From Halorubrum salinum (GTDB lineage Archaea > Halobacteriota > Halobacteria > Halobacteriales > Haloferacaceae), in contig NZ_JANHDO010000001.1 in the NCBI RefSeq assembly GCF_024494575.1, positions 496,001 to 560,000 of the forward strand: DNA of 64,000 nt, read 5' to 3'. Positions 1 through 64,000 of this stretch are shown here, piece by piece. The translations under genes were made by a program, and so were the position numbers. Under the pieces are notes generated by a model, which saw only the letters and a program-made list of their open reading frames with translations, had not been told where the DNA came from and did not search any database. How positions within the stretch are numbered: position 1 is the stretch's first letter; every line of letters begins with the position of its first letter.

Positions 1-41
1 TCCGGATCGTCGGCCGACGCGACCGGACGGTGGACGGTCGG

Positions 42-1217
42 TCAGCCGACGTAGTCGAACGCGACGGCGAGGTCGTCGCCGCCCCAGAAGACGAACCGGT
101 ATCGACCGGCCACGAGGTCGGGACAGACGCGGAGGGCGTCGGCGTGTGGTCCCCCCTCGACCAGCCCCGAGTCCGTCATCTCGAACTCCCACGCGAGCGT
201 CTCGCCCGGTTCGACGCCGAGCGCCTCGTCCGTGTACCCGAACAGTGCCTCGCCGTCTGTCCCTCGGACCTCCGTCCAGCCGTCCGTCGTGCGAACTTCG
301 AGGTTGTACTTGCCCTGATTGCCGACGTACGCCAGACGGCCGGAGACGTTCGTCAGTTCGATCCGGAACGGATCGCCGCGGGCGAGCGGCCCGTCGGCGG
401 AGCTGGGGCCGTCTCCCGCCTCGTCGTCCGTGGTCACGATCCGCAGCGCGAGCGGACCCGCAGCGTCGTCGGTGTCGCCGTCGTCGATCCCCCCGCCGCC
501 GCCCCAGTTGACCGCGCCCTCGTACGCCTGCGGGTGTCGCTCGAACCCCTCTGTCTCGCAGTCGAACGAGGCGGGAATCACGTTCGGTTCGCCGTCCGGG
601 CGGACGACGCCGGGCAGCGCGCCGGGGTCGATCACGCCGTCGGCGTCGCGTACCGTCCCCGTCTCGCCCCAGCCGTCGGTGACCCGCAGCCGCACCGACT
701 CCGGACGCGGGTCGGACTCGGCGCGCACCATCGCGGCCGGATAGGTGATCGCCTGTCCGCAGGCTTCGTTCGCCGCCGAGGTGTCTTCGACCCGTGCGCT
801 CGCGGTCAGCGTCCCGTCTTCGATTGCGACGTCGTCGAACGACAGTTCGTCGTGACACGTCGTGGGGCCGACCGACTCGACGTACACGACGACGGCGCGT
901 TCGAAGTCGGTCTCCGAGACGAACTCGCGCGTCTCCTCGGACGCGTCGTCGAGCAGCCAGTTCGCGTCCTCCGCTGCCGCGATGCGCGTGCAGAACCCCC
1001 GCCGCGATTCACGGTCCCACGCCGGGCCGGAGAGCGGCGATTCGACCTGCCGAACGGTCGCAACCGGGGACCGTGCGCCGCCGTCACCGCCGCCGTCGCC
1101 ACCGCCTCCATCGCCACCGCCGCCGTCCCCGTCGTCACCGCCCCCGCACCCGGCGAACGCGCAGACCCCTCCGGCCGCGACGCCGCGGAGCGCCAGTCGG
1201 CGCGTGATGTCGATCAT
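42..1217 (-). CDS. Tat-exported lipoprotein, unknown function
   Basis: A 391-residue secreted protein. The N-terminus has an RR pair at residues 6-7, a hydrophobic stretch and a lipobox ending AFAGC (Cys24). A Gly/Asp linker follows to about residue 50. This is the usual layout of a haloarchaeal Tat lipoprotein held on the outer membrane face. The C-terminal ~110 residues look like a beta-sandwich (ELTNVSGRLAYV, then GRYRFVFWGG near the end). I chose the ATG at 1217 because it places RR and the lipobox correctly and lies about 27 nt from a TATA-like ttatt near 1240. Longer upstream starts would bury the signal. I do not recognise the family, and the flanking gene gives no clue. Confidence 0.75.
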   Translation of the reverse strand: MIDITRRLALRGVAAGGVCAFAGCGGGDDGDGGGGDGGGGDGGGDGGARSPVATVRQVESPLSGPAWDRESRRGFCTRIAAAEDANWLLDDASEETREFVSETDFERAVVVYVESVGPTTCHDELSFDDVAIEDGTLTASARVEDTSAANEACGQAITYPAAMVRAESDPRPESVRLRVTDGWGETGTVRDADGVIDPGALPGVVRPDGEPNVIPASFDCETEGFERHPQAYEGAVNWGGGGGIDDGDTDDAAGPLALRIVTTDDEAGDGPSSADGPLARGDPFRIELTNVSGRLAYVGNQGKYNLEVRTTDGWTEVRGTDGEALFGYTDEALGVEPGETLAWEFEMTDSGLVEGGPHADALRVCPDLVAGRYRFVFWGGDDLAVAFDYVG

Positions 1218-1438
1218 GCACCGGCCTACGCCGCGACCGAATAAGTGTCTCGTGTACGGACAAGCCGCTCTTTGTCCCACGCGCGTCGACGAAGTATAAC
1301 GGACGCAAAATGAGCTATAAACAATTAAATGGGTTCTACGGGCGTTGTGAAACGTCCCGCGACCTCCGAGAAATGAGATAAAAATCCCCGAACCCTCGCC
1401 CGGCTATATGTGGGTCCCCGACGTAGCGTGAACCGAGC

Positions 1439-1660
1439 ATGTCAACCCCCGCTCCCACTCGTCTCGCCTCCGGTCGGCACGTCGCCGGTCTGATGACCGG
1501 CACGGTGAAGGCGGTCGCCTTCTGGGCGGCCATCGTCATCCCGCTCGCGTATCCCGCGCTGCTGTACGTGGGTCTCGACGGGACGACGGGACTGTGGTTC
1601 GTCGGACTGCTCGTCGCCAACGTCGTCGCGCTCGCACTCGGCCACGATCACAAGCGCTGA
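1439..1660 (+). CDS. Small two-helix membrane protein
   Basis: A 73-residue hypothetical protein with two predicted transmembrane helices (about 22-44 and 48-68) and a short His/Lys-containing tail (GHDHKR). The ATG follows a TATA-like ctatatg at about 1403-1410, consistent with a leaderless or nearly leaderless transcript. GC-rich third positions match neighbouring real genes. It stands alone between a lipoprotein on the opposite strand and a thioredoxin-fold protein. No motif suggests a function. Confidence 0.6.
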   Translation: MSTPAPTRLASGRHVAGLMTGTVKAVAFWAAIVIPLAYPALLYVGLDGTTGLWFVGLLVANVVALALGHDHKR

Positions 1661-1861
1661 TCGACGGACGGGACGCAGTCGACGGACGGATCGAGCGACA
1701 CGCCCTCCACGGCCCTCCGACGATCCCTCCCGCACGCCCTCCGACGATCCCTCCACGGCCCCGCCCGTATCGGTCTGTCAGTGCGGCTCAGCGTTCGCGT
1801 CGATCGACTCCGTGCCGACCCGTCTCGAAGCGCTTACCCACGGTCCGACCCGACTGCGGGT

Positions 1862-3520
1862 ATGACCGACGAGACGCACGTCGAGTGGCGCGACTGGGGC
1901 TCCGAGGCGTTCGCCGAGGCCGACGACCGGGACCGTCCGGTGCTTCTGTCGCTGTCCGCGACGTGGTGTGAGGGCTGTCACGAGATGGACGCGGTCACGT
2001 ACGCCGAACCGCGGATCGCCGCCAACGTCAACGAGGGGTTCGTCCCCGTCCGCGTCGACGTCGATCGCCACCCGCGGGTGCGCGAGCGGTACAACATGGG
2101 CGGGTTCCCGACGACGGCCTTCCTCACGCCCGACGGCGAACTGCTCACGGGCGCGGGCTACCTCGACGTCGACGGGATGCGACAGGTGCTCGAATCCGTC
2201 CGACAGATGTGGTCTGAGAAGGGCCGCGGGGCGGGCCGCGTCCCCCGCGCGCTCGACGCCGACCTGCCGCCGCGCGGCGATCTGACCGACGCCGTCGAGA
2301 GCCACCTCGCCGGGCAACTGGAGGTGAAGTACGACGAGGAGCACGCCGGCTGGGGGACGGACGCGAAGTTCCCGCTCCCGAGGACCGTCGAGTTCGCGCT
2401 GAAGCGCGACCGCGACCGCGCGCTCCGCACGCTCGACGCGGTCCGGGACCACCTCGCGGACGAGGTCGCCGGCGGCTTCTTCCGGTTCGCGGGCACCCGC
2501 GACTGGGGCGACGTGGCCTACGAGAAGCCGCTCGACACCAACGCCGCGGTGACTCGCGCGTTCGCGAACGCCTACCTCTACACCGGCGACGAGGCGTACC
2601 TCGACCCCGCGCTCGACGCCGTCTCCTTCCTCACCGACGACCTCTGGACCGGCTACGGGGTCGGCGGGAGCCTCGGACCGGGGCTCGGCCGCGCCTACTA
2701 CGCCGCGCCCGCCGAGGACCGCGCCGATCTCGACTCGCCGCGCCGCGACCTCACCGTCTTCGCGGGCGGAAACGCGCTGGCGGCCGACGCGCTGCTCGCC
2801 GTCGCCGCTTACACCGACGACGACCGCGCCCGCGAGTACGCGAGCCGGATCCTCGACGGGCTCGAACGCGACCTGATCGACGCCGATTCCGGAGAAGTAA
2901 CCCGCTACCGCGGCAGCGACGAGGTCGGCGAGTCTGACCTGCTCGACGACGCCGCCCACGTCGTGAGCGCGTACACCCGCGCGGCGGGGGTGCTCGGCGA
3001 GGGGGCGGCCGTCGCCCGTGCGGTCGCGGACAGAGCTATCGACCGACTCCACGTCGACGGTTCGTTCGTCGACGGCCCGCGGTCGGGTGCCGGTCTGCTC
3101 GACCGCCCGTTCCGGCCGCTCGACGGGAACGTTGAGATGGCGACCGCGCTCTCCGATCTGGCGGTACTGACCGGCGAGGAGCGGTACCGGGCTGTCGCTC
3201 GTGAGACCGCGGAGTCGTTCGCGGGCGCGACAGAGCGGCTCGGCGTCCAGGTTGCCGGCTACGGGAGCCTCGTCGGCCGACTCCTCCGGGGGACGACGGC
3301 GATCGCGGTCGGCGACGAGCCGGGGAGCGACCTCCACCGCGCCGCGTGGCGCGTCGCCGACCACGAGAAGGTCGTCGCGCCGAACGCCCACCTGGACGGG
3401 TCGCCTGCTCCAGAGACGGTTCCGGAGGGGTCGGCGGTCGTCCTCGCCGGCGACGCCGTCTCGGAGCCCGCCGAATCGCCGGACGCGCTGCTGGAGCGGG
3501 TGGCGAAAACCGCAGAGTAG
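1862..3520 (+). CDS. Thioredoxin-domain protein, YyaL/DUF255 family
   Basis: A 552-residue cytoplasmic protein. The N-terminal third is a DUF255 thioredoxin-like domain with an active-site-like CEGC (Cys36, Cys39) after ATW and a GGFPTTAFLTPDG segment matching the thioredoxin cis-Pro region. The rest is an alpha/alpha-barrel of the N-acylglucosamine 2-epimerase/six-hairpin glycosidase type (for example GGFFRFAGTRDW, EKPLDTNAA). This is the architecture of YyaL/spermatogenesis-associated protein 20, whose substrate is not established. It is shorter than typical bacterial members (near 700 residues). The ATG at 1862 is chosen because the N-terminal sequence becomes acidic and thioredoxin-like only from there. 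Confidence 0.85.
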   Translation: MTDETHVEWRDWGSEAFAEADDRDRPVLLSLSATWCEGCHEMDAVTYAEPRIAANVNEGFVPVRVDVDRHPRVRERYNMGGFPTTAFLTPDGELLTGAGYLDVDGMRQVLESVRQMWSEKGRGAGRVPRALDADLPPRGDLTDAVESHLAGQLEVKYDEEHAGWGTDAKFPLPRTVEFALKRDRDRALRTLDAVRDHLADEVAGGFFRFAGTRDWGDVAYEKPLDTNAAVTRAFANAYLYTGDEAYLDPALDAVSFLTDDLWTGYGVGGSLGPGLGRAYYAAPAEDRADLDSPRRDLTVFAGGNALAADALLAVAAYTDDDRAREYASRILDGLERDLIDADSGEVTRYRGSDEVGESDLLDDAAHVVSAYTRAAGVLGEGAAVARAVADRAIDRLHVDGSFVDGPRSGAGLLDRPFRPLDGNVEMATALSDLAVLTGEERYRAVARETAESFAGATERLGVQVAGYGSLVGRLLRGTTAIAVGDEPGSDLHRAAWRVADHEKVVAPNAHLDGSPAPETVPEGSAVVLAGDAVSEPAESPDALLERVAKTAE

Positions 3521-3547
3521 GTCGGTCCGGCCTCTCGCCGGAGACGC

Positions 3548-4477
3548 CTACGCGACGTCCAGTTCGTCGCGGAGGTCGCCCATCCGGACCTCGCGCTCGG
3601 CGTGGGCGTTGTGCTGGTGGATCGACTCGTCGTTCGACTGTTTCATGTGGATGACCGCGTCGTCCGGGAGGTGGTCGAACTCCGAGACGGTGCCCTCGGC
3701 CAGAGCGCGGACGCAGTCCTCGACGAACTTCGCGTCGGCGTGCGCCTGGTACGTCATGTGGTCCTCGTCGGGTCGCTTCGCCATGTTGTAGATGCGCGCG
3801 CTCATCGAGTCGCGGGCGACGTCGATCAGGTCGCGCAAGTCGATCTCGGGGTGGCCGTCGGTGGTCACCGTCAGCGTCGCGTGGCCGCGCTGTGAGTGTC
3901 CCGGCTGCGGGACGGCGTCTAAGAACTCCTCCGTGGTCTCCTCGTCGACGCCGAGCTCGGCGAGCTTCTCGCGGGCTCGCGACTCGCTCATCCCCTGTGA
4001 ACAGGGACAGACGGTCATCCCCGTGACCTCCGCGCCGATCTCCTCGCGGGTGCCCTCCTCCGTCGCGGTGGCGCTCGCGACGATCGTCGCCGTGCTCTGG
4101 GTCTCGATCTCGGACGCGGGCGTGTCCTCTCTGGTGACGAGTTCGGCCGACATCGACACCTCGGCCGTCGTGGTGTAGTCGTGTTTCTCCAAGAGCCGCT
4201 CTGCGGCGTCGCCACAGACCTCCTCGACGCGGTACGCCTCCTCGCGGGTGATCTCCTCTAAGATCTCGTCGACCGTCGCGAGGTTCCGGGACATGTCGAT
4301 CCCCTTGCGGCCGCTCGGCAGGTCGACGAACACCTCGAACTCGGCCATGAGGACGATCGGACGGTCCCCGTTCCGCGAGATTTTGACGAGCTTCTCGACG
4401 CCGGTGACGCCGACCTGCGAGAGCCCGACGGTCACGTCGGGCGACGACGCCTGTACGTCCGGCAGCTGATGACTCAT
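3548..4477 (-). CDS. mptA: GTP cyclohydrolase MptA (FolE2 type)
   Basis: A 309-residue enzyme of the GTP cyclohydrolase IV/FolE2 family. It is predicted to open the GTP imidazole ring to a dihydroneopterin cyclic phosphate, the first step of archaeal pterin synthesis (tetrahydrofolate/methanopterin and probably molybdopterin-related pterins). Hallmarks are the N-terminal [14 protein letters not shown] region, the CPCSQGMSE metal-binding Cys segment near the middle, the GHSQRGHA His pair and a conserved [17 protein letters not shown]-terminus. The ATG at 4477 is preferred over a start three codons upstream. A TATA-like ggctaat lies about 27 nt upstream on this strand. Transcribed alone, divergent from rpl21e. 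Confidence 0.93.
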
Positions 4478-4662
4478 TACGCACACGGTAGGGAAGTCAC
4501 GGGATTAGCCCTTTCGAAAGGGGGGCTCCGTTCGGGTGTTTCGGGCGTCGGCACACGGGTTCGAGCGGAATCGGTGTCCGAGATTTTCGGCACCGAGCGC
4601 GGCGTCGCGAACCAGCACGCGTCGGTGTGCGATCGGCTCTCGACCTCGACCCGTAACGCACC

Positions 4663-4673
4663 ATTTATAACCG
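4663..4673 (+). promoter_or_regulatory. TATA box of rpl21e-rpoF
   Basis: The sequence catttataacc matches the haloarchaeal TATA consensus. It lies about 27-30 nt upstream of the rpl21e ATG at 4699, so the transcript should have almost no leader. Confidence 0.65.
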
Positions 4674-4698
4674 CGGCAGCGGAAGAGAACTCAAGACC

Positions 4699-4992
4699 AT
4701 GCCGAGTTCCAATGGGCCCCAGAAGGCGACCCGCGACAAGCTTTCGAACAAACCTCGCGACCGCGGCACGTCGCCGCCGCAGCGAGCGATCCAGGAGTTC
4801 GAGGAGGGGTCGCAGGTCCACCTCAAGATCGACCCGAGCGTTCAGAAGGGACGCTTCCACCCCCGATTCGACGGCCGCACCGGGACGGTGACGGGCAAAC
4901 AGGGCGCCGCGTTCAAGGTGGCGATCCCAGACGGCGGCAAGACGAAGACGCTCATCGTCCGGGCCGCCCACATGAGCGCCCAGCAGAACTGA
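4699..4992 (+). CDS. rpl21e: 50S ribosomal protein L21e
   Basis: A 97-residue archaeal/eukaryotic-type large-subunit protein L21e. The SH3-like core ([18 protein letters not shown], then [11 protein letters not shown]) and basic N-terminus ([20 protein letters not shown]) are diagnostic. It is followed after one base by rpoF, so the two are co-transcribed. That pairing is common in archaea. Normal length, no anomalies. Confidence 0.97.
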
Positions 4993-4993
4993 G

Positions 4994-5350
4994 ATGACGA
5001 TATTCAAAGAGAAGGTAGACGAAGAGTACGTCACCACGTCGGAGGCGAAAGAGATCCTCGTCGAGATCGAAGCCGAGCGCGCGGAAGACGAGGACCGCGA
5101 TCTCCGCTACGAACTCGCCCGCGCGATCGAGCACGTCAACCGGTTCGCCCACCTCGACGCCGACGAGTCCCGCGAACTCGTCGAGGAGCTGGCGGAGCTA
5201 GAGCAGATCGACGTGCCGACCGCCGTGAAGATCGCCGACCTCCTGCCCGAGGACCGGACCGAACTCCGATCGGTGTTCGCACAGGAGCGCTACTCGCTCG
5301 ACGGCGACGAGCTCGACGACGTCCTGAACGTCGTCGCGAAGTACGCCTGA
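4994..5350 (+). CDS. rpoF: RNA polymerase subunit F (Rpb4-like)
   Basis: A 118-residue Rpb4 homologue that pairs with RpoE' (Rpb7) to form the polymerase stalk. Recognisable features are the VTTSEAKEIL helix, a long Glu-rich middle helix and the C-terminal HRDC-like part (EQIDVPTAVKIADLLP). It begins one base after the rpl21e stop. In many haloarchaea this pair is followed by a DUF655 gene and ksgA (recalled knowledge). Here a convergent ABC transporter operon follows instead. Confidence 0.95.
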   Translation: MTIFKEKVDEEYVTTSEAKEILVEIEAERAEDEDRDLRYELARAIEHVNRFAHLDADESRELVEELAELEQIDVPTAVKIADLLPEDRTELRSVFAQERYSLDGDELDDVLNVVAKYA

Positions 5351-5441
5351 GCCGGCGGTCGCCGACCCCCTTTCTCGCTGCCTGTCGCACAGCTTCTCGA
5401 AGTGACGCACGCGACCGGGTACAGAACCGTTTCCGACCGCG

Positions 5442-6206
5442 TCAGTACACAAGCTCGCCGTCGATGAACTGCCGCGTGCGCTCGTCGGAGGGATCCTCGA
5501 AGACGACCTCCGTCGGAGCCATCTCGGTGACCCCCTGATCCAGTAACACCGCGACGCGGTCGGCGACCCGACGCGCCTGATGCATGTCGTGTGTCGCCAC
5601 GACGACGCCGATGTCCCGGTCGCGCGCCGCGTCGATCGCCGATTCGATGACGGCGGTGTTTCGCGGATCGAGGTCGGAGGTCGGTTCATCGAGCAGCAGG
5701 ACGTCGGGCCGGTACGCCAGCGCGCGAGCGAAGGAGACGCGCTGTGCCTCGCCGCCAGAGAGCGACCCGGCGTGCTGGTCGAGCGCGTCCGCGAGCCCGA
5801 CGACGTCGAGCGACTCGTGGACCGCGTCGGTCGTCGAGTTCGCTCCGACCAGCGACGCGACGCCGTTTCGGAGCCGGTCGCTCCACGGTCTCCGGACTCG
5901 GAGCCCGTACTCGACGTTGCGGGCGACGGAGGCGTCGAAGAGGCTCGCCTCCTGAAACACCATCCCGACGCGCCGCCGCAGCGAGAGCCGCTCCGACTCG
6001 TCTGTGTCCCAGACGCTCGTTCCGTCGAGCGTGACGGTTCCCTCGTCGGGTTCGACAGACAGCGCGAGCAGCCTGAGAAGCGTGCTCTTCCCGACGCCCG
6101 AGGGACCGATGACGGCGACGACCTCTCCCGCGTCGACGTCGACGGAGAGGTCGTCGAAGACGGGGTCTGTGCCGTACGCCTTCGTCACCCCGGTCGCGCG
6201 GAGCAT
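5442..6206 (-). CDS. tupC: Tungstate/molybdate ABC transporter ATPase
   Basis: A 254-residue ABC ATP-binding subunit. Walker A is GPSGVGKST, the signature is LSGGEAQRVS and Walker B is VLLLDEPTSDLD followed by a switch His (ATHDMHQ). It should power oxyanion uptake with the permease and binding protein encoded just upstream. The permease stop overlaps this start (TGATG), so translation is coupled. A GTG start one codon earlier is equally possible. Substrate is inferred from the TupA-like binding protein, not from the ATPase itself. Confidence 0.85.
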   Translation of the reverse strand: MLRATGVTKAYGTDPVFDDLSVDVDAGEVVAVIGPSGVGKSTLLRLLALSVEPDEGTVTLDGTSVWDTDESERLSLRRRVGMVFQEASLFDASVARNVEYGLRVRRPWSDRLRNGVASLVGANSTTDAVHESLDVVGLADALDQHAGSLSGGEAQRVSFARALAYRPDVLLLDEPTSDLDPRNTAVIESAIDAARDRDIGVVVATHDMHQARRVADRVAVLLDQGVTEMAPTEVVFEDPSDERTRQFIDGELVY

Positions 6207-6928
6207 CACGGCTGTACCCCCCGATCGCCGAAGCGGACGACCACGGCGTTGACCGTCAACACGAGCGCGACGAGCACGGCCCCGAGGACCATCGCCGTCT
6301 CGTACTGTCCCTGTCTCGCCTCCAACTGGATGGCGGTCGTGAGCGTCCGCGTCTTCGAGATGCCGTCCGCGCTCGTGATGTTCCCGCCGACGATGAGCAC
6401 GGAGCCGACCTCGCTTATCGCGCGGCCGAACCCGGCCAAGACGGCCGTCGCGATGCCGTACCTCGCTTCCTTGACGACCACGAGCGCGACGTCGAAGCGG
6501 GTACCGCCAAGCGCGCGCGCGGCGTCGCGAACGGACTCGTCCACGCCGGTGACGGCGGCGAGGCTGATCGCCGTGATCGGGGGCGTCGCGAGCACGAACT
6601 GTGACATGATCATCGCCTGTTTGGTGAAGATGAGTTCGAGCGAGCCGAGCGGCCCCTGATTCGAGACGGCGAACAACACGACCAGTCCGACGACCACGCT
6701 CGGGAACCCCATCCCGGTGTTGATGACCGACTTCACGAACTGCTTTCCGGGGAAGTCGGTGAGCCCCACGACGATCGCGACCGGAATGCTGAACAGCGTG
6801 CTCAACGCCACGGCGGCGAGGCTGACGTACAGCGAGACGTAGATGACACTGGAGACGTACCCCTCCCTGAACGGCGACTCGAAAAGCGCCGGCACGAACG
6901 GTACTATCGGGTCGAGCGGCACGCTCAC
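6206..6928 (-). CDS. tupB: Tungstate/molybdate ABC transporter permease
   Basis: A 240-residue inner-membrane permease with about five to six hydrophobic helices. The cytoplasmic coupling loop is EAA-like ([24 protein letters not shown], quoted here only as a region near residues 135-158). [13 protein letters not shown] and [16 protein letters not shown] match TupB/molybdate permeases. The GTG start overlaps the tupA stop. It is the middle gene of a three-gene operon with tightly overlapping ends. Confidence 0.85.
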
Positions 6929-7917
6929 TCGTCAGTGGACTCGCTACTCCAGCCTTCCGGAACGTACTGCTGGAAGTCGGGGTTCTCCGAAACCGCCTCC
7001 GGGAAGAACAGCTGTTCGCCGTTCACCTGGTACTCCGAGATGGCGTCTTGCACGTCGGGACTCGTGATCCAGCCGATGTACGCCATCGCGAGGTCGTAGT
7101 TCGCGTTGTCGTGCACGCCGGGGTTGACGGCCATGATCCCGTACGGGTTCGCGAGGATCTCCGGGCCGTCCTCGATCGGTCCCTGAACGAGGATCGTCAG
7201 GTCGATCTCCGACCGCTGGGAGATGAACGTCCCGCGGTCCGAGAGCGTGTACGCGCCCTGCTGGTTCGCGATGTTCAGCGCCTCGCCCATCCCCGTCCCG
7301 GTCTCCTGGTACCAGTCGCCGCCCGGGTCGGTGCCGGCGGCCTCCCAGAGGTTGAGTTCCTTGGTGTGGGTCCCGGAGTTGTCGCCGCGCGAGACGAACT
7401 GGGCTTCGGCCTCGGCGATGGCCGTGAGCGCGTCGGTCGCCGACTCCATCCCCTGAATTCCGGCCGGGTCGTCTTCGGGCCCGACGATCACGAAGTCGTT
7501 GAACATCAGGTCGCGGCGGTTGATCCCGTACCCGTTGCGCATGAACTCGTCTTCGAGCCCGCGGGCGTGGACCATCACCACGTCCGAGTCGCCGTTGCGC
7601 GCCGACTCTAAGGCCGCGCCGGTTCCCTGTGCGACCGCGTCGACGGACACGTCGTACATCTCCTCGAAGTCCCCGTGGATCTCGTCCAGTAGTCCCGTGT
7701 CGTAGGTGCTCGTCGTCGTCGTGAGCGTGAGCGTCTCGCCCGCGACGCCCGCCTCGTCGCTGGCGTCGCTCTCTCCGCCGTCGCTCCCGTCCCCGCTGTC
7801 GGTCCCGTCTCCACCGTCGCCGCCACCGGATCCCCCGTTCGACTGTGAACATCCAGCCGTGCTCGCGACCGCCCCAGCGCCGATCGCCGCGATGAACTGC
7901 CGCCGTTGTATCGTCAT
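6925..7917 (-). CDS. tupA: Tungstate/molybdate-binding lipoprotein
   Basis: A 330-residue extracellular solute-binding lipoprotein. RR at residues 5-6 and the lipobox Cys23 (STAGC) give a Tat lipoprotein. A Gly/Asp/Ser linker runs to about residue 60. The TTTTS motif at residues 66-70, followed by TYDTGLLDE, is the TupA oxyanion-binding signature. [13 protein letters not shown] and [12 protein letters not shown] are also typical of the family. The ATG at 7917 is chosen because a TATA box centred at 7943 lies about 27 nt upstream, implying a leaderless start there. The operon abuts denitrification genes, and the molybdenum enzyme nitrate reductase would be a plausible beneficiary (inference). 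Confidence 0.87.
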
Positions 7918-7937
7918 AGACACACCGTTGGACTGAT

Positions 7938-7949
7938 ACTAAATATAGC
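7938..7949 (-). promoter_or_regulatory. TATA box of the tup operon
   Basis: On the minus strand this reads gctatatttagt, centred about 27 nt before the tupA ATG at 7917. It fixes the likely transcription start at or next to that ATG. Confidence 0.65.
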
Positions 7950-8081
7950 TTCTGCTGGACCGTCACGACGTGCTCCGAAGCGCCCCCGAATCGACGGCTT
8001 CCGTCGGGGTGGACTCTCGTTTTGCCCTAGCGCCGACGGCGGGACGACCGTCGGCGATCGACCCCGACCGATCAATGACCC

Positions 8082-8093
8082 CGAACGTGTTCG
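8082..8093. promoter_or_regulatory. Denitrification-type palindrome, site A
   Basis: CGAACGTGTTCG, a CGAAC-N2-GTTCG inverted repeat. Its centre is 47 nt upstream of the ATG at 8135 and about 11 bp upstream of a TATA-like position (cgtatc, 8105-8110). The same sequence recurs before halocyanin and nosZ, with variants before three other genes in this block. A similar palindrome upstream of denitrification promoters in Haloferax volcanii is linked to the regulator NarO (from memory). Confidence 0.75.
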
Positions 8094-8134
8094 CGACGGT
8101 CGACACGTATCGGGGACGCCGACGGTCACGTGCG

Positions 8135-8677
8135 ATGTCAGAACTCGACGTCAGAGAGATTCCGCCGAACGAGCGACACGACCGTATCCACGACGCCTTC
8201 GCGGACGTAGATCCCGGCGAGTCGCTCACGATCGTCAACGACCACGATCCGAAACCGCTCTTCTACGAGCTGTCGGCCGAGGTGCCGGCGTTCGACGACG
8301 AGGGGTACGCCGTCGAGCGCGAGGGTCCGGAACGGTTCGTCGCCGAGCTACCGAAGGTCGCGACGGACGGGTCCGCCGACATCGTCCGAATAGACGCGCT
8401 CTCCGGCGAGCCTCACGCGGAGGTGTTCCCCGGACGCGAGCCGAAGACGGTCCGGCTCGCGCTGTCGGCCGGCGAGGGGGTGCCCGCACACGACCATCCC
8501 GGGAGTGCGGTGCTGTTTCACGCGCTTGAGGGGTCGTTCGACGTGCGCGTCGACGACGAAACACACCGCGTCGAGGCCGGTGAACTCCTCCGATTCGACG
8601 GCGATCGAACGGTCGAGCCGACCGCGCGCGAGGACGGCGCCGCGCTCATCGTGCTGACCGAACGGTCTGATTCGTAA
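8135..8677 (+). CDS. DUF2249-cupin fusion protein
   Basis: A 180-residue soluble protein with two parts. The N-terminal ~75 residues are a DUF2249 domain (LDVREIPPNERHD, LTIVNDHDPKPLFYEL). The C-terminal ~80 residues are a cupin with AHDHPGSAVLFHALEG and a second barrel motif EAGELLRF; the His residues could bind a metal. DUF2249 proteins recur with nitrite/NO-metabolism genes, but their biochemical role is not established. The start at 8135 sits about 27 nt after the inferred TATA box and 47 nt after palindrome A, so it is probably part of the same anaerobic regulon as nosZ. Confidence 0.8.
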   Translation: MSELDVREIPPNERHDRIHDAFADVDPGESLTIVNDHDPKPLFYELSAEVPAFDDEGYAVEREGPERFVAELPKVATDGSADIVRIDALSGEPHAEVFPGREPKTVRLALSAGEGVPAHDHPGSAVLFHALEGSFDVRVDDETHRVEAGELLRFDGDRTVEPTAREDGAALIVLTERSDS

Positions 8678-8726
8678 TCACCGGCCGCGCGTGGCGCGTC
8701 ACGCGCACCGAAGATGCGCTCCGGCC

Positions 8727-8738
8727 CGAACGTGTTCG
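8727..8738. promoter_or_regulatory. Denitrification-type palindrome, site B
   Basis: CGAACGTGTTCG, identical to sites A and C. It lies about 76 nt upstream of the halocyanin ATG. The more distant position would imply a short untranslated leader; gttacaaa near 8771 is a possible TATA element. Confidence 0.72.
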
Positions 8739-8808
8739 TCGCGTTCTCGCAGGCCGGATCAGCGCATGGCCCGTTACAAACACGACACCACAATCACCGA
8801 CCGACTAC

Positions 8809-9357
8809 ATGACGAACGATACGCGACTCGACCGACGACGGTTCGTACAGGCGACGACTGCCGCCGGCGCGACGCTCCTGCTCGCCGGATGTTCCGGTGG
8901 GGGCGACGGCGGTGACGGCGGCGACAGTTCCGGCGGGAGCGATGGGAGTGACGGCGGTGACAGCTCCGGCGGGAGCGACGGTTCCGGCGGCTCCGGCAAC
9001 ACCGCGTACCTCAGTGAAGAGCCGGACTACGGCGGCTGGTTCGATGGCGCGAACAACTACGACCAGACGGTCGACGCCACGGGACAGGACGAGGTCACCG
9101 TCGACGTCGGCGCGGGAGACGGTCTCTCGTTCGGTCCGGCCGCGGTGGCGGTGAGCCCGGGGACGACCGTCGTCTGGGAGTGGACCGGCGAGGGTGGCGG
9201 CCACAACGTCGCCGCCGAGTCCGGCGACTTCGAGAGCGAAACGGTGAGCGAAGCGGGTCACACGCTCGAACATACCTTCGAAGAGTCGGGGATCCACGAG
9301 TACGTCTGCACCCCCCACGAGGCCGTCGGCATGAAGGGTGCAGTCGTCGTGCAGTGA
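8809..9357 (+). CDS. Halocyanin-type blue copper lipoprotein
   Basis: A 182-residue membrane-anchored cupredoxin and probable electron carrier. The signal has RRRF at 9-12 and lipobox Cys28 (LLLAGC), then a Gly/Ser/Asp linker to about residue 64. The copper ligands are visible: His132 (GGGHN), Cys167, His170 and Met175 in YVCTPHEAVGM. Upstream of nosZ it is a natural electron donor to N2O reductase, taking the place of cytochrome c (inference from context). An oligo-T terminator follows the gene. Confidence 0.92.
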   Translation: MTNDTRLDRRRFVQATTAAGATLLLAGCSGGGDGGDGGDSSGGSDGSDGGDSSGGSDGSGGSGNTAYLSEEPDYGGWFDGANNYDQTVDATGQDEVTVDVGAGDGLSFGPAAVAVSPGTTVVWEWTGEGGGHNVAAESGDFESETVSEAGHTLEHTFEESGIHEYVCTPHEAVGMKGAVVVQ

Positions 9358-9398
9358 CGCCGCCGACGGACTGAGCGGTTGCATCGTCGTCACTCTCC

Positions 9399-9404
9399 TT
9401 TTTT
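9399..9404 (+). terminator. Oligo-T terminator after halocyanin
   Basis: A run of six T (cctttttta) about 40 nt after the halocyanin stop, typical of archaeal intrinsic termination. It suggests halocyanin is a separate transcript from nosZ. Confidence 0.55.
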
Positions 9405-9512
9405 ACGGCGCGCGTGACGGATTCGACGACTGCGATCCGTCGGTTGCGACGCGGTATCGATCGTCACGTCGGGACGATCTGTCTCTGCGTCTCCTCACTC
9501 CTACTTGCGTCC

Positions 9513-9524
9513 CGAACGTGTTCG
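9513..9524. promoter_or_regulatory. Denitrification-type palindrome, site C (nosZ)
   Basis: CGAACGTGTTCG located 8-10 bp upstream of a TATA-like cctatcgta (9532-9540). The same palindrome-to-TATA spacing is seen at site A. The nosZ ATG is about 98 nt downstream, so the nosZ mRNA should have an untranslated leader of roughly 55 nt. Confidence 0.75.
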
Positions 9525-9621
9525 CGCGCTTCCTATCGTATCGCAAGCCGCTGGACCAGCTATATGGGTGACCCAGCAACCGCCAACTGTCGCGAGAACA
9601 CGCCACTCGCGGAGACCACCT

Positions 9622-11541
9622 ATGTCACAGGACACACGACGGTCCACGGACGCGGGAGAATCGGACGGCCAGCCGACCGGCGACGACGGCTTCGACTCGA
9701 TGCTCCCCGGACTCCGCCGGCGAGACTTCATGAAGGCCGGCGCCGCGATCGGCGGGCTGAGCGGGCTCGCGGGCTGTACCAGCCTACTGAGCGACGAGAA
9801 CACTGTCGACGGGGCAGCGTCGGCTAGCGGGGTCGACAACTCCGTCCCGCCGGGCGAACACGATGAGTACTACGCGTTCCTCAGTGGGGGCCAGCAGGGC
9901 GACGTGCGGGTGTACGGCCTCCCGTCGATGCGCGAACTCATCCGCATCCCGGTGTTCAACCGGGACGCCAGCCAGGGCTACGGCCACGACGACGAGAGCC
10001 AGCAGATGCTCGAAGAGTCTGGCGGATACACCTGGGGCGACACGCACCACCCGCGGATCAGCCAGACCGACGGGGACTACGACGGCCGGTTCGCGTACGT
10101 CAACGACAAGGCGAACGGCCGGATGGCTCGCATCGACCTGACGTACTTCGAGACGGACGCCATCGTTGACATCCCGAACCAGCAGGGGACTCACGGTGCC
10201 TGCGCGCAGTTGCCGGACACCGATCTGATATTCGGCGTCGGAGAGTTCCGAACGCCGATCCCCAACGACGGGAGCGGTGAACTCCACGACCCCGACTCGT
10301 ACGGCTCCGTCCTCGCCGCGATCAACCCCGAGTCGATGAACGTCGAGTGGGAGGTGCTCATCGACGGCAACATGGACAACGGCGACGGGAGCAAAGAGGG
10401 TCGGTACTTCTTCACGAGCGCGTACAACAGCGAGGAGGCCGCGACCGAATCGGGGATGACGCGCGCCGACCGCGACAACGTGAAGGCGTTCGACATCCCG
10501 CGGATCGAGGCCGCGGTCGAGGCCGGCGAGTACGAGACGATAAACGAGGTGCCGGTCGTCGACGGTCGGCAGGACAGCCCGCTCAACCAGGGCGACGAAC
10601 CGATCGTCCACTACATCCCGACGCCGAAGAGCCCGCACGGGGTCAGCGTCACGCCGGACAACGAGTACGTGATCGTCAGCGGGAAGCTCGACCCGACCGC
10701 GTCGGTCATCGACATCGACGCGATCGACGAGGTCGACGACCCGACGGACGCGATCGTCGGCCAGCCGAAGCTCGGTCTGGGACCGCTCCACACCGCCTAC
10801 GACGGGCGTGGCCACGCGTACACCACGCTGTTCATCGACTCGCAGGTCGTCAAGTGGGACATCGAGGAGGCAGTCGAGGCAGAGGCGCGCTCGGAGAGCC
10901 CGGTCATCGAGAAAATCGACGTGCACTACAACCCCGGCCACCTGATCGCCGCGGAGTCGTACACCGAAAACCCCGCGGGCGACTGGCTCATCTCCCTGAA
11001 CAAGCTGTCGAAAGACCGGTTCCTCCCGGTCGGGCCGCAACACCCGGAGAACGACCAGCTGATCTACATCGGCGACGACGAGTCGGGGATGGAGCTCGTG
11101 AAAGACTCGCCCGCACAGGCCGAGCCGCACGACGCGTCGATCTGCCACAAGTCGAAGCTCGATCCGGCGAAGACGTACGACCCCGACGACCTCGAACTCG
11201 ACTACACCGACGAGGGCGAGGAGACGATGGAGCGCGTCGAAGAGGACCGCGTCGAGATCGAGATGTACTCGACGCGGAACCACTACGGCTTCCAGGAGAT
11301 GACGGTTCAGGAGGGTGACACGGTCGAGATGCAGGTGACGAACATCGAGACCACGAGCGACATGCTCCACTCGGTGGCGATCCCCGAACACGACATCAAC
11401 ATGCGGGTCGCCCCCCAGGAGACGCGGAAGGCGACGTTCACCGTCGACGACCCCGGTGTCTACTGGATCTACTGCGCGCACTTCTGCAGCGCGCTGCACT
11501 TAGAGATGCGCTCGCGGCTGATCGTTGAACCGGAGGGATAA
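9622..11541 (+). CDS. nosZ: Nitrous-oxide reductase NosZ
   Basis: A 639-residue copper enzyme reducing N2O to N2, exported by Tat (RRRDFMKAG at 32-40, AGC following). The beta-propeller N-terminal part carries His-rich segments expected to hold the CuZ cluster (DTHHP, GPLHTAYDGRGH, PHGVSVTPDN, PHDASICH). The C-terminal cupredoxin domain has a complete CuA site: Cys618, Cys622, His626 and Met629 within YCAHFCSALHLEM, plus His in MLHSVAIPEH. Length is normal. The first downstream gene follows after three bases, so nosZ heads an operon with the NosB-like, nosD, nosF and nosY genes. Confidence 0.97.
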   Translation: MSQDTRRSTDAGESDGQPTGDDGFDSMLPGLRRRDFMKAGAAIGGLSGLAGCTSLLSDENTVDGAASASGVDNSVPPGEHDEYYAFLSGGQQGDVRVYGLPSMRELIRIPVFNRDASQGYGHDDESQQMLEESGGYTWGDTHHPRISQTDGDYDGRFAYVNDKANGRMARIDLTYFETDAIVDIPNQQGTHGACAQLPDTDLIFGVGEFRTPIPNDGSGELHDPDSYGSVLAAINPESMNVEWEVLIDGNMDNGDGSKEGRYFFTSAYNSEEAATESGMTRADRDNVKAFDIPRIEAAVEAGEYETINEVPVVDGRQDSPLNQGDEPIVHYIPTPKSPHGVSVTPDNEYVIVSGKLDPTASVIDIDAIDEVDDPTDAIVGQPKLGLGPLHTAYDGRGHAYTTLFIDSQVVKWDIEEAVEAEARSESPVIEKIDVHYNPGHLIAAESYTENPAGDWLISLNKLSKDRFLPVGPQHPENDQLIYIGDDESGMELVKDSPAQAEPHDASICHKSKLDPAKTYDPDDLELDYTDEGEETMERVEEDRVEIEMYSTRNHYGFQEMTVQEGDTVEMQVTNIETTSDMLHSVAIPEHDINMRVAPQETRKATFTVDDPGVYWIYCAHFCSALHLEMRSRLIVEPEG

Positions 11542-11544
11542 GCC

Positions 11545-12336
11545 ATGACATCGTCGCTCGCGCGGCTGGCCGAGATCCGACGCGCGCTCCCGCTCGCAGC
11601 GGCGGCGCTGCTCGTCGGCGCGCTGCTGGTTCCGGTGTGGCAGATCACGCTCACTGCGCCGCAGTATCCCAGTCAGGAACTGCTCATCGAACTGTACGCG
11701 TACCCGCGTCTGGGCGGCAACTTCGCCGAGGTACAGGGGCTCAACAAGTACGCCGGGTTCTACTACCCGGACCCGGTGTACGTCGACCCGAACTACGAGG
11801 TCCAAGAGGGGGCCATCCGCGTTCCGGAATGGCTGCTCGGACCGATCGTGTTCGTCGGCCTCGCGCTCACCGGGGCCTTCGTCGCGTTCGCGCCGACCGT
11901 CCGAAAGCTCAAGGCCGGACTCACGGCGCAGTTCGTCGGGACGATCGCCGTCTTCGTCGGCATGTTCGCGTTCATCCAGTACCGGCTCTACCAGGCCGGC
12001 CACGCGCTCGATCCGGACGCGCCGTTGCGCGGCATCGACGGGTTCACCCCGCCCCTCTTGGGTCCCTACGAGGTCGCAAACATCAGCGGCTTCGCGTGGT
12101 TCGGTCCCGGCGGGTACATGGCCGTCCTCGCCGCCGTGCTGCTCGCGGTCGCGTACCTCGCACGAGACACCGAGGCGACGGTCGCCGAACTCCCCGCGCT
12201 AGCCCGAGCGCTCCCGGGCGAGATCCGAGACGCGCTCGCGCGTCGCCGCGACGGCAGTCCCGGTTCGAACCGCGGCAGTGACGGCTCCGATCGGAAGCGT
12301 AGCGACGACCGCGACGGGGGGAGTCATGCCGGGTAG
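11545..12336 (+). CDS. NosB-like membrane protein of the nos operon
   Basis: A 263-residue protein with about four hydrophobic helices (near 14-32, 94-114, 128-146 and 188-208) and a charged, Ser/Arg-rich tail. The segment VPVWQITLTAPQYPSQELLI followed by GLNKYAGFYY resembles the small membrane protein encoded next to nosZ in clade II N2O reducers (NosB-type), recalled from memory. Its function is unproven; a role in maturation of NosZ or electron supply is possible. It begins three bases after nosZ and its end overlaps nosD by 11 bases, so it is firmly within the operon. Confidence 0.72.
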   Translation: MTSSLARLAEIRRALPLAAAALLVGALLVPVWQITLTAPQYPSQELLIELYAYPRLGGNFAEVQGLNKYAGFYYPDPVYVDPNYEVQEGAIRVPEWLLGPIVFVGLALTGAFVAFAPTVRKLKAGLTAQFVGTIAVFVGMFAFIQYRLYQAGHALDPDAPLRGIDGFTPPLLGPYEVANISGFAWFGPGGYMAVLAAVLLAVAYLARDTEATVAELPALARALPGEIRDALARRRDGSPGSNRGSDGSDRKRSDDRDGGSHAG

Positions 12337-13840
12337 CCGCGCCGAGACCGGCTTCCTCGCCGCGGCCTGTGTCGTCGCCGCGCTCGCGCTCGTGTTGCCG
12401 GTCGCCGCCGGGGCCGCAGACGCGAGCGCCTCCACCGCTGACGCCGGGCGTGCCGCGAACGGAACCGGCGCTGCCACCGGGTTCGACGTGCCTACCGACG
12501 TCGCGGCGACCGACGTGACCGCGCCCGGCCACGACGGCACCGCGACCGTCGACGGCGAGTCGTTCGAGTCCGCACAGGCCGCGATAGACGCCGCAGCGCC
12601 CGGCGAGACGGTCACTCTCGACGGACGGTTCGACGAGCGCGTCAACGCGAGCGTCGACGGCGTGCAGCTCGTCGCGGGCGCGGACGGGGCCGTGATCGAC
12701 GGCGGCGGCGAGGGACGCGTTCTGACCGTGAGCGGCGAGAACGTCACGGTCTCCGGGGTGTGGGTGCGCGGGTCCGGCAGCGACCTCGGTACGGAGGACG
12801 CCGGCGTGTTCATCGCGGGCGGCGACGCTCGGATCGAGTCGGTCAGGATCACAGACACCGCCTACGGGATCTGGATCGACGGGGTCGACGAGGCCGTCAT
12901 CGACGACGTGCGGATCGACGGCCGCGAGGAGGTCTACCCCGTGACCAACCGCGGCAACGGGATCCACCTCTACGAGACGAACGGCACCGTCGTCCGCGGC
13001 AGCGAAATCGCGAACGTTCGCGACGGGATCTACTTCCAGTGGGCGACCGAGGTGCTCGCCGCGAACAACACGATCCGGGACGCGCGGTACGGCGTCCACT
13101 ACATGTACTCGGACGACAACCGCCTCGTCGACAACGTCGCCGCCGATAACGGCGTCGGCTACGCGCTGATGGTGAGCGAGGGGCTCGACGTGCGGAACAA
13201 CGTCGCCTTACGTAACGGCGGTACGAGCGGCCACGGAATCATGGCGAAAGACATCGAGGAGTCGACGATCGCCGGCAACCATCTCGTCGCGAACCGGCAC
13301 GGCCTGTACCTGTACAACGCGCAGGACAACCGGGTCGTCGACAACCTGCTGTACCACAACGGGGTCGGGGTCCACAGCGCCGCCGAGAGCAACAACGCGG
13401 TCGTCGCCGGCAACAGCTTCGTCGCCAACGACCGCGCCGCACGGACCGCCCGCAACTCGCTCGCCGTCTGGAACGGGACCGACCGCGGCAACTACTGGTC
13501 CGGTGCGCGAGTCGCCGACCGCGACGGCGACGGGACGAGCGAGATCCGCCACCGCCCGATCGGACTCGTCGAGAACCTCGTAGACGCCCATCCGCAGGCG
13601 GCCGTCTTCGCCGACAGCCCGGCGTTCGAGGCGGTTCGGCTCGCCGAGAGTTCGTTCCCGGTGATCGAGTCGCCGGGTATCGTCGACCGCCGTCCCTTGG
13701 CCGAGCCGAACCACGACTGGCGCGTCTACGCCCCGGACGACGAGGCGGCCGAGCCGAGAGGTGGAGAGACGACTACGACGGCGAGCGACGACACCGACCG
13801 CGGCGGGAACCGAACCGCAGACACGGAGGGACACCAATGA
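12326..13840 (+). CDS. nosD: NosD copper-site maturation protein
   Basis: A 504-residue exported protein with a signal peptide (about residues 1-30, hydrophobic core AAACVVAALALVLPVAAGA). A right-handed beta-helix of PbH1/CASH repeats follows, with many N-x-I/V turns such as NGIHLYETNGTVVRGSE and NRHGLYLYNAQDNRVVDN. NosD acts with the NosF-NosY ABC complex in assembling the CuZ site of NosZ. The ATG at 12326 overlaps the upstream gene and is preceded by a purine-rich ggggg/gag element. The last four bases overlap nosF (ATGA). A Thr/Asp-rich C-terminal tail replaces the anchor sometimes seen elsewhere. Confidence 0.92.
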   Translation: MPGSRAETGFLAAACVVAALALVLPVAAGAADASASTADAGRAANGTGAATGFDVPTDVAATDVTAPGHDGTATVDGESFESAQAAIDAAAPGETVTLDGRFDERVNASVDGVQLVAGADGAVIDGGGEGRVLTVSGENVTVSGVWVRGSGSDLGTEDAGVFIAGGDARIESVRITDTAYGIWIDGVDEAVIDDVRIDGREEVYPVTNRGNGIHLYETNGTVVRGSEIANVRDGIYFQWATEVLAANNTIRDARYGVHYMYSDDNRLVDNVAADNGVGYALMVSEGLDVRNNVALRNGGTSGHGIMAKDIEESTIAGNHLVANRHGLYLYNAQDNRVVDNLLYHNGVGVHSAAESNNAVVAGNSFVANDRAARTARNSLAVWNGTDRGNYWSGARVADRDGDGTSEIRHRPIGLVENLVDAHPQAAVFADSPAFEAVRLAESSFPVIESPGIVDRRPLAEPNHDWRVYAPDDEAAEPRGGETTTTASDDTDRGGNRTADTEGHQ

Positions 13841-14628
13841 GGATCGACGCCACTGACGTTCACAAGACGTACGGGGACGTGACCGCTCTCGACGGCCTCT
13901 CGCTGTCGATCCCGAGCGGATCGACGTTCGGTGTCCTCGGCACCAACGGTGCCGGGAAGTCGACGCTGTTCCGGCTGCTCGTCGGCCACGATCGCCCCGA
14001 CGCCGGCACGGTCGCGGTCGGGGGCACCGACGTGACGGACGACGGCCGTCGGATCCGCGAGCTGGTCGGCTACCTCCCCGAACACGTCGGCTTCCCCGAC
14101 GGGCTCACCGGTCGCGAGGTGCTCGGTTTCCACTCGCGGGTCCGCGGGCTTCCCCGTGACGGCCGCGTCGCGGACGCGATCGACCGCGTCGGTCTCGCGC
14201 CGGAGGAGGCCGACCGCCGCGTCTCGGGGTACTCGAACGGGATGTGCCGGCGGCTCGGGCTGGCGTCGGTGCTGTTGCCCGACCCCGACGTGCTCGTCTT
14301 GGACGAGCCGACCGCCGGGCTCGACCCTCGCGGCGTCGACGAGTTCCACGCCATCATCGAGGAGGTCACGTCGTCGTCGGACGCGACGGTGGTTTTCTGC
14401 TCGCACGTCCTCCCTGAGGTTGAACGGCTCTGTGATCGCGCAGCGGTGCTCCACGAGGGCCGAGTTCACGCGGCCGGACCGATCGACGCACTCGCGGCCG
14501 ACGCTGCGGACGACGACACCGGCGCGGCGAACCGCGCAGACGACCGCCACCGCGGCGGTCTCCGCGCCGCGTTCCGCGCGGCCGTGACAGACGCGTCCGC
14601 CGATGAGCCGTCGGAGGTGGCACCATGA
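13837..14628 (+). CDS. nosF: NosF ABC-transporter ATPase
   Basis: A 263-residue ATPase with Walker A GTNGAGKST, signature SGYSNGMCRRLG, Walker B VLVLDEPTAG and H-loop CSHVLPEVERLC. It powers the NosFY transporter needed for NosZ copper-cluster assembly. Start and stop overlap nosD and nosY by ATGA, indicating coupled translation. The C-terminal ~35 residues form a charged extension after the ABC fold. Confidence 0.92.
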   Translation: MRIDATDVHKTYGDVTALDGLSLSIPSGSTFGVLGTNGAGKSTLFRLLVGHDRPDAGTVAVGGTDVTDDGRRIRELVGYLPEHVGFPDGLTGREVLGFHSRVRGLPRDGRVADAIDRVGLAPEEADRRVSGYSNGMCRRLGLASVLLPDPDVLVLDEPTAGLDPRGVDEFHAIIEEVTSSSDATVVFCSHVLPEVERLCDRAAVLHEGRVHAAGPIDALAADAADDDTGAANRADDRHRGGLRAAFRAAVTDASADEPSEVAP

Positions 14629-15599
14629 CGGGCCCCGTCGACCCCGACGAGAGGGCGTCGGACCGACGGACGCCGGACGAGCGAGAGTCTGCTCCCGACG
14701 AGACGGGGACGCGACCCGACGGCGGGCACGCCGGCGCGACGGTCGAGGCGTCGACGACGCCGGTGACGGCCGCGAACGCCGCGGCGGTCCGCGGTTCGGT
14801 TCGGCGGGTCCTGACGGTCGCCGTGACGGAGTACCGGCTCGCGGTCCGGAGCCGCTGGGCCCTCGCGCTGACCGGGCTGTTCGTCGTCTTCGGCGCGATG
14901 ATCCTGACCTTCAGCGGCTCCGCGCTCGGTCCCGACGGGGCCGGGCGGGTCGTGGCGTCACTGACGAGTCTCGCCGCCTACCTCGTCCCGCTCGCGGCGC
15001 TCGCGCTCGGCTACGACGCGGTCGTCGGACGCGAAGACGAGGGATGGCTCGCGGTCACGTTCTCGCTTCCCGTGCGCCGGAGCGAGGTCGTCGTCGGGAC
15101 GTACCTCGGGCGGCTGGCAGTGCTCGCTGGGGCGACGGTCCTCGGATTCGGGTTCAGCGGCGTCCTGATCGTCCGCGAGTTCGGGATCGGCGCGTGGTCC
15201 GCGTTTCTCGGGTTCCTCCTCGGCGCGGTCGCCGTGGGATCCGCGTTCCTCGCGGTCGCACTGCTTTTGTCGACGGTCGTCCGCGAGAAGACCCACGCGC
15301 TGGGCGCGGCGCTGCTGGTGTGGGTCTGGTTCGTCTTGATCCACGACCTGCTCGCGCTCGGATTGGTCGCCGCGTTCGAACTGCCGGACATCGCGCTCAC
15401 GGCCTTCGTGCTGTCGAACCCGGTGAGCGCGTTCCGCGTGCTCGTCTTGAGCGGGCTCGGCGCTGCGGCTGGCGGCGGCTTCACCGCCCTCCTCGTCGAC
15501 AGCGGGCTCTCGACCGCCTCTATCACGTTCGCGCTGATCGCGTGGTGTCTCGTCCCGGTCGCGGTCGCGGCGCGGTTTGTCCGTCGACGGCGGCTCTGA
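14625..15599 (+). CDS. nosY: NosY ABC-transporter permease
   Basis: A 324-residue permease of the ABC-2/NosY type. A long acidic, disordered-looking N-terminus (~55 residues) precedes six hydrophobic helices. EYRLAVRSRWALALTGLF and LGYDAVVGREDEGWLAVTFS are family-like. It partners NosF. It is the last gene of the operon; no nosL or other copper chaperone follows before the opposite-strand regulator. Confidence 0.9.
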   Translation: MTGPVDPDERASDRRTPDERESAPDETGTRPDGGHAGATVEASTTPVTAANAAAVRGSVRRVLTVAVTEYRLAVRSRWALALTGLFVVFGAMILTFSGSALGPDGAGRVVASLTSLAAYLVPLAALALGYDAVVGREDEGWLAVTFSLPVRRSEVVVGTYLGRLAVLAGATVLGFGFSGVLIVREFGIGAWSAFLGFLLGAVAVGSAFLAVALLLSTVVREKTHALGAALLVWVWFVLIHDLLALGLVAAFELPDIALTAFVLSNPVSAFRVLVLSGLGAAAGGGFTALLVDSGLSTASITFALIAWCLVPVAVAARFVRRRRL

Positions 15600-15636
15600 T
15601 TTTCCGGGTCGTTTCACTCGACCGGGTCGGGTCGCG

Positions 15637-16326
15637 TCACTGGACGCGATCGACGCCTTCGGGGCCGTCGTCGATCGATTCAAAGTCGACCGGGCGGCGC
15701 GGGAGGTCGTCGACGAACTCTCGGACGACGGTGCGCTCGACGCGCTGGAGCACTTCGCTACAGGTCGATTTGGCGATGCCGACGTGGTCGGCCACCTCGG
15801 TGAGCGTGCATTCTCGGGGGACGTCGTAGTAGCCGCGGTCGACCGCCTCGAAGAGGACTTCTCGCTGGCGCGCCGTGAGAGACCCGCCGGGGTTCACGCG
15901 CTGCTGGACGTAGTCGACCTCGAACTCCGCGCCGACGTCGCGGAGCGCGTCGCCGAACTTCGCCACGCGTTCGTGCGGGCCGGTGATGTCGACGCGGGCG
16001 ACGCCGTCACAGATCTCGACGGGCATCTCGATCGGGACGCCCGCTCGGCGCGCAACCGTCTGTAACAGCGGGACGAGTGCCGCTACTTGGAGCGTCAGCA
16101 TGCCGTCGTCCTCGGCCATCACCGAAACGTCAGTGATCGTGTCGTGTTCCTCGACCGCGTCGAGGATCGGGTCCACGTCGTCGGCGGTGACCCGAACCAG
16201 CGCGAACCCGCCCCCGTCGTCGGGCGTCGCGGTCAGCACCTGAAACCGCGCGTTCGGGAACTCGCGGGAGATGTCGCCGACCCACGGGCCGTCCGGGATG
16301 TCAACTCGGAGACGTGCCTGTGCCAT
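15637..16326 (-). CDS. Bat-type HTH transcriptional regulator
   Basis: A 229-residue regulator of the bacterio-opsin-activator family. The C-terminal HTH_10 domain spans about 150-205 (SLTARQREVLFEAVDRGYY, then TLTEVADHVGIAKSTCSEVL). The N-terminal half lacks a recognised ligand domain and has no cysteine cluster, arguing against direct Fe-S sensing. It lies between nosY and the heme-copper-oxidase-like gene, in the middle of the palindrome-bearing units, so it is a candidate local regulator, but nothing shows that it binds the palindrome. Its own upstream region lacks the palindrome. Confidence 0.85.
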   Translation of the reverse strand: MAQARLRVDIPDGPWVGDISREFPNARFQVLTATPDDGGGFALVRVTADDVDPILDAVEEHDTITDVSVMAEDDGMLTLQVAALVPLLQTVARRAGVPIEMPVEICDGVARVDITGPHERVAKFGDALRDVGAEFEVDYVQQRVNPGGSLTARQREVLFEAVDRGYYDVPRECTLTEVADHVGIAKSTCSEVLQRVERTVVREFVDDLPRRPVDFESIDDGPEGVDRVQ

Positions 16327-16412
16327 GGTACCGCTTCGTCGTCGCGGTGGAAGTACCTTCGGCTCCGCAGTTTCGTCGCTCGTTCTCGGCGATACACGGC
16401 ATCGAGCGGCCG

Positions 16413-17861
16413 TTATCCGTCCGACTCGCCGCGAAGCGCACCCGGTGCGTGCTCGACCACGACGCGCGCGACGTTTGCGACGAAGAGCGCGACACCGAGG
16501 GCGACGAGGACGAGTCCAGCGCGGACGACGAGACCGATCGACGTCGCGACGGGAACGCTCCCGACGCCCGCACCGCCTGCGATGTCCAGACCCCCAGCGA
16601 CACCCGCCTCACCGGCGACACCCACAACGACCAGCAGGGCTCCTGTGAGCGTACACCACAGGTCCGTCCTAGCGATCCGCGCGTCGTAGAGGTCGTCGAT
16701 CATCGGGACTTGTTCGAGTCCAACGCGGTCCGCGTACCGCTCCAGCCAGACGATGAACGGAACCACGTGGTACAGCGTTCCGACAACGACGAAGCCGACG
16801 AGGGCCGCGAACAGCGGCAGCCCCAGCGTCGGGTGGCCGAACCGGACCGCGGCTCCCGTCGCACTGTCGGTCCACGCGAGCGCGGCGCTCGTCGCCCAGG
16901 CGACCGCGGCGACGCCGACCACCGCGTACCGAGAGACCATCGGCGTCGTCGCTCCCGAGGCAGCGAGGACGCGTCGCAGCAGCACCGCGCCGGCCAACCC
17001 CGTTCCGAGCGCGACCGCGACACCACCGACGGTCGCGACGCCTTCGACGCCCGTCAGCCGTCCGCCAGCGAGGACGAGCACGCCGGTCGGCGCGGCGACC
17101 GACTCCAACTGCGTCGCGACTCGATCGACCGCGGTCGGCTGCTCTCGCGTGAACATCGGACCGAGCTGATAGAGCGCAGCGACGACGGTCGTGAGTACGC
17201 CGCCGAGTACCGCGAGCGTGACGTGCGCGTCCGCGACCGCGGACCGGGAGAGCCCGCCGGAGCCGACGACCCCGGCGACAGCGTCCGGCCACCCGAGCCC
17301 GGTCGCCGGAAACAGTCCGTACCGATAGTCGATCGCGAGGAGCCACCCGAGCGACGCCGCCAGCGCGAGGTAGCCGACCGCGGCCGCGAAGTGCCTCTCG
17401 GTGACGTCGAGCGGGCGCGCCCGCCACAGGGTTGCGAGCAGGTTCGCGGCGAACGCCCACACCCCGGCGAGCAGCACGGTCGCGAACGCGGCGGTCGCGG
17501 CGGGCCGTCCGATCCAGAGCAGGCCGGCGAAGCCGGCGACGCCCACCGCAGACAGCGTCAGATCCAACGACGCGAGGCGGTCGGAGTACAGCTCGACACC
17601 GGCCCACACCGGGACGAACTGCGTCATCGCGCCGAAGATGGTGATCCCGACCCATCCGGCAAACAGCAGGTGTGCGACCGCGACGCCGTCGAGTCCCGCC
17701 GCGAGGAACGACCCGCCGGTCGCCGCGAGCGACCCCGCGGTCGAGCCGACCCCAACGGCGGTCCCGAGAGCGAGGAACCCGAACCCGACGACGAAGTGTC
17801 GCAGCGGGATCGTCGTGGGGGGCGCTGCGTCCGTCGAGAGATCGCCTCGCAGATCCTCCAT
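16413..17861 (-). CDS. Heme-copper-oxidase subunit I-like membrane protein
   Basis: A 482-residue protein of about 12 transmembrane helices. Two related segments, AHLLFAGWVGITIFGAMTQF and AHVTLAVLGG (continuing to a Tyr-Gln-Leu-Gly-Pro), look like the helix pattern AHxxL-GW/G-xxxIxG-P found in short cbb3/NorB-like subunit I relatives. YHVVPFIVWLERYADR adds a further His. The usual dense set of copper-B histidines is not evident, so catalysis is uncertain. Possible roles are heme binding, quinol or NO handling, or assembly. The ATG at 17861 has a palindrome centred about 45 nt upstream and sits opposite a divergent DUF2249 gene. I do not know a characterised homologue. Confidence 0.65.
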   Translation of the reverse strand: MEDLRGDLSTDAAPPTTIPLRHFVVGFGFLALGTAVGVGSTAGSLAATGGSFLAAGLDGVAVAHLLFAGWVGITIFGAMTQFVPVWAGVELYSDRLASLDLTLSAVGVAGFAGLLWIGRPAATAAFATVLLAGVWAFAANLLATLWRARPLDVTERHFAAAVGYLALAASLGWLLAIDYRYGLFPATGLGWPDAVAGVVGSGGLSRSAVADAHVTLAVLGGVLTTVVAALYQLGPMFTREQPTAVDRVATQLESVAAPTGVLVLAGGRLTGVEGVATVGGVAVALGTGLAGAVLLRRVLAASGATTPMVSRYAVVGVAAVAWATSAALAWTDSATGAAVRFGHPTLGLPLFAALVGFVVVGTLYHVVPFIVWLERYADRVGLEQVPMIDDLYDARIARTDLWCTLTGALLVVVGVAGEAGVAGGLDIAGGAGVGSVPVATSIGLVVRAGLVLVALGVALFVANVARVVVEHAPGALRGESDG

Positions 17862-17899
17862 ACCGAACGGATCTCCCTCGACGCTCCTCAACCCGTCTC

Positions 17900-17911
17900 C
17901 GAACATATTCG
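17900..17911. promoter_or_regulatory. Denitrification-type palindrome, site D
   Basis: CGAACATATTCG, a perfect palindrome centred 44-45 nt upstream of the minus-strand ATG at 17861. It forms one half of a divergent promoter with site E. Confidence 0.7.
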
Positions 17912-17938
17912 CCTGCCCGGAGATTCGAGAGGGCCCGC

Positions 17939-17950
17939 TGAACATGTTCG
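17939..17950. promoter_or_regulatory. Denitrification-type palindrome, site E
   Basis: TGAACATGTTCG, whose inner ten bases GAACATGTTC are a perfect palindrome. It is centred about 45 nt upstream of the plus-strand ATG at 17989. This spacing is the main reason for choosing that ATG over in-frame ATGs at 17944 (inside the site) and 17968. Confidence 0.7.
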
Positions 17951-17988
17951 TCACAAGCGACCCGGTGATGGGACGCGTCGTCTCACAC

Positions 17989-18303
17989 ATGGGATCCGAA
18001 ACCGTCGATTCGACGGCGATCGAACGGGCGGTAGCCGAGCGGACGGACGCGCCGACCGGAGGTGAGACCGAGTCTCTCGACGTCCGCGAACTTGGACCGC
18101 CCGAACCGCTCCGGAAGACGCTAGAACGGATCGAGGCGCTCCCGGAGGAAGGGGTCTTGCTCCAGTACAACGACCGGTCCCCGAAGTTCCTCTTCCCGCG
18201 GCTCGACGAGCGGGGGTTCGCGTACGCCGCAGTCGAAACCGACGCGACAGACGCGGTCGTCACGGCGATTTGGCCCGACGGATCCGAGGGGGTGGAGTCG
18301 TGA
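17989..18303 (+). CDS. DUF2249 domain protein
   Basis: A 104-residue soluble protein, essentially one DUF2249 domain (LDVRELGPPEPLRKTLERI, LLQYNDRSPKFLFPRL), related to the N-terminal half of the cupin fusion at 8135. The family is widespread in denitrification and NO-related clusters, without an agreed function. Its stop overlaps the GTG start of the next gene (GTGA), so the two are translated together. Confidence 0.78.
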   Translation: MGSETVDSTAIERAVAERTDAPTGGETESLDVRELGPPEPLRKTLERIEALPEEGVLLQYNDRSPKFLFPRLDERGFAYAAVETDATDAVVTAIWPDGSEGVES

Positions 18304-18770
18304 GTCTCCTCGGCGGGTCCGAGCCGGAGTTCGATCCGGTCGATGCATTCACCCCCGACCACCTCCCGGAGCCTGGACCATTCGTCCGGGAACACGACGT
18401 GTTGGCCGGTGCGCGCCACGCCACGGTCCACGAGCACGTCACCGACGCCTTCGAGGAGCACGACGTGTACGACGCCACCTTCGGCTACAACCTCGCCCGG
18501 CTCAGTCTCGACCCGAGGCATCCAGACGCGGGGTTCCGGTACGCCGAGGCCGCGGACAACGGGAGCGACGACGTGGTCCTCCGCGTCGAGTTCACGCCGA
18601 CGACCGCGTTCTGCCCGCAGGCGGAACCGCTCGCGGTGGGGGCGCTCCGGGCACTGCGTTCGACTTCCGAAATCACCCACGACGCGGTCGAACTCCGGAT
18701 CGCCGAGCGGGCCGACAACGCCGACCAGATCAACGAGCGGCTCGCGACGCTCTCGGCCGATGGTCCCTGA
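18300..18770 (+). CDS. DUF59-like small protein of the denitrification block
   Basis: A 156-residue cytoplasmic protein starting with GTG that overlaps the preceding stop. The C-terminal two thirds (VLRVEFTPTTAFCPQAEPLA, then VGALRAL) resemble the MIP18/DUF59 fold used in Fe-S and other cofactor maturation, including a single Cys in the position typical of that fold. The similarity is recognised by eye only. It sits between a DUF2249 protein and a radical SAM enzyme, consistent with a cofactor-assembly role (inference). An ATG ten codons upstream is an alternative start. Confidence 0.6.
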   Translation: MSLLGGSEPEFDPVDAFTPDHLPEPGPFVREHDVLAGARHATVHEHVTDAFEEHDVYDATFGYNLARLSLDPRHPDAGFRYAEAADNGSDDVVLRVEFTPTTAFCPQAEPLAVGALRALRSTSEITHDAVELRIAERADNADQINERLATLSADGP

Positions 18771-18877
18771 TGCTCCCCGATGGTCCCCGATGATCCCGCG
18801 GCGGGTGCGGAGGTCGACACCTCGCGACGCGAGCGGGTGGTCGCTCGGACGGAAATCCGCGTCTCGCTCCGCCCTGA

Positions 18878-18889
18878 GGAACACGTTCG
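18878..18889. promoter_or_regulatory. Denitrification-type palindrome, site F
   Basis: GGAACACGTTCG, one mismatch from the CGAAC-N2-GTTCG pattern. It is centred 48-49 nt upstream of the radical SAM ATG at 18932, with a possible TATA element cccaaag about 10 bp downstream. Confidence 0.65.
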
Positions 18890-18931
18890 GGGGTCTGCCC
18901 AAAGGGATCGGGGCCGTACTGCGATCTGACA

Positions 18932-20032
18932 ATGTTCGACGACATCGACCCGACTCGGCGGCCGCTCGTCCTCGTCTGGGAGGTGACACAGGCCTGCGGG
19001 CTCGCCTGTCGCCACTGCCGGGCGAACGCCCGTCCAGAGCGCCATCCCGACGAACTCACGACCGCGGAGGGAAAGCGACTGCTGGAGGACGCGGCCGAGT
19101 TCGGTGACAACCAGCTGATCGTGCTCTCCGGAGGCGACCCGCTCGTCCGCGACGACCTCATCGAACTGGCCGCACACGGCGATGATTTGGGTCACCGGAT
19201 GACGATCACGCCGAGCGGAACCCGGTCGTTGACGCCGGATCTGGTCTGCGCTCTCGAAGCCGCCGGGATCTGCCGGATGGCGCTCAGCCTCGACGGCTCG
19301 ACCCGCGAGCGCCACGACGACTTCCGCGGCGAGGAGAGCTTCGAGGACACGATGAGGGCCGCGCGCGCGGCGCGTGACGCCGGGATCCCCCTCCAGATCA
19401 ACACCACCGTTTGCGCGGACACGGTCGCGGACCTCCCCGCGATCCGGGACCGCGTCCGCGAGTTGGGTGCGGTCCTCTGGAGCGTCTTCTTCCTCGTCCC
19501 GGTCGGGCGCGGTCGCGTGCTCGATCCCGTCTCACCTGAGCGCGCCGAGGAGACGATGGCGTGGCTCCACGAGGTCTCCGAAGCCGAGGCGTTCGGCGTC
19601 AAGACCACGGAGGCACCCTTCTACCGACGGGTCGGACTCCAGCGAGCGAGCGCGGGAGAGACCGACAGTGCCGCCGAACGCCGCGGCGGGATCACGGCCG
19701 GCCGCGGGTTTGCGTTCGTCAGCCACACCGGCGAGGTGTATCCGTCCGGGTTCCTGCCAGCCTCCGCCGGCAACGTCCGCGATCGGGACCTCGTCGACGT
19801 GTACCGGAACGCCGACCTGTTCGAGTCGCTACGCGATCCCGACGCCTTCGCCGGGAAGTGCGGAGTCTGCGAGTTCCGACAGGTCTGTGGCGGCAGTCGG
19901 TCCCGAGCGTACGCTGCCACCGGCGACCCGCTGGAGAGTGACCCGCTCTGTTCGTACGTCCCCGAGGAGTACGACGGTCCGCTCCCGAACCGACAGACGA
20001 CAACCGGAGAGCGGAGTGAACCGGCGGAGTGA
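18932..20032 (+). CDS. Radical SAM/SPASM protein, NirJ/AhbD-like
   Basis: A 366-residue radical SAM enzyme. The [4Fe-4S]-SAM motif is Cys22-x3-Cys26-x2-Cys29 in TQACGLACRHC, followed by LSGGDPLVRDDL (the GGE-like motif). The C-terminal SPASM domain shows CGVCEFRQVCGG and a later Cys in PLCSYVP for auxiliary clusters. The closest known relatives act in heme pathways (AhbD, heme d1 synthase NirJ), and haloarchaeal paralogues occur beside nitrite-reductase genes. Exact substrate is unknown. Normal length. It has its own palindrome-bearing promoter and a T-rich stretch (ctttctttt, about 20043-20051) after the stop. Confidence 0.85.
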   Translation: MFDDIDPTRRPLVLVWEVTQACGLACRHCRANARPERHPDELTTAEGKRLLEDAAEFGDNQLIVLSGGDPLVRDDLIELAAHGDDLGHRMTITPSGTRSLTPDLVCALEAAGICRMALSLDGSTRERHDDFRGEESFEDTMRAARAARDAGIPLQINTTVCADTVADLPAIRDRVRELGAVLWSVFFLVPVGRGRVLDPVSPERAEETMAWLHEVSEAEAFGVKTTEAPFYRRVGLQRASAGETDSAAERRGGITAGRGFAFVSHTGEVYPSGFLPASAGNVRDRDLVDVYRNADLFESLRDPDAFAGKCGVCEFRQVCGGSRSRAYAATGDPLESDPLCSYVPEEYDGPLPNRQTTTGERSEPAE

Positions 20033-20153
20033 CGCAGAACGGCTTTCTTTTCACGGAGAACCGAGGAGAACGCCTCGCGCTTCAGCGCGGGAGATGTCTA
20101 GCTTCGCCAAACGCCGATAGACTCGGTACACTCGCCTATCGAGCCCGACGAAG

Positions 20154-21392
20154 CTACGCTTCGTCGAACAACTCCTCGCCCTCCACCATGTGCGCCTCGA
20201 CGGCGTCCATGTCGAGCGTGACACCGAGCCCCGGCTCCTCGGGGACCTCGATGTAGCCGTCCTCAATGACGTCCTCCTCGACGAGGTCCTCCCACCAGCC
20301 CAGTTCGTAGGAGTGGTACTCGATCGCGAGCGAGTTCGGAATCGACGCGCCCACGTGAGCGGCCGCCATCGTCGCCACCGGCGACGCGACGTTGTGCATC
20401 GCGACCGGCACGTAGTACTGGTTCGCCACGTCCGCGATCTTCCGCGTCTCGCGCATCCCGCCGACCTTCGGCAGGTCGGGCGCGACGATGTCGACCGCCT
20501 GGTTCTCGATGAGCCGGCGGAGCTCGGTGACGCGGTAGCGGTTCTCGCCGACCGCGATGGGCGTGACGGTGTTTTTCGTCACTTCCTCCTGCACCTCCAG
20601 ATTCTCCGGCGGCACGGGGTCTTCGAGCCACCACACGTCGTACTCCTCGATGGCGTCGGCGAGCCGCTTCGCGGAGCCGCCGGAGAACGTCCAGTGGCAA
20701 TCGAAGGAGACGTCGGCCTTGTCTTTGACACGCTCCGTGACCTTCTCGACGATCTCCGCCTTGTGGCGGATCTCGCCGGGGCGCAGGTGGCGGTTCGCGC
20801 GGTCCTTCTCGTGGCCGCTCGGCACGTCGAGGTCGAACTTCAGCGCGTCGTAGCCGAGTTCGTCGACGACGCGCTCGGCCTCGTCGGCGCACGCCTCCGG
20901 GTCCGCCTCGTCCTCGGTGTGACAGTCGCAGTAGACGCGCATCCGGTCGCGGTACTTCCCGCCGAGCAGCTGGTAGGCGGGCACGTCGAGGATCTTGCCG
21001 GCCAGATCGTGTAACGCCACCTCGATCCCGGAGATCGCGGTGACCGTGACGCCCTCGACGGAGCCCTCACCGGACATCTTCTGGACGAGGTGCTCGTAGA
21101 GCCGGTCGATGTCGAGCGGGTTCTCGCCGATCACGAACGGCTTCATGCGCTCGATGAGCTCCGGCACGCCCGCGCCCCAGTACGCCTCACCCGTGCCGAC
21201 GACCCCGGCGTCGGTGTACACGCGGACGAGCGTCCACGGGAAGTTCCCGTCGACCATGGTGGTCTGTACGTCCGTGATCTCGACGTCGCGGCCGCCGCCG
21301 CGCGACCCCGTAACACCCATCGTTCCCGCGGAGAGCTCCCGCATCGTGTACTCCGCGTTCGGGTCGTGAAGCGACTCGTAGTTCCTGCTCAT
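20154..21392 (-). CDS. Sugar-acid dehydratase, enolase superfamily (GnaD/XacD-like)
   Basis: A 412-residue mandelate-racemase/galactonate-dehydratase family enzyme. Visible active-site elements are KFDLDVPSG, FDCHW (metal Asp plus catalytic His), WWLEDPVPP, the GEN glutamate and AMHNVASP. The family removes water from gluconate, xylonate or arabinonate to give 2-keto-3-deoxy acids. In haloarchaea this feeds semi-phosphorylative Entner-Doudoroff or pentose pathways. The N-terminus (SLHDPNAEYTMREL) is as in Haloferax GnaD and XacD, and I cannot separate these two by eye. No partner KDG kinase or aldolase is adjacent. The ATG lies about 20 nt after an AT-rich cgaataaac element. Confidence 0.85.
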   Translation of the reverse strand: MSRNYESLHDPNAEYTMRELSAGTMGVTGSRGGGRDVEITDVQTTMVDGNFPWTLVRVYTDAGVVGTGEAYWGAGVPELIERMKPFVIGENPLDIDRLYEHLVQKMSGEGSVEGVTVTAISGIEVALHDLAGKILDVPAYQLLGGKYRDRMRVYCDCHTEDEADPEACADEAERVVDELGYDALKFDLDVPSGHEKDRANRHLRPGEIRHKAEIVEKVTERVKDKADVSFDCHWTFSGGSAKRLADAIEEYDVWWLEDPVPPENLEVQEEVTKNTVTPIAVGENRYRVTELRRLIENQAVDIVAPDLPKVGGMRETRKIADVANQYYVPVAMHNVASPVATMAAAHVGASIPNSLAIEYHSYELGWWEDLVEEDVIEDGYIEVPEEPGLGVTLDMDAVEAHMVEGEELFDEA

Positions 21393-21502
21393 GGCCCAGT
21401 TGTTTATTCGAAACAGGGTAAACGTTTATGTTCGACCGCCGGGCCGCCCGCCTCGGACGCGAAGATAGGGAGCTTTTCAACGACGCACCCGCAACGGGGT
21501 GC

Positions 21503-21967
21503 ATGGTCGAAATCACCGATTCGCTGGCGTGTCTCTTCACCGGCGAGATCGAAGAGCGCGACGGCGAGCACGTCGTCACGGTCCCGTCGTCCGAGATCGA
21601 ACACGGCACCCTCGAACCGGGCGAGTCGTACCGCGTCGCGCTGATCGCACGGGAGGCGTCGGAATCGCCGGCCTCCAGCGCCGGAGGCGCGGCAGAACCG
21701 ACGTCAGGCCGGTCTCCTTCCGGAAACGGCGCGAGTCCGACGACGTCGCAGTCGTCGACCGACGCCGCGCCGTCCGGCCCTCCGGTGTCGGAGGGTGACG
21801 TCCGCGAAGTGACGATCGAGACGCTCGGCGACAAAGGCGACGGGATCGCCAAGATCGAGCGGGGATACGTCGTGATCGTTCCCGACTCCGAACCGGGCGA
21901 CCAGCCGACGGTGGAGATCACGAGCGTCCGCGAAAACGTCTCCTTCGCCGACGTCATCGACGAGTAA
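21503..21967 (+). CDS. TRAM-domain protein
   Basis: A 154-residue protein. The N-terminal ~50 residues form a small domain (LACLFTGEIEERDGEHVVTV). A low-complexity Ser/Pro/Gly linker runs from about 52 to 95. A C-terminal TRAM domain follows (VTIETLGDKGDGIAKIERGY, then VVIVPDSEPGD). TRAM is an RNA-binding beta-barrel; archaeal stand-alone TRAM proteins are proposed RNA chaperones. Monocistronic. The ATG at 21503 is chosen because upstream in-frame residues are not conserved-looking. Confidence 0.82.
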   Translation: MVEITDSLACLFTGEIEERDGEHVVTVPSSEIEHGTLEPGESYRVALIAREASESPASSAGGAAEPTSGRSPSGNGASPTTSQSSTDAAPSGPPVSEGDVREVTIETLGDKGDGIAKIERGYVVIVPDSEPGDQPTVEITSVRENVSFADVIDE

Positions 21968-21988
21968 GCGATCCCCTCGCCGTTCGCC

Positions 21989-23107
21989 TCACTCTCGCAG
22001 GCCGTCTCGCTCCGGCGGATCGCTCCGCGCGAACAGCTTGCGGAGGTGCGCCGGCGAGAAGACGGAGGTCGGTCGGTCCATGTGTACGCCGATCTCGCCC
22101 GACAGCGCCCACAGCCCGGCCCGCTGGACCGACTCCGGCAGCGAGTAGCAGGTGCGGATCGCGTGGCCGAGCCGGATCTCCGTGCCGAGTTCCTCGCGCC
22201 ATCCCGTCTCGTAATCGGCGAGCGTGTCGGGATCGGTCGGGTCGATCGTCTCCGCGGCCACGTCCGCCGCGGTCATCCCGTACAGGATCCCGCCGCCGGT
22301 GAACGGCTTCGTCTGCGCGGCGGCGTCGCCGATAAGGAACGCTCGGTCGGTCGTCACGCGATCGGGCGGGCCGATCGGGATCGCCCCCGAACAGAACCGG
22401 TCGGTCGTCACGCCGTAGGCGTCGGTGAGGTCGTCGAACCGCGCCGAGACGTCCTCGCCCGGCGGCGCGGCGAGCCCGTACTCCACCCCCGCGTCGCCGC
22501 GCGGGATCCGCCACGCGAAGAACGTCGGCGCGGTGAGGTGCACGTCGACGAGGTCGCCGTCGTCCGGGTCGTCGTCGAACGCGAGCACCCCGTGCAGCAG
22601 CTCGTCCGGCTCGGGGAGGCCGAGCGACCGCCGGACCCGCGAAGTGGGACCGTCGCAGCCGGCGACCATCCGCGCCTCGAAGCGCTCCGTGCCGCCGTCG
22701 GCGACGCTCACCTCGACGGTCACGCGGTCCGCGCGTTCCTCGACCGAGACGACCGTGTGCCCCTCGCGCACGTCGGCACCCGCATCGCGGGCCGCGTCCG
22801 CGAGCGTCCGGTCCAGCTCGACCCGGTCGATCACGTTCGAGACCGGCTCGGGCTTGTAGAACGGGTACGCTCGCGAGTCCGGGCCGCCGACGTGGAACCG
22901 CGCGCCGTACACGCGGTTCTGGAGGAGCCGCTCTCGGGCGTCGTCGGGGACGAACGCCCAGATGTCGTCGGAGACGTGTCCGGAACAGGCCAGCGGCTCG
23001 CCGACCGTCCCCTTCTCTACGACGAGCACGTCGCGGCCCGCGGCGGCCGCGCGGCGGGCGAACCGCGAGCCGGGGGGACCGGCACCGACCACGACGAAGT
23101 CGTACAT
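21989..23107 (-). CDS. Geranylgeranyl reductase-family flavoprotein
   Basis: A 372-residue FAD-dependent oxidoreductase. The N-terminal Rossmann motif GAGPPGSRFARRAAAAG, the middle DGPTSRVRRSLGLPEP and the second FAD motif AFLIGDAAAQTKPFTGGGI are classic for the geranylgeranyl-reductase/digeranylgeranylglycerophospholipid reductase family. These reduce isoprenoid double bonds, and in archaea they saturate lipid chains. Haloarchaea carry several paralogues, so the substrate cannot be fixed. The ATG at 23107 begins directly before the flavin-binding strand (MYDFVVVGAG). Confidence 0.85.
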   Translation of the reverse strand: MYDFVVVGAGPPGSRFARRAAAAGRDVLVVEKGTVGEPLACSGHVSDDIWAFVPDDARERLLQNRVYGARFHVGGPDSRAYPFYKPEPVSNVIDRVELDRTLADAARDAGADVREGHTVVSVEERADRVTVEVSVADGGTERFEARMVAGCDGPTSRVRRSLGLPEPDELLHGVLAFDDDPDDGDLVDVHLTAPTFFAWRIPRGDAGVEYGLAAPPGEDVSARFDDLTDAYGVTTDRFCSGAIPIGPPDRVTTDRAFLIGDAAAQTKPFTGGGILYGMTAADVAAETIDPTDPDTLADYETGWREELGTEIRLGHAIRTCYSLPESVQRAGLWALSGEIGVHMDRPTSVFSPAHLRKLFARSDPPERDGLRE

Positions 23108-23183
23108 GTCCGGACGGTCGTGACGACGATACATAACTGCGACGAGCCGGACTCCAGCGCGCGATCGGGGCGTGCGCCGCGAG

Positions 23184-24515
23184 TCACTCCAGCCGCGCGA
23201 ACAGGTTCATAACGTACGCCGTCCGGAGCATCTTCGCTGATTGGCCCCGATCGAACACCAGCTCGTCGTGATCGAGGACGTGCGAGAGCACGTCGGCGGA
23301 GGCGTGCTCCGGCGCGGCCGCGATCCCGGCGTCGTTGGCGGCGGCCCACTCCATCACCCGGAGGTCAGACTTGCTGTCGCCCATCACGAGCGCGAAGGGG
23401 TCCGTCACGTCGAGCACGTCGAATGCGGCCTCTACCCCGGCCACCTTGTCGAGTTCCAGCGACCCGATCTCCGCGGCGTCCCCCCGGTAGTACGCGACGT
23501 CGATCTCGTCGAAAAGCGATGCGACGGGATCGGGGATGGAGACGGACGCGTCCGGCTCGTCGGCCGCCGGCTCGATCCCCGACGCCTCGAGCACGTCGCG
23601 GATCTCCGGGTCGGCGGCCGCGTAGTGCGCCCGCGCCCACGCCGCACCGCGGTTCGCGCGGCCGGTCGGGTCGTCGCCTCCCGTGTCGTCAGCTGGGGCG
23701 TCGCCTTCCCTGTCGTCGGCCGAAGCGTCGGAACCGTCTCCGACCCGTTCGGCGACCGCCGCGCCGAGCGCGTCGAGCAGGTGGACGAGCCCGTCGTCGA
23801 TCACGGCCTCGGCGTCCGCGCTCCCCGTCTCGAAGTTCGGCTTCAGCGTGACGTTGAACTCGTTGCCCTGGAGGTGACAGCCGCGCCGCACGTTGTCCGG
23901 CGCGGCCGACAGCGCGCGCGTCCGGACCCGCTCGAATATGCTCCTGACGTCCGCGCCGAGGTCCTGATACAGCAGCCGCTTCGTCTGTGAGCCGTGACCC
24001 GGCGTGAACACGCCGTTTCCGGCCTCGTAGACGATAGAGAGGTCCCCCGAGTGCACCAGTTCGTTGCCGAGCCCCTGAATCATGAACCCCTTCACGTTCT
24101 CCAGCGTCTGGCCGGTACAGATGACGATCGGGACGCCGGACTCGTGTATCTCCGTCAGGATGTGGAGCGTCTCGCGGGGGATCTCGTTGTCGGTCTGTCC
24201 CGCCGACCGAAGCGTCTCGTCGACGTCCAACACGAGCGCGTTGACGGCGCGGTCGTATCGCGCGAACAGGTCGAGCGCGGTGAAGGCCGTCTCTCGGTCG
24301 GCGCGCGCCGCGGTCTCGGCGAACGTGCTCCCGGCGGGAAACGACTCGCGGATCTGTCGTTTCAATCGGTCGAGCTCGTCGCTGACCTCTTCCCAGTGAT
24401 CGAGCGCCACCCGCGAGTCGACCGGCGGAAAGAGGTCCACGAACGACTGGTACTCTCGCAGCGTCTCCACGTCGAACTCGTCGTACAACCGATAGAGGAG
24501 ATCGTACCGCTCCAT
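23184..24515 (-). CDS. HAD-superfamily hydrolase
   Basis: A 443-residue haloarchaeal HAD protein. Motif I is LVLDVDET (Asp97, Asp99), preceded by a ~90-residue helical N-terminal extension. The motif II region is VPIVICTGQTLENV, and motif IV is ALVMGDSKSDLRVM near the C-terminus. A C2-type cap lies between them, interrupted by an acidic disordered insert around residues 255-285. A Cof-like phosphatase activity on a small phosphorylated molecule is expected, substrate unknown. Single gene with no helpful neighbour. Confidence 0.8.
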   Translation of the reverse strand: MERYDLLYRLYDEFDVETLREYQSFVDLFPPVDSRVALDHWEEVSDELDRLKRQIRESFPAGSTFAETAARADRETAFTALDLFARYDRAVNALVLDVDETLRSAGQTDNEIPRETLHILTEIHESGVPIVICTGQTLENVKGFMIQGLGNELVHSGDLSIVYEAGNGVFTPGHGSQTKRLLYQDLGADVRSIFERVRTRALSAAPDNVRRGCHLQGNEFNVTLKPNFETGSADAEAVIDDGLVHLLDALGAAVAERVGDGSDASADDREGDAPADDTGGDDPTGRANRGAAWARAHYAAADPEIRDVLEASGIEPAADEPDASVSIPDPVASLFDEIDVAYYRGDAAEIGSLELDKVAGVEAAFDVLDVTDPFALVMGDSKSDLRVMEWAAANDAGIAAAPEHASADVLSHVLDHDELVFDRGQSAKMLRTAYVMNLFARLE

Positions 24516-24835
24516 AGCGCCCCTGCGATCCGGACCGCGTAAAACGTGCCGTCTCGCGGTCGGGTGGGCCGGCTCAGTCGAATATCATTGTGGTATGTCA
24601 GCTAGTAGCACGTGTTCTGTGGCGGTCGATTCACCCGAACTGAGAGGGCTGTCTGGTGTCACCGCGTCTGACGTCGACCGGTACTTTCGGGAAGTTGAAA
24701 TAAGCGTTATGTGCGGCGCTCCCGTCGTTCGCGTAATGATTGTACCTCTCGATGGCGGCCGTCGACGGCTGGGCCTGACCGGCCGGTCGGTCGGCCGTGT
24801 CTCCCGGTCCGGTCGGCACGACGCGACCGGAGGAA
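24516..24835. other. Non-coding 320-bp interval before the large kinase
   Basis: The interval separates divergent genes and is AT-richer than its surroundings between about 24580 and 24740. An AT-rich ttgaaataagcg near 24697-24708 could be a promoter element. A possible 83-codon frame (24595-24846) has third positions not biased to G/C, so I do not call it a gene. Confidence 0.5.
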
Positions 24836-27800
24836 ATGAGACCTGATCGACCAGTCGTTCACGTCGGCGATCGTCTCGACGCAGCGTGGGCGGTGCTACC
24901 TGCGGACACGATATCACTTTCCCCGGCCGATCGCTCGGATCTCGGCGACGACATCGCGGCGGCGGTATCCACGCGGACGACCACGCCCGACGGCACGCGC
25001 GAGGACGCGGCGGAGACCGCGACGGACTCCGTCGTGGTCGTGCGCGTGGGGACTGCGGCCGGCTCCGCGCCCAGCCGACTCGACACCGACACTGCGACGG
25101 TGTTGCGCTCGGTCAGAACGCGGTTCCCGGAGGCGAAACTACTCGCGTACTCCGCCGAAGACGACCCCGACGCCGCGATCGACGCCAGCCGGTTCGGTGC
25201 CGAGTACGTCTCCGGCCGCCGGCTTACGGCGGACGACGAGACGCTCGAAGCGCGCATCGATGACCGATCGTCGCCCGCGGCGACCGGCGGAACCGCGTTT
25301 CTCGAACCGTTCGTCCGGATCGTCTCCGACCGGACGACGGGGCTCGAAGCGAAGCTCGACGCGCTCTTGGACCTCGGGCGAGCGCGCTTAGACCTCTCGG
25401 TCGGCTACGCGTCCCGGACGACGGAGGACCGCTTCACCCTCGACCGACACCGCGGCGGGTCCGCGCTCGTGGAGTCGCTCGTCGAGCGCGGCGTCATCGA
25501 CGCCGACGGGTCGCTTCCGCTCTCGAAGACGTACTGCCGACGAACCGTCGGAACCAGCGACGGACTCGACGATTCGGACAACGGACCCGACGATTCGGAC
25601 AACGGACCCGACGACACGCGCGACGCGTTCGGCGGCGACACCGACGGTGATCCCGCCGGCGACGCGGGCGGCACGGTGGGCCGCGCGTCCGGCGGATCGG
25701 ACGACGCCACGGTGGACGCCGGGAGCGGATCTCGCGGCGTCGTGGCCTTCACGGACCCGGATGAGGCGGGGTGGGACGGCGACCCGGCACACGAGCTGTT
25801 CGGCCTCGGGAGCTACGTGGGCGGCCGCGTCGTCGTCGACGGCGAGGTGTTCGGGACCCTCTGTTTCGTCGACGAAGACAGCCGCGAGCGTCCGTTCACC
25901 GAGGACGAACTCCTCTTCGTCGAGCTTCTCGCCGACTGGCTCGGCCGGGCGATCGAGCGGCGAGAGGACCGCGAGCGGCGCGAAGAGGCCGTCAGAGAGC
26001 TTGAAGACACGCTCTCGCGGATCGACGACGGGTTCTTCGCGCTCGATACGGAGTGGCGGTTCACCTACGTCAACGACCGGGCCGCAGAGCTGCTCGACCG
26101 GCCGGCCGACGACCTGATAGGCTCCGTCGTCTGGGACGAGTTCCCCGCCGCGCTCGGCCGGGCGTACGAGACGAGCTACCGACGCGCCATGGAGACGCAA
26201 GAGACGGTCTCGTTCGTGGACCACTACGCGCCGCTGGACCTGTGGACCGAAGTGACCGCGTATCCTTCGCCCGACGGGCTGTCCGTGTTCTTCGCGGACG
26301 TCACCGAGCAGCGGCGGCGCGAACAGACGCTCGAACGGCTCCTTCGGACCGCAGAGCGGATGCAGCGCGACCCCGACCCCGAGAGCGTCGCAGACCGTCT
26401 GAACGACGCCGTCGACGACATCCTCGGGTTCGACATCGGCGGGGTTCGGTTCTTCGACGACGACACCGAACGTCTCCGGCTCGTCTCGACCGGCGGCGAC
26501 AAGGGCGACGCGTACGCGGATCGCGACCCGAGAGCACCTGGCGGCGGCGTCGCGGGGGCCGCGTTCGAGACCGGTGAGACACAGACGTACGACGACCTGA
26601 AAGCCCGCGACGACGACCGGGAGTACCACGGGATCCGATCTGCGATCGGCGTTCCCCTGGGCGACCACGGCAGCTTCGTCGTCGGGTCGACCGAGCCGGA
26701 CGCGTTCGACGACTCTCACGTCTCGGTAGTGGAGCTGTTAGCGATGAACGCGACGGCGACGCTCGACGCCCAGCGGAGACAAGAGCGTCTCCGGACCTAC
26801 GAGAACGCCCTGCAGAACGTCGACGACATGGTCTGTGTGCTCGACGGATCCGGCGCGGTCACGTACGCCACGCCGTCGTTTATCGCGTGGCTCGGCGTCG
26901 ACGAGGACGAACTCGTCGGCTCGTCGCTCTGTACGGTGCTCCCGGACCCGGCCGCCGGCCGCGTCGCGGGTGCGCTCGACGGGCTCGTGGCTCGCGACGC
27001 GATCGACGCCGAGGCTCACGGGGGCGAGGACGGCGACGGCGCGAGCGACGCCGGCGGCACCGACTCCAGCGGTACCGACGCCGAGAGGCGGCGGATCGAC
27101 GTGACGATCGGCGGAGCAGACGGGGCCTTGGAGCGACACGGCGAACTGCGCCTCTCGGCGCTTTCCGGTGGGATCTCCGGAGCGGTCGTGTCGCTCACCG
27201 ACACGACGGATCTCCGGCGGACGCGGACCGAACTCTCTCGCGAGCGTGACCGGTTCGATCGGCTGTTCGAGCGACTTCCGGACCCGGTGATGGAGGTGTC
27301 GCTCGAATCCGAGGAGACGGTCGTGACCGGGATCAACTCCGCGTTCGCGTCGCAGTTCGGACACGACCCGTCGACGTTGCGGGGCCAGTCGACTGACGCG
27401 CTGGATATCATCTCCGATCGACGCCACCGCGACCGAGACGGCGGTGCGGACGCGGCCGCCTCGGCCGACGACGATCCGGCTCCCGCGGAGGCGAAGACGC
27501 TCGATCAGCGCGTCCGGGAGGAGGGGTCGGTCACGGCGGAGGTCACCCGGCAGACGGTCGACGGGCCGAGGGAGTTCCTCTTCCGAGGCTTCTCGTACGA
27601 GACGACCGACGGCCGCCGGGCGTTCGGCATCTACACCGATATCACCGACCGGAAGCGGCGGGAGCGATACGTCCGCGTCATCAACCGCATCCTCCGGCAC
27701 AACCTCCGGAACGAGCTGAACGTCGTCTTCGGGTTCGCGAGCGAGATCGAAACCACCACCGACGACGAGCGTATCGCCGACTTCGCCCGACGGATAGAGA

Positions 27801-28327
27801 CGACCGGGAAGCGGCTCTCCGAGCTCGCCGAGGGCGCGGCGACGATCAAACGCGTCGTCGAGGACGGGATCGTGGCCGACCCCGACGCGGTCGCCGTCCG
27901 ACCGGCCGCGGAGGCCGTTCGAGACCGGTACGCGGAAGCGTACCCCGACGCGCGCATTTCGGTCTCGGTTCCGGGAGACGTCGAGATACGCGGCGACGAG
28001 CGCTTCGAAGACGCCCTCGACCAGCTCGTCGAGAACGCGGTCGCACACGGGAGCGCGGGTGCGCCTCGGGTCGAGATCGCGGCCGACCGCGACCCCGCGA
28101 CCGGCACCGTCACCGTTCGCGTCGCCGACGACGGCTCCGGGATCCCCGAGCCGGTCCGCGCCGTGATCACCGGCGACGCGGAGGTGACACAGCTCACGCA
28201 CAACACGGGGATCGGGCTCTGGATCGTCGCGTGGATCGTCGAGTCGTACGGCGGCGAGATCGCGTTCGATCCCGGGCTCGGCGGTGCGGGGACGACCGTC
28301 ACGCTGCGGATTCCGGCCGCCGAGTGA
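24836..28327 (+). CDS. Large PAS/GAF sensor histidine kinase
   Basis: An 1163-residue cytoplasmic sensor kinase without transmembrane helices. Order by eye: a receiver-like N-terminal domain (~1-130), a GAF split by an acidic insert (~140-390), PAS (~395-505), GAF (~510-650), PAS (~655-800), PAS (~810-940), then the kinase core. The H-box is [12 protein letters not shown], the N-box [12 protein letters not shown], and the ATP lid GDGSGIP-like ([10 protein letters not shown]) and [16 protein letters not shown]. The start at 24836 follows an aggagg-like element (ggagga). The first domain lacks an obvious phospho-acceptor context and may be degenerate. Signal unknown; no partner regulator nearby. 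A 21-bp tandem duplication (25568-25609) encodes DDSDNGP twice in the insert. Confidence 0.88.
25568..25609 (+). repeat. Two tandem 21-bp repeats inside the kinase gene
   Basis: The unit gacgattcggacaacggacc plus c is repeated exactly twice, adding DDSDNGP twice to an acidic loop in the first GAF domain. It is in frame and probably a recent slippage product. Confidence 0.85.
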
Positions 28328-28443
28328 CGGCCGATCGCCGGGGCACCCCAGCGGCGAGGTCGCCGACGCGGACGCGAGGCTCGGCGGTGCGTCGCCGGTG
28401 GCGTTCCGACCGGTTTATAATCGCCCGCGAGCGCCTCTCCAGT

Positions 28444-28995
28444 ATGATCGACGACGAGCGACGACGCGACCTCATCGCCGCGCTTCGGGCGGCCGACGCG
28501 GTCAGGTTCGGCGAGTTCGAACTCTCACACGGGGGGACGAGCGACTACTACGTCGACAAGTACCGGTTCGAGACGGACCCGGAGGCGCTGCGGCTCGTCA
28601 GCGAGGCGTTCGCCGACGAACTCGCCGAGACGGACGCAAAGCTCGCCGGCGTCGCGCTCGGTGCGGTGCCGCTCGTCGCCGTGACCGCCGCGGAACTGGC
28701 CCGACCGTACGTCATCGCCCGCAAGCAGACGAAAGAGTACGGCACGGCCAACCGGATCGAAGGGAAGCTGGAAGACGGCGAAGAGGTCGTCGTGATCGAG
28801 GACATCGCGACAACCGGCCAGTCCGCCGTCGACGCCGTCGAGGCGCTGCGCGAGGCGGGCGCGACGGTGAACCGCGTGCTCGTCGTGGTCGACCGCGAGG
28901 AGGGAGCCGGAGCGCTGCTCGCCGACCACGGCGTGGAGTTAGAGTCGCTGATATCCGCCTCGGCGCTGTTGGCGGAGCGCGACGCAGACGAGTAG
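28444..28995 (+). CDS. pyrE: Orotate phosphoribosyltransferase
   Basis: A 183-residue enzyme of UMP synthesis converting orotate and PRPP to OMP. Diagnostic parts are [16 protein letters not shown] at the N-terminus, [16 protein letters not shown] and the PRPP-binding motif [19 protein letters not shown] box (gtttataat, 28413-28421) lies about 27 nt upstream of the ATG, implying a leaderless transcript. Transcribed alone. Haloarchaeal pyrE of this type is the gene widely used as a genetic marker. Confidence 0.95.
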
Positions 28996-29082
28996 CGGCG
29001 GCCGACAGATATCGAGACCGAGCGTCCCGCCGCCGTCCGCGATCGAAACGCATAACAGCGGAACCGGCCAACCCGAAGACGA

Positions 29083-29167
29083 GCCGAGGTAGCCTAGCCT
29101 GGCCAAGGCGGTAGATTCGAAATCTACTGTCCATTCGGACACCGGAGTTCAAATCTCCGCCTCGGCG
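29083..29167 (+). tRNA. tRNA-Ser (anticodon CGA)
   Basis: An 85-nt class II tRNA. The acceptor stem GCCGAGG pairs with CCTCGGC, discriminator G. The anticodon stem GTAGA/TCTAC encloses loop TTCGAAA with anticodon CGA. A long variable arm (TGTCC-ATTC-GGACA) and T arm CGGAG-TTCAAAT-CTCCG complete it. CCA is not encoded. A short T-run follows. Confidence 0.95.
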
Positions 29168-29306
29168 CTTTTCCAGTTTCCACCCGTCGAGTCGCTTCGC
29201 CGCGTTCTCTCGCAGCCCTCAGTCGCTCTCGCGAGCGGAATCGATCGTGTGCGCACTGATCCGTCACAGGGGAAAGACCCATACCCCGACGCCGCGTCCC
29301 CCGAGT

Positions 29307-29672
29307 ATGCCCGACGCGACGCTGTACGACCGGCTCGGCGGCGAGCCGGCGGTCGGGGCGGTGGTCACGGAGTTCTACGACCGGGTGCTGGCCGACGACG
29401 ACGTTTCACACCACTTCGAGGACGTCGACATGAGCGAGCAGCGCTCCCACCAGACGAAGTTCCTGAGCGCGGTCACCGGCGGACCGATGCAGTACGAGGG
29501 CGACGACATGGAGGCGTCCCACGGGGGCATGGGTATCACCGCCGCAGAGTTCGACGCGGTCGCGGGACACCTCGACGACGCGCTCCGCGAGTTCGACGTC
29601 GACGACGCGGACCGCGAGGCCGTACTGGAGGCCGTAGAGGGGTTTCGCGACGACATCGTGGAGGCGGGGTAG
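29307..29672 (+). CDS. Group I truncated haemoglobin
   Basis: A 121-residue trHbN-type globin. TLYDRLGGEPAVGAVVTEFY is the usual N-terminal A/B helix, FLSAVTGGPMQYEGDDM the E-F region, and SHGGMGITAAEFDAV carries the family signature with the proximal His in its SHGGMGI segment. Such proteins bind O2/NO and often detoxify nitric oxide, plausibly useful in a denitrifier. It has no palindrome like those of the nos block, so co-regulation is not indicated. Confidence 0.9.
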   Translation: MPDATLYDRLGGEPAVGAVVTEFYDRVLADDDVSHHFEDVDMSEQRSHQTKFLSAVTGGPMQYEGDDMEASHGGMGITAAEFDAVAGHLDDALREFDVDDADREAVLEAVEGFRDDIVEAG

Positions 29673-29720
29673 AGACGTCGACGCCGCGCTCACCGCTCGC
29701 GATAGCGACTCTCGACGCGG

Positions 29721-30032
29721 CTACGGCTCACTGCCGAGCGACTCCTGTTCGGGTGTCGGGCCGCCGCGAAGCCGACGACGGCGCTTGTCGTAGGCCGCCT
29801 CGAGCTTCGCGTTCGTCGCCCGGGAGACTAAATAGAGGTCGGCGTCCCCCTCGTCTCGCGGATGCGCGCTCGCGATCCAGACGTGGCCGTCGCCCGTAGA
29901 GAGGTCGTCTGCCCACCGCTCGGCCGCGGCGCGGCTCTCGAAGGCGTGGCGGCTCCCGTCCTCGAACACCAGCCGCCCCACCTTCGCGTTGCGCTTGCGG
30001 GCGGACGGTTTGACCGCGACGACGACGCTCAC
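29721..30032 (-). CDS. Conserved haloarchaeal hypothetical protein
   Basis: A 103-residue basic protein starting with GTG. The first half looks like a compact beta domain (VGRLVFEDGSRHAFESRAAA, then HVWIASAHPRD). The second half is a basic helix (LEAAYDKRRRRLRGG). No catalytic motif is visible. It lies tail-to-tail with the globin gene and just downstream of the acetyl-transfer synthase on the same strand. Confidence 0.6.
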   Translation of the reverse strand: MSVVVAVKPSARKRNAKVGRLVFEDGSRHAFESRAAAERWADDLSTGDGHVWIASAHPRDEGDADLYLVSRATNAKLEAAYDKRRRRLRGGPTPEQESLGSEP

Positions 30033-30093
30033 GGGTTCGATTGGAGCGTCATCGATTAAAACCCCCGTCAGACGGCCGGGGCGAGCGAGCAGT

Positions 30094-31803
30094 TCAGTCG
30101 TCCGCGACGGCGCTCGGTTCCGTGCCGGTCGCGTCGGCCTCGGCGGCCAAGAGGCGGTCGAGCCCGTCGACCATCCCGACGACGCTGGCGCGGGTGATGT
30201 CCGCGTCGGTCGCGGAGACGCTCACCGACCGGTCGCCGCGGGAGAGGTCGACCTCGACGGTGACGACCGCGTCGGTGCCGCCCGTGATCGCGTCGACGTG
30301 GTAGGAGTCGAGGTCGAAGGAGACGCCGGTCGACCCGTCGGCGTCCGCGGCGTCGCCCGTCCCGTCACCGCCCGCGAGCGCGGCCCGGACCGCTTCGAGC
30401 CCCGCGTCGACCGGCCCGGCACCGGTGCCGGACGCGACGCGCTCGTCGTCGCCGACGCGGAGGCGGACCGACGCCGTCGGGAGGTTGCCGCCGGAGGTCG
30501 CAGAGAGGTCGACGAGTTCGACGTGGCGGTCGCGCTCGCGGCCCTGCACGTCCTCGGTGATCGCGAGCAGGTCGGCGTCGGTGACGCGCTTTCCGCGGTC
30601 GCCGAGCTCCTTCACGCGGCTCACGACCTCGCTCAGCTCGTCGTCGTCGACGGCCACGTCCTGCTCCGCGAGCGCGGCCTTGACTCCCGCCCGTCCGGCG
30701 TGTTTCCCGAGCACGAGTCGCCGCTCCCTGCCGACCGTCTCCGGCGGGTACGGCTCGTACATCGTCCCGTCCTTGAGGGTGCCGTCGGTGTGGATGCCCG
30801 ACTCGTGCGCGAAGGCGTTGGTCCCGCAGACCGCCTTGTTCGGCGGGAGCGCGACGCCGGTCGCCTCGCTCACGGTCCGACAGAGCCGGTAGAGCCGTGC
30901 CAGCTCGACGGTGTCGACGTCGTACGAGCGGTCGAGCGCGATCGCGACCTCTTCGAGAGCGACGTTGCCGGCGCGCTCGCCGACGCCCATCACCGTGCCG
31001 TGAACGGTGTCGGCACCGGCGCGCAGCCCCGCGTGGACGTTCGCCATCCCGAACCCGAGGTCGTCGTGGGTGTGGAGGCTCGTCGGACCGAGGTCGGCGA
31101 GCCGGGAGACGACCTCGGCGGTGCGCTCGGGGTCCGCCGCGCCGACGGTGTCGCAGTAGCAGATCCGGTCCGCGCCGGCGTCGAGGCCCGCGCCGAGCAG
31201 CCGTTCGAGGTAGTCGAGGTCGGCCCGCGAACCGTCCTCGCCGAGTACCTCGACCCACAGCCCGTGGTCTTTCGCGTACTCGACGAGTTCGACCGTCGTC
31301 TCGACGACCTCGTCGCGGCTCGACCCGACCTTCGTCTCGACGTGTTTGTCCGAGGCGGGAACGACGAGATTCACCCCGTCGACGCCGCAGTCGAGGGCGT
31401 GGTCGACGTCCGCTTTGACCCCGCGAGCGAAGCTCGTCACCGTCGCCGAGAGCCCCTCTGCTGCCACTCGACGGATCGCCTCGCGCTCTCCCTCGGAGGT
31501 ACACGCCGAGCCCGCCTCGACGAGGTGGACGCCCGCCGCGTCGAGTTCGCGCGCGATGTCGACCTTCTCGTCGGGCGAGAGCGAGACGCCCGGCATCTGT
31601 TCCCCGTCGCGCAGGGTGGTGTCTAAGAGCTGTACCTCGTCGAGGGTGGTGAGTGGTGTCTGAGTCAAAAGCGGATCCGTAACTGTGTCGGCTGTCTCGG
31701 GGTCGGTGCCGCCGCGGGGCGGGCGTGCCCCGGAGTCGTTATCGTCGGAGAATTTCGCGGCCAGCCGCCGTGAGGCGACTTCCTCTATCCCCCGAACGAT
31801 CAC
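30094..31803 (-). CDS. Isopropylmalate/citramalate synthase family enzyme
   Basis: A 569-residue (from GTG) Claisen-condensing acyltransferase of the LeuA/CimA/homocitrate synthase family. The catalytic TIM barrel starts at LLDTTLRDGEQMPGVSL and includes LVEAGSACTSEGE, SLHTHDDLGFGMAN (metal His pair) and GVGERAGNVALEEV. A C-terminal LeuA-allosteric-like domain (SFDLDSYHVDAITGGTDAVV) indicates feedback control. It makes either 2-isopropylmalate for leucine or citramalate for isoleucine. Start is doubtful: residues 1-45 look non-conserved, and a TTG at 31668 would begin MTQTPLTTL directly before the barrel. A TATA box at 31847-31857 supports transcription from about 31825. Confidence 0.85.
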   Translation of the reverse strand: MIVRGIEEVASRRLAAKFSDDNDSGARPPRGGTDPETADTVTDPLLTQTPLTTLDEVQLLDTTLRDGEQMPGVSLSPDEKVDIARELDAAGVHLVEAGSACTSEGEREAIRRVAAEGLSATVTSFARGVKADVDHALDCGVDGVNLVVPASDKHVETKVGSSRDEVVETTVELVEYAKDHGLWVEVLGEDGSRADLDYLERLLGAGLDAGADRICYCDTVGAADPERTAEVVSRLADLGPTSLHTHDDLGFGMANVHAGLRAGADTVHGTVMGVGERAGNVALEEVAIALDRSYDVDTVELARLYRLCRTVSEATGVALPPNKAVCGTNAFAHESGIHTDGTLKDGTMYEPYPPETVGRERRLVLGKHAGRAGVKAALAEQDVAVDDDELSEVVSRVKELGDRGKRVTDADLLAITEDVQGRERDRHVELVDLSATSGGNLPTASVRLRVGDDERVASGTGAGPVDAGLEAVRAALAGGDGTGDAADADGSTGVSFDLDSYHVDAITGGTDAVVTVEVDLSRGDRSVSVSATDADITRASVVGMVDGLDRLLAAEADATGTEPSAVADD

Positions 31804-31819
31804 GATCGTCTCGTGTCAT
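31739..31819 (-). CDS. Possible 26-codon leader peptide before the synthase gene
   Basis: An ATG at 31819, about 6 nt after the predicted transcription start, opens a 26-residue frame (MTRDDRDRSGDRGSRLTAAG, then REILRR) ending at 31739. It overlaps the GTG-started frame of the synthase in another register. It has eight Arg and two Leu, so a leucine-attenuation peptide is not obvious. It could be a regulatory uORF or coincidence. Confidence 0.3.
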   Translation of the reverse strand: MTRDDRDRSGDRGSRLTAAGREILRR

Positions 31820-31846
31820 TCGTGTGCGTGCCGACGCGTCACACAC

Positions 31847-31857
31847 TGATAAATGGT
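31847..31857 (-). promoter_or_regulatory. TATA box of the synthase transcript
   Basis: Minus-strand ccatttatcag. It predicts transcription starting near 31825, before the small leader frame and the GTG at 31803. Confidence 0.55.
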
Positions 31858-31959
31858 CGGATTCCGCCGACGGCGGCGAGCGCCACCGGATCTCGACGAA
31901 AGCGACGGCCGACGGCAGATCTCGACCGGTTCGACGCGCTCTCGGCCGCGGCTCGCGGG

Positions 31960-32673
31960 TCACCCCAATAGCGAGCGCAGCGATCGGCGGCCTGTCCCGC
32001 ACTGATCGCGGTACTCACACGCCGAACAGCGGTCGTCGTCGACGCGAGGCGGCGGCCCGTCGATCGCCCGGGCGGCCCGCAGCGCCCGGCGGTAGGCGGC
32101 CAGCTTCCGGCGCGTGAGCCGGACCGAACGAACGACGCCGACGCTGGGGTACTCGACGAGCGCGCGCGGCACCGTCCGCTCGCGCTCCCACGACAGCGCC
32201 TTCGCGGCCGCGACGGCCCTGACCGCCTGCGGCTCCCAGACCCCGTTCTCCGGCGGCTCGCCCGGCGAGACGATCACCGGCGTCGGCGGACCGTCGTCGT
32301 CGGGCGTATCGACGGCACCCGTGCCGCCGTCCGCCCCACCGCCGTCCGCCCCACTGTCCGCGAGCACCTTGTGGACCCGCCCGTGGCAGTCCTTACCCGC
32401 ACAGAACGCCCGCGTTCGGTCGGGGTCGACGAGGCGGTCGTAGTCGTCGCGCTCGCGAAGCCGCGAGAGGTTCCGCCGGTAGGCGGCCGGCGACCGCCGG
32501 ATCGGGAGCCGGCGGAGCGTCGCGTCCGGCGCGCCGACGAGAGACGGGTACCGGTACGCGAGATCGATGCGAGCGCTCGCCTCCGGCGGGACCCGACGCT
32601 CGTCCGCGCGCCGCACGTAGTAGAGCTGCCGCGGACAGTAGGCCGCGCGGGCCACGTCGCTGAACGAGATCAC
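31960..32673 (-). CDS. Stand-alone Cas4/RecB-like protein with weak active site
   Basis: A 237-residue protein (GTG start). The N-terminus ISFSDVARAAYCPRQLYYVR carries the first Cys of a Cas4-type Fe-S site, and the C-terminus RCSACEYRDQCG carries three more (C-x2-C-x5-C), so a 4Fe-4S cluster is likely. The nuclease core between them is hard to recognise. At the expected E-x-K there is VEYPS, and QxxxY is replaced by RRKLAAY. The protein may be a degenerate Cas4/DUF83 member. A Gly/Ala/Asp insert lies near 105-130. There is no cas gene or CRISPR array in the window. Confidence 0.65.
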   Translation of the reverse strand: MISFSDVARAAYCPRQLYYVRRADERRVPPEASARIDLAYRYPSLVGAPDATLRRLPIRRSPAAYRRNLSRLRERDDYDRLVDPDRTRAFCAGKDCHGRVHKVLADSGADGGGADGGTGAVDTPDDDGPPTPVIVSPGEPPENGVWEPQAVRAVAAAKALSWERERTVPRALVEYPSVGVVRSVRLTRRKLAAYRRALRAARAIDGPPPRVDDDRCSACEYRDQCGTGRRSLRSLLG

Positions 32674-32775
32674 GGCGGGACTGTGCCCGTTTCGGTGATA
32701 AGGTGACGGCCGGACCGAACGAACGCCGCTCGCGCGACGGGTGGTACGTCGTGAAAAACATCGACGACCGACCGA

Positions 32776-34032
32776 TCAGCGTCCGCGGCGGAGCTCTTCT
32801 ATCAGCTGTTCGATGAGGGCGGACTGTCGTTCGAGCCGCTCGGACTGCGTCTCGACTTCGCGGCGGAGCGCGGCGACCTCCGTCGCGAGGTCCTCGCCCT
32901 CGACACCGGCGCTCTCGAAGGGTGACTCGTCGAACGCGTCGGACTCGATCCGTCCGGTGTCGTCGGACGCGTCGGAGACGGGATCGTCGAGCACGTCGGT
33001 CGCGGTGTCCGTCGAGGGCGCGTTCGCCGATTCGGTCGCCGGGTCGCCGTCGTGTCGCGGTTCGGTCGGAGCGTTCGCATCGGCGTCCGCCGTCGACCCC
33101 CCGGTCGCGTCCACCACCGGGTCGACCGACGGCTCCGCCCCTTGGGCGTCCGCCGTTTCCGTCGGTCGGTCGCCCCCCGATTGCGTCGTCGCTCCGGCCG
33201 TCGAACCGGAGTCGGAGTCAGCCTCGCCGATACCGCGTACCGCCTCGTCACGGGCGTCGACGTCGTGCGCGGCGTCGGACTCGGCCTCGGCCTCCGCGTC
33301 CGCGACGGGCGACGCCGACAACGGGTCTGGACCCTCACCGAAGTCCGTGGTGCTCTCGGCGCTGTCGGGCCCTTCGCCGGCGTCGTCCGCGTCCGCGGCG
33401 ACGGTCGCCCGGAACTCGCCGAGGCTGTCGACGCCGTAGAACGAACAGACGGCGTCGACGAGCGTCTCGCGGACCGCCCGAGCGGACTCGTTCGGGGCCT
33501 TGAACCGCTCCGAGCGGCTGTCGAGCGCGAGCACGACGGCGGTCGCGACCGTCCCCTCCTCGAAGTCGAGGTCGGTGAGGTCGGCGTAGTGGAACTCCTC
33601 GAACTCCTCGTCCCAGACGACCGACCCGATGTGCTTGACGAGTCGGTCGCTGGTGACGACGAGCGTCAGCTCCGAGAACCGGAACGTCCGGACGACCGAC
33701 TCGCCGGGATCCGTGACGCCCGTCGCCGAGAGGATGCCGGCGAGGATCGGGTGGAGCACGTCGTCGACGCGCTTCGCCGGCACCGATATCGTCTCGTCGC
33801 CGTCGAGGCCGTAGCTGAGCGTGAGTTTCGCCTTGCGGCGGCCCGAAGAGACCGCGATTCGCTCGACGTCGTGGGAGTACTCCGCGACCGACTCGTCCGA
33901 CAGCAGCCCGTCGCTGCGGTACACGAGCGTCCGCGTCGGCGTGACCGCGAGCCGGTCGTCTCCCCCGAGCGAGACCTCGGCGACGACGCTCTCGTCGCCG
34001 ACGGTCTCGGCGAGCAGGTCGGGAAGGCTCAT
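32776..34032 (-). CDS. Haloarchaeal protein with acidic linker and coiled coil
   Basis: A 418-residue protein. The N-terminal ~210 residues form two PH-like/beta-rich repeats (LAVTPTRTLVYRSDGLLSDE, LTLVVTSDRLVKHIGSVVWD). A long Asp/Ala/Thr/Ser-rich disordered segment covers about 215-375. The last ~35 residues form a heptad-like coiled coil (EVAALRREVETQSERLERQS). This resembles haloarchaeal proteins of unknown function with the same three-part layout. No catalytic motif. The ATG at 34032 is chosen because the conserved beta repeats begin soon after it. Confidence 0.65.
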   Translation of the reverse strand: MSLPDLLAETVGDESVVAEVSLGGDDRLAVTPTRTLVYRSDGLLSDESVAEYSHDVERIAVSSGRRKAKLTLSYGLDGDETISVPAKRVDDVLHPILAGILSATGVTDPGESVVRTFRFSELTLVVTSDRLVKHIGSVVWDEEFEEFHYADLTDLDFEEGTVATAVVLALDSRSERFKAPNESARAVRETLVDAVCSFYGVDSLGEFRATVAADADDAGEGPDSAESTTDFGEGPDPLSASPVADAEAEAESDAAHDVDARDEAVRGIGEADSDSGSTAGATTQSGGDRPTETADAQGAEPSVDPVVDATGGSTADADANAPTEPRHDGDPATESANAPSTDTATDVLDDPVSDASDDTGRIESDAFDESPFESAGVEGEDLATEVAALRREVETQSERLERQSALIEQLIEELRRGR

Positions 34033-34204
34033 GTCGCGGATATCCGCCCCGCCCGGCATAAATCCGCGGGGTCCGCGGCGGGAGACGCTCCCGAATGCGC
34101 TCGTCGCGTCGTCGGCCTCGAACACGAGCGAACCTCTGTCACCGGATCGCACGCGTCGAACGGATGGGAAGGTTAAAGAGTATCATGGCGGTACGGAGAC
34201 GTGA

Positions 34205-34358
34205 GGCCGGGTGGCTTAGCTGGACATAGCGCCGCACTCATAGGGTTCAGAGATTCGGTGCGGTGACGCCTTGGAAGCGTCCGCGTCCTTCCCGTGGCTC
34301 CGCCGAGCCTCGGACCTGGGACATGCGGAGATCGTGGGTTCGGAGCCCACCCCGGCCA
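34205..34358 (+). tRNA. tRNA-Met (CAU), elongator, with intron
   Basis: The 5' exon (34205-34242) and 3' exon (34323-34358) pair as acceptor GGCCGGG/CCCGGCC with discriminator A, anticodon stem CCGCA/TGCGG and T arm GTGGG-TTCGGAG-CCCAC. The anticodon is CAT at 34239-34241. An 80-nt insertion after position 37 (about 34243-34322) is the usual archaeal site for a bulge-helix-bulge intron; elongator tRNA-Met introns are known in haloarchaea. T5 at 34364-34368 follows as terminator. Confidence 0.92.
34243..34322 (+). other. Intron of tRNA-Met
   Basis: An 80-nt insertion between tRNA positions 37 and 38. Boundaries are inferred from exon pairing and could shift by one or two bases. It would be removed by the archaeal splicing endonuclease. 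Confidence 0.85.
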
Positions 34359-34363
34359 TTCCG

Positions 34364-34368
34364 TTTTT
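34364..34368 (+). terminator. Oligo-T after tRNA-Met
   Basis: Five T residues (ccgtttttcc) six bases after the mature 3' end, a typical archaeal tRNA terminator. Confidence 0.55.
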
Positions 34369-34384
34369 CCCGACACCGCCTTCG

Positions 34385-34654
34385 TCAGCGGAGCCGAGAC
34401 GCCGAGAGCGCCTTCATTATCACCGGGAAGACGACGAAGAACGCGAGGACGCCGCCGAAGGTTCGGAGGAGCACGAAGAGGACGTCCCGCGGACCGAGAG
34501 CGGTGAGTCGACCGCCGGAGACGAGTATCACCACCGTCACCGAGAGGAACGTGAGCGTCCAGAGGACCGCGCCGAGCGCCTTGACGCGACCGCCGCGGAG
34601 GCCGGTGGCCGGTCCGTCGATCGGCTCGTCGTCACCCGGCCGCGGAGCGGTCAT
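34385..34654 (-). CDS. Small two-helix membrane protein
   Basis: An 89-residue hypothetical protein with a polar N-terminus, two transmembrane helices (about 28-48 and 58-80) and a basic end (SASRLR). Codon use matches neighbours. It is divergent from the CBS gene, and no function can be assigned. Confidence 0.55.
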   Translation of the reverse strand: MTAPRPGDDEPIDGPATGLRGGRVKALGAVLWTLTFLSVTVVILVSGGRLTALGPRDVLFVLLRTFGGVLAFFVVFPVIMKALSASRLR

Positions 34655-34786
34655 GCCAATCAGTTGACGCTCGATTGGTAAAGGTCATTGTGTTTGATAC
34701 CACGTGCCATATCCGACGCGACGGAACGGGGCGGCGCGCGCCGGCCGGCCGAAACGCCTACCACGCCGCGACGAGACGGCGACGGT

Positions 34787-35281
34787 ATGCACGCGCGTGA
34801 CCTGATGGTGACCGACGTGAAGACCGTCGCTCCCGACGACGACGTGGCGGACGCGTTCAAGCGATTCGCCCGGCACTCCTTCAGCGGGTTTCCGGTGGTC
34901 GACGACGGTGGGCACGTCGTCGGCGTCGTCACCGAGTCCGACCTCGTCGACCTGTTCGAGCCCGACGACGAGACGCTGTGGATCCCGATCGGACTCCCGC
35001 CCTTCGTCGACACCCTCACGTACCAGATAAAGCCTCCGTGGGGCGACCTCGACTTGGGCGTCGACATGGTCCGCAACGCCGACCGCCCCATCTCCGACGT
35101 GATGAGCACGGACGTGGTGACGGTCACTCCGGAGACGGACGTCGACGAGGTGCTCGACCTGCTCGCGAGCGACGATCCGAACATCAATCGCGTTCCCGTC
35201 GTCGACGACGAGGGGACGCTCGTCGGGATCATCGCCCGACAGGACGTCGTCCGGGCGTTCCGGGACCGCCGGCTGGACTGA
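34787..35281 (+). CDS. Paired CBS-domain protein
   Basis: A 164-residue protein of two CBS motifs. The first (DLMVTDVKTVAPDDDVADAF, GFPVVDDGGHVVGVVTESDL) and the second (DVMSTDVVTVTPETDVDEVL, RVPVVDDEGTLVGIIARQDV) are separated by a ~30-residue insert containing WIPIGLPPF. Such Bateman modules bind adenine nucleotides and usually act as regulatory sensors. No fused effector domain is present and the partner is unknown. Confidence 0.88.
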   Translation: MHARDLMVTDVKTVAPDDDVADAFKRFARHSFSGFPVVDDGGHVVGVVTESDLVDLFEPDDETLWIPIGLPPFVDTLTYQIKPPWGDLDLGVDMVRNADRPISDVMSTDVVTVTPETDVDEVLDLLASDDPNINRVPVVDDEGTLVGIIARQDVVRAFRDRRLD

Positions 35282-35407
35282 GGCGAGCGGGATCGCCTGG
35301 AACGGGGCCGACCTGATCCAAGCCGACCCGACCGCCGTCCGCGGTGGCGGTTCGGTCGGTCCCGCGGTTCCGCGGCGTTTTTTTAGCCGCCCCGGGTAGC
35401 GAAGGAC

Positions 35408-37180
35408 ATGGACGACGAACTCCGCGAGCGCGTCGAGGCGGCGGGCGAGACCGCCGCGTTATACAACGCGCTCAAACACGACAGCGACCCGGACGTGGGC
35501 GCGATCATGGGGCCGCTCATGGGGGAGAACCCAGAGTTCCGCCCGCACGGCGACGAGATTCCGGGGATCGTCGCCCCCGTGGTGAACCGAGTCGCCGCGA
35601 TGGACGAGGCGGAGCGCCGCGACCGGCTCGGAGAGCTGGCTCCCGATCAGCTCGACGAGTTGGAGGCCGAAGACGAGGGGGACGAGCACGTCCTCCCGGA
35701 CCTGCCGAACGCCGAGGAGGGCGCGGTCGTGATGCGCGCGGCCCCCAATCCGAACGGCCCGTGGCACATGGGCCACGCGCGGATGCCCGCGGTCATCGGT
35801 ACGTACAAGCAGCGGTACGACGGCGAGTTCGTCTGCCGGTTCGACGATACCGACCCCGAAACGAAACGCCCGGACTTGGACGCGTACGACGCCATCTTAG
35901 AGGACATCGACTACCTCGGGTTCGAGGCCGACCGCGTGCTGAAGGCCTCCGATCGGCTGGAGACGTACTACGACCACGCCCGCGAGTTGATCGACCTCGG
36001 GGGCGCCTACACTTGTTCGTGTTCCGGCGACGACTTCTCCGAGCTGAAGAACGCGGCCGAGGCGTGCCCGCATCGCGAGAAGGACGCGGAGACCGTTCAC
36101 GAGGAGTTCGAGGCGATGATCGCGGGCGAGTACGACGCCGGCGAGATGGTCCTCCGCGTGCGGACCGACATCGAGCACAAGAACCCCGCGCTGCGCGACT
36201 GGGTCGCGTTCCGCATGATCGACACGCCGCACCCGCGCGAGGAGGCAAGCGACTACCGCTGCTGGCCCATGCTCGACTTCCAGTCCGGCGTCGACGACCA
36301 CCTCACCGGTGTCACCCACATCATCCGCGGCATCGACCTCCAGGACTCCGCGAAGCGCCAGCGGTTCGTCTACGACTACTTCGGCTGGGAGTACCCCGAG
36401 GTGCTCCACTGGGGGCACGTCCAGGTCGACGAGTACGACGTGAAACTCTCGACGTCGACGATCAAAGCGCTGATCGAGGCCGGCGATCTGACGGGCTGGG
36501 ACGACCCGCGCGCCCCGACGATCCGGTCGGTCCGCCGCCGCGGAATCCGCGGCGAGGCGATAGTCGAGTCGATGATCGAACTCGGCCTGTCCACCTCGGA
36601 CGTCGACCTCGCGATGTCGTCCGTCTACGCCAACAACCGCGACATCGTCGACGACGCGGCCGACCGCTACTTCCTCGTGCGCGACCGCGACGACGACCCG
36701 GCGGTCGAACTCGACGTGGTCGACGGCGACGCGCCCGCGCCCGCCGCTGGCCACCCGCCACTGCACCCCGACTACCCGGACCGCGGTGACCGCGAGGTGC
36801 CCGCCGGGCGGGTCGTCGTCGAGTCCTCGGATCTCCCCCCCGAAGGCGAGCGCGTCTGGCTCAAGGGGTACGGCCCCGTCCGGTACGACGGCGACGAACT
36901 CGCGTTCCTCGACGCCGACATCGACGTGGTCCGAGACGGAGACGTGGACGTGATCCACTGGGCTCCGGCCGGAGGGAGCCGCGAGACGCTCTTACGGACG
37001 ATCGAGGGCGACGTGCGCGGGTACGCCGAGCCGGCGGTCGCGAACGCCGCCGTCGACGACGTGGTCCAGTTCGAGCGCGTCGGCTTCGCTCGGATCGACT
37101 CGTTCGACCCGGCCGCGACAGACGAGGCCGACGGGCCCGACGGCTCCGAGGACCTGCTCGCGTACTACGCGCACCCGTAG
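35408..37180 (+). CDS. gltX: Glutamyl-tRNA synthetase
   Basis: A 590-residue archaeal-type GluRS, which also charges tRNA-Gln with Glu for later amidation. The class I HIGH motif is PNGPWHMGHAR (near residue 117) and the KMSKS equivalent is KLSTSTIK (near 344). FVCRFDDTDPETKRPDLDAY and the anticodon-binding C-terminal beta-barrels (GERVWLKGYGPVRYDGDELA) are as expected. Length is normal. A T-rich tttttttag lies about 25 nt upstream. Monocistronic. Confidence 0.96.
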   Translation: MDDELRERVEAAGETAALYNALKHDSDPDVGAIMGPLMGENPEFRPHGDEIPGIVAPVVNRVAAMDEAERRDRLGELAPDQLDELEAEDEGDEHVLPDLPNAEEGAVVMRAAPNPNGPWHMGHARMPAVIGTYKQRYDGEFVCRFDDTDPETKRPDLDAYDAILEDIDYLGFEADRVLKASDRLETYYDHARELIDLGGAYTCSCSGDDFSELKNAAEACPHREKDAETVHEEFEAMIAGEYDAGEMVLRVRTDIEHKNPALRDWVAFRMIDTPHPREEASDYRCWPMLDFQSGVDDHLTGVTHIIRGIDLQDSAKRQRFVYDYFGWEYPEVLHWGHVQVDEYDVKLSTSTIKALIEAGDLTGWDDPRAPTIRSVRRRGIRGEAIVESMIELGLSTSDVDLAMSSVYANNRDIVDDAADRYFLVRDRDDDPAVELDVVDGDAPAPAAGHPPLHPDYPDRGDREVPAGRVVVESSDLPPEGERVWLKGYGPVRYDGDELAFLDADIDVVRDGDVDVIHWAPAGGSRETLLRTIEGDVRGYAEPAVANAAVDDVVQFERVGFARIDSFDPAATDEADGPDGSEDLLAYYAHP

Positions 37181-37639
<459 letters not shown>

Positions 37640-37750
37640 TCGGCCGGCTCGCGTCCTACGTGCCGATGTGAGTCACTCAACGGGCTGAGACGCAGAAACG
37701 TATCCGCAAGCGACTGCAACTCTCGATGACATCTCGGAGATGTCGCGTAC

Positions 37751-40258
37751 TCATGTGTCATAGAACGGCAACAGAAGTGTGACCATGCTGCCCCTGTTGT
37801 CTCGCTCTCGGAACTGGATATCTCCGTCAATTCGGGATACGATCCGTTTGACCAGCCACAGACCCATTCCGCTACTGTGGGTGACGTCATCGATTTCACT
37901 GTCTCCCGCAATCACACGTCGTTCGCTTGGCGGAATTCCCGGACCGTCGTCTGCAACCTGAATCTCGACGGTTGCCTCGTGTTTCGTCACCGTTATGCGC
38001 ACCTGCGGCGAGCGGCCGTCACTGTGAATAACCGCATTTTTGACAAGTTCTTCTATCGCTCGTTGCACTTCCGGAATCGACAGCATCTGTAGATCTGTCG
38101 GCACCTCGACAGATATTTTGGCGTCGGGGTGTTCCCCGAGAACTTGGTCAACGACGGCGTCAACGATCTCAGCGAGGTTGATGTGCGTTGGATCGGCCGG
38201 GTCTGAAAGAAGTTCGACAATTTCGCGCTCTTTGTTAGCTTGTTCGAGAATGCGATTTGCGGATTCTTCGATCGTCGTCGATAGCTCTGCGATTTCATCT
38301 GGTGCTTGGTCGTCGATCATCTGTGCGTGACCCAACACCAGATTCAGTTCATTTTGGATATTATGCCGCAACATCCGGTCGAGCGACGTGAGATGTTGTT
38401 CTCGCTCAACCTGCTCAGTCAGGTCACGCATCGTGGCAACGACCCCCTCGACGTGCCCGGTGTCATCTGTAAGCGGGTAATATCGAATATCGAAGACTCG
38501 ATCGGACCGATGGGAGCGTGTGCGAGTCATCCGATATTGAACTGCCTCACCGTCTAACGCGCGCTCGAGATTCGGTTCGGCCGTTTCGTACGTTTCCGTC
38601 CCGATGGCATCAGCGAGTGTCATCTCACTCAACGACTCACTACCGAGGTCGTGGAAGTCACGGTATGCTTCATTAGCAAATAAGTAGCGTCGCTCGTGAT
38701 CGATTGCAGCGATCAACTCATCAGCACCTTCAATGGCGCGTTCGTACTGCCGAAGTTGGAATTCGTCTTCTTTCTGGTCAGTGATATCTTGCTGGATAGC
38801 CACATACGCCTCAATATCACCGTTACTGCGAGTGAGTGGTGCTATCGTCTGGTGTGCATAGTACAATTCACCTGATTTCTTTTGATCGTGGATCTCTTCT
38901 TCCCAAACGTGCCCACGCGAGATCGTCGCCCACAGCCGATCGTAGTACGTCGTAGACATCTCGCCAGATTTGAGAACGCGGGGGTTCTGGCCGACGATCT
39001 CGTTGCTATCGTACCCGGTAATCCGCTCAAACGCCGGATTGGCGTAGGTGATCACACCGTCCGGATCGGTGATGTAAATCGCGTGTCCGGCCGCCTCGAC
39101 CGCTCGCTGGAAGCGACGCAACATCTGCTCATACTCGACTCGCTCCGTTACGTCCTCTTGGAACCCGACGTAGTGTGTGACCTCGCCCGTGTCATTGGTG
39201 ATCGGTGCAATCGTCACGCGATTCCAGAACTCGGTTCCATCAGCACGGTAGTTCCGCAGTTCGACGGCCACGGATTCTTCGGCGTCGGCGGCGTCACGTA
39301 TCTCCGCTATCTGGCCGGGGTTGGTGTTTTCACCTTGGAGGAACTGAAAGTCCTGACCAAGCGTGTCGCCTTCGTCGTACCCGGTTAATTCATGGAACTT
39401 GTCGTTCGCGTAGATGAGTGGCTTATTCGACTGTGTGGCGTCAGCAACCGTGATCCCGATGGGCGCTTCGTCGATGACCTGATTCGTGAGCCGCAGTTCG
39501 TTCGCTTGGTCTTCCTGTTCGCTAACGTCTCGTAGGATAAGCACGACTGCCGGCGTCTCAGTCCACGTGACTCGGGTTGCTGTTATCTCGACCGGAACGG
39601 TCGTTCCCTCGGCGGTCATCAACTTCCCGCCGCGGTGATCGAGCGTCTCGAGTCCCGACTGAACCGCAGCGAGGAGGTCATCGATAGGCGTCGTATCATC
39701 TGCAACAAGAAAGTCTGAGACGGAGCCGGTTGACGTCTGGTCTTGCGCGTCGTGAATATAGGATGCTCCCGTCTCGTTGAGATACGCTACCGCCCCGTCT
39801 CGGACAACTGCAATAATATCGTTTGCGGCGTTGAGGAGCGTTTTCGCTCTCTCTTCTGTATTGACAATGCCGCTCTGGTCGCGGTAGTATCGAACTGCGT
39901 TTCGGATGAGTGTCGCGAGCTGCTCCCATTGGTTCTTGTGACGCTCTTTGATTAGGTAGTCAGTGACACCCGCAGAGATGGCGCGACTGGCCACCATTTC
40001 GCTTCCCTCGGTCGTGAACAGAATAAACGGAAGCGTTGGGGTCCTCGCACGAACAGCTTCGAGAAACGCGATCCCGTTCGTGTTCGGCAGGTCGTGATCG
40101 CTTACAACACACTCGATATCTGTCTGTCTCTCCAAGATCTCAATTGCCTCCTCAACCGACGCCGCAGAGACAAGTTGTATATCACCGTGCTCTGGGAGTG
40201 CAGTCGCACAAGCGGCAGCGAACTCGTCGTCAGCCGCGACTGTGAGTATTTTTGTCAT
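37751..40258 (-). CDS. REC-PAS-LOV-like-PAS-PAS sensor histidine kinase
   Basis: An 835-residue soluble hybrid. The receiver domain (1-120) has ADDE, phospho-acceptor VVSDHDLP, TTEG and DYLIKE. PAS domains follow: ~135-245, a LOV-like one ~255-375, ~380-500 and ~505-620. The H-box is LDRMLRHNIQNELNLVLGHA, the N-box IEELVKNAVIHSDG, the ATP motifs VADDGPGIP and GMGLWLVKRIVSR. The LOV-like domain matches the flavin-binding pattern (ELTGYDEGDTLGQDFQFLQG, then VELRNYRADGTEFWN), but the photoactive Cys of NCRFLQG is Phe here (DFQFLQG). The gene and flanks are visibly AT-richer than neighbours, suggesting recent acquisition. Confidence 0.9.
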   Translation of the reverse strand: MTKILTVAADDEFAAACATALPEHGDIQLVSAASVEEAIEILERQTDIECVVSDHDLPNTNGIAFLEAVRARTPTLPFILFTTEGSEMVASRAISAGVTDYLIKERHKNQWEQLATLIRNAVRYYRDQSGIVNTEERAKTLLNAANDIIAVVRDGAVAYLNETGASYIHDAQDQTSTGSVSDFLVADDTTPIDDLLAAVQSGLETLDHRGGKLMTAEGTTVPVEITATRVTWTETPAVVLILRDVSEQEDQANELRLTNQVIDEAPIGITVADATQSNKPLIYANDKFHELTGYDEGDTLGQDFQFLQGENTNPGQIAEIRDAADAEESVAVELRNYRADGTEFWNRVTIAPITNDTGEVTHYVGFQEDVTERVEYEQMLRRFQRAVEAAGHAIYITDPDGVITYANPAFERITGYDSNEIVGQNPRVLKSGEMSTTYYDRLWATISRGHVWEEEIHDQKKSGELYYAHQTIAPLTRSNGDIEAYVAIQQDITDQKEDEFQLRQYERAIEGADELIAAIDHERRYLFANEAYRDFHDLGSESLSEMTLADAIGTETYETAEPNLERALDGEAVQYRMTRTRSHRSDRVFDIRYYPLTDDTGHVEGVVATMRDLTEQVEREQHLTSLDRMLRHNIQNELNLVLGHAQMIDDQAPDEIAELSTTIEESANRILEQANKEREIVELLSDPADPTHINLAEIVDAVVDQVLGEHPDAKISVEVPTDLQMLSIPEVQRAIEELVKNAVIHSDGRSPQVRITVTKHEATVEIQVADDGPGIPPSERRVIAGDSEIDDVTHSSGMGLWLVKRIVSRIDGDIQFRERDNRGSMVTLLLPFYDT

Positions 40259-40561
40259 AAATACGTTGGTTTGTTATGACTTTCTGCGGGCGTTCTTTCA
40301 GTCAAACTATCACCGCTCCGCGTTCTTCGCTGGTAAGCGTATTGATCATCGCATCCCGCGACAGTTAGTATCAAATAGAATTCATATCTTCGTCTCTGCT
40401 AGACTCTTCCGAGAGTCACCGCGCGTATCGCGGAGAAGTAGTCACACGCCTCACCGAGTCCTCACCACACGAGAGCAGTTATTATTGCCGTGCCGAAACT
40501 CGGCCGTTAGCCGAGACACGCTACGCACTGTTTTTAAGTCTAAACGGACCCCAGGTTGGGT
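40259..40561. other. AT-richer intergenic region, 303 bp
   Basis: No gene is supported here. The left part carries the kinase promoter region. The right part holds a hairpin-forming repeat at 40499-40515 and the TATA box of the RimK-like gene (gtttttaagtc, about 40529-40539). Base composition continues the AT-richer trend of the kinase gene. Confidence 0.6.
40499..40515. promoter_or_regulatory. Inverted repeat upstream of the RimK-like gene
   Basis: CTCGGC-cgtta-GCCGAG, a perfect 6-bp inverted repeat just upstream of the TATA-like gtttttaagt. It could be an operator. Confidence 0.4.
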
Positions 40562-41515
40562 ATGCTCCGGCTCGCGATGACCACCGACGCCGAGACGTTC
40601 GAGCGCGTGCGCGAGCCCCTCGCCGACCGCGGTATCGAGGTCGAACACGTCCGAGCGAAAGAGCGCGCGCTGGTCGCGTCGACGGGCGGCGCGCGCGACG
40701 GTCTCGCGACGATCGGTGACGACGTCCATAGCGGGGCCGATACCCGTGACGGGGAGGACGCCCGCGGCGAGTTCGACGGTTTCGACGTCGGCTTCGTCTA
40801 CCCCTCTCGCCTCATGGAGGGTGCCGTCGTCGACTGCCGACTGGGGGTTCCGTGGGTGAACGGCCGCGACGCGGTGGTGACCTCGCGCAACAAGGCCGGC
40901 GTGGTCGCCGCGCTCGACGATGCCGGGATCCCCACCCCGCGGACGACGCTGGTGTCGAACCCGGTCGACGAGTCGGTCGTCGAGGCGGCGGCGGCCGACC
41001 TCTCCTACCCGATCGTGGTCAAGCCGAACTCGGCGACCCGCGGGGTCGGCGTCGCGGTCGTCGACGACCTCGACTCCCTGCTCGGCGTCGTCGACTACCT
41101 GAATCTCGTGCACGACTACCGCGCGACCGGCGACAAGTCGTACCTCCTCCAAGAGTTCCTCTCGGACGCCGCCGACTACCGAGCGATGGTCGTCGACGGC
41201 GAGTACGTCGGCGGGGTGCGGCGAACGCTCCCGCCCGAGGCGACCGAGGCGGGCCGGTGGAAGCACAACGTCCACCGCGGCGCGGAGGCGGTCGGCGTCG
41301 ACCTCGATGCCGAGGCTCGCGACCTCGCCGAGCGCGCGGCCGCGAGCCTCGGCATCGATTACCTCGGCGTCGACCTGCTGGAGACGGACGGGCGGCTCGT
41401 CGTCAACGAGACGAACGCGCGTCCGACCGTCGACGCGGCGACGAAGTACGAGTCGGGGTTTTACGACCGGCTCGCGGCGCTGATACGGCGGACGGCGAAG
41501 AGCGACGACGGGTAG
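40562..41515 (+). CDS. RimK/LysX-like ATP-grasp ligase
   Basis: A 317-residue ATP-grasp enzyme. After an N-terminal preATP-grasp domain, the ATP-binding core shows YPIVVKPNSATRGVGVAVV, SYLLQEFLSDAADYRAMVVD and the metal-binding LLETDGRLVVNETNARPTVD. RimK-type ligases add amino acids (often Glu) to a protein, amino-group carrier or small molecule; here the substrate is unknown. There is an acidic insert around 50-75. The ATG at 40562 is preferred; an ATG five codons later is possible. Not in an operon with lysine or arginine genes, so LysX function is not supported. Confidence 0.8.
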   Translation: MLRLAMTTDAETFERVREPLADRGIEVEHVRAKERALVASTGGARDGLATIGDDVHSGADTRDGEDARGEFDGFDVGFVYPSRLMEGAVVDCRLGVPWVNGRDAVVTSRNKAGVVAALDDAGIPTPRTTLVSNPVDESVVEAAAADLSYPIVVKPNSATRGVGVAVVDDLDSLLGVVDYLNLVHDYRATGDKSYLLQEFLSDAADYRAMVVDGEYVGGVRRTLPPEATEAGRWKHNVHRGAEAVGVDLDAEARDLAERAAASLGIDYLGVDLLETDGRLVVNETNARPTVDAATKYESGFYDRLAALIRRTAKSDDG

Positions 41516-41539
41516 CGCCGGCCGCGGAGCGGTGGCCGG

Positions 41540-41926
41540 CTACGAGAGGTCGATAGACGCGGAGTCGTCGTCGCGGTCGAACTCGACCTCTAGGACGCCG
41601 TTGTTGAACGTCGCCTCGGCGGAGCGCTCGTCGACCGGGACGGGGAGATCGACCGTCTCGTCGTACTCCCGCCGGTCGGAGACCGCAGAGATGGTGAGCG
41701 CCTCGCCGTCGCACTGCAGCGAGAGCTCCTCTTTCGAGACCGCCGGGAGGTCGGCGATGAGTCGGACGCCGTCGTCGGTCGTGTACGCGTCCACGTGCGT
41801 CTCGGAGCCGAATCCGGCGTCGTCGCCGGGTCCCGCGCCGGCGCTGGCGTTGGCCATCTCGTTCATCATCCGTTCGATCTCCTCGAAGAAATCGCCGAAC
41901 GGATCGTCACGGTCGTCTCTGTCCAT
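41540..41926 (-). CDS. Hsp20-family small heat-shock protein
   Basis: A 128-residue alpha-crystallin-type chaperone. The N-terminal helix (DPFGDFFEEIERMMNEM) is followed by the crystallin domain (GVRLIADLPAVSKEELSLQC, VDLPVPVDERSAEATFNNGV, LEVEF). The I-x-I/V C-terminal motif is not evident (SIDLS). It probably binds unfolding proteins under stress. It converges with the RimK-like gene and diverges from gap. Confidence 0.85.
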   Translation of the reverse strand: MDRDDRDDPFGDFFEEIERMMNEMANASAGAGPGDDAGFGSETHVDAYTTDDGVRLIADLPAVSKEELSLQCDGEALTISAVSDRREYDETVDLPVPVDERSAEATFNNGVLEVEFDRDDDSASIDLS

Positions 41927-42014
41927 ACCGCACGTGACGCGGGTAATCCCGATAAGCCTTCTGTCGGTCGCCGTATTGACCCGGTTCTACGGCGCGGCCG
42001 GCGGTGATCGATAC

Positions 42015-42035
42015 CGTTCGTAACAAATACGAACG
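42015..42035. promoter_or_regulatory. 21-bp perfect inverted repeat upstream of gap
   Basis: CGTTCGTA-acaaa-TACGAACG, arms of eight bases. It lies about 30 bp upstream of the gap TATA box (tttttaagt-like ttttaagt, 42066-42073) and between gap and hsp20. Its position suits an activator or repressor of glycolytic gap. Confidence 0.6.
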
Positions 42036-42097
42036 TCTGTGACGGATACAGCCCGACTGAGTCGGTTTTAAGTGTCTGCGGGTAGCCTATTTCGGAT

Positions 42098-43150
42098 ATG
42101 AGTAAATCGTATCTCGCTGCGGGCGACGACGTGAGCGACGACGAGGTCGTCCGCGTGGGGCTCAACGGATTCGGACGAATCGGACGGAACGTGTTCCGCG
42201 CGGTCACGGAGAGCCCGCGGATCGAACTCGTGGGCATCAACGACGTCATGGACTTCGACGACATGGCGTACCTCGCGAAGTACGACACCGTCATGGGCCG
42301 GCTCGACGGCGTCGAACGCGACGGCGACGCGCTGACGATCGGCGGCACGTCGGTCGACCTGTACAACGTTCAGGACCCCGCCGACCTCCCGTGGGACGAA
42401 CTCGACGTCGACGTCGCCTTGGAGTGTACGGGCGTCTTCCGCACCCGCGAGGACGCGAGCGCGCACCTGGAGGGCGGCGCGGACACCGTCATCATCTCCG
42501 CGCCCCCGAAGGGAGACGACCCGGTCAAACAGCTCGTCTACGGCGTCAACCACGACGAGTACGACGGCGACGACGTGGTCTCGAACGCCTCCTGTACGAC
42601 GAACTCCATCACGCCCGTCGCGAAGGTGCTCGATTCGGAGTTCGGCATCGACGCCGGGACGCTCACGACCGTCCACGCGTACACGGGCTCCCAGAGCCTG
42701 ATCGACGGCCCGAAGGCGAAGACCCGCCGCGGCCGCGCCGCGGCGGAGAACATCGTCCCGACGTCGACCGGTGCCGCGGGTGCCGCCCAACAGGTCCTCC
42801 CGCAGTTGGAGGGCAAGATCGACGGGATGGCGATGCGCGTGCCCGTTCCGACCGGCTCCATCACCGAGTTCGTCGTCAGCCTCGACGAGACCGCCACCGC
42901 CGAGGAGATCAACGCCGCCTTCCGCGACGCCGCCGACTCGGGGCCGCTCGCCGGCGTCTTGGGGTACACCGACGACGAGGTCGTCTCCTCGGACATCGTC
43001 GGGCTCCCCTTCTCCAGCTACGTCGACCTCCGGTCGACGAACGTGATCGCCGGCGGGAAACTGGTGAAGATCCTGACGTGGTACGACAACGAGTACGGCT
43101 TCTCGAACCGGATGTTGGACATGGCCGCGTACGTCCACGACGAGGCGTGA
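42098..43150 (+). CDS. gap: Glyceraldehyde-3-phosphate dehydrogenase, type I
   Basis: A 350-residue bacterial-type phosphorylating GAPDH. The NAD Rossmann start is VGLNGFGRIGRNVFRA. The catalytic Cys lies in SNASCTTNSITP (about residue 166) and its His in TVHAYTGSQ. TRRGRAAAENIVPTSTGAAG and WYDNEYGFSNRMLDM complete the signature. It acts in lower glycolysis/gluconeogenesis and is followed by pgk. An N-terminal 15-residue extension is usual for halophiles. TATA at 42066-42073, with a 21-bp inverted repeat upstream, suggests regulated expression. Confidence 0.96.
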   Translation: MSKSYLAAGDDVSDDEVVRVGLNGFGRIGRNVFRAVTESPRIELVGINDVMDFDDMAYLAKYDTVMGRLDGVERDGDALTIGGTSVDLYNVQDPADLPWDELDVDVALECTGVFRTREDASAHLEGGADTVIISAPPKGDDPVKQLVYGVNHDEYDGDDVVSNASCTTNSITPVAKVLDSEFGIDAGTLTTVHAYTGSQSLIDGPKAKTRRGRAAAENIVPTSTGAAGAAQQVLPQLEGKIDGMAMRVPVPTGSITEFVVSLDETATAEEINAAFRDAADSGPLAGVLGYTDDEVVSSDIVGLPFSSYVDLRSTNVIAGGKLVKILTWYDNEYGFSNRMLDMAAYVHDEA

Positions 43151-43257
43151 GCCGTCGGCGCACGCGCGGTCCGCAGTTCGACGTCGCCCCGCCGCAGCAC
43201 CGCCGATCGACCGCCCGGTAACCCACCACTAAGTAGCTCACCGTCCTTCGCTCACTC

Positions 43258-44478
43258 ATGTCCACGTTCGCCACCATCGACGACCTGCCAGCCGACTCGC
43301 GCGTCCTCGTTCGACTCGACCTGAACTCGCCGATCGAGGACGGGAAACCGCAGGACAACCGCCGCTTCGACCGCCACGCCGAGACCGTCCGCGAACTCGC
43401 CGAGGCGGGCCACCGCGTCGTCTGTCTGGCCCATCAGGGCCGTCCCGGCCGCGACGACTTCACCACCCTCGCGGGCCACGCCGACATCCTCGCCGACCAC
43501 GTCGGCCGGGCGGTCGGCTTCGTCGACGACACCTACGGCGAGGAGGCGCTGGCGGCGATCGACGGGCTCGACGCCGGCGAGATACTCCTCTTGGAGAACA
43601 CGCGGATGTGCGACGACGAGCTGCCGGAGGAGAGTCCCGAGACGAAAGCCGAGACCGAGTTCGTTCGGACGCTCGCGGGCCACGCCGACGCGTACGTCAA
43701 CGACGCCTACTCGGCGGCACACCGCGAGCACGCCTCGCTGGTCGGCTTCCCGCTCGTCCTCCCGTCGTACGCCGGTCGCGTGATGGAGACGGAGTACGAG
43801 GCCAACACCGCCATCGCGACCCGCGAGTTCGACGGCCCCGTCACGATGGTCGTCGGCGGGACCAAGGCGACCGACGTGATCGGCGTGATGGACGCCTTAG
43901 ACGACCGGGTCGACCGGTTCCTGCTGGGCGGCGTCGCCGGCGAGCTGTTCTTGCGCGCCGCGGGTCATCCTGTCGGCCACGACCTGGAGGGGATGGACCT
44001 GTTCGACGAGCAGTGGGAGCGGAACCGCGAGCTTATCGAGTCGGTGCTCGACGAGCGCGGCGACGCGATCCGGCTCGCAAGCGACCTCGCGTACGAGGGC
44101 GAAGACGGCGGCCGCGCCGAGGTCGCCGTCGAGGATATCGACGAGAAGCGCGAGGCGTACCTCGACGTGGGCGCGGCGACGGTCGACGGCTACGAGCCGC
44201 CGATCCGGGAGTCCGACGCGGTGTTCGTCAAGGGGGCGCTCGGCGTCTTCGAAGACGAGCGGTTCGCGGACGGCACCGTCGGCGTGCTCGACGCGATCGC
44301 CGAGACCGACTGCTTCTCGGTCGTCGGCGGCGGCGACACCTCTCGGGCCATCGAGATGTACGGACTGAGCGAGGACGACTTCTCGCACGTCTCCATCGCG
44401 GGCGGCGCGTACATCCGCGCGCTCACCGGGGAACCGCTCCCGGCGGTCGAGGCCCTGGAGGCCGCGGCGAACCGGTAG
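43258..44478 (+). CDS. pgk: Phosphoglycerate kinase
   Basis: A 406-residue archaeal PGK interconverting 1,3-bisphosphoglycerate and 3-phosphoglycerate with ATP. RVLVRLDLNSPIEDGKPQDN, HQGRPGRDDF and LLENTRM mark the N-domain. VMVVGG-like TMVVGGTKATD and FSVVGGGDTSRAIEMYG mark the nucleotide-binding C-domain. It lies 107 bp after gap with its own possible TATA (cactaagtagc, near 43227), so the two may be co-ordinately but not strictly co-transcribed. Confidence 0.96.
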   Translation: MSTFATIDDLPADSRVLVRLDLNSPIEDGKPQDNRRFDRHAETVRELAEAGHRVVCLAHQGRPGRDDFTTLAGHADILADHVGRAVGFVDDTYGEEALAAIDGLDAGEILLLENTRMCDDELPEESPETKAETEFVRTLAGHADAYVNDAYSAAHREHASLVGFPLVLPSYAGRVMETEYEANTAIATREFDGPVTMVVGGTKATDVIGVMDALDDRVDRFLLGGVAGELFLRAAGHPVGHDLEGMDLFDEQWERNRELIESVLDERGDAIRLASDLAYEGEDGGRAEVAVEDIDEKREAYLDVGAATVDGYEPPIRESDAVFVKGALGVFEDERFADGTVGVLDAIAETDCFSVVGGGDTSRAIEMYGLSEDDFSHVSIAGGAYIRALTGEPLPAVEALEAAANR

Positions 44479-44561
44479 CGAGAGGAGCCGCCGGAACCGG
44501 GCCGACGGGGCTGGGCCGACGGGGCTGGGCCGACTAACGCGGTGTCGACGCGCGCGACGAG

Positions 44562-45023
44562 TTACTCCTCGTTGAGGTCGAGGTCGAACTGCTCGTTCTC
44601 GGAGACCGCGTTCAGGACGACGCTCGTGTTCGATTCGCGGATGTCCGCGTCCGTGAGGATCGCTTTGATCTGGTCGTTCATCCCGTCGGTGTCGGTGAAC
44701 TTCCCGATCGCGATCACGTCGTAGTCACCGGTGACCTCGTAGACGCTCACCATCTGTTTCTCCTTGCGGAGCTTCTCCGTCACGTCGGGGAGCGCGCTCC
44801 CCTCTACCTTGAGCTGGAGCACCGCCGTCACGTCGTAGCCGAGCTTGTCGTAATCGACGATGGGCGTGTAGCCGCGGATCACCCCCTCGTCTTCGAGGTC
44901 GCGCAGGTGATTCGAGACGGTGGTGACCGACACGTCGAGCTCGTCGCCGAGACTTCTGAGACTCGCGCGGCCGTTGCTGAGAAGCGAGTTGACGAGTTTC
45001 GCGTCGAGGTTTTCGTACGTCAT
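44562..45023 (-). CDS. Lrp/AsnC-family regulator beside glnA
   Basis: A 153-residue feast/famine regulator. The N-terminal HTH ([20 protein letters not shown]) is followed by a RAM effector domain ([20 protein letters not shown]). In haloarchaea an Lrp gene often lies divergent to glnA and senses nitrogen or glutamine status (recalled). The ATG at 45023 lies about 27 nt from a TATA element aattataaac (minus strand, about 45046-45056), so the transcript is leaderless. A 15-bp inverted repeat sits further upstream. Confidence 0.9.
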
Positions 45024-45060
45024 CACACCTAATCACGCGTTCGGGGGTTTATAATTTTAC

Positions 45061-45075
45061 GAATGTCCAGCATTC
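45061..45075. promoter_or_regulatory. Inverted repeat between lrp and glnA
   Basis: GAATG-tccag-CATTC, perfect 5-bp arms and 15 bp overall, the size of Lrp/AsnC operators. It lies just outside the lrp TATA box and about 40 bp before the glnA TATA (ctttatact, about 45113-45121). Confidence 0.5.
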
Positions 45076-45149
45076 TTGCGCGACTGGCGGTTCATGCGCC
45101 AAGCGATAAGGCCTTTATACTGGCAGATAACGAATGAGACGTCCAGAAC

Positions 45150-46520
45150 ATGACGGACGAACACGCGAAACCAGACGGCGGTCTAACGGCGAAAGAACAG
45201 GCGGTACTCGACGAGATCGAAGAGGAGAACGTCGACTTCCTCCGGCTCCAGTTCACCGACATCCTCGGCGTCGTGAAGAACGTCTCCGTGCCTGCCCATC
45301 AGGCCGAGAAGGCGTTCACCGAAGGGATCTACTTCGACGGCTCCTCTATCGAGGGGTTCGTGCGCATCCAGGAGTCGGACATGCGGCTCGTCCCCGACCC
45401 CGACACGTTCGCGGTGCTCCCGTGGCGCAGCGACGGTGACGGCGACAGCGGGGCCGCGCGACTCATCTGTGACATCGTGACGACGGAGGGCGAACCGTTC
45501 GTCGGCGGCCCGCGTCAGGTGCTCAAGAGCGTCCTCGAGAAGGCGGACGACATGGGGTACTCCGTCTCCATCGGCCCGGAGCCCGAGTTCTTCCTGTTCG
45601 AGAAAGACGAGGACGGCAACGCGACGACCATTCCGCACGACAACGGTGGCTACTTCGATCTGGCTCCCAAGGACCTCGCGAGCGACGTCCGCAAGGAGAT
45701 CATCTTCACGCTGGAGGACATGGGCTTCGAGATCGAGGCCTCCCACCACGAGGTCGCCGAGGGCCAACACGAGATCAACTTCAAGTACGACGACGCGCTC
45801 ACGACCGCGGATAACATCGCGACGTTCCGCGCCGTCGTCCGCGCGGTCGCAGAGCAGCACGACCTCCACGCGACGTTCATGCCCAAGCCGATAGCGGAGA
45901 TCAACGGCTCGGGGATGCACAGCCACATCTCGCTTTTCGACGAGGACGGCAACGCCTTCGCCGACGACGACGACGAGTTCAACCTGAGCGAGACCGCCTA
46001 CCAGTTCATGGGCGGCATCCTGAACCACGCGCAGGCGTTCACGGCCGTCACGAACCCGACCGTGAACTCCTACAAGCGGCTGGTGCCCGGCTACGAGGCA
46101 CCGATCTACGTCGCGTGGTCGGACACGAACCGCTCGGCGCTCGTCCGCGTTCCCGACGCCGCCGGCGTCTCCGCGCGCTTCGAAGTCCGCAGCCCCGACC
46201 CGTCGTGTAACCCCTACCTCGGGATGGCGTCGCTCATCGCCGCCGGGCTCCACGGCATCGAAACCGACGCCGACCCCGGCGAGCCGGTGCGCGAGGACAT
46301 CTACGAGTTCGACGACGAGAAGCGCGAGGAGTACGGCATCGACACGCTCCCGCCGAACCTCGGCAAGGCGGTCGAGGCCCTCGAAGCCGACGACGTGATC
46401 CAGGACGCGCTCGGTCCCCACACCTCCGAGAAGTTCGCGGAAGCGAAGTCACAGGAGTTCAGCGAGTACCTGACTCAGGTCTCTGGGTGGGAAGAGGACC
46501 GCTACCTGGAGACGTTCTAA
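45150..46520 (+). CDS. glnA: Glutamine synthetase, type I
   Basis: A 456-residue [18 protein letters not shown] is the beta-grasp signature, [15 protein letters not shown] and [10 protein letters not shown] carry metal- and substrate-binding residues, and [13 protein letters not shown] plus [14 protein letters not shown] match the ATP/glutamate site. The NLYxLP adenylylation motif is not seen (DIYEFDD in its place), fitting GSI-alpha without adenylylation control. Regulation by the divergent Lrp is likely (inference). Confidence 0.97.
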
Positions 46521-46537
46521 GCTTCCGGTACGAGCGG

Positions 46538-46562
46538 TTCTCTCTCTCTGTATCTCTCTTTT
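46538..46562 (+). terminator. Pyrimidine-rich terminator after glnA
   Basis: ttctctctctctgtatctct followed by cttttc, a T/C-rich tract about 20 nt after the glnA stop, fits archaeal termination. Confidence 0.45.
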
Positions 46563-46659
46563 CGACCGGCGCTCTCGGCGCGAACCACTCGTCAGCGTCC
46601 GCGCTCCCGATGCGATCGACTCCGGTCCGGGCGGCGGCGTGGACGGAGCGCGTCGCCGA

Positions 46660-47640
46660 TCAGCGTCCGAGGAGAGCCGCGTCGCGGCCGCCGTCCGCCA
46701 CGGCCGGTAGCGCGACCACGGCGACGACCGCGGCCGTCGTCGCGACGAGCGTGACGAGGAGCGAGTCCGCGAGCGCGTACGCCCCGACCCACAGCGCGCC
46801 GGTGACCGCCAGCGCGGGGACGACGATCCGAACCGGGACCGCGGGTTCGTCGCCGTCGACGAACCGCCAGCCGACCGCGCCGCCGACCCCGGTGGCGATC
46901 CCGATCCCCGCCTCGACGACTTCGCCGGTGTGTCCGGCGGTGACCGCGAGCCCGGCGGCGACGACGGAGAGCACCGCGGCAGACAGGAACGCGGGAGTCG
47001 GGTCGAGAACGGCGGTCGGGTCGCGAGACGCGGCCCCCCCCGAACGGAACCGAGGGTCGCCGGCGAGCCGGAGTCCGCCGGCGACGACGCCCGCTCCCAC
47101 GGCGACGCCGACGATCACGTCAGCGAGGTAGTGGACCTTGATGACGACCCGCGAGGCGGCGACCGCGGCCGCGACGACGGCCGCCCCGAGGAGCCGCCGA
47201 CGGCGCGTCCAGACGCGGTCGTACAAAAGCGCCAGCGCGCCGTACGCCGCCGCGCCGCCGGTCGCGTGACCGCTCGGGAAGCCGAACCCGTCCGAGAGCA
47301 CCTGCGCTCTGAACCATCCGGCGAGCGCGTTCGGGAGCCACGTCGGCACGTCGGCCGGGGGCATCGCTCCCGGTGGCCGCGGCACCGCGAACCACGCCTT
47401 GCCGACGGCGACGACGGCGTACGCGCAGGTGACCACTGCGATCGCCGTCGCCCCGGCGCGGCGCGGCGAGCCGGCGGCCCCCTCGCCGGCGAACCAGTAG
47501 CCGAGCGCGAGCAGGGCGAAGAGGAACCACGGGTCCGCGAGGTGAGTGACGGCGGCGAAGGCGACGACCACGAACTCCGGGAGCGCGTCGACGGCGGCGG
47601 TCTCGCCGACACCGCGTTCGGCCGGGACGAGTCCGGTCAC
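46660..47640 (-). CDS. PAP2-family membrane phosphatase
   Basis: A 326-residue protein (GTG start) with about eight to nine hydrophobic helices. The phosphatase signature is split as KAWFAVPRPPG (KxxxxxxRP-like), GFPSGHATGG (SGH) and SRVVIKVHYLADVIVG (RxxxxxHxxxD). All three catalytic elements are intact. Members dephosphorylate isoprenoid or lipid pyrophosphates at the outer face. The C-terminal ~120 residues add further helices beyond the core. It lies 34 bp downstream of the coiled-coil membrane protein gene on the same strand. Confidence 0.85.
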   Translation of the reverse strand: MTGLVPAERGVGETAAVDALPEFVVVAFAAVTHLADPWFLFALLALGYWFAGEGAAGSPRRAGATAIAVVTCAYAVVAVGKAWFAVPRPPGAMPPADVPTWLPNALAGWFRAQVLSDGFGFPSGHATGGAAAYGALALLYDRVWTRRRRLLGAAVVAAAVAASRVVIKVHYLADVIVGVAVGAGVVAGGLRLAGDPRFRSGGAASRDPTAVLDPTPAFLSAAVLSVVAAGLAVTAGHTGEVVEAGIGIATGVGGAVGWRFVDGDEPAVPVRIVVPALAVTGALWVGAYALADSLLVTLVATTAAVVAVVALPAVADGGRDAALLGR

Positions 47641-47674
47641 GCCTCGACCACCGTTCGGCCGGAAGCTCCGATCG

Positions 47675-48100
47675 TCATTTCCGGTCGCGTGCGTAGTCGA
47701 GCGCCTTTCCGGGCGTCTCCAGCACGTTCAGGCCGATGCCGACGATGATAAAGAGGGTGTACAGCCCGAGCGTCGACAGCCCGAGGATCACCATGGCGGC
47801 GATGGCGTAGAGGCCGTCGAGCAGGGAGAACGCCCCGAGCGTCAGCACCGTTCCGTACAGCAACACGAGGTACGGTCCCCAGCCGCGGGCGTGCCCGCGG
47901 CGCATCCGGCCGCGAACGTACCGCTTCAACTCGGCCTCGACCGCGGGTTTGTCGACGGTTCGCTCTTCGACGTCGTCCTCGAACTCGTCGAACTCCGCGC
48001 GGAGCTCGCTGAGTTCCTCTCGCAGCGCCGCGACGTCCGGGGCCCCGCGCGGGCGCTCCTCGTCGCCGGTGCCGGCGGCACCGTCCGACTCGCCGTTCAT
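47675..48100 (-). CDS. Membrane protein with coiled-coil N-terminus
   Basis: A 141-residue protein. A helical, charged segment (LREELSELRAEFDEFEDDVE) precedes two or three transmembrane helices (GPYLVLLYGTVLTLGAFSLL, then AAMVILGLSTLGLYTLFIIV). Function unknown. Its ATG overlaps a TGA in another register (ATGA at 48100-48097), which is the stop the YihY-like gene would reach if its frameshift were corrected. That supports this start. Confidence 0.7.
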   Translation of the reverse strand: MNGESDGAAGTGDEERPRGAPDVAALREELSELRAEFDEFEDDVEERTVDKPAVEAELKRYVRGRMRRGHARGWGPYLVLLYGTVLTLGAFSLLDGLYAIAAMVILGLSTLGLYTLFIIVGIGLNVLETPGKALDYARDRK

Positions 48101-48991
48101 ACTCGGGCGTCGGTCGCGAGAGTGTTGTAACTGCCGGTCCGCGCCGTGGCGGGGCGGGAGGCCGTCCCGGTCCGGTCGACGAGTTCCCTGCGGGGCCTCT
48201 CCGGGGCGATCGCGGTCGGCGAGCACGACGTTGACCACGCCGCCGAGGACGACGACGACGGCGGCGAGGTACAGCCACGTGACGAGAAGCAGGACGCCGC
48301 CGATGACGCCGTACACCTGATACTGACCGGCGCTCGCGGCGTACACCTGAAAGCCGGCCTGTAGGAGCGTCCACCCGACCGCCGCGAACACCGCACCGGG
48401 CAGCGCCTCCCGAACCGACACCGAGGGTTCCGGAAGCAGGTAGTACGGTCCGAGGAACACCACCACGAGCACCGTCGGGAGCGCGAGGAAGCTCGCCGCC
48501 TCGATCGCCGGGACCGCGTCCGCGGCCGCGACGAACGCGCCGACGGCGACCATCGTCCCGATGCCGACGCCGACGGCGAGAACGACCGCGACCGCGTCCA
48601 CGACTTGCTCCGCGAGGGTCGGGAGCTTCTCGACGCCGTACAGCGTGCCGAACGCGGTGTCGAGCCCGCGGAACACCTTCAGCGTCGACCAGAGCAGGAC
48701 GGCGAGTCCCAGCACGCCCGCTCCGGTCCGGCCGCCGGCCGACGAGACCGCCGCGGCGACCGCGCCCTGTCCGGCCGGCGTGAGGAACTCTCCCGTCGCC
48801 GCGACGAGCCGGGCGGCGATCGTCTCGCCGAACACCGCGCTCGCGAGGACGACGAGCAACAACAGGGCGGGGATCAGCGAGACGAACGCGTAGTAGGCGA
48901 TCGCGGCGGCGAGGAACGTCACCTGCCGGTCGACCGCGACGGCGGCGACGCGGCGAACGGTGTCGACTGCGGCTGTCGCGTGGCGGGACAC
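48097..48991 (-). pseudogene. YihY/UPF0761-family membrane protein, single-base frameshift
   Basis: A GTG at 48991 opens a YihY/BrkB-type protein of about six helices (FLAAAIAYYAFVSLIPALLL, STLKVFRGLDTAFGTLYGVE, PGAVFAAVGWTLLQAGFQVY). In the given frame the protein becomes Arg-rich after ADRDRPGEAPQ and runs without a stop into the next gene. Dropping one G of cagggaac near 48184-48190 restores ELVDRTGTASRPATARTGSY ending at the TGA at 48097, which overlaps the next ATG as ATGA. So either the assembly has an extra G or the gene is truly shifted. Corrected length is 297 residues, normal for the family. Confidence 0.7.
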
Positions 48992-49050
48992 ACGGCGTGA
49001 TTCGAGCGATCGCGACAAAAGCGGGAGGGTCTCAAGGAGGGTAAAGAGAT

Positions 49051-50184
49051 TCAGTCGCCGGCGTCGTCGCCGAGGACCGCCTCGCGCATCTCCGGGATCG
49101 ACGCCGTGCTCTTGACCGCCGTGCCGCGGTAGTGCGCGCGGCTCGCCTCGTGGCCGGCCGCGCGCAGGTGTTCGACGAACTCGTCCATGCCTATCGCGGG
49201 CTCGCCCCACTGCTTGTAAAGCCGGTGCTGGTCGTAGTGCGTCGGCGTGTCGATCTCGCTCGCGACCCTATCGAGCAGCTTTCGCGCGCGCTTCGCCTCG
49301 CCCATGTCGTCCGTGACGCGGTCGCGGACCGCGCGCGAGAAGTCGGCGTCGGCGACGGGACCGAGCCAGATCGGACCGGCCGTGAGCACGCGGTCGCTCC
49401 CGCAGACCGGACAGGCGTCGACGGGGTCGGCGATCAGCCCGGCGGTCGGCTCGCGAAAGAGGCAGTCCTCGCAGTGATCGACGTAGCCGAGTTCGTCGAG
49501 ACAGGCGTCGGCCGCCCGCGCGCCGGACTCTAACTCGAGGTACGTCCGCGCGTAGTGACGCGAGACGTGCGAGAGGATCGGCTTCGCCGCCTTGTCGTAG
49601 CGCGCGGCGGTCCGGACGAGCGCCGATATCAGGGTTCGGAGCCCCATCTCGGGGTGGTAATCGGTGTTGCGGGGGACGGCCCCGTACTTGCGGATCCCGC
49701 TCTGCAGGTGCGCGCCACACAGCGGCGCGGTGTCGGTGGCCGTGACGCAGATCAGGTTCCGGCCGTTCGCGAACGCGGCGTCGGCGAAGGGGATCGGGGT
49801 TCCGTACGGGTCCAGATCGACGACGTCGAACGGCCCGTCGTCGTACAGGAGGGCGTTCACGTCGCGCCGGACGGTCTCGCCGTCGAGGCCGTTGTCGGCG
49901 AGGTTCTCGGCCGCGAGGTCGACGGCGTCGGGGTCGACGTCGGCGCAGGTCACGTCGTACCCTTCCGCGGCGGCGCGGACGCCACGAATGCCGGAGGCCG
50001 CCATCGCGTCGAGGTACGAGGCGGCGCGCGGCTCGCGGTCGCGATACGCGCGAAGCGCCGCGACGGTGACGTCGCGGTTCAGCTCCTGTGTGGGGTTGAA
50101 GAAGACCCCGCCGCCGGTCCCCTCGCTCGCCCCGTCGCGCGCTTCCGGAACGGAGACGGTGACGCCGCCCTCCTCTATGTCCAT
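49051..50184 (-). CDS. trm1: tRNA (guanine26-N2)-dimethyltransferase
   Basis: A 377-residue SAM-dependent enzyme methylating G26 of tRNAs. [40 protein letters not shown] (SAM motif I), [17 protein letters not shown] (the DPYG/DPF catalytic motif) and a zinc-binding region with HCEDCLF and CPVCGSDR identify it. The ATG at 50184 places SVPEAR near the start as in homologues. Upstream of the YihY-like gene on the same strand. Confidence 0.95.
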
Positions 50185-50282
50185 GCTCCGCGTTCGCCCA
50201 TCCGGCACAAAAGGACCGCGCTCCGAGACCGAGCGCTCGCGGCGGCCGAGACGCCGCTCGCGTCGTCGCCGTAGAAGCACGG

Positions 50283-50292
50283 CCATTTTAGC
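50283..50292 (+). promoter_or_regulatory. TATA box of the small-ORF/repeat-protein operon
   Basis: ccattttagc, centred about 28 nt before the ATG at 50316, implies a leaderless transcript starting at that ATG. Confidence 0.5.
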
Positions 50293-50315
50293 CCGTCAGC
50301 GCGGATAGCAGGTAT

Positions 50316-50408
50316 ATGACGCCCAACACGCCGAAGCGGCGAGTAGACATCGAGACGCTCCGACGGCCGAGAGCGACGGGGCGGGACGCCGGTACGGAGG
50401 GGTGGTAA
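50316..50408 (+). CDS. 30-residue small protein preceding the repeat protein
   Basis: ATG at 50316 reads MTPNTPKRRVDIETLRRPRA and ends in TEGW before TAA. It lies where a leaderless transcript would begin and stops two bases before the ATG of the repeat protein. The ggaggggtgg inside its end would be the ribosome site of the next gene. Basic and soluble. It may be a genuine microprotein or only a translated leader that couples the second gene. Confidence 0.45.
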   Translation: MTPNTPKRRVDIETLRRPRATGRDAGTEGW

Positions 50409-50410
50409 CG

Positions 50411-51178
50411 ATGGCGAGTCCCGCCCGCGTGGACGCGCTCACAGACATCGCGTACGGCGCGTTGATCGTGTTGTCCATCGCGCTCATCGCGACGTTCGAA
50501 CCGAACAACGTCGGCGTCGCGTTCGGCATCGGTGTGTTCGTGTCCTACGTCGTCCACGTCGTCTGGAAGATGGCCCGGTTCGATCCCGACTGGATGACCC
50601 GCGAGGTCGCAGATCAGGTCGGCAAGGAAGTGGAGAAGACCGTCGGAGACACGGTCAACAGGGAAGTGGAGAAGACCGTCGGAGACACCGTCGACAAAGA
50701 AGTGACCGGTAAAGTCGAGGAGACCGTCGGCGAGACGGTGGAAAAGACCGTCGGAGAAACGGTCGAAAAGACGGTCGGCGAGAAGGTCGAGGAGACGGTG
50801 GAGAAGACGGTCGGTGAATCGGTTGAGAAGACGGTCGAGGAAACGGTCGGCGAGAAGGTAGAAGAGACGGTCGGTGAGAAGGTCGAAGAGACGGTCGGTG
50901 AGAAAGTCGAAGAGACGGTCGGTGAGAAGGTCGAGGAGACGGTGGAGAAGACGGTCGGTGAATCGGTCGAGAAGACGGTCGAAGAGACTGTCGGCGAGAA
51001 AGTCGAAGAGACGGTGGAGAAGACGGTCGAGGAGACAGTCGGCGAGAAAGTCGAAGAAACGGTCGAAGAAACCGTACAAAGCGCCACCGCGGAAGATGAG
51101 ACGGACGACGCGGAGAGCGAAGACGAGGACGAAGACAGCGAGACTGACGGCGACGCGGCGGACGACAGATCACGATAA
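50411..51178 (+). CDS. Membrane-anchored octapeptide-repeat protein
   Basis: A 255-residue protein. Two N-terminal transmembrane helices (about 12-30 and 35-55) precede a long alpha-helical repeat region (~72-225) of 8-residue units such as ETVGEKVE and EKTVGE-type variants, then an acidic tail (DDAESEDEDEDSETDGD). Val/Thr at regular steps with alternating Lys/Glu suggests an extended amphipathic helix or coiled coil. A stretch of about 26 residues starting EKTVGESVEKT occurs twice, indicating segmental duplication. It begins with ATG after ggaggggtgg. I know no characterised homologue. Confidence 0.8.
   Translation: MASPARVDALTDIAYGALIVLSIALIATFEPNNVGVAFGIGVFVSYVVHVVWKMARFDPDWMTREVADQVGKEVEKTVGDTVNREVEKTVGDTVDKEVTGKVEETVGETVEKTVGETVEKTVGEKVEETVEKTVGESVEKTVEETVGEKVEETVGEKVEETVGEKVEETVGEKVEETVEKTVGESVEKTVEETVGEKVEETVEKTVEETVGEKVEETVEETVQSATAEDETDDAESEDEDEDSETDGDAADDRSR
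50620..51070 (+). repeat. Degenerate 24-bp tandem repeats encoding the octapeptides
   Basis: Units of the type gagacggtcggtgagaaggt plus cgaa recur many times; the most regular run is about 50850-50945. The repeats also create long open frames on the opposite strand, which are artefacts. Confidence 0.85.
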
Positions 51179-51239
51179 AAAAGACGCGTAGATCGTCGAG
51201 ACGAACATCGGCGTTTCCGCGGGAGCGATCGGGAAGCGG

Positions 51240-52301
51240 TCACGGGTCGACGCGCGCGATCCACGCCGACGGGTCGTCGATCTCGGCCGCGGTCGGAAGG
51301 GACGCGGGGCCGTCCCAGACGGCGCTCGCGGCCTCGATCCCGCGGGCGTCGGCGACGTGGGCGAAGAACGCCGCGCCGCGCTCGTACTGTCGGCGTTTGA
51401 GCCCGAGGCCGAGCAGTCGGCGCGCGAGTCGCTGTACCGGGCCGCCGTCCCCGCGCCGGGCGTCGAGCTTCCGGCGCAGGTCGGCGTACTCGCCGTCGAA
51501 CGCGCGGTCCATGAGCAGCTCCGCGTACCCCTCGACCGCGGTCATCGCGGTCTGTAGCTCCGCGAACGCGGCCGGGTCGAACCCGCCGGCGGAGAGCCCG
51601 TCGACGCCCCGCTCGACGCGAGATTCGAGGTACTCGGGGAGCCACGGTGCCGCGCCGAACTCCGCCGCGTGCGTCACCTCGTGGAAGGCGATCCACCGCC
51701 TGAAACGCGGGAGTTCGACGTCGAGCGTCGCCGCGACGCGGACGATGTTCGGGTGGACGAAGTACAGCCCGTGGTCGGCGTCGGGCTCGTCGGCGAGCAA
51801 CAGGGGGTCGTACTGGCCGAGCACGTTTCGCGCGAGGAACCCGAGCGCGAACGCCATCGAGCCGGTGTTGGCGACGCGAGAGAGGTCACGCACCGGCTCC
51901 CACGCCCCACCGGCCGCGCCGTTCCCGAGCCCGGCGGCCGGTCGGCCGCCGGAGCCGCTCGTATCCCGATGGGTCGCGTCCGAATCGACCGCGTCCGAAT
52001 CGGTCGCAGCCGCCTCGATCGGAGCCATCACCCGCCGGAAGGTGTCTGCGCTCGCGTCGATCCAGTGGTGGCGGTTCTGCACTTCGATCGTCTCCGGCAC
52101 GTCGAAGTCGATCCCCGCGACGTCGCGGAGGCGCGCGTTCGCGTCGCGAACGTCGGTCGCGTAACCCTCTCGATCCGCGCCGGTGAGCGCGAGCGACCCG
52201 GGATCGGTGCTCGCCTTCGCGGCCGCGGCGGCCCGGTCCCAGTCGACGACGCCGGAACCGGACGCCTCGGAGACGACCCGGACGCTGCGGAGAATGTCCA
52301 T
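51240..52301 (-). CDS. Zincin-like metalloprotease, DUF2342 family
   Basis: A 353-residue protein of the DUF2342/F420-associated zincin family (recognised by eye). The zinc motif is HEVTHAAEF, with supporting Glu in AVEGYAELLMDRAFDGEY. N-terminal helices (AAAAAKASTDPGSLALTGAD) and GLYFVHPNIVRVA are typical. Actinobacterial relatives are linked to coenzyme F420 genes; haloarchaea also make F420. Substrate unknown. The ATG at 52301 begins MDILRSVRVV. Divergent from the M42 peptidase. Confidence 0.8.
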   Translation of the reverse strand: MDILRSVRVVSEASGSGVVDWDRAAAAAKASTDPGSLALTGADREGYATDVRDANARLRDVAGIDFDVPETIEVQNRHHWIDASADTFRRVMAPIEAAATDSDAVDSDATHRDTSGSGGRPAAGLGNGAAGGAWEPVRDLSRVANTGSMAFALGFLARNVLGQYDPLLLADEPDADHGLYFVHPNIVRVAATLDVELPRFRRWIAFHEVTHAAEFGAAPWLPEYLESRVERGVDGLSAGGFDPAAFAELQTAMTAVEGYAELLMDRAFDGEYADLRRKLDARRGDGGPVQRLARRLLGLGLKRRQYERGAAFFAHVADARGIEAASAVWDGPASLPTAAEIDDPSAWIARVDP

Positions 52302-52439
52302 ACGAACGAGAGGGGGAGCCGCCTCAAATCCCTTGTGTCGGTGCCGGCGGCGAGCGCAGACCGGCACGGAGACGCCACGCGTCACCGGTGCGAGCGGCGG
52401 ATCCGGCGGTTTATTGTTGGTCCCACGACAGCCACCTCC

Positions 52440-53504
52440 ATGAACCAGCCACAGCGGGCGTTTCTCGACGACCTCCTCGCGACCGCCAGCCCGTCCGGGT
52501 TCGAGACGGCGAGCCAGCGGGTCTGGACCGAATACGTTCGCGAGTTCGCCGACGACGTATCGACGGACGCGTACGGCAACGCGGTCGCCGTCCACGAGGG
52601 CGACCCCGACGCGCCGACGCTCGCGTTCACCGGCCACGCCGACGAGATCGGGTTCATCGTTCGGGACATCCTCGACGACGGCTATCTCCGGATCGGTCGG
52701 ATCGGGGGGTCAGACCGCACCGTTTCGAAGGGACAGCACGTCACCGTCCACGCCGACGAGCCCGTCAACGGCGTGATCGGTCAGACCGCGATCCACCTCC
52801 GTGACGCCGGCAACGAAGAGCACGAAGACATCGCGGGCCAGTTCGTCGACATCGGCGCGGTGGACGCCGACGAGGCCCGCGAGCACGTCGAGATCGGCGA
52901 CCCAGTCACGTTCTCGACCGCCGCGACGGAACTGGCCGGCGACCGGATCGCTGCACGGGGAATCGACAACCGAACCGGAACGTGGGCGGCCGCAGAGGGG
53001 CTCCGTCGCGCGGTCGACGCCGAGGTCGAGCCGACCGTCTACGCCGTGTCCACGGTCCAAGAGGAGGTCGGACTGCAGGGCGCGCGGATGGTCGGCGTCG
53101 ACCTCGACGACGTGGACGCGTTCGTCGCCGTGGACGTCACCCACGCCACCGACAATCCGGACATCGACAGGGAGCATCGGGGCCCGGTCGAACTCGGATC
53201 CGGACCGGTGGTGAGCCGCGGGAGCGCGAACCATCCCGCCCTCGTCGACCTCGCCACGACCGCCGCGACCGACGGCGACATCGAGGTGCAACTGCAGGCG
53301 GCGGGCACGCGGACCGGCACCGACGCGGACGCGTTCTACACCGCCCGCGGCGGCGTCCCGTCGCTCACCGTCTCGATCCCGAACCGCTACATGCACACGC
53401 CGGTCGAGGTGATCGACACCGGTGACCTCGACGCGGTCGCCGACCTCCTCGCCGCGATCGCTGCCGGCGCACCCGACGCGACGCCGCTCGCCGTCGACGT
53501 GTGA
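52440..53504 (+). CDS. M42-family aminopeptidase
   Basis: A 354-residue metal-dependent peptidase (endoglucanase M/tetrahedral aminopeptidase family). Metal and catalytic residues are visible: LAFTGHADEIGF (His, Asp), GIDNRTGTWAA (bridging Asp), STVQEEVGLQGA (Glu pair), VTHATDNPD (Asp) and RYMHTPVEVI (His). It digests peptides in the cytoplasm as a large oligomer. TATA gtttattgt at about 52409-52417 lies 27 nt before the ATG. Confidence 0.93.
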   Translation: MNQPQRAFLDDLLATASPSGFETASQRVWTEYVREFADDVSTDAYGNAVAVHEGDPDAPTLAFTGHADEIGFIVRDILDDGYLRIGRIGGSDRTVSKGQHVTVHADEPVNGVIGQTAIHLRDAGNEEHEDIAGQFVDIGAVDADEAREHVEIGDPVTFSTAATELAGDRIAARGIDNRTGTWAAAEGLRRAVDAEVEPTVYAVSTVQEEVGLQGARMVGVDLDDVDAFVAVDVTHATDNPDIDREHRGPVELGSGPVVSRGSANHPALVDLATTAATDGDIEVQLQAAGTRTGTDADAFYTARGGVPSLTVSIPNRYMHTPVEVIDTGDLDAVADLLAAIAAGAPDATPLAVDV

Positions 53505-53618
53505 GCGGTCAGGCGGGGCGTGAGCGCCGGCCTCTGTCACGGTAAACCGGGGCACGGAAGCGGCGAAACGGAACTGTTTTACAATCTCTCTTCGTACCGA
53601 CGAGTGCGTAGAAGACGC

Positions 53619-53693
53619 GCTCTGGTGGTGTAGTCCGGCCAATCATATCACCCTCTCACGGTGATGACCTGGGTTCAAATCCCAGCCGGAGCA
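53619..53693 (+). tRNA. tRNA-Glu (anticodon CTC)
   Basis: A 75-nt tRNA. Acceptor GCTCTGG pairs with CCGGAGC (one U-G) and discriminator A. Anticodon stem TCACC/GGTGA encloses loop CTCTCAC with CTC at its centre. T arm CTGGG-TTCAAAT-CCCAG. No intron, CCA not encoded. A TATA-like ttttacaat is about 40 nt upstream. Confidence 0.95.
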
Positions 53694-53846
53694 TTCTCGT
53701 TCCGTTCTCAATTCTAACGACAGTTTTCGCAGCCGGCGGTCCGACAGGCGCGAGAGATCTCTGAACCCCTCCCGCCGTGCGTTCCCGCGCACTCCGTTCG
53801 TCGTTCGCACCAGATCGGTTAGTGTCGGCCGACGCCTACGCCGGGT

Positions 53847-54710
53847 ATGGACGCGCTCGCGACGCTTCTCGCCCCGCTCCGCCTGGAACCGAGCGCCGCC
53901 GCGACGACGTGTGAACCGACCGGAACGATCTATTCGGCGGAGCCGCTGGGCCTCGTCGTGTTCGCGCTCGTCGGGCTGCTCGGCGGGGCCCACTGTATCG
54001 GCATGTGCGGGCCGCTCGTCACGACCTACGCCGACCGCATGCGCGGCGACGCCGACCGTCCCGGAACCGGTTCGCGCGCGGATCGGCTCACGGTTCGACA
54101 CGTCCGCCAGCACGCCCTGTTCAACCTCGGTCGGACGGCCAGCTACGCCGTCATCGGCGGGCTGTTCGGCCTCGCGGGGAGCGTGGCGTTCGTCAGCGCG
54201 CGGACGGTCACGACGATCGCCGACGACGTGCACGCGCTCACCGGAATTCTCATCGGCGGCGCGATCATCGCTATCGGGGTGAGGTACGCGCTGCGGCTGC
54301 AGCTGCACGCGCTTCCGGTTCCCGGCCTCTCGGCGGCGACGGGGGCGGTCACCGAACGGCTTCTTCCGCGCGTCGACGCGTGGGTCGGCGGCTGGCGGAT
54401 CGTCGGCCTCGGAGCCGTTCACGGGCTCCTCCCGTGTCCGCTGTTGTACCCGGCGTTCCTGTACGCGTTCGTACAGGGGAGCGCCGTCGGCGGGGCGGCG
54501 GCGCTCGCCGCGCTCGGCGCGGGAACGGTGCCGGCGATGTTCCTCTTCGGCACCGTGTTCCAGTCCGTGCGCGTCGGGACGCGGATGCGGCTCCACCGCG
54601 TGCTCGGTGTCGCCTTCGTCGCGCTCGGGTACATCCCGCTTCAACACGGGCTCGCGACGATCGGCGTGCCGCTGCCGCACCCGCCGATCCCCTACTACTC
54701 GCCGTTCTGA
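53847..54710 (+). CDS. TauE/SafE-like (UreH_2) membrane protein
   Basis: A 287-residue protein of about six helices. GLLGGAHCIGMCGPLVTTYA near residues 42-62 is the signature of the UreH_2 branch, members of which support copper delivery to oxidases; HGLLPCPLLYPAFLYAFVQG is its mirror in the second half. It precedes an SCO-family protein with a 60-bp gap. A role in copper supply to cytochrome oxidase or to NosZ is plausible but unproven. Confidence 0.78.
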   Translation: MDALATLLAPLRLEPSAAATTCEPTGTIYSAEPLGLVVFALVGLLGGAHCIGMCGPLVTTYADRMRGDADRPGTGSRADRLTVRHVRQHALFNLGRTASYAVIGGLFGLAGSVAFVSARTVTTIADDVHALTGILIGGAIIAIGVRYALRLQLHALPVPGLSAATGAVTERLLPRVDAWVGGWRIVGLGAVHGLLPCPLLYPAFLYAFVQGSAVGGAAALAALGAGTVPAMFLFGTVFQSVRVGTRMRLHRVLGVAFVALGYIPLQHGLATIGVPLPHPPIPYYSPF

Positions 54711-54770
54711 TCCGGCGCGTTCGACGGGCGCACCAGACGCGTTATGGCCGGACGGCGTCTGCGATCGGGT

Positions 54771-55460
54771 ATGGAACGCCGGAGGCTGCTCGGGAGCGTC
54801 GGCGCGCTGACGGCGGCGGCGACCGCCGGATGCACGGCGCGGCTGTTCGGAGACGACCCAGCGGGCGTCGTCCTCGACCCACAGGAGGACCAGATCGCCG
54901 ACAGCGAGGACCTCTCGTACCCCGCGTACGGCCAACCGCTCCCCGCGTTCGAACTCACCGACCCGATCGCCGATATCACGATCGACAGCGAGGCGCTCAA
55001 CCGGACCGCGCTCGTGACGGGCGTGTTCACGTTCTGTCCCGTCGAGTGTAGCATCCTCCTCCGTCGGCTGGTGGGCGTCCAACACCGGATCGCGGAGGCG
55101 GGGCTCACCGACGAGACGCTCTTCCTCCCGATCACGTTCGATCCCGAGCGCGACGACGAGGCGCAACTGCGGCGCAACGCCGAGACGATCGGCGTCGACC
55201 TCGCGGCCGGCAACTGGCACTACCTCCGCCCGGAGAGCCCGGAGCGCGCGAAGACGGTGGTCCAAGAGCGGCTGGGAATCGGCTTCGAGCGGACGACCGA
55301 GCGCTCGCGGATCGAGGGGTACGACTTCACCCACCTCGTCGTGACCCTGCTCGTGAACCCCGACGGTGTCGTCGAGCGCGCGTATCGCGGCGAGCGGATC
55401 GACCGCGAGCGCGTCGCGGACGACGTCAGCACCGTCGTCGAAGCGTTCGCCGATCGCTGA
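54771..55460 (+). CDS. SCO1/SenC-family copper chaperone
   Basis: A 229-residue thioredoxin-fold lipoprotein (RRR at 3-5, lipobox ATAGC near Cys20). The copper-binding CPVEC (GVFTFCPVECSI) and the conserved His in DFTHLVVTLL are both present. It delivers copper to the CuA site of oxidases, and possibly to the CuA centre of NosZ. The start at 54771 puts the twin-Arg at the N-terminus; an in-frame ATG nine codons upstream is less suitable. No nosL is in the window, so an alternative copper route would be needed. Confidence 0.88.
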   Translation: MERRRLLGSVGALTAAATAGCTARLFGDDPAGVVLDPQEDQIADSEDLSYPAYGQPLPAFELTDPIADITIDSEALNRTALVTGVFTFCPVECSILLRRLVGVQHRIAEAGLTDETLFLPITFDPERDDEAQLRRNAETIGVDLAAGNWHYLRPESPERAKTVVQERLGIGFERTTERSRIEGYDFTHLVVTLLVNPDGVVERAYRGERIDRERVADDVSTVVEAFADR

Positions 55461-55611
55461 CGTCGCCAGCCGATCGCAATCGCCATTCATCGACCGCAAT
55501 CGCCATCTATCGCACTCCACCGCCAATCACCACCGATCGCCGCCCGGTCGTTCCCATGCCTGGTTGTCACATGAGGGCAACACACATATCCGTCGCCGTC
55601 TCACGGCCGGT

Positions 55612-56235
55612 ATGAACGTCGACGTGGTGGTGTACGACGGCTTCGACGAACTCGACGGGATCGGCCCCTACGAGGTGTTCGATCACGCGTTCGCGGTCGA
55701 CGCGGCCGATGCAGGCCGCGTCCGGTACGTGACGCTCGACGAGCGCGAGACGGTGACGGCGAGCCACGGGACGCGCGTCGGCGTCGACGGCGCGCTGCCG
55801 GATCCGACCGCGGCGAACGCCCCCGACCTGCTCGTCGTCCCCGGCGGCGGGTGGCGCGCGCGCAACGAGGAGGCGAGCGCGTGGGCCGAAGCGCAGCGGG
55901 GCGACCTGCCCGACGCGCTCGCCCGGTACCACGACGCTGACGTGACTATCGCCTCGGTCTGTACCGGATCGATGCTGTTGGCCGAGGCGGGCGTCACCGA
56001 CGGACGCCGGGCGGTCACACACGCGTCGGCGCTCGACGAACTCCGCGAGTCAGGCGCGCGGGTCGTCGACGCGCGGGTCGTCGACGACGGCGACCTGATC
56101 ACCGCGGGCGGGATCACCTCCGGGATCGACCTCGCCTTGTACCTTCTCGAACGGGAGTTCGGAGAGCCGACCGCAGCGCGCGTCGCGACCGTCCTCGAAT
56201 ACGAACGGCGGGGAGACGTCGCCGGTCCAGCGTAG
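55612..56235 (+). CDS. DJ-1/PfpI-family protein
   Basis: A 207-residue glutamine-amidotransferase-like protein. The nucleophile elbow is ASVCTGSMLLAEAG (about Cys117), with LLVVPGGGWRARNEE before it and AGGITSGIDLALYLLEREFG after. It matches the subgroup resembling the N-terminal domain of GlxA-type regulators, here without the AraC HTH. Activity is not predictable (isocyanide hydratase, deglycase or chaperone types exist). Confidence 0.85.
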   Translation: MNVDVVVYDGFDELDGIGPYEVFDHAFAVDAADAGRVRYVTLDERETVTASHGTRVGVDGALPDPTAANAPDLLVVPGGGWRARNEEASAWAEAQRGDLPDALARYHDADVTIASVCTGSMLLAEAGVTDGRRAVTHASALDELRESGARVVDARVVDDGDLITAGGITSGIDLALYLLEREFGEPTAARVATVLEYERRGDVAGPA

Positions 56236-56281
56236 GCGAGCGCGTCGAGAGGCGCGGGAAACTCCGAAACCGCTCTCCCCG

Positions 56282-56758
56282 TCAGTCGCCGCCGTCGTCG
56301 GGGAGCGGTGCCGCGTCGCTCGGGCTCTCGCCCGCCTCGTTGCTCGTCGTGCCGCCGTCGGCGTCCACGGTGATGACGGTGCAGTCCAGCTCGCTGCGGA
56401 GGAACGAGTCGATGTCGGGGTCCGAGAGCAGCTTCTGGACCATGCGCCGCCAGCGACCCGCCTGTTTCGAGCCGATGACGACGACGTCCGCTCCCTCGGC
56501 GACTATCTCTTCGAGGATGGTCTCCTCGACGAGGAAGCCGCGGCGGACGACGTACCGGGCGCGGTCCAGTCGGCCCAGTCGCTCTTCGACCGCGCGCTTG
56601 AGGTCGCTGCGCGAGACGCCCCCCGAGTTCTGGTACAGATCCACGTGGAGGACGGTGAGTTCGGCGTCGCGCTCTTCCGCGACGCGGACGGCCTCCCGCA
56701 GCGTCGCCTCCGAGTGAGACGACGGTGGGTATCGAACGGGGACCACGACGAGGGTCAT
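56282..56758 (-). CDS. UspA-family universal stress protein
   Basis: A 158-residue nucleotide-binding-fold protein. MTLVVVPVRYPPSSHSEATL is strand 1, VVVIGSKQAGRWRRMVQKLL corresponds to the G-2x-G-9x-G region but with departures from the ATP-binding consensus, and VITVDADG is the last strand. A TATA box (cgtatttatc, minus strand, about 56781-56791) lies 27 nt before the ATG. Divergent from an Lrp regulator. Confidence 0.82.
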   Translation of the reverse strand: MTLVVVPVRYPPSSHSEATLREAVRVAEERDAELTVLHVDLYQNSGGVSRSDLKRAVEERLGRLDRARYVVRRGFLVEETILEEIVAEGADVVVIGSKQAGRWRRMVQKLLSDPDIDSFLRSELDCTVITVDADGGTTSNEAGESPSDAAPLPDDGGD

Positions 56759-56839
56759 GTTGGAAGCGTTGCACACCGGGGATAAATACGCTGTCGGTGA
56801 CGTTAAAAGGTAAAGTGGCTCCCTCCCGGAGAGGCGGAC

Positions 56840-57346
56840 ATGGCCGACGAGGAGATCGACGACGTGGACACGGCGATCCTGTACGCGCTCCAGGAAGACG
56901 CACGGAACATGTCGTCGGGCGACATCGCGGAGCGGACCGGCACCTCGGACAGCACCGTTCGCAAGCGAATTCAACGGCTCGAATCCGACGGCGTGATCAA
57001 GGGGTACAGCGCGAGCGTCGACTACCAGAAGTCGGGGTATCCGCTCAGGATGTTGCTCTACTGTACCGCGTCGATCGTGGAGCGCGGTGACCTGATCGAC
57101 GACATCCTGGCCATAGACGGCGTCGTCTCGGTCCAGGAGCTGGTCACCGGCGAACAGAACCTCCTCGTGACCGCGGTCGGCGAGACGGACGGCGACATCA
57201 CCCCCGTCGCACAGGCGCTCATCGACATGGACCTCACCGTGGCCGACGAAGTGCTCGTGCGCACACACGAGACGACCCCGTTCGGGAAGTTCGACTCCGG
57301 GGACCGCACTGCGGACGGTTCCCAGTCGGCCGAAGACGCCTCGTAG
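56840..57346 (+). CDS. Lrp/AsnC-family regulator upstream of dabBA
   Basis: A 168-residue regulator. HTH: MSSGDIAERTGTSDSTVRKR; RAM-like domain: SVQELVTGEQNLLVTAVGET. Its C-terminal ~25 residues are a Ser/Asp tail. It is the nearest regulator to dabB (267 bp upstream, same strand) and is a candidate to bind the inverted repeat before that operon. It could equally serve the divergent uspA-type gene. Confidence 0.88.
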   Translation: MADEEIDDVDTAILYALQEDARNMSSGDIAERTGTSDSTVRKRIQRLESDGVIKGYSASVDYQKSGYPLRMLLYCTASIVERGDLIDDILAIDGVVSVQELVTGEQNLLVTAVGETDGDITPVAQALIDMDLTVADEVLVRTHETTPFGKFDSGDRTADGSQSAEDAS

Positions 57347-57508
57347 TCCGCCGACGACACACCGGCGTCGGCCGAAGACGCGCTTCTCTCAGCCGGACAA
57401 TCTATCCGCTCACCCGCCAGAGGACACGCTCTCGGGTGACGTGGCGACGGCCGTATGCGACACCACCCACAAAACCATAACGTTCTATAATGGGAAAATC
57501 ACGAACGG

Positions 57509-57522
57509 TTTGTGAATACAAA
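57509..57522. promoter_or_regulatory. Inverted repeat at the dab promoter
   Basis: TTTGT-gaat-ACAAA, immediately upstream of a TATA-like agatttaatacg (57524-57535). Its position over the BRE region suggests repression or regulated TFB access; the Lrp gene upstream is a candidate binder. Confidence 0.5.
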
Positions 57523-57613
57523 CAGATTTAATACGCGTTCTGTTATTAGAGGCAGGTAGAAGCGACCAGATGCGGATTCCGGATCCGCCTCGCTCACAGG
57601 CGCTGGTCGTCCG

Positions 57614-59110
57614 ATGGGCTACACGATGTCAGGACACAGCTCGAAGCCGACGGTCGGAGCACTTCCGGACACGACGGCGGAGTCGCCGCTCGTGCCCGTC
57701 GTACTAACGTGGCTCGTGTGGTCGCTTTTCGCGGCGAGCGTCGTCGTCCTCGTCGCTCGCGTTCGGACCGAGGGCCCGTGGGGCGTACCCGGCGTGGTCG
57801 CCGTCGACGGCCTGACGGCCCTGATGTGGGTCGTCGTCACCTTCTTCAGCGGGATCGTCCACAGCTACTCGCGCCGCTACATGGCCGGAAGCGCCCACGA
57901 GACGGGCTTTTTCCTCGGGGTGTTCGGATTCACGACCGCCGTGATGGCCCTCGTGGCTGCAGACCACCTCGTCCTGTTCGCCGGCCTGTGGCTGGCGATG
58001 GGGCTCGTGATGGCGAACCTCATCGGAACCCTCGACGGCTGGGATCAGGCGCGGGCCGCCGCACGCGTCGCACGCCGGTATTTCCTCGCCAGCAGCGGGC
58101 TGCTCGGTGTCGCGCTGACCGTGCTGTGGTGGTCGACCGGCGCGACGTCGGTATCCGGCGTCGCCGCTGCCGCCGACGGCCTCGGGGGGCCGGCGTGGCT
58201 CGTCGCCGCGGCGGCGCTCCTCCTCGCCGCGATGATCCAGTCCGCTCTCGTCCCGTTCCACCGGTGGCTGCTCTCCTCGATGACGGCTCCGACCCCCGCC
58301 TCGGCTCTGATGCACGCCGGGTTCGTCAACGCGGGCGGCATCCTGCTCCTCCGCTTCGCGCCGGTCGTGACCGTCGACGCCACGTTCATGCTCGCTGTCG
58401 TGGCCGTCGGCGCGACGAGCGCCCTGCTCGGAAAGCTGCTCAAATCCGTTCAGGCGGCGGCCAAGAGCGAGCTGGGCTGTTCGACGGTCGGACAGATGGG
58501 ATTCATGATCATGCAGGCCGGCCTCGGCTTCTTCGGCGCGGCCGTCACGCACCTCGTCTTGCACGGATTCTATAAGGCGTACCACTTTCTCAGCGCGGGC
58601 GCACAGGTCGAACACACCAGTCCGGCCGACGAAGACGCCAGCGGGACGAGCCTCGCGGGCGCCGCGGTCGTCCTACCGACCGGCGTCGCGGGCGGCGCGC
58701 TGTTCGCGGTCCTCACCGGGAAGGGAACGAGCGTCGACAGCGGCCTCCTGCTCGTGGTGTTCGTCGTGCTCACGACGCTCCACGCGGCTCGCAGCGCCGT
58801 CACGCACACCTCCCTCTCCGCGAACGCCCGCTACGGCGCGGTCCCGCTCGTCTTTCTCCCGGCAATCGCCGTCTACGCGCTCGTCTACGAGGCGATCTCG
58901 GGCGTCCTGTCGGGCCTTCCGGTCGTCGCGGCTCCGACCCAGCTGAGCGCCGCGCACGTGCTCGTCGCGGCCGTCTTCCTCGCCGTCTACGTCGCGATAG
59001 AGACCGGCGTCCACGAGCGGAGCCAGCGCCTCTACGTCGCGCTGTTGAACGCGAGCCAGCCCGTCTCAAGCACCGTTTTGACCGCCACGGAGAACTACGA
59101 TGAGCACTGA
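57614..59110 (+). CDS. dabB: DabB, proton-conducting subunit of DAC complex
   Basis: A 498-residue polytopic protein of the NuoL/MrpA family with about 13-14 helices. Family hallmarks are HSYSRRYMAG, the helix with VPFHRWLLSSMTAPTPASAL, HAGFVNAGGILLLRFAP and the long-helix Lys KSELGCSTVGQMGFMIMQAG. In DAC systems this subunit couples ion flow to DabA. A second ATG at 57626 is possible. The stop overlaps dabA by 11 bases. Confidence 0.9.
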   Translation: MGYTMSGHSSKPTVGALPDTTAESPLVPVVLTWLVWSLFAASVVVLVARVRTEGPWGVPGVVAVDGLTALMWVVVTFFSGIVHSYSRRYMAGSAHETGFFLGVFGFTTAVMALVAADHLVLFAGLWLAMGLVMANLIGTLDGWDQARAAARVARRYFLASSGLLGVALTVLWWSTGATSVSGVAAAADGLGGPAWLVAAAALLLAAMIQSALVPFHRWLLSSMTAPTPASALMHAGFVNAGGILLLRFAPVVTVDATFMLAVVAVGATSALLGKLLKSVQAAAKSELGCSTVGQMGFMIMQAGLGFFGAAVTHLVLHGFYKAYHFLSAGAQVEHTSPADEDASGTSLAGAAVVLPTGVAGGALFAVLTGKGTSVDSGLLLVVFVVLTTLHAARSAVTHTSLSANARYGAVPLVFLPAIAVYALVYEAISGVLSGLPVVAAPTQLSAAHVLVAAVFLAVYVAIETGVHERSQRLYVALLNASQPVSSTVLTATENYDEH

Positions 59111-61544
59111 CCACACGATAGCGGACCGTATCGACAAAGCAGCAGCCACCGTCGGACCGATGTGGCCGATCCACTCGTTCGTGACGGCCAACCCGCTGTC
59201 CGGCTTCGAGGACGTGCCGTTCGGGGAGGCCGTCGCGCAGGCGTCTGCCCTCTTCGGCGGCCGCGGGTACCCGAGTCCCGAGACGTTCCGGGCGGCCCTC
59301 GATCGCGGACAGATAGATCCCGAGGCCCTCCGGGCGGAACTCGCAGAGCGCGGCTACGACGCCGACCCCGAAACCCTTCTGGACCGGCTTGAAACCGGGG
59401 CTCACGCGGAGCGTCCGGACGCCGACGCCGGCGCGGAGCGCTCGGACGCCGACCGGGTCGACCGCGTGCTGACGAAGTGGCTGTCGGCGTTCCTCGACGA
59501 GGGACAGGCGAAGTGGCCGATGCCGAACCGCGAGGACGGGTTCTACAGCGCCTTCCGCTCGGTGGCCGCGATCGACGGACAGATTCCGGACGGCGAGCAT
59601 ATCGCGGAGCTTCCGTCGTCGCCGATCGACGCCATCGACGCCGTGCTCGACGCCCACCCCGAGAGCCAGTTCGTCCCCATCTTCGAAGAGCAGCTCGCCG
59701 CGCTCCCCGGCTGGACCGGTCTGATCAAACAACGCGCGGCCGACGGCGGCGCGTGGCAGTCCGCGCATCCGATCACGCTCGAAGGCTACCTCGCGGCCCG
59801 GCTCGCGCTGTCTTCCGCCTTCGACGTCGACATCGAGCCGTCGGTCGGATCGGACGACCCCGAGACCCAGCCGGACGACGCGCTCGCGGAAGCGTTCCTG
59901 AGCGCGTGGGAGGCGACGTACCGCGACGACCTCGTCGACCGCGTCGCGGACGAGAGCGAGGCTCGTGCCGCCGACGAAGCCGTCGCAGAGAGCGACGCGG
60001 ACGGTCGTCCCGACGCGCAGCTCGTCTTCTGTATCGACACGCGCTCGGAGGTGCTCCGCCGTCACGTCGAGGCGACCGGCGAGTACGAGACGCACGGGTA
60101 CGCCGGCTTCTTCGGGGTCCCCGTGGAGTATCAGGAGTACGGCTCCGACGTGTCGGTCGACGCCTGTCCGCCCATCCTCGACCCGCAACACCGGGTTTCC
60201 GAAGTCCCGGTCGACAGGGACACACAGACGACCCACGACCGCCTCTCGAACCTCCGCGAGGCCGCGGGCGAGGTGATCGAGACGCTGAAGACGAACCCCG
60301 CCACCGCGTTCGGCTTCGTCGAGAGCGCCGGAAGCGGGTACGGGCTCGCGCTCGCGGCCCGCACGCTCGTCCCCGGCCGCGTCCGCGACGCCCTCGAAAC
60401 CGCGGACGACGCGACGCCCGACACCCACGAGTTCTGTGACCAACTCGTCCACCACCAACACACCTACGCCGACGACCTGCCCGTGGGACTGACCCGCGAC
60501 GAGAAGGTCGAGTACGCCGCCACCGCCTTCGAACTGATGGGCTGGGAGGCGTTCGGCCGGCTCGTCGTCTTCACGGGTCACGCGAGCGAGACGGCGAACA
60601 ACCCGTACGGTTCGAGCCTCGACTGCGGCGCCTGCGCCGGCAACCCCGGCGGTCCGAACGCCCGCATCCTCGCGGCGATCTGCAACGACGAGGCCGTCAG
60701 GGCAGACCTCCGTGACCGCGGGTTCGATATCCCCGACGACACGGTCTTTCTGGCCGGTCAACACAACACGACGACGGACGAGGTGGACCTCTTCGACGAC
60801 GGCGTCCCCGAGAGCCACGCGGACGACCTCGACCAGCTGCGTGCGGACCTCGCGACCGCCCGGGAGAACGCGGCGGCCGAACGTCTCGAATCGATGGGTG
60901 CGGACGGCTCGACGGGCGTCGCCGAGGCCGAACGCCGCGCCGCCGACTGGGCCGAGACGCGTCCCGAATGGGGACTCGCCGGCAACGCCGGGTTCGTCGT
61001 CGGCCCGCGCGACCTGACGAGCGGCCTCGACCTCGACGGTCGCGCCTTCCTCCACTCGTACGACTGGTCGACGGACCCCGACGGCGACGCGCTCGAAGCG
61101 ATCCTCACGGGGCCGATGGTCGTCACCCAGTGGATCAACGCCCAGTACTACTTCTCGACGGTCGACAACGCCGTCTACGGCGGCGGGTCGAAGGTGACGC
61201 AGAATCCGGTCGGCAACGTCGGCGTGTATCAGGGCAACGGCGGCGACCTGATGACCGGACTCCCCTCGCAGTCGCTCTCGGTCGACGACGACACGCCGTA
61301 CCACCAGCCGCTCCGCCTCTCGACCGTGATCCACGCGCCGGTCGACCGCGTCGCCGACGTCTTGGCCGCTCACGAGGAACTGAGCGAACTCCTCGACAAC
61401 GGCTGGCTCTCTCTGACGGTCGTCGACCCGACGCAGGACCACCGCGCGTTCCACTACGAGGAGGAGTTGGAGTGGACACCGGCGTCCGACGCGGTCGATG
61501 CGGAGACGGCGACACCGACTGCGCCCGCCGTCGCGGACGACTAG
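59100..61544 (+). CDS. dabA: DabA, CO2-hydrating subunit of DAC complex (DUF2309)
   Basis: An 814-residue beta-carbonic-anhydrase-like protein. The predicted zinc and catalytic residues are all present: Cys311 and Asp313 (VFCIDTRSE), His494 (FTGHASETANNPYGSSLDCG) and Cys509 in the same motif. The Asp-Arg catalytic dyad is in IDTRSE. The complex with DabB is thought to hydrate CO2 to bicarbonate irreversibly, driven by ion gradients. Length is typical. An acidic insert (about 99-120 and 280-302) suits halophiles. Heterotrophic haloarchaea may use it for anaplerotic carboxylation (inference). Confidence 0.93.
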   Translation: MSTDHTIADRIDKAAATVGPMWPIHSFVTANPLSGFEDVPFGEAVAQASALFGGRGYPSPETFRAALDRGQIDPEALRAELAERGYDADPETLLDRLETGAHAERPDADAGAERSDADRVDRVLTKWLSAFLDEGQAKWPMPNREDGFYSAFRSVAAIDGQIPDGEHIAELPSSPIDAIDAVLDAHPESQFVPIFEEQLAALPGWTGLIKQRAADGGAWQSAHPITLEGYLAARLALSSAFDVDIEPSVGSDDPETQPDDALAEAFLSAWEATYRDDLVDRVADESEARAADEAVAESDADGRPDAQLVFCIDTRSEVLRRHVEATGEYETHGYAGFFGVPVEYQEYGSDVSVDACPPILDPQHRVSEVPVDRDTQTTHDRLSNLREAAGEVIETLKTNPATAFGFVESAGSGYGLALAARTLVPGRVRDALETADDATPDTHEFCDQLVHHQHTYADDLPVGLTRDEKVEYAATAFELMGWEAFGRLVVFTGHASETANNPYGSSLDCGACAGNPGGPNARILAAICNDEAVRADLRDRGFDIPDDTVFLAGQHNTTTDEVDLFDDGVPESHADDLDQLRADLATARENAAAERLESMGADGSTGVAEAERRAADWAETRPEWGLAGNAGFVVGPRDLTSGLDLDGRAFLHSYDWSTDPDGDALEAILTGPMVVTQWINAQYYFSTVDNAVYGGGSKVTQNPVGNVGVYQGNGGDLMTGLPSQSLSVDDDTPYHQPLRLSTVIHAPVDRVADVLAAHEELSELLDNGWLSLTVVDPTQDHRAFHYEEELEWTPASDAVDAETATPTAPAVADD

Positions 61545-61574
61545 GAGCGGACGGCGTCGACAGATTCAGGGCTC

Positions 61575-61620
61575 ACAGTCGGTCACGGATCGACCGGAAC
61601 GGAAGTCCGCCCTCCCCGAA
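61575..61620 (+). repeat. 46-bp direct repeat, copy 1
   Basis: Starts acagtcggtcacggatcgac and ends ccctccccgaa. It recurs at 61702-61747 with one mismatch. It lies just after dabA and before the integrase gene, consistent with an attachment-site core or its duplication. Confidence 0.75.
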
Positions 61621-61701
61621 ATTGAAACGCGCGAGACTCCCTACGGTCGTCTCGCTGTTCCCCGCTCGCTTCGCTCGCGGGGACGGGGGACAAGTCGATC
61701 T

Positions 61702-61747
61702 ACAGTCGGTCGCGGATCGACCGGAACGGAAGTCCGCCCTCCCCGAA
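61702..61747 (+). repeat. 46-bp direct repeat, copy 2
   Basis: Second copy (acagtcggtcgcggatcgac start). The 81-bp spacer contains a GC-rich hairpin (ccccgctcgcttcgctcgcg then ggg). The recombinase gene ends 54 bp to the right. Confidence 0.75.
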
Positions 61748-61800
61748 CGCATGATCTCTGCCGTTGCTACCCGTCGCTAGCCGCTGTAGTGCTCGTCGGT

Positions 61801-62841
61801 TCATATGTCGAAGTACCTCCGTCGCTGCGCCGCTTTTTCGCGCTCGCTGCGCCGATCGTAGTGCTTGTCGAGAACGTCGTCGCTCGCGTTGAGCCGGTCC
61901 TCGACGAGATCGCGTTTCACGTCCGCTCGCCGATACGCCGTGACCCGTCCGCTCCGCACGTCATGGGGAGCCCGCGCAGACGGACAGCGGCTCATGTAGC
62001 CGCTCTGCGTGAACTCGCAGGTGTCCGGGTCCTCGTCGTGGGGACACTCCTCTCCGCGCCAGCAGGGCCGCGTGATGCGATAGAGGTTGTCCCTGATCGA
62101 CGAGGTGCTCATCCGTCCGTATTTGGTCGACAGTAGCGGCTGTCGGCCGTGTTCGTCGGTCGCATCCTTCCGCGGGCCGTCGATGAAGTCGCGAAGGACC
62201 GTCGCCACCTCCTGACTGATCGCGTTCCAGCGGGTGCCCGGTCCCTTGTTCTTGAGGGGTGTGCCGGTGTCCGGTCGGTGGACGAAGTGAACCGCCGGCC
62301 CCTCGCCTCGGGCGCGGCTCCCGTCGAGGTCGAGGTCGCCGAGATCGAGCCCGCGGAGCGCGCCGGTCCGGCAGCCGGTATGCCACAGCATCAGGAGGAT
62401 GACGTGGCGGCGACCGGCGTATTCGTACTTGTCGAGGAACTCCAGAATCTCGACGGCGCGCTCCGGATCGAGCGTGCTGTCGCTCACCTGTTCGTCGCGG
62501 CCGGCGACCGGCAGCGGGAGCTTGTCCCAGAGTTCCGGCTCAACGGCGTCGATCGTCGCGCAGAACCGGAGGAACGCGCGGACCGTCGCGAGCGTCCCTC
62601 GGAGGGTGACGGTCTCGATCTTCTGTCCGGAGTAGCCGCCGTCGCGACGCCAGACGCGGAACTCGTAGAGGTCGCGGCCGGACAGTTCGTTCATGTTGGT
62701 GAGGCCCACCTCGTCGGTCCACGCGACGAAGGCGCGGAGGTCGTAGAGCTGGGACTCGCGGGTGTTCTCGCTGATGTCTTCGCGGCCTCGCAGGTACAGG
62801 TCGACGGCCTTCGCCGGCTCGATCGGTTCGAGGTCCGTCAC
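61801..62841 (-). CDS. Tyrosine recombinase/integrase
   Basis: A 346-residue phage-integrase-family enzyme. The N-terminal SAM-like core-binding domain spans ~1-110. The catalytic domain has Arg in WHTGCRTGALRGL, Lys in LKNKGPGTRW, His-x-x-Arg in PHDVRSGRVT and the nucleophile Tyr in LDKHYDRRSE. A Cys-rich insert (CWRGEECPHDEDPDTC, later RCPSA) precedes HxxR, as in haloarchaeal virus/plasmid integrases, and may bind zinc. The GTG start overlaps the upstream small gene (GTGA). It is the last gene of a five-gene leftward operon and lies at the element edge. Confidence 0.9.
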   Translation of the reverse strand: MTDLEPIEPAKAVDLYLRGREDISENTRESQLYDLRAFVAWTDEVGLTNMNELSGRDLYEFRVWRRDGGYSGQKIETVTLRGTLATVRAFLRFCATIDAVEPELWDKLPLPVAGRDEQVSDSTLDPERAVEILEFLDKYEYAGRRHVILLMLWHTGCRTGALRGLDLGDLDLDGSRARGEGPAVHFVHRPDTGTPLKNKGPGTRWNAISQEVATVLRDFIDGPRKDATDEHGRQPLLSTKYGRMSTSSIRDNLYRITRPCWRGEECPHDEDPDTCEFTQSGYMSRCPSARAPHDVRSGRVTAYRRADVKRDLVEDRLNASDDVLDKHYDRRSEREKAAQRRRYFDI

Positions 62842-62975
62842 TCGTCGACCACCTCGTAGTCGGTCTCGTGGCCGGTCTCGTCCTCGTGGCGGAGCGCGGC
62901 GCTCGCGGCGACCGTCTTCGAAGACTTCACCTCCTCAAGCTCGCAGTCCCGGCAGACGATATGTACGCGGGTCAC
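62838..62975 (-). CDS. 45-residue zinc-finger-like protein
   Basis: GTG at 62975 gives MTRVHIVCRDCELEEVKSSK, then a Ser/Ala helix and an HEDETGHETDYEVVDE end. CRDC plus the His residues in RHEDETGH could form a C2H2-like zinc site. Its start overlaps the stop of the preceding 54-residue gene and its stop overlaps the integrase start. Small proteins of this kind occur beside integrases in haloarchaeal elements. Function unknown. Confidence 0.65.
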   Translation of the reverse strand: MTRVHIVCRDCELEEVKSSKTVAASAALRHEDETGHETDYEVVDE

Positions 62976-63136
62976 GCCGGTAGCACCTCGCCAGTTCGAA
63001 ACTCGGTGCCCGAGATACCCGCCTGTCGGCGCGCCTTGTCGATCAGGGCCGCATCCGTCGCGAGCACGCTCGCCTCCACCTCCTCGACATTCGTCCCGCG
63101 GTTGGACCGGAGCGTGACCGTGGCAGACCGCGTCAT
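62972..63136 (-). CDS. 54-residue small protein of the integrase operon
   Basis: ATG at 63136 reads MTRSATVTLRSNRGTNVEEV, continues with ALIDKARRQAGISGTEFRTG and ends in EVLPA. The start overlaps the stop of the gene before it (ATGA) and the stop overlaps the next GTG (GTGA). GC-rich third positions support coding. No known motif; the N-terminal strand followed by helices is RHH-like in outline but unproven. Confidence 0.6.
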   Translation of the reverse strand: MTRSATVTLRSNRGTNVEEVEASVLATDAALIDKARRQAGISGTEFRTGEVLPA

Positions 63137-63297
63137 CTTCTGTTCTCCACCGCTTGCTTGACGGTCCCGCCGTCGAGACGATCCGCCAGCACATCGCGAG
63201 CGTCGAAGTGTGTCCGAGATCTTCTGTTCGGAGGCTTTTCGTCACTCGCGTGCGATTCGCCAGAGGGGGCGCGTGGGGAGTCCTTAGGCAGAGTCAT
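63133..63297 (-). CDS. 54-residue small basic protein of the integrase operon
   Basis: ATG at 63297 reads MTLPKDSPRAPSGESHASDE, then KPPNRRSRTHFDARDVLADR, ending in a Lys/Arg helix (TVKQAVENRR). Its start overlaps the RHH stop (TGATG) and its end overlaps the next ATG (ATGA). The disordered N-terminus plus basic helix suggests a DNA- or protein-binding adaptor. No family recognised. Confidence 0.55.
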   Translation of the reverse strand: MTLPKDSPRAPSGESHASDEKPPNRRSRTHFDARDVLADRLDGGTVKQAVENRR

Positions 63298-63551
63298 CAC
63301 GCGGCCCCTTCATCGATTTCTAACTCGATACCGCCGAATCCACCACGCTCTCGCGGAGCGCAGCGGTTGGGATCGGTATCGAACTTCTCGACGTAGTCCT
63401 CGACCGCTTCTCGGATGATCTCCGAGACGGTGACCGTGTCGCCCGGTTCAGAGAGCTGGTACGCGATCCGGTTTAGCTCCATCTTCCGGCGATCTGTAAG
63501 CTGTACGTTCACGCGGGTTCGTGAGTTCCCGCTAGCATTTGCTTGCGCCAT
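63297..63551 (-). CDS. Ribbon-helix-helix regulator, first gene of integrase operon
   Basis: An 84-residue CopG/RHH-type protein. The strand RTRVNVQLTDRRKMEL is followed by helices (LNRIAYQL, TVTVSEIIREAVEDYVEKF). It probably represses its own operon, which ends with the integrase, by binding the repeats in the adjacent control region. The ATG at 63551 lies directly next to the TGTAAT/ATTACA palindrome. Confidence 0.8.
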   Translation of the reverse strand: MAQANASGNSRTRVNVQLTDRRKMELNRIAYQLSEPGDTVTVSEIIREAVEDYVEKFDTDPNRCAPRERGGFGGIELEIDEGAA

Positions 63552-63561
63552 GCATCTACCC

Positions 63562-63578
63562 TGTAATTCTGTATTACA
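63562..63578. promoter_or_regulatory. Perfect inverted repeat in the divergent RHH control region
   Basis: TGTAAT-tctgt-ATTACA, immediately upstream of the leftward RHH gene; a likely operator. Confidence 0.6.
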
Positions 63579-63588
63579 ATAAAACTGG
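63571..63588 (+). promoter_or_regulatory. Direct repeat operator, left copy
   Basis: GTATTACAATAAAACTGG. It matches the right copy at 14 of 18 positions, all differences being A/G changes. It includes a TATA-like acaataaaa and overlaps the inverted repeat. Confidence 0.5.
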
Positions 63589-63630
63589 TGTATGGTAATT
63601 CAACAACACGCCTCCAACGCCAGTATTACG

Positions 63631-63648
63631 GTGTTACAGTAAGACTAG
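63631..63648 (+). promoter_or_regulatory. Direct repeat operator, right copy
   Basis: GTGTTACAGTAAGACTAG, 60 bp from the left copy, immediately before the rightward RHH start at 63654. Spacing corresponds to nearly six helical turns. Confidence 0.5.
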
Positions 63649-63653
63649 AACAC

Positions 63654-63908
63654 ATGGGACAGACAAGCCTCCGTTTGGACGACGAACTGGAGGAGCAGAT
63701 CGAGTCTGAGCTATCCTACGGGGATAGCAAGAGCGAATGGATTCGACATGCGATCAAGATGCGCCAGCACGTAGACCCAATTCTTGACGAGGCATACGAA
63801 TCCTACCAGCGGGAGGAACGACTCGAACTCGTTGAGGCGGCCGTGCGGAAGGAGGTCGACCGACGGAAGCGGGAAGTTGGGAACGGGAACGGAGGGGGTG
63901 GCCGGTGA
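63654..63908 (+). CDS. Second ribbon-helix-helix protein
   Basis: An 84-residue RHH protein. The strand TSLRLDDELEEQIES and the helix SKSEWIRHAIKMRQ form the DNA-binding unit, and a long charged helix (YESYQREERLELVEAAVRKE) follows. It faces the leftward RHH gene across 102 bp, and its stop overlaps the next gene (GTGA). It may form a two-repressor switch with the leftward gene. Confidence 0.78.
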   Translation: MGQTSLRLDDELEEQIESELSYGDSKSEWIRHAIKMRQHVDPILDEAYESYQREERLELVEAAVRKEVDRRKREVGNGNGGGGR

Positions 63909-64000
63909 CGCTGATCGAAGCCTATCGCGAGGATCTCCGCGAGCTTGTTGCTCGGCTCGACGAGAACGGAGTGTTCGCTCCCGGCGAGCGCGAGGCGTGG
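63905..64000 (+). CDS. Partial gene overlapping the RHH stop
   Basis: GTG at 63905 starts MTLIEAYREDLRELVARLDE and continues NGVFAPGERE to the window end. At least 32 codons; the rest lies outside. Charged helical start, family unknown. Confidence 0.55.
   Translation, partial: MTLIEAYREDLRELVARLDENGVFAPGEREAW

Follow-up and report, generated by a model that had tools for sequence, protein, structure and literature searches.

Conserved palindromes ahead of six transcription units suggest a shared NO/N2O-reduction regulon around the nos operon of Halorubrum salinum

The window analysed here, a 64 kb stretch of the Halorubrum salinum genome (positions 496,001 to 560,000 of contig NZ_JANHDO010000001.1), contains a nitrous-oxide reductase gene cluster, whose genes and promoter features are listed in Table 1. 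The closest matches of nosZ were found in Halorubrum species, among which Halorubrum laminariae has the most similar NosZ (96%), and the gene order of the nos operon is kept within the genus. The genes following nosZ were named NosD-, NosF- and NosY-like by their sequence appearance. In the other Halorubrum whose nos clusters were examined, neither the heme-copper-oxidase-like nor the DUF59-like gene was found there.

Table 1. Genes, palindromes and AT-rich promoter elements of the cluster (window coordinates; distances are from the palindrome centre)
Feature	Position	Strand	Basis or remarks
Palindrome CGAACGTGTTCG	8082..8093	+	Promoter of DUF2249-cupin gene; ATG 8135, 47.5 nt
DUF2249 + cupin protein, 180 aa	8135..8677	+	PF10006 79.7 bits, PF07883 35.2 bits
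Palindrome CGAACGTGTTCG	8727..8738	+	Halocyanin promoter; ATG 8809, 76.5 nt
Conserved AT-rich element TTACAAA	8774..8780	+	Halocyanin promoter; about 44.5 nt past the centre
Halocyanin	8809..9357	+	TIGR03102 142.9 bits, over cut-off
Palindrome CGAACGTGTTCG	9513..9524	+	nos operon promoter; NosZ ATG 9622, 103.5 nt
Conserved AT-rich element CTATATG (relatives: TATATA)	9560..9566	+	nosZ promoter; 44.5-45.5 nt past the centre
NosZ, TAT-type nitrous-oxide reductase	9622..11541	+	TIGR04244 704.5 bits (cut-off 625)
Remaining nos operon: membrane protein, NosD-, NosF-, NosY-like genes	11545..15599	+	Co-directional adjacent or overlapping frames
BAT/HTH_10-type regulator, candidate activator	15637..16326	-	PF04967 65.8 bits, PF15915 32.7 bits
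Heme-copper-oxidase-like membrane protein	16413..17861	-	PF00115 COX1 via relatives; conserved His
Palindrome CGAACATATTCG, read CGAATATGTTCG on the - strand	17900..17911	-	Oxidase-like gene promoter; ATG 17861, 44.5 nt
Palindrome TGAACATGTTCG	17939..17950	+	Promoter of small DUF2249 gene; ATG 17989, 44.5 nt
Small DUF2249 protein, 104 aa	17989..18303	+	PF10006 55.1 bits
DUF59/MIP18-like protein	18300..18770	+	Weak basis: PF01883 E 0.11, under cut-off
Palindrome GGAACACGTTCG	18878..18889	+	Radical SAM promoter; ATG 18932, 48.5 nt
Radical SAM/SPASM protein, TIGR04053	18932..20032	+	475.4 bits (cut-off 395)

The oxidase-like protein itself had no Pfam match, PF00115 included, and its tentative assignment comes from its family, seven of nine members of which matched PF00115 COX1 (best 5e-9). 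It has conserved histidines at positions 64, 157, 213 and 365; a single-sequence AF2 model was unusable (pLDDT 44.7). The AF2 model of the DUF59-like protein reached a pLDDT of 74, and a Foldseek search with it returned several DUF59/CIAO2B/FAM96A folds, none of them significant (the best hit, at E 0.035, was to one chain of a CIAO2B complex). This gene is probably co-transcribed with the preceding DUF2249 gene, with which it overlaps by 4 nt. The radical SAM protein scored 332 against the AhbD model, short of the cut-off of 500. In the regulator both the HTH_10 and the BAT domain exceed the Pfam cut-offs (23.1 and 25.8 bits, respectively), and no GAF or PAS domain was matched. For the oxidase-like, DUF59-like and BAT families, searches against PDB sequences produced no meaningful hit.

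A sequence-only reading of this DNA had claimed that six related palindromes precede six separate transcription units, four of them centred 44-49 nt from the start codon. All six palindromes are at the claimed positions, each ahead of its own unit, and the distances in Table 1 agree with the claimed count, the halocyanin and nosZ sites being the two more distant ones. The three copies of CGAACGTGTTCG are the sole exact matches of the CGAACNNGTTCG pattern in the window; the sites at 17900, 17939 and 18878 are one-mismatch forms. The leaderless-promoter geometry proposed in the same reading fits four of the sites, whereas at the halocyanin and nosZ promoters the position about 45 nt past the palindrome falls on a conserved TTACAA or TATATA and not on a start codon. 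The AT-rich element of these two promoters, at +44.5/45.5, is thus as far from the palindrome as the start codon is at the other promoters. An ATG at 9564 was considered as a leaderless start and rejected: it belongs to the AT-rich element, which reads TATATA in relatives, and the start is not conserved.

In a genome of 68% GC the loose motif is frequent, therefore a sequence match by itself says little. In 2.73 Mb of the genome there are 37 exact and 704 one-mismatch matches of CGAACNNGTTCG, and about 1% of background genes have a one-mismatch match at any given spacing, as would be expected if the palindromes were chance products of CG-rich sequence. Two-mismatch matches in the window numbered 156 vs 98 +/- 9 in shuffled sequence. 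With so many one-mismatch sites genome-wide, loose motif counts were not accepted as evidence, nor was a reversed-pattern control (0 vs 8), which is unfair because CG-rich words are frequent. Spacing bins and a gene-start background were used in its place, with a background sample of about 400 kb of genome stretches.

Since the loose pattern is common throughout the genome, the case rests on clustering and conservation. The stricter form GAACRYGTTC occurred 15 times in 464 kb sampled, and five of the 15 occurrences were inside the 11-kb cluster (expected 0.24; Poisson P ~ 6e-6). Eight ATGs fell 34-44 nt past a site, four of them stemming from the window's own sites, vs roughly 2-3 in most other bins. 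Exact sites with a GT/AC or AT core number six in the whole genome; two are within reading frames, and the four located at promoters are the three in the window and one before a ThiS-like gene.

The decisive evidence that the sites are real is that they are kept at matching positions upstream of orthologs. In five sets of Halorubrum promoters the palindrome columns were 0.95-0.99 identical, vs 0.53-0.68 in the preceding 25 nt. All ten full-length orthologs of the DUF2249-cupin gene have the site, at 45-49 nt, including orthologs of a different family with 51-58% identity. At nosZ a site with at most one mismatch was present within 250 nt at 28 of 48 haloarchaeal loci (background 5.9%), and the halocyanin gene had it at 13 of 18 loci, nearly all at 68-77 nt. 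For the small DUF2249 gene it was found at the matching position (44 nt) in six Halorubrum loci. Every Halorubrum ortholog of the radical SAM gene that was retrieved has its site between -48 and -52 (six named loci of the genus: 49-50 nt), and a genome of another genus (G076) has one at 48-52 nt as well; beyond that its occurrence is patchy.

Spacing is tight at the oxidase-like gene. A site with no more than one mismatch was found at 38-62 nt in 18 of 30 orthologs, vs 1.8% in the background, and in all 18 site-bearing orthologs, which come from several families, the centre is 43.5-45.5 nt from the first ATG. These 18 share no recurrent AT-rich box between palindrome and ATG. In genomes of family f17 the palindrome is absent, and the start of the oxidase-like gene coincides with, or lies within, the end of a further reading frame, an operon-like arrangement. 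Judged from these promoter sequences, what is conserved is the position relative to the gene, beyond synteny alone. Such position-specific conservation in other genera, together with the clustering, speaks against chance, which we regard as already refuted by the conservation and give a negligible probability. The common regulon that had been proposed for the six units is, by the same comparisons with other species, strongly supported.

Beyond the window, the nitric oxide reductase gene norZ (C1:1004945-1007236, minus strand) is a further member by its promoter sequence: a one-mismatch site, CGAACATGTTGG, lies 45.5 nt upstream. Exact sites precede its relatives in L211 and L214 (72-73 nt), and none was found upstream of the relative in L217. 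The exact palindrome before the ThiS-family gene, at 657 kb of the same contig, is 47 nt upstream of it, and orthologs found in other genomes had an exact palindrome upstream in three of three cases, at about 45-54 nt by hand count. Sites are thus present upstream of both nos and nor genes in this genome. No match to nirK was found in the genome, hence there is no nirK promoter to bear a site. The label 'denitrification regulon' used in the earlier reading is too broad on this point: nor and nosZ are present and nirK is absent, so the cluster serves NO and N2O reduction.

The BAT/HTH_10-type gene between the nos operon and the oxidase-like gene has no palindrome upstream within three mismatches, whereas in related loci a palindrome precedes the gene in 15 of 21. 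Of 20 neighbourhoods examined in other genomes, 13 contained a BAT-type gene, which in most cases had a palindrome of its own 46-67 nt upstream; these neighbourhoods were picked for other member genes, which makes the count a biased measure of co-occurrence. The neighbouring oxidase-like protein is closer to its homologs in family f17 (mostly 50-53% identity) than to those of congeners (46-48%), and the sites at 17900 and 17939 are only 39 bp apart. An insertion that brought its own palindrome would explain why these sites are paired and why the BAT gene no longer has the shared palindrome in front of it.

Which protein reads the palindrome is a separate question. The earlier reading had linked the palindromes to NarO, and a NarO-type, cysteine-containing oxygen sensor binding them would account for the regulon. 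The NarO cysteine motif is reportedly CXnCXCX7C. None of the ten HTH_10 proteins of the genome contains CXCX7C, and none is a regulator with the full CXnCXCX7C motif; two of them, L047 and L048, were considered as NarO and rejected for lacking CXCX7C. (The gene adjoining L047 resembles that of a copper P-type ATPase.) The closest NarO-like match covers part of the query, with 28% identity, and the NarO-like profile gave a partial match of 85 bits, vs 227-246 bits in Halorubrum genomes possessing such a protein. Full-length NarO-like proteins do exist in some Halorubrum (G004, G044, G110, G120, G052). In Haloferax volcanii denitrification is under the control of NarO, and nar, nir, nor and nos promoters of several genera, Halorubrum among them, are reported to have a similar motif (Hattori 2016, cited in PMC10062603). 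The sites, however, also occur in genomes with no full-length NarO-like match, for example G076, G084, G124 and G118, and according to the main text of PMC10062603 NarO is absent from Haloferax mediterranei although the motif is used there. The link to NarO thus found no support here, and we consider it quite improbable.

Going by linkage, the cluster's own BAT/HTH_10 protein is a better candidate activator than NarO. Some observations speak against it. The palindrome that precedes the BAT gene in relatives is missing here, Halorubrum lipolyticum and Halorubrum aidingense have a BAT gene and nosZ and lack the nosZ site, and at several nosZ loci of Natrialbaceae type the site is present with no BAT gene within 10 kb. 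The latter loci would fit an unlinked regulator, such as an activator or repressor responding to NO, metals or redox state, that binds the palindrome and has the BAT gene merely as a regulated neighbour; so would the several further HTH_10 regulators of the genome and the palindromes preceding the BAT gene itself in relatives, which make it at least a target. Against an unlinked regulator, a BAT-type gene recurs inside such clusters in several families, and the cluster of Haloferax mediterranei likewise includes a motif-bearing gene for an HTH_10 activator (PMC11218638). We judge an unlinked regulator unlikely, less so than NarO. The reading we prefer, and hold to be probable, is that the six palindromes are operators of a conserved NO/N2O-reduction regulon whose likeliest activator is a BAT/HTH_10 protein and not NarO.

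Activation, the inducing signal and the identity of the binding protein are what we infer from these sequences, as follows. A dimer of the activator, most likely the BAT/HTH_10 protein of the cluster, would bind the 12-bp palindrome CGAAY-RY-RTTCG, whose centre precedes a leaderless start or, at nosZ and halocyanin, a conserved AT-rich element by about 44-49 nt. The bound protein would sit beside the BRE/TATA zone of these promoters, whose TATA boxes are poor, and might recruit the basal transcription machinery when oxygen drops or nitrogen oxides appear. In this genome the regulon would also take in norZ and the ThiS-like gene. The most specific version, in which the BAT/HTH_10 protein itself reads the palindrome and activates leaderless, TATA-poor promoters from a constant distance of about 44.5 nt, with the radical SAM, non-canonical heme-copper-oxidase-like and ThiS-like proteins serving NO/N2O respiration, we put forward tentatively.

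A regulon-bearing genome that lacks a NarO-motif protein and has a single cluster-linked candidate brings the question of the binder within reach of one deletion. By their conserved sites, the uncharacterised TIGR04053 radical SAM, COX1-like, DUF2249-cupin and ThiS-like genes would be placed firmly in NO/N2O reduction in salt lakes.

Three known systems can be compared. In haloarchaeal activation of the Bat/GvpE type the activator site lies just upstream of BRE/TATA, and Bat is a protein with HTH_10 and BAT domains. The present system resembles it in that the site adjoins the basal promoter on the upstream side and the candidate has HTH_10 and BAT domains; it differs in that neither a GAF nor a PAS domain was matched in the cluster protein and the site is a 12-bp palindrome. 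With the NarO regulon of Haloferax volcanii it shares anaerobic denitrification genes and a related promoter element (Hattori 2016, as cited in PMC10062603), but not a NarO-motif protein.

The closest parallel is Haloferax mediterranei, for which the motif CGAAYATDKTYG and the regulon concept have been published (PMC10062603, PMC11218638). As described there, mutation of the motif reduced the activity of the nosp and norp promoters, the ones for which induction without oxygen is published as well (PMC10062603). By RNA-seq, differentially expressed genes that included DUF2249 genes and a BAT-type activator were linked to 25 motif promoters; DUF2249 and halocyanin genes and the nos operon bear the motif and are induced in denitrification, and the protein binding the motif is termed undisclosed (PMC11218638). 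Compared by eye with CGAAYATDKTYG, the site at 17900 is an exact match, those at 8082, 8727, 9513 and 17939 have one mismatch and that at 18878 has two. Both species have this type of 12-bp palindrome ahead of nos, nor, DUF2249 and halocyanin genes, and the BAT-type gene is preceded by it there and in most of the related loci considered here. The core is mostly GT/AC here and AT in Haloferax mediterranei, and the centre is 44-49 nt from the ATG at four promoters, unlike the 66-79 nt of the motif at Haloferax nir, nor and nos. The Halorubrum salinum genome lacks nirK, and its regulon members include TIGR04053 radical SAM, COX1-like and ThiS-like genes, which the main texts on Haloferax mediterranei do not name.

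The sequence-only reading had called new the membership of the unknown genes among its six units. For the DUF2249, halocyanin and nos genes it was already known (PMC11218638); the TIGR04053 radical SAM and heme-copper-oxidase-like genes, and with them the ThiS-like gene, are absent from the main texts of PMC10062603 and PMC11218638. The palindromes are thus real, conserved and functional-looking by sequence comparison, and belong to a type of regulon already published. The useful additions, new here, are several of its members, the narrow limits of the spacing and evidence that NarO, to which such regulation is usually ascribed, is missing from this genome.

An exact copy of the palindrome precedes a gene of H. 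salinum encoding a ThiS/MoaD-like protein, whose C-terminal end is FCC, not GG. Orthologs of this protein are present in three other genomes, where an exact palindrome is also found upstream of the gene; in one of them (stretch L213) the ortholog and the oxidase-like gene are divergently oriented.

In the other Halorubrum genomes examined, no counterparts of the window's oxidase-like and DUF59-like genes were detected within the nos clusters, and because of this absence the two genes look as if they had been inserted or transferred. Immediately upstream of the cluster lie genes of a tungstate-type ABC transporter, before which no exact palindrome was detected. The binding protein of the transporter is TupA-like, yet its score is below the family cut-off.

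Coordinates of the features (L, stretch of a genome; C, contig)
Feature	Location	Strand	Neighbour
Oxidase-like gene	window 16413-17861	-	
DUF59-like gene	window 18300-18770	+	
Tungstate-type ABC transporter genes	window 5442-7923	-	
ThiS/MoaD-like gene	H. salinum C1:656.9-657.3 kb (L196 8879-9310)		
Second BAT-type regulator gene	H. salinum C1:1004.3-1004.9 kb (L046)		norZ
NSWSAN-motif small protein	L217 18995-19300		radical SAM gene
NSWSAN-motif small protein	L211 13105-13407		radical SAM gene
NSWSAN-motif small protein	L214 7257-7559		radical SAM gene
NarO-like gene	G044 C9:764-766 kb		radical-SAM-like gene
NarO-like gene	G052 C1:1979-1981 kb		radical-SAM-like gene

In the H. salinum assembly a frameshift of one base breaks the second BAT-type gene in two, which reflects either a decayed paralogue or a sequencing error. 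The small NSWSAN-motif protein (about 100 amino acids, no Pfam match) is encoded repeatedly next to the radical SAM gene, and a palindrome lies close by. In some Halorubrum (G044, G052) the NarO-like gene is adjoined by a radical-SAM-like gene, which is a distant paralogue of the radical SAM gene of the window.
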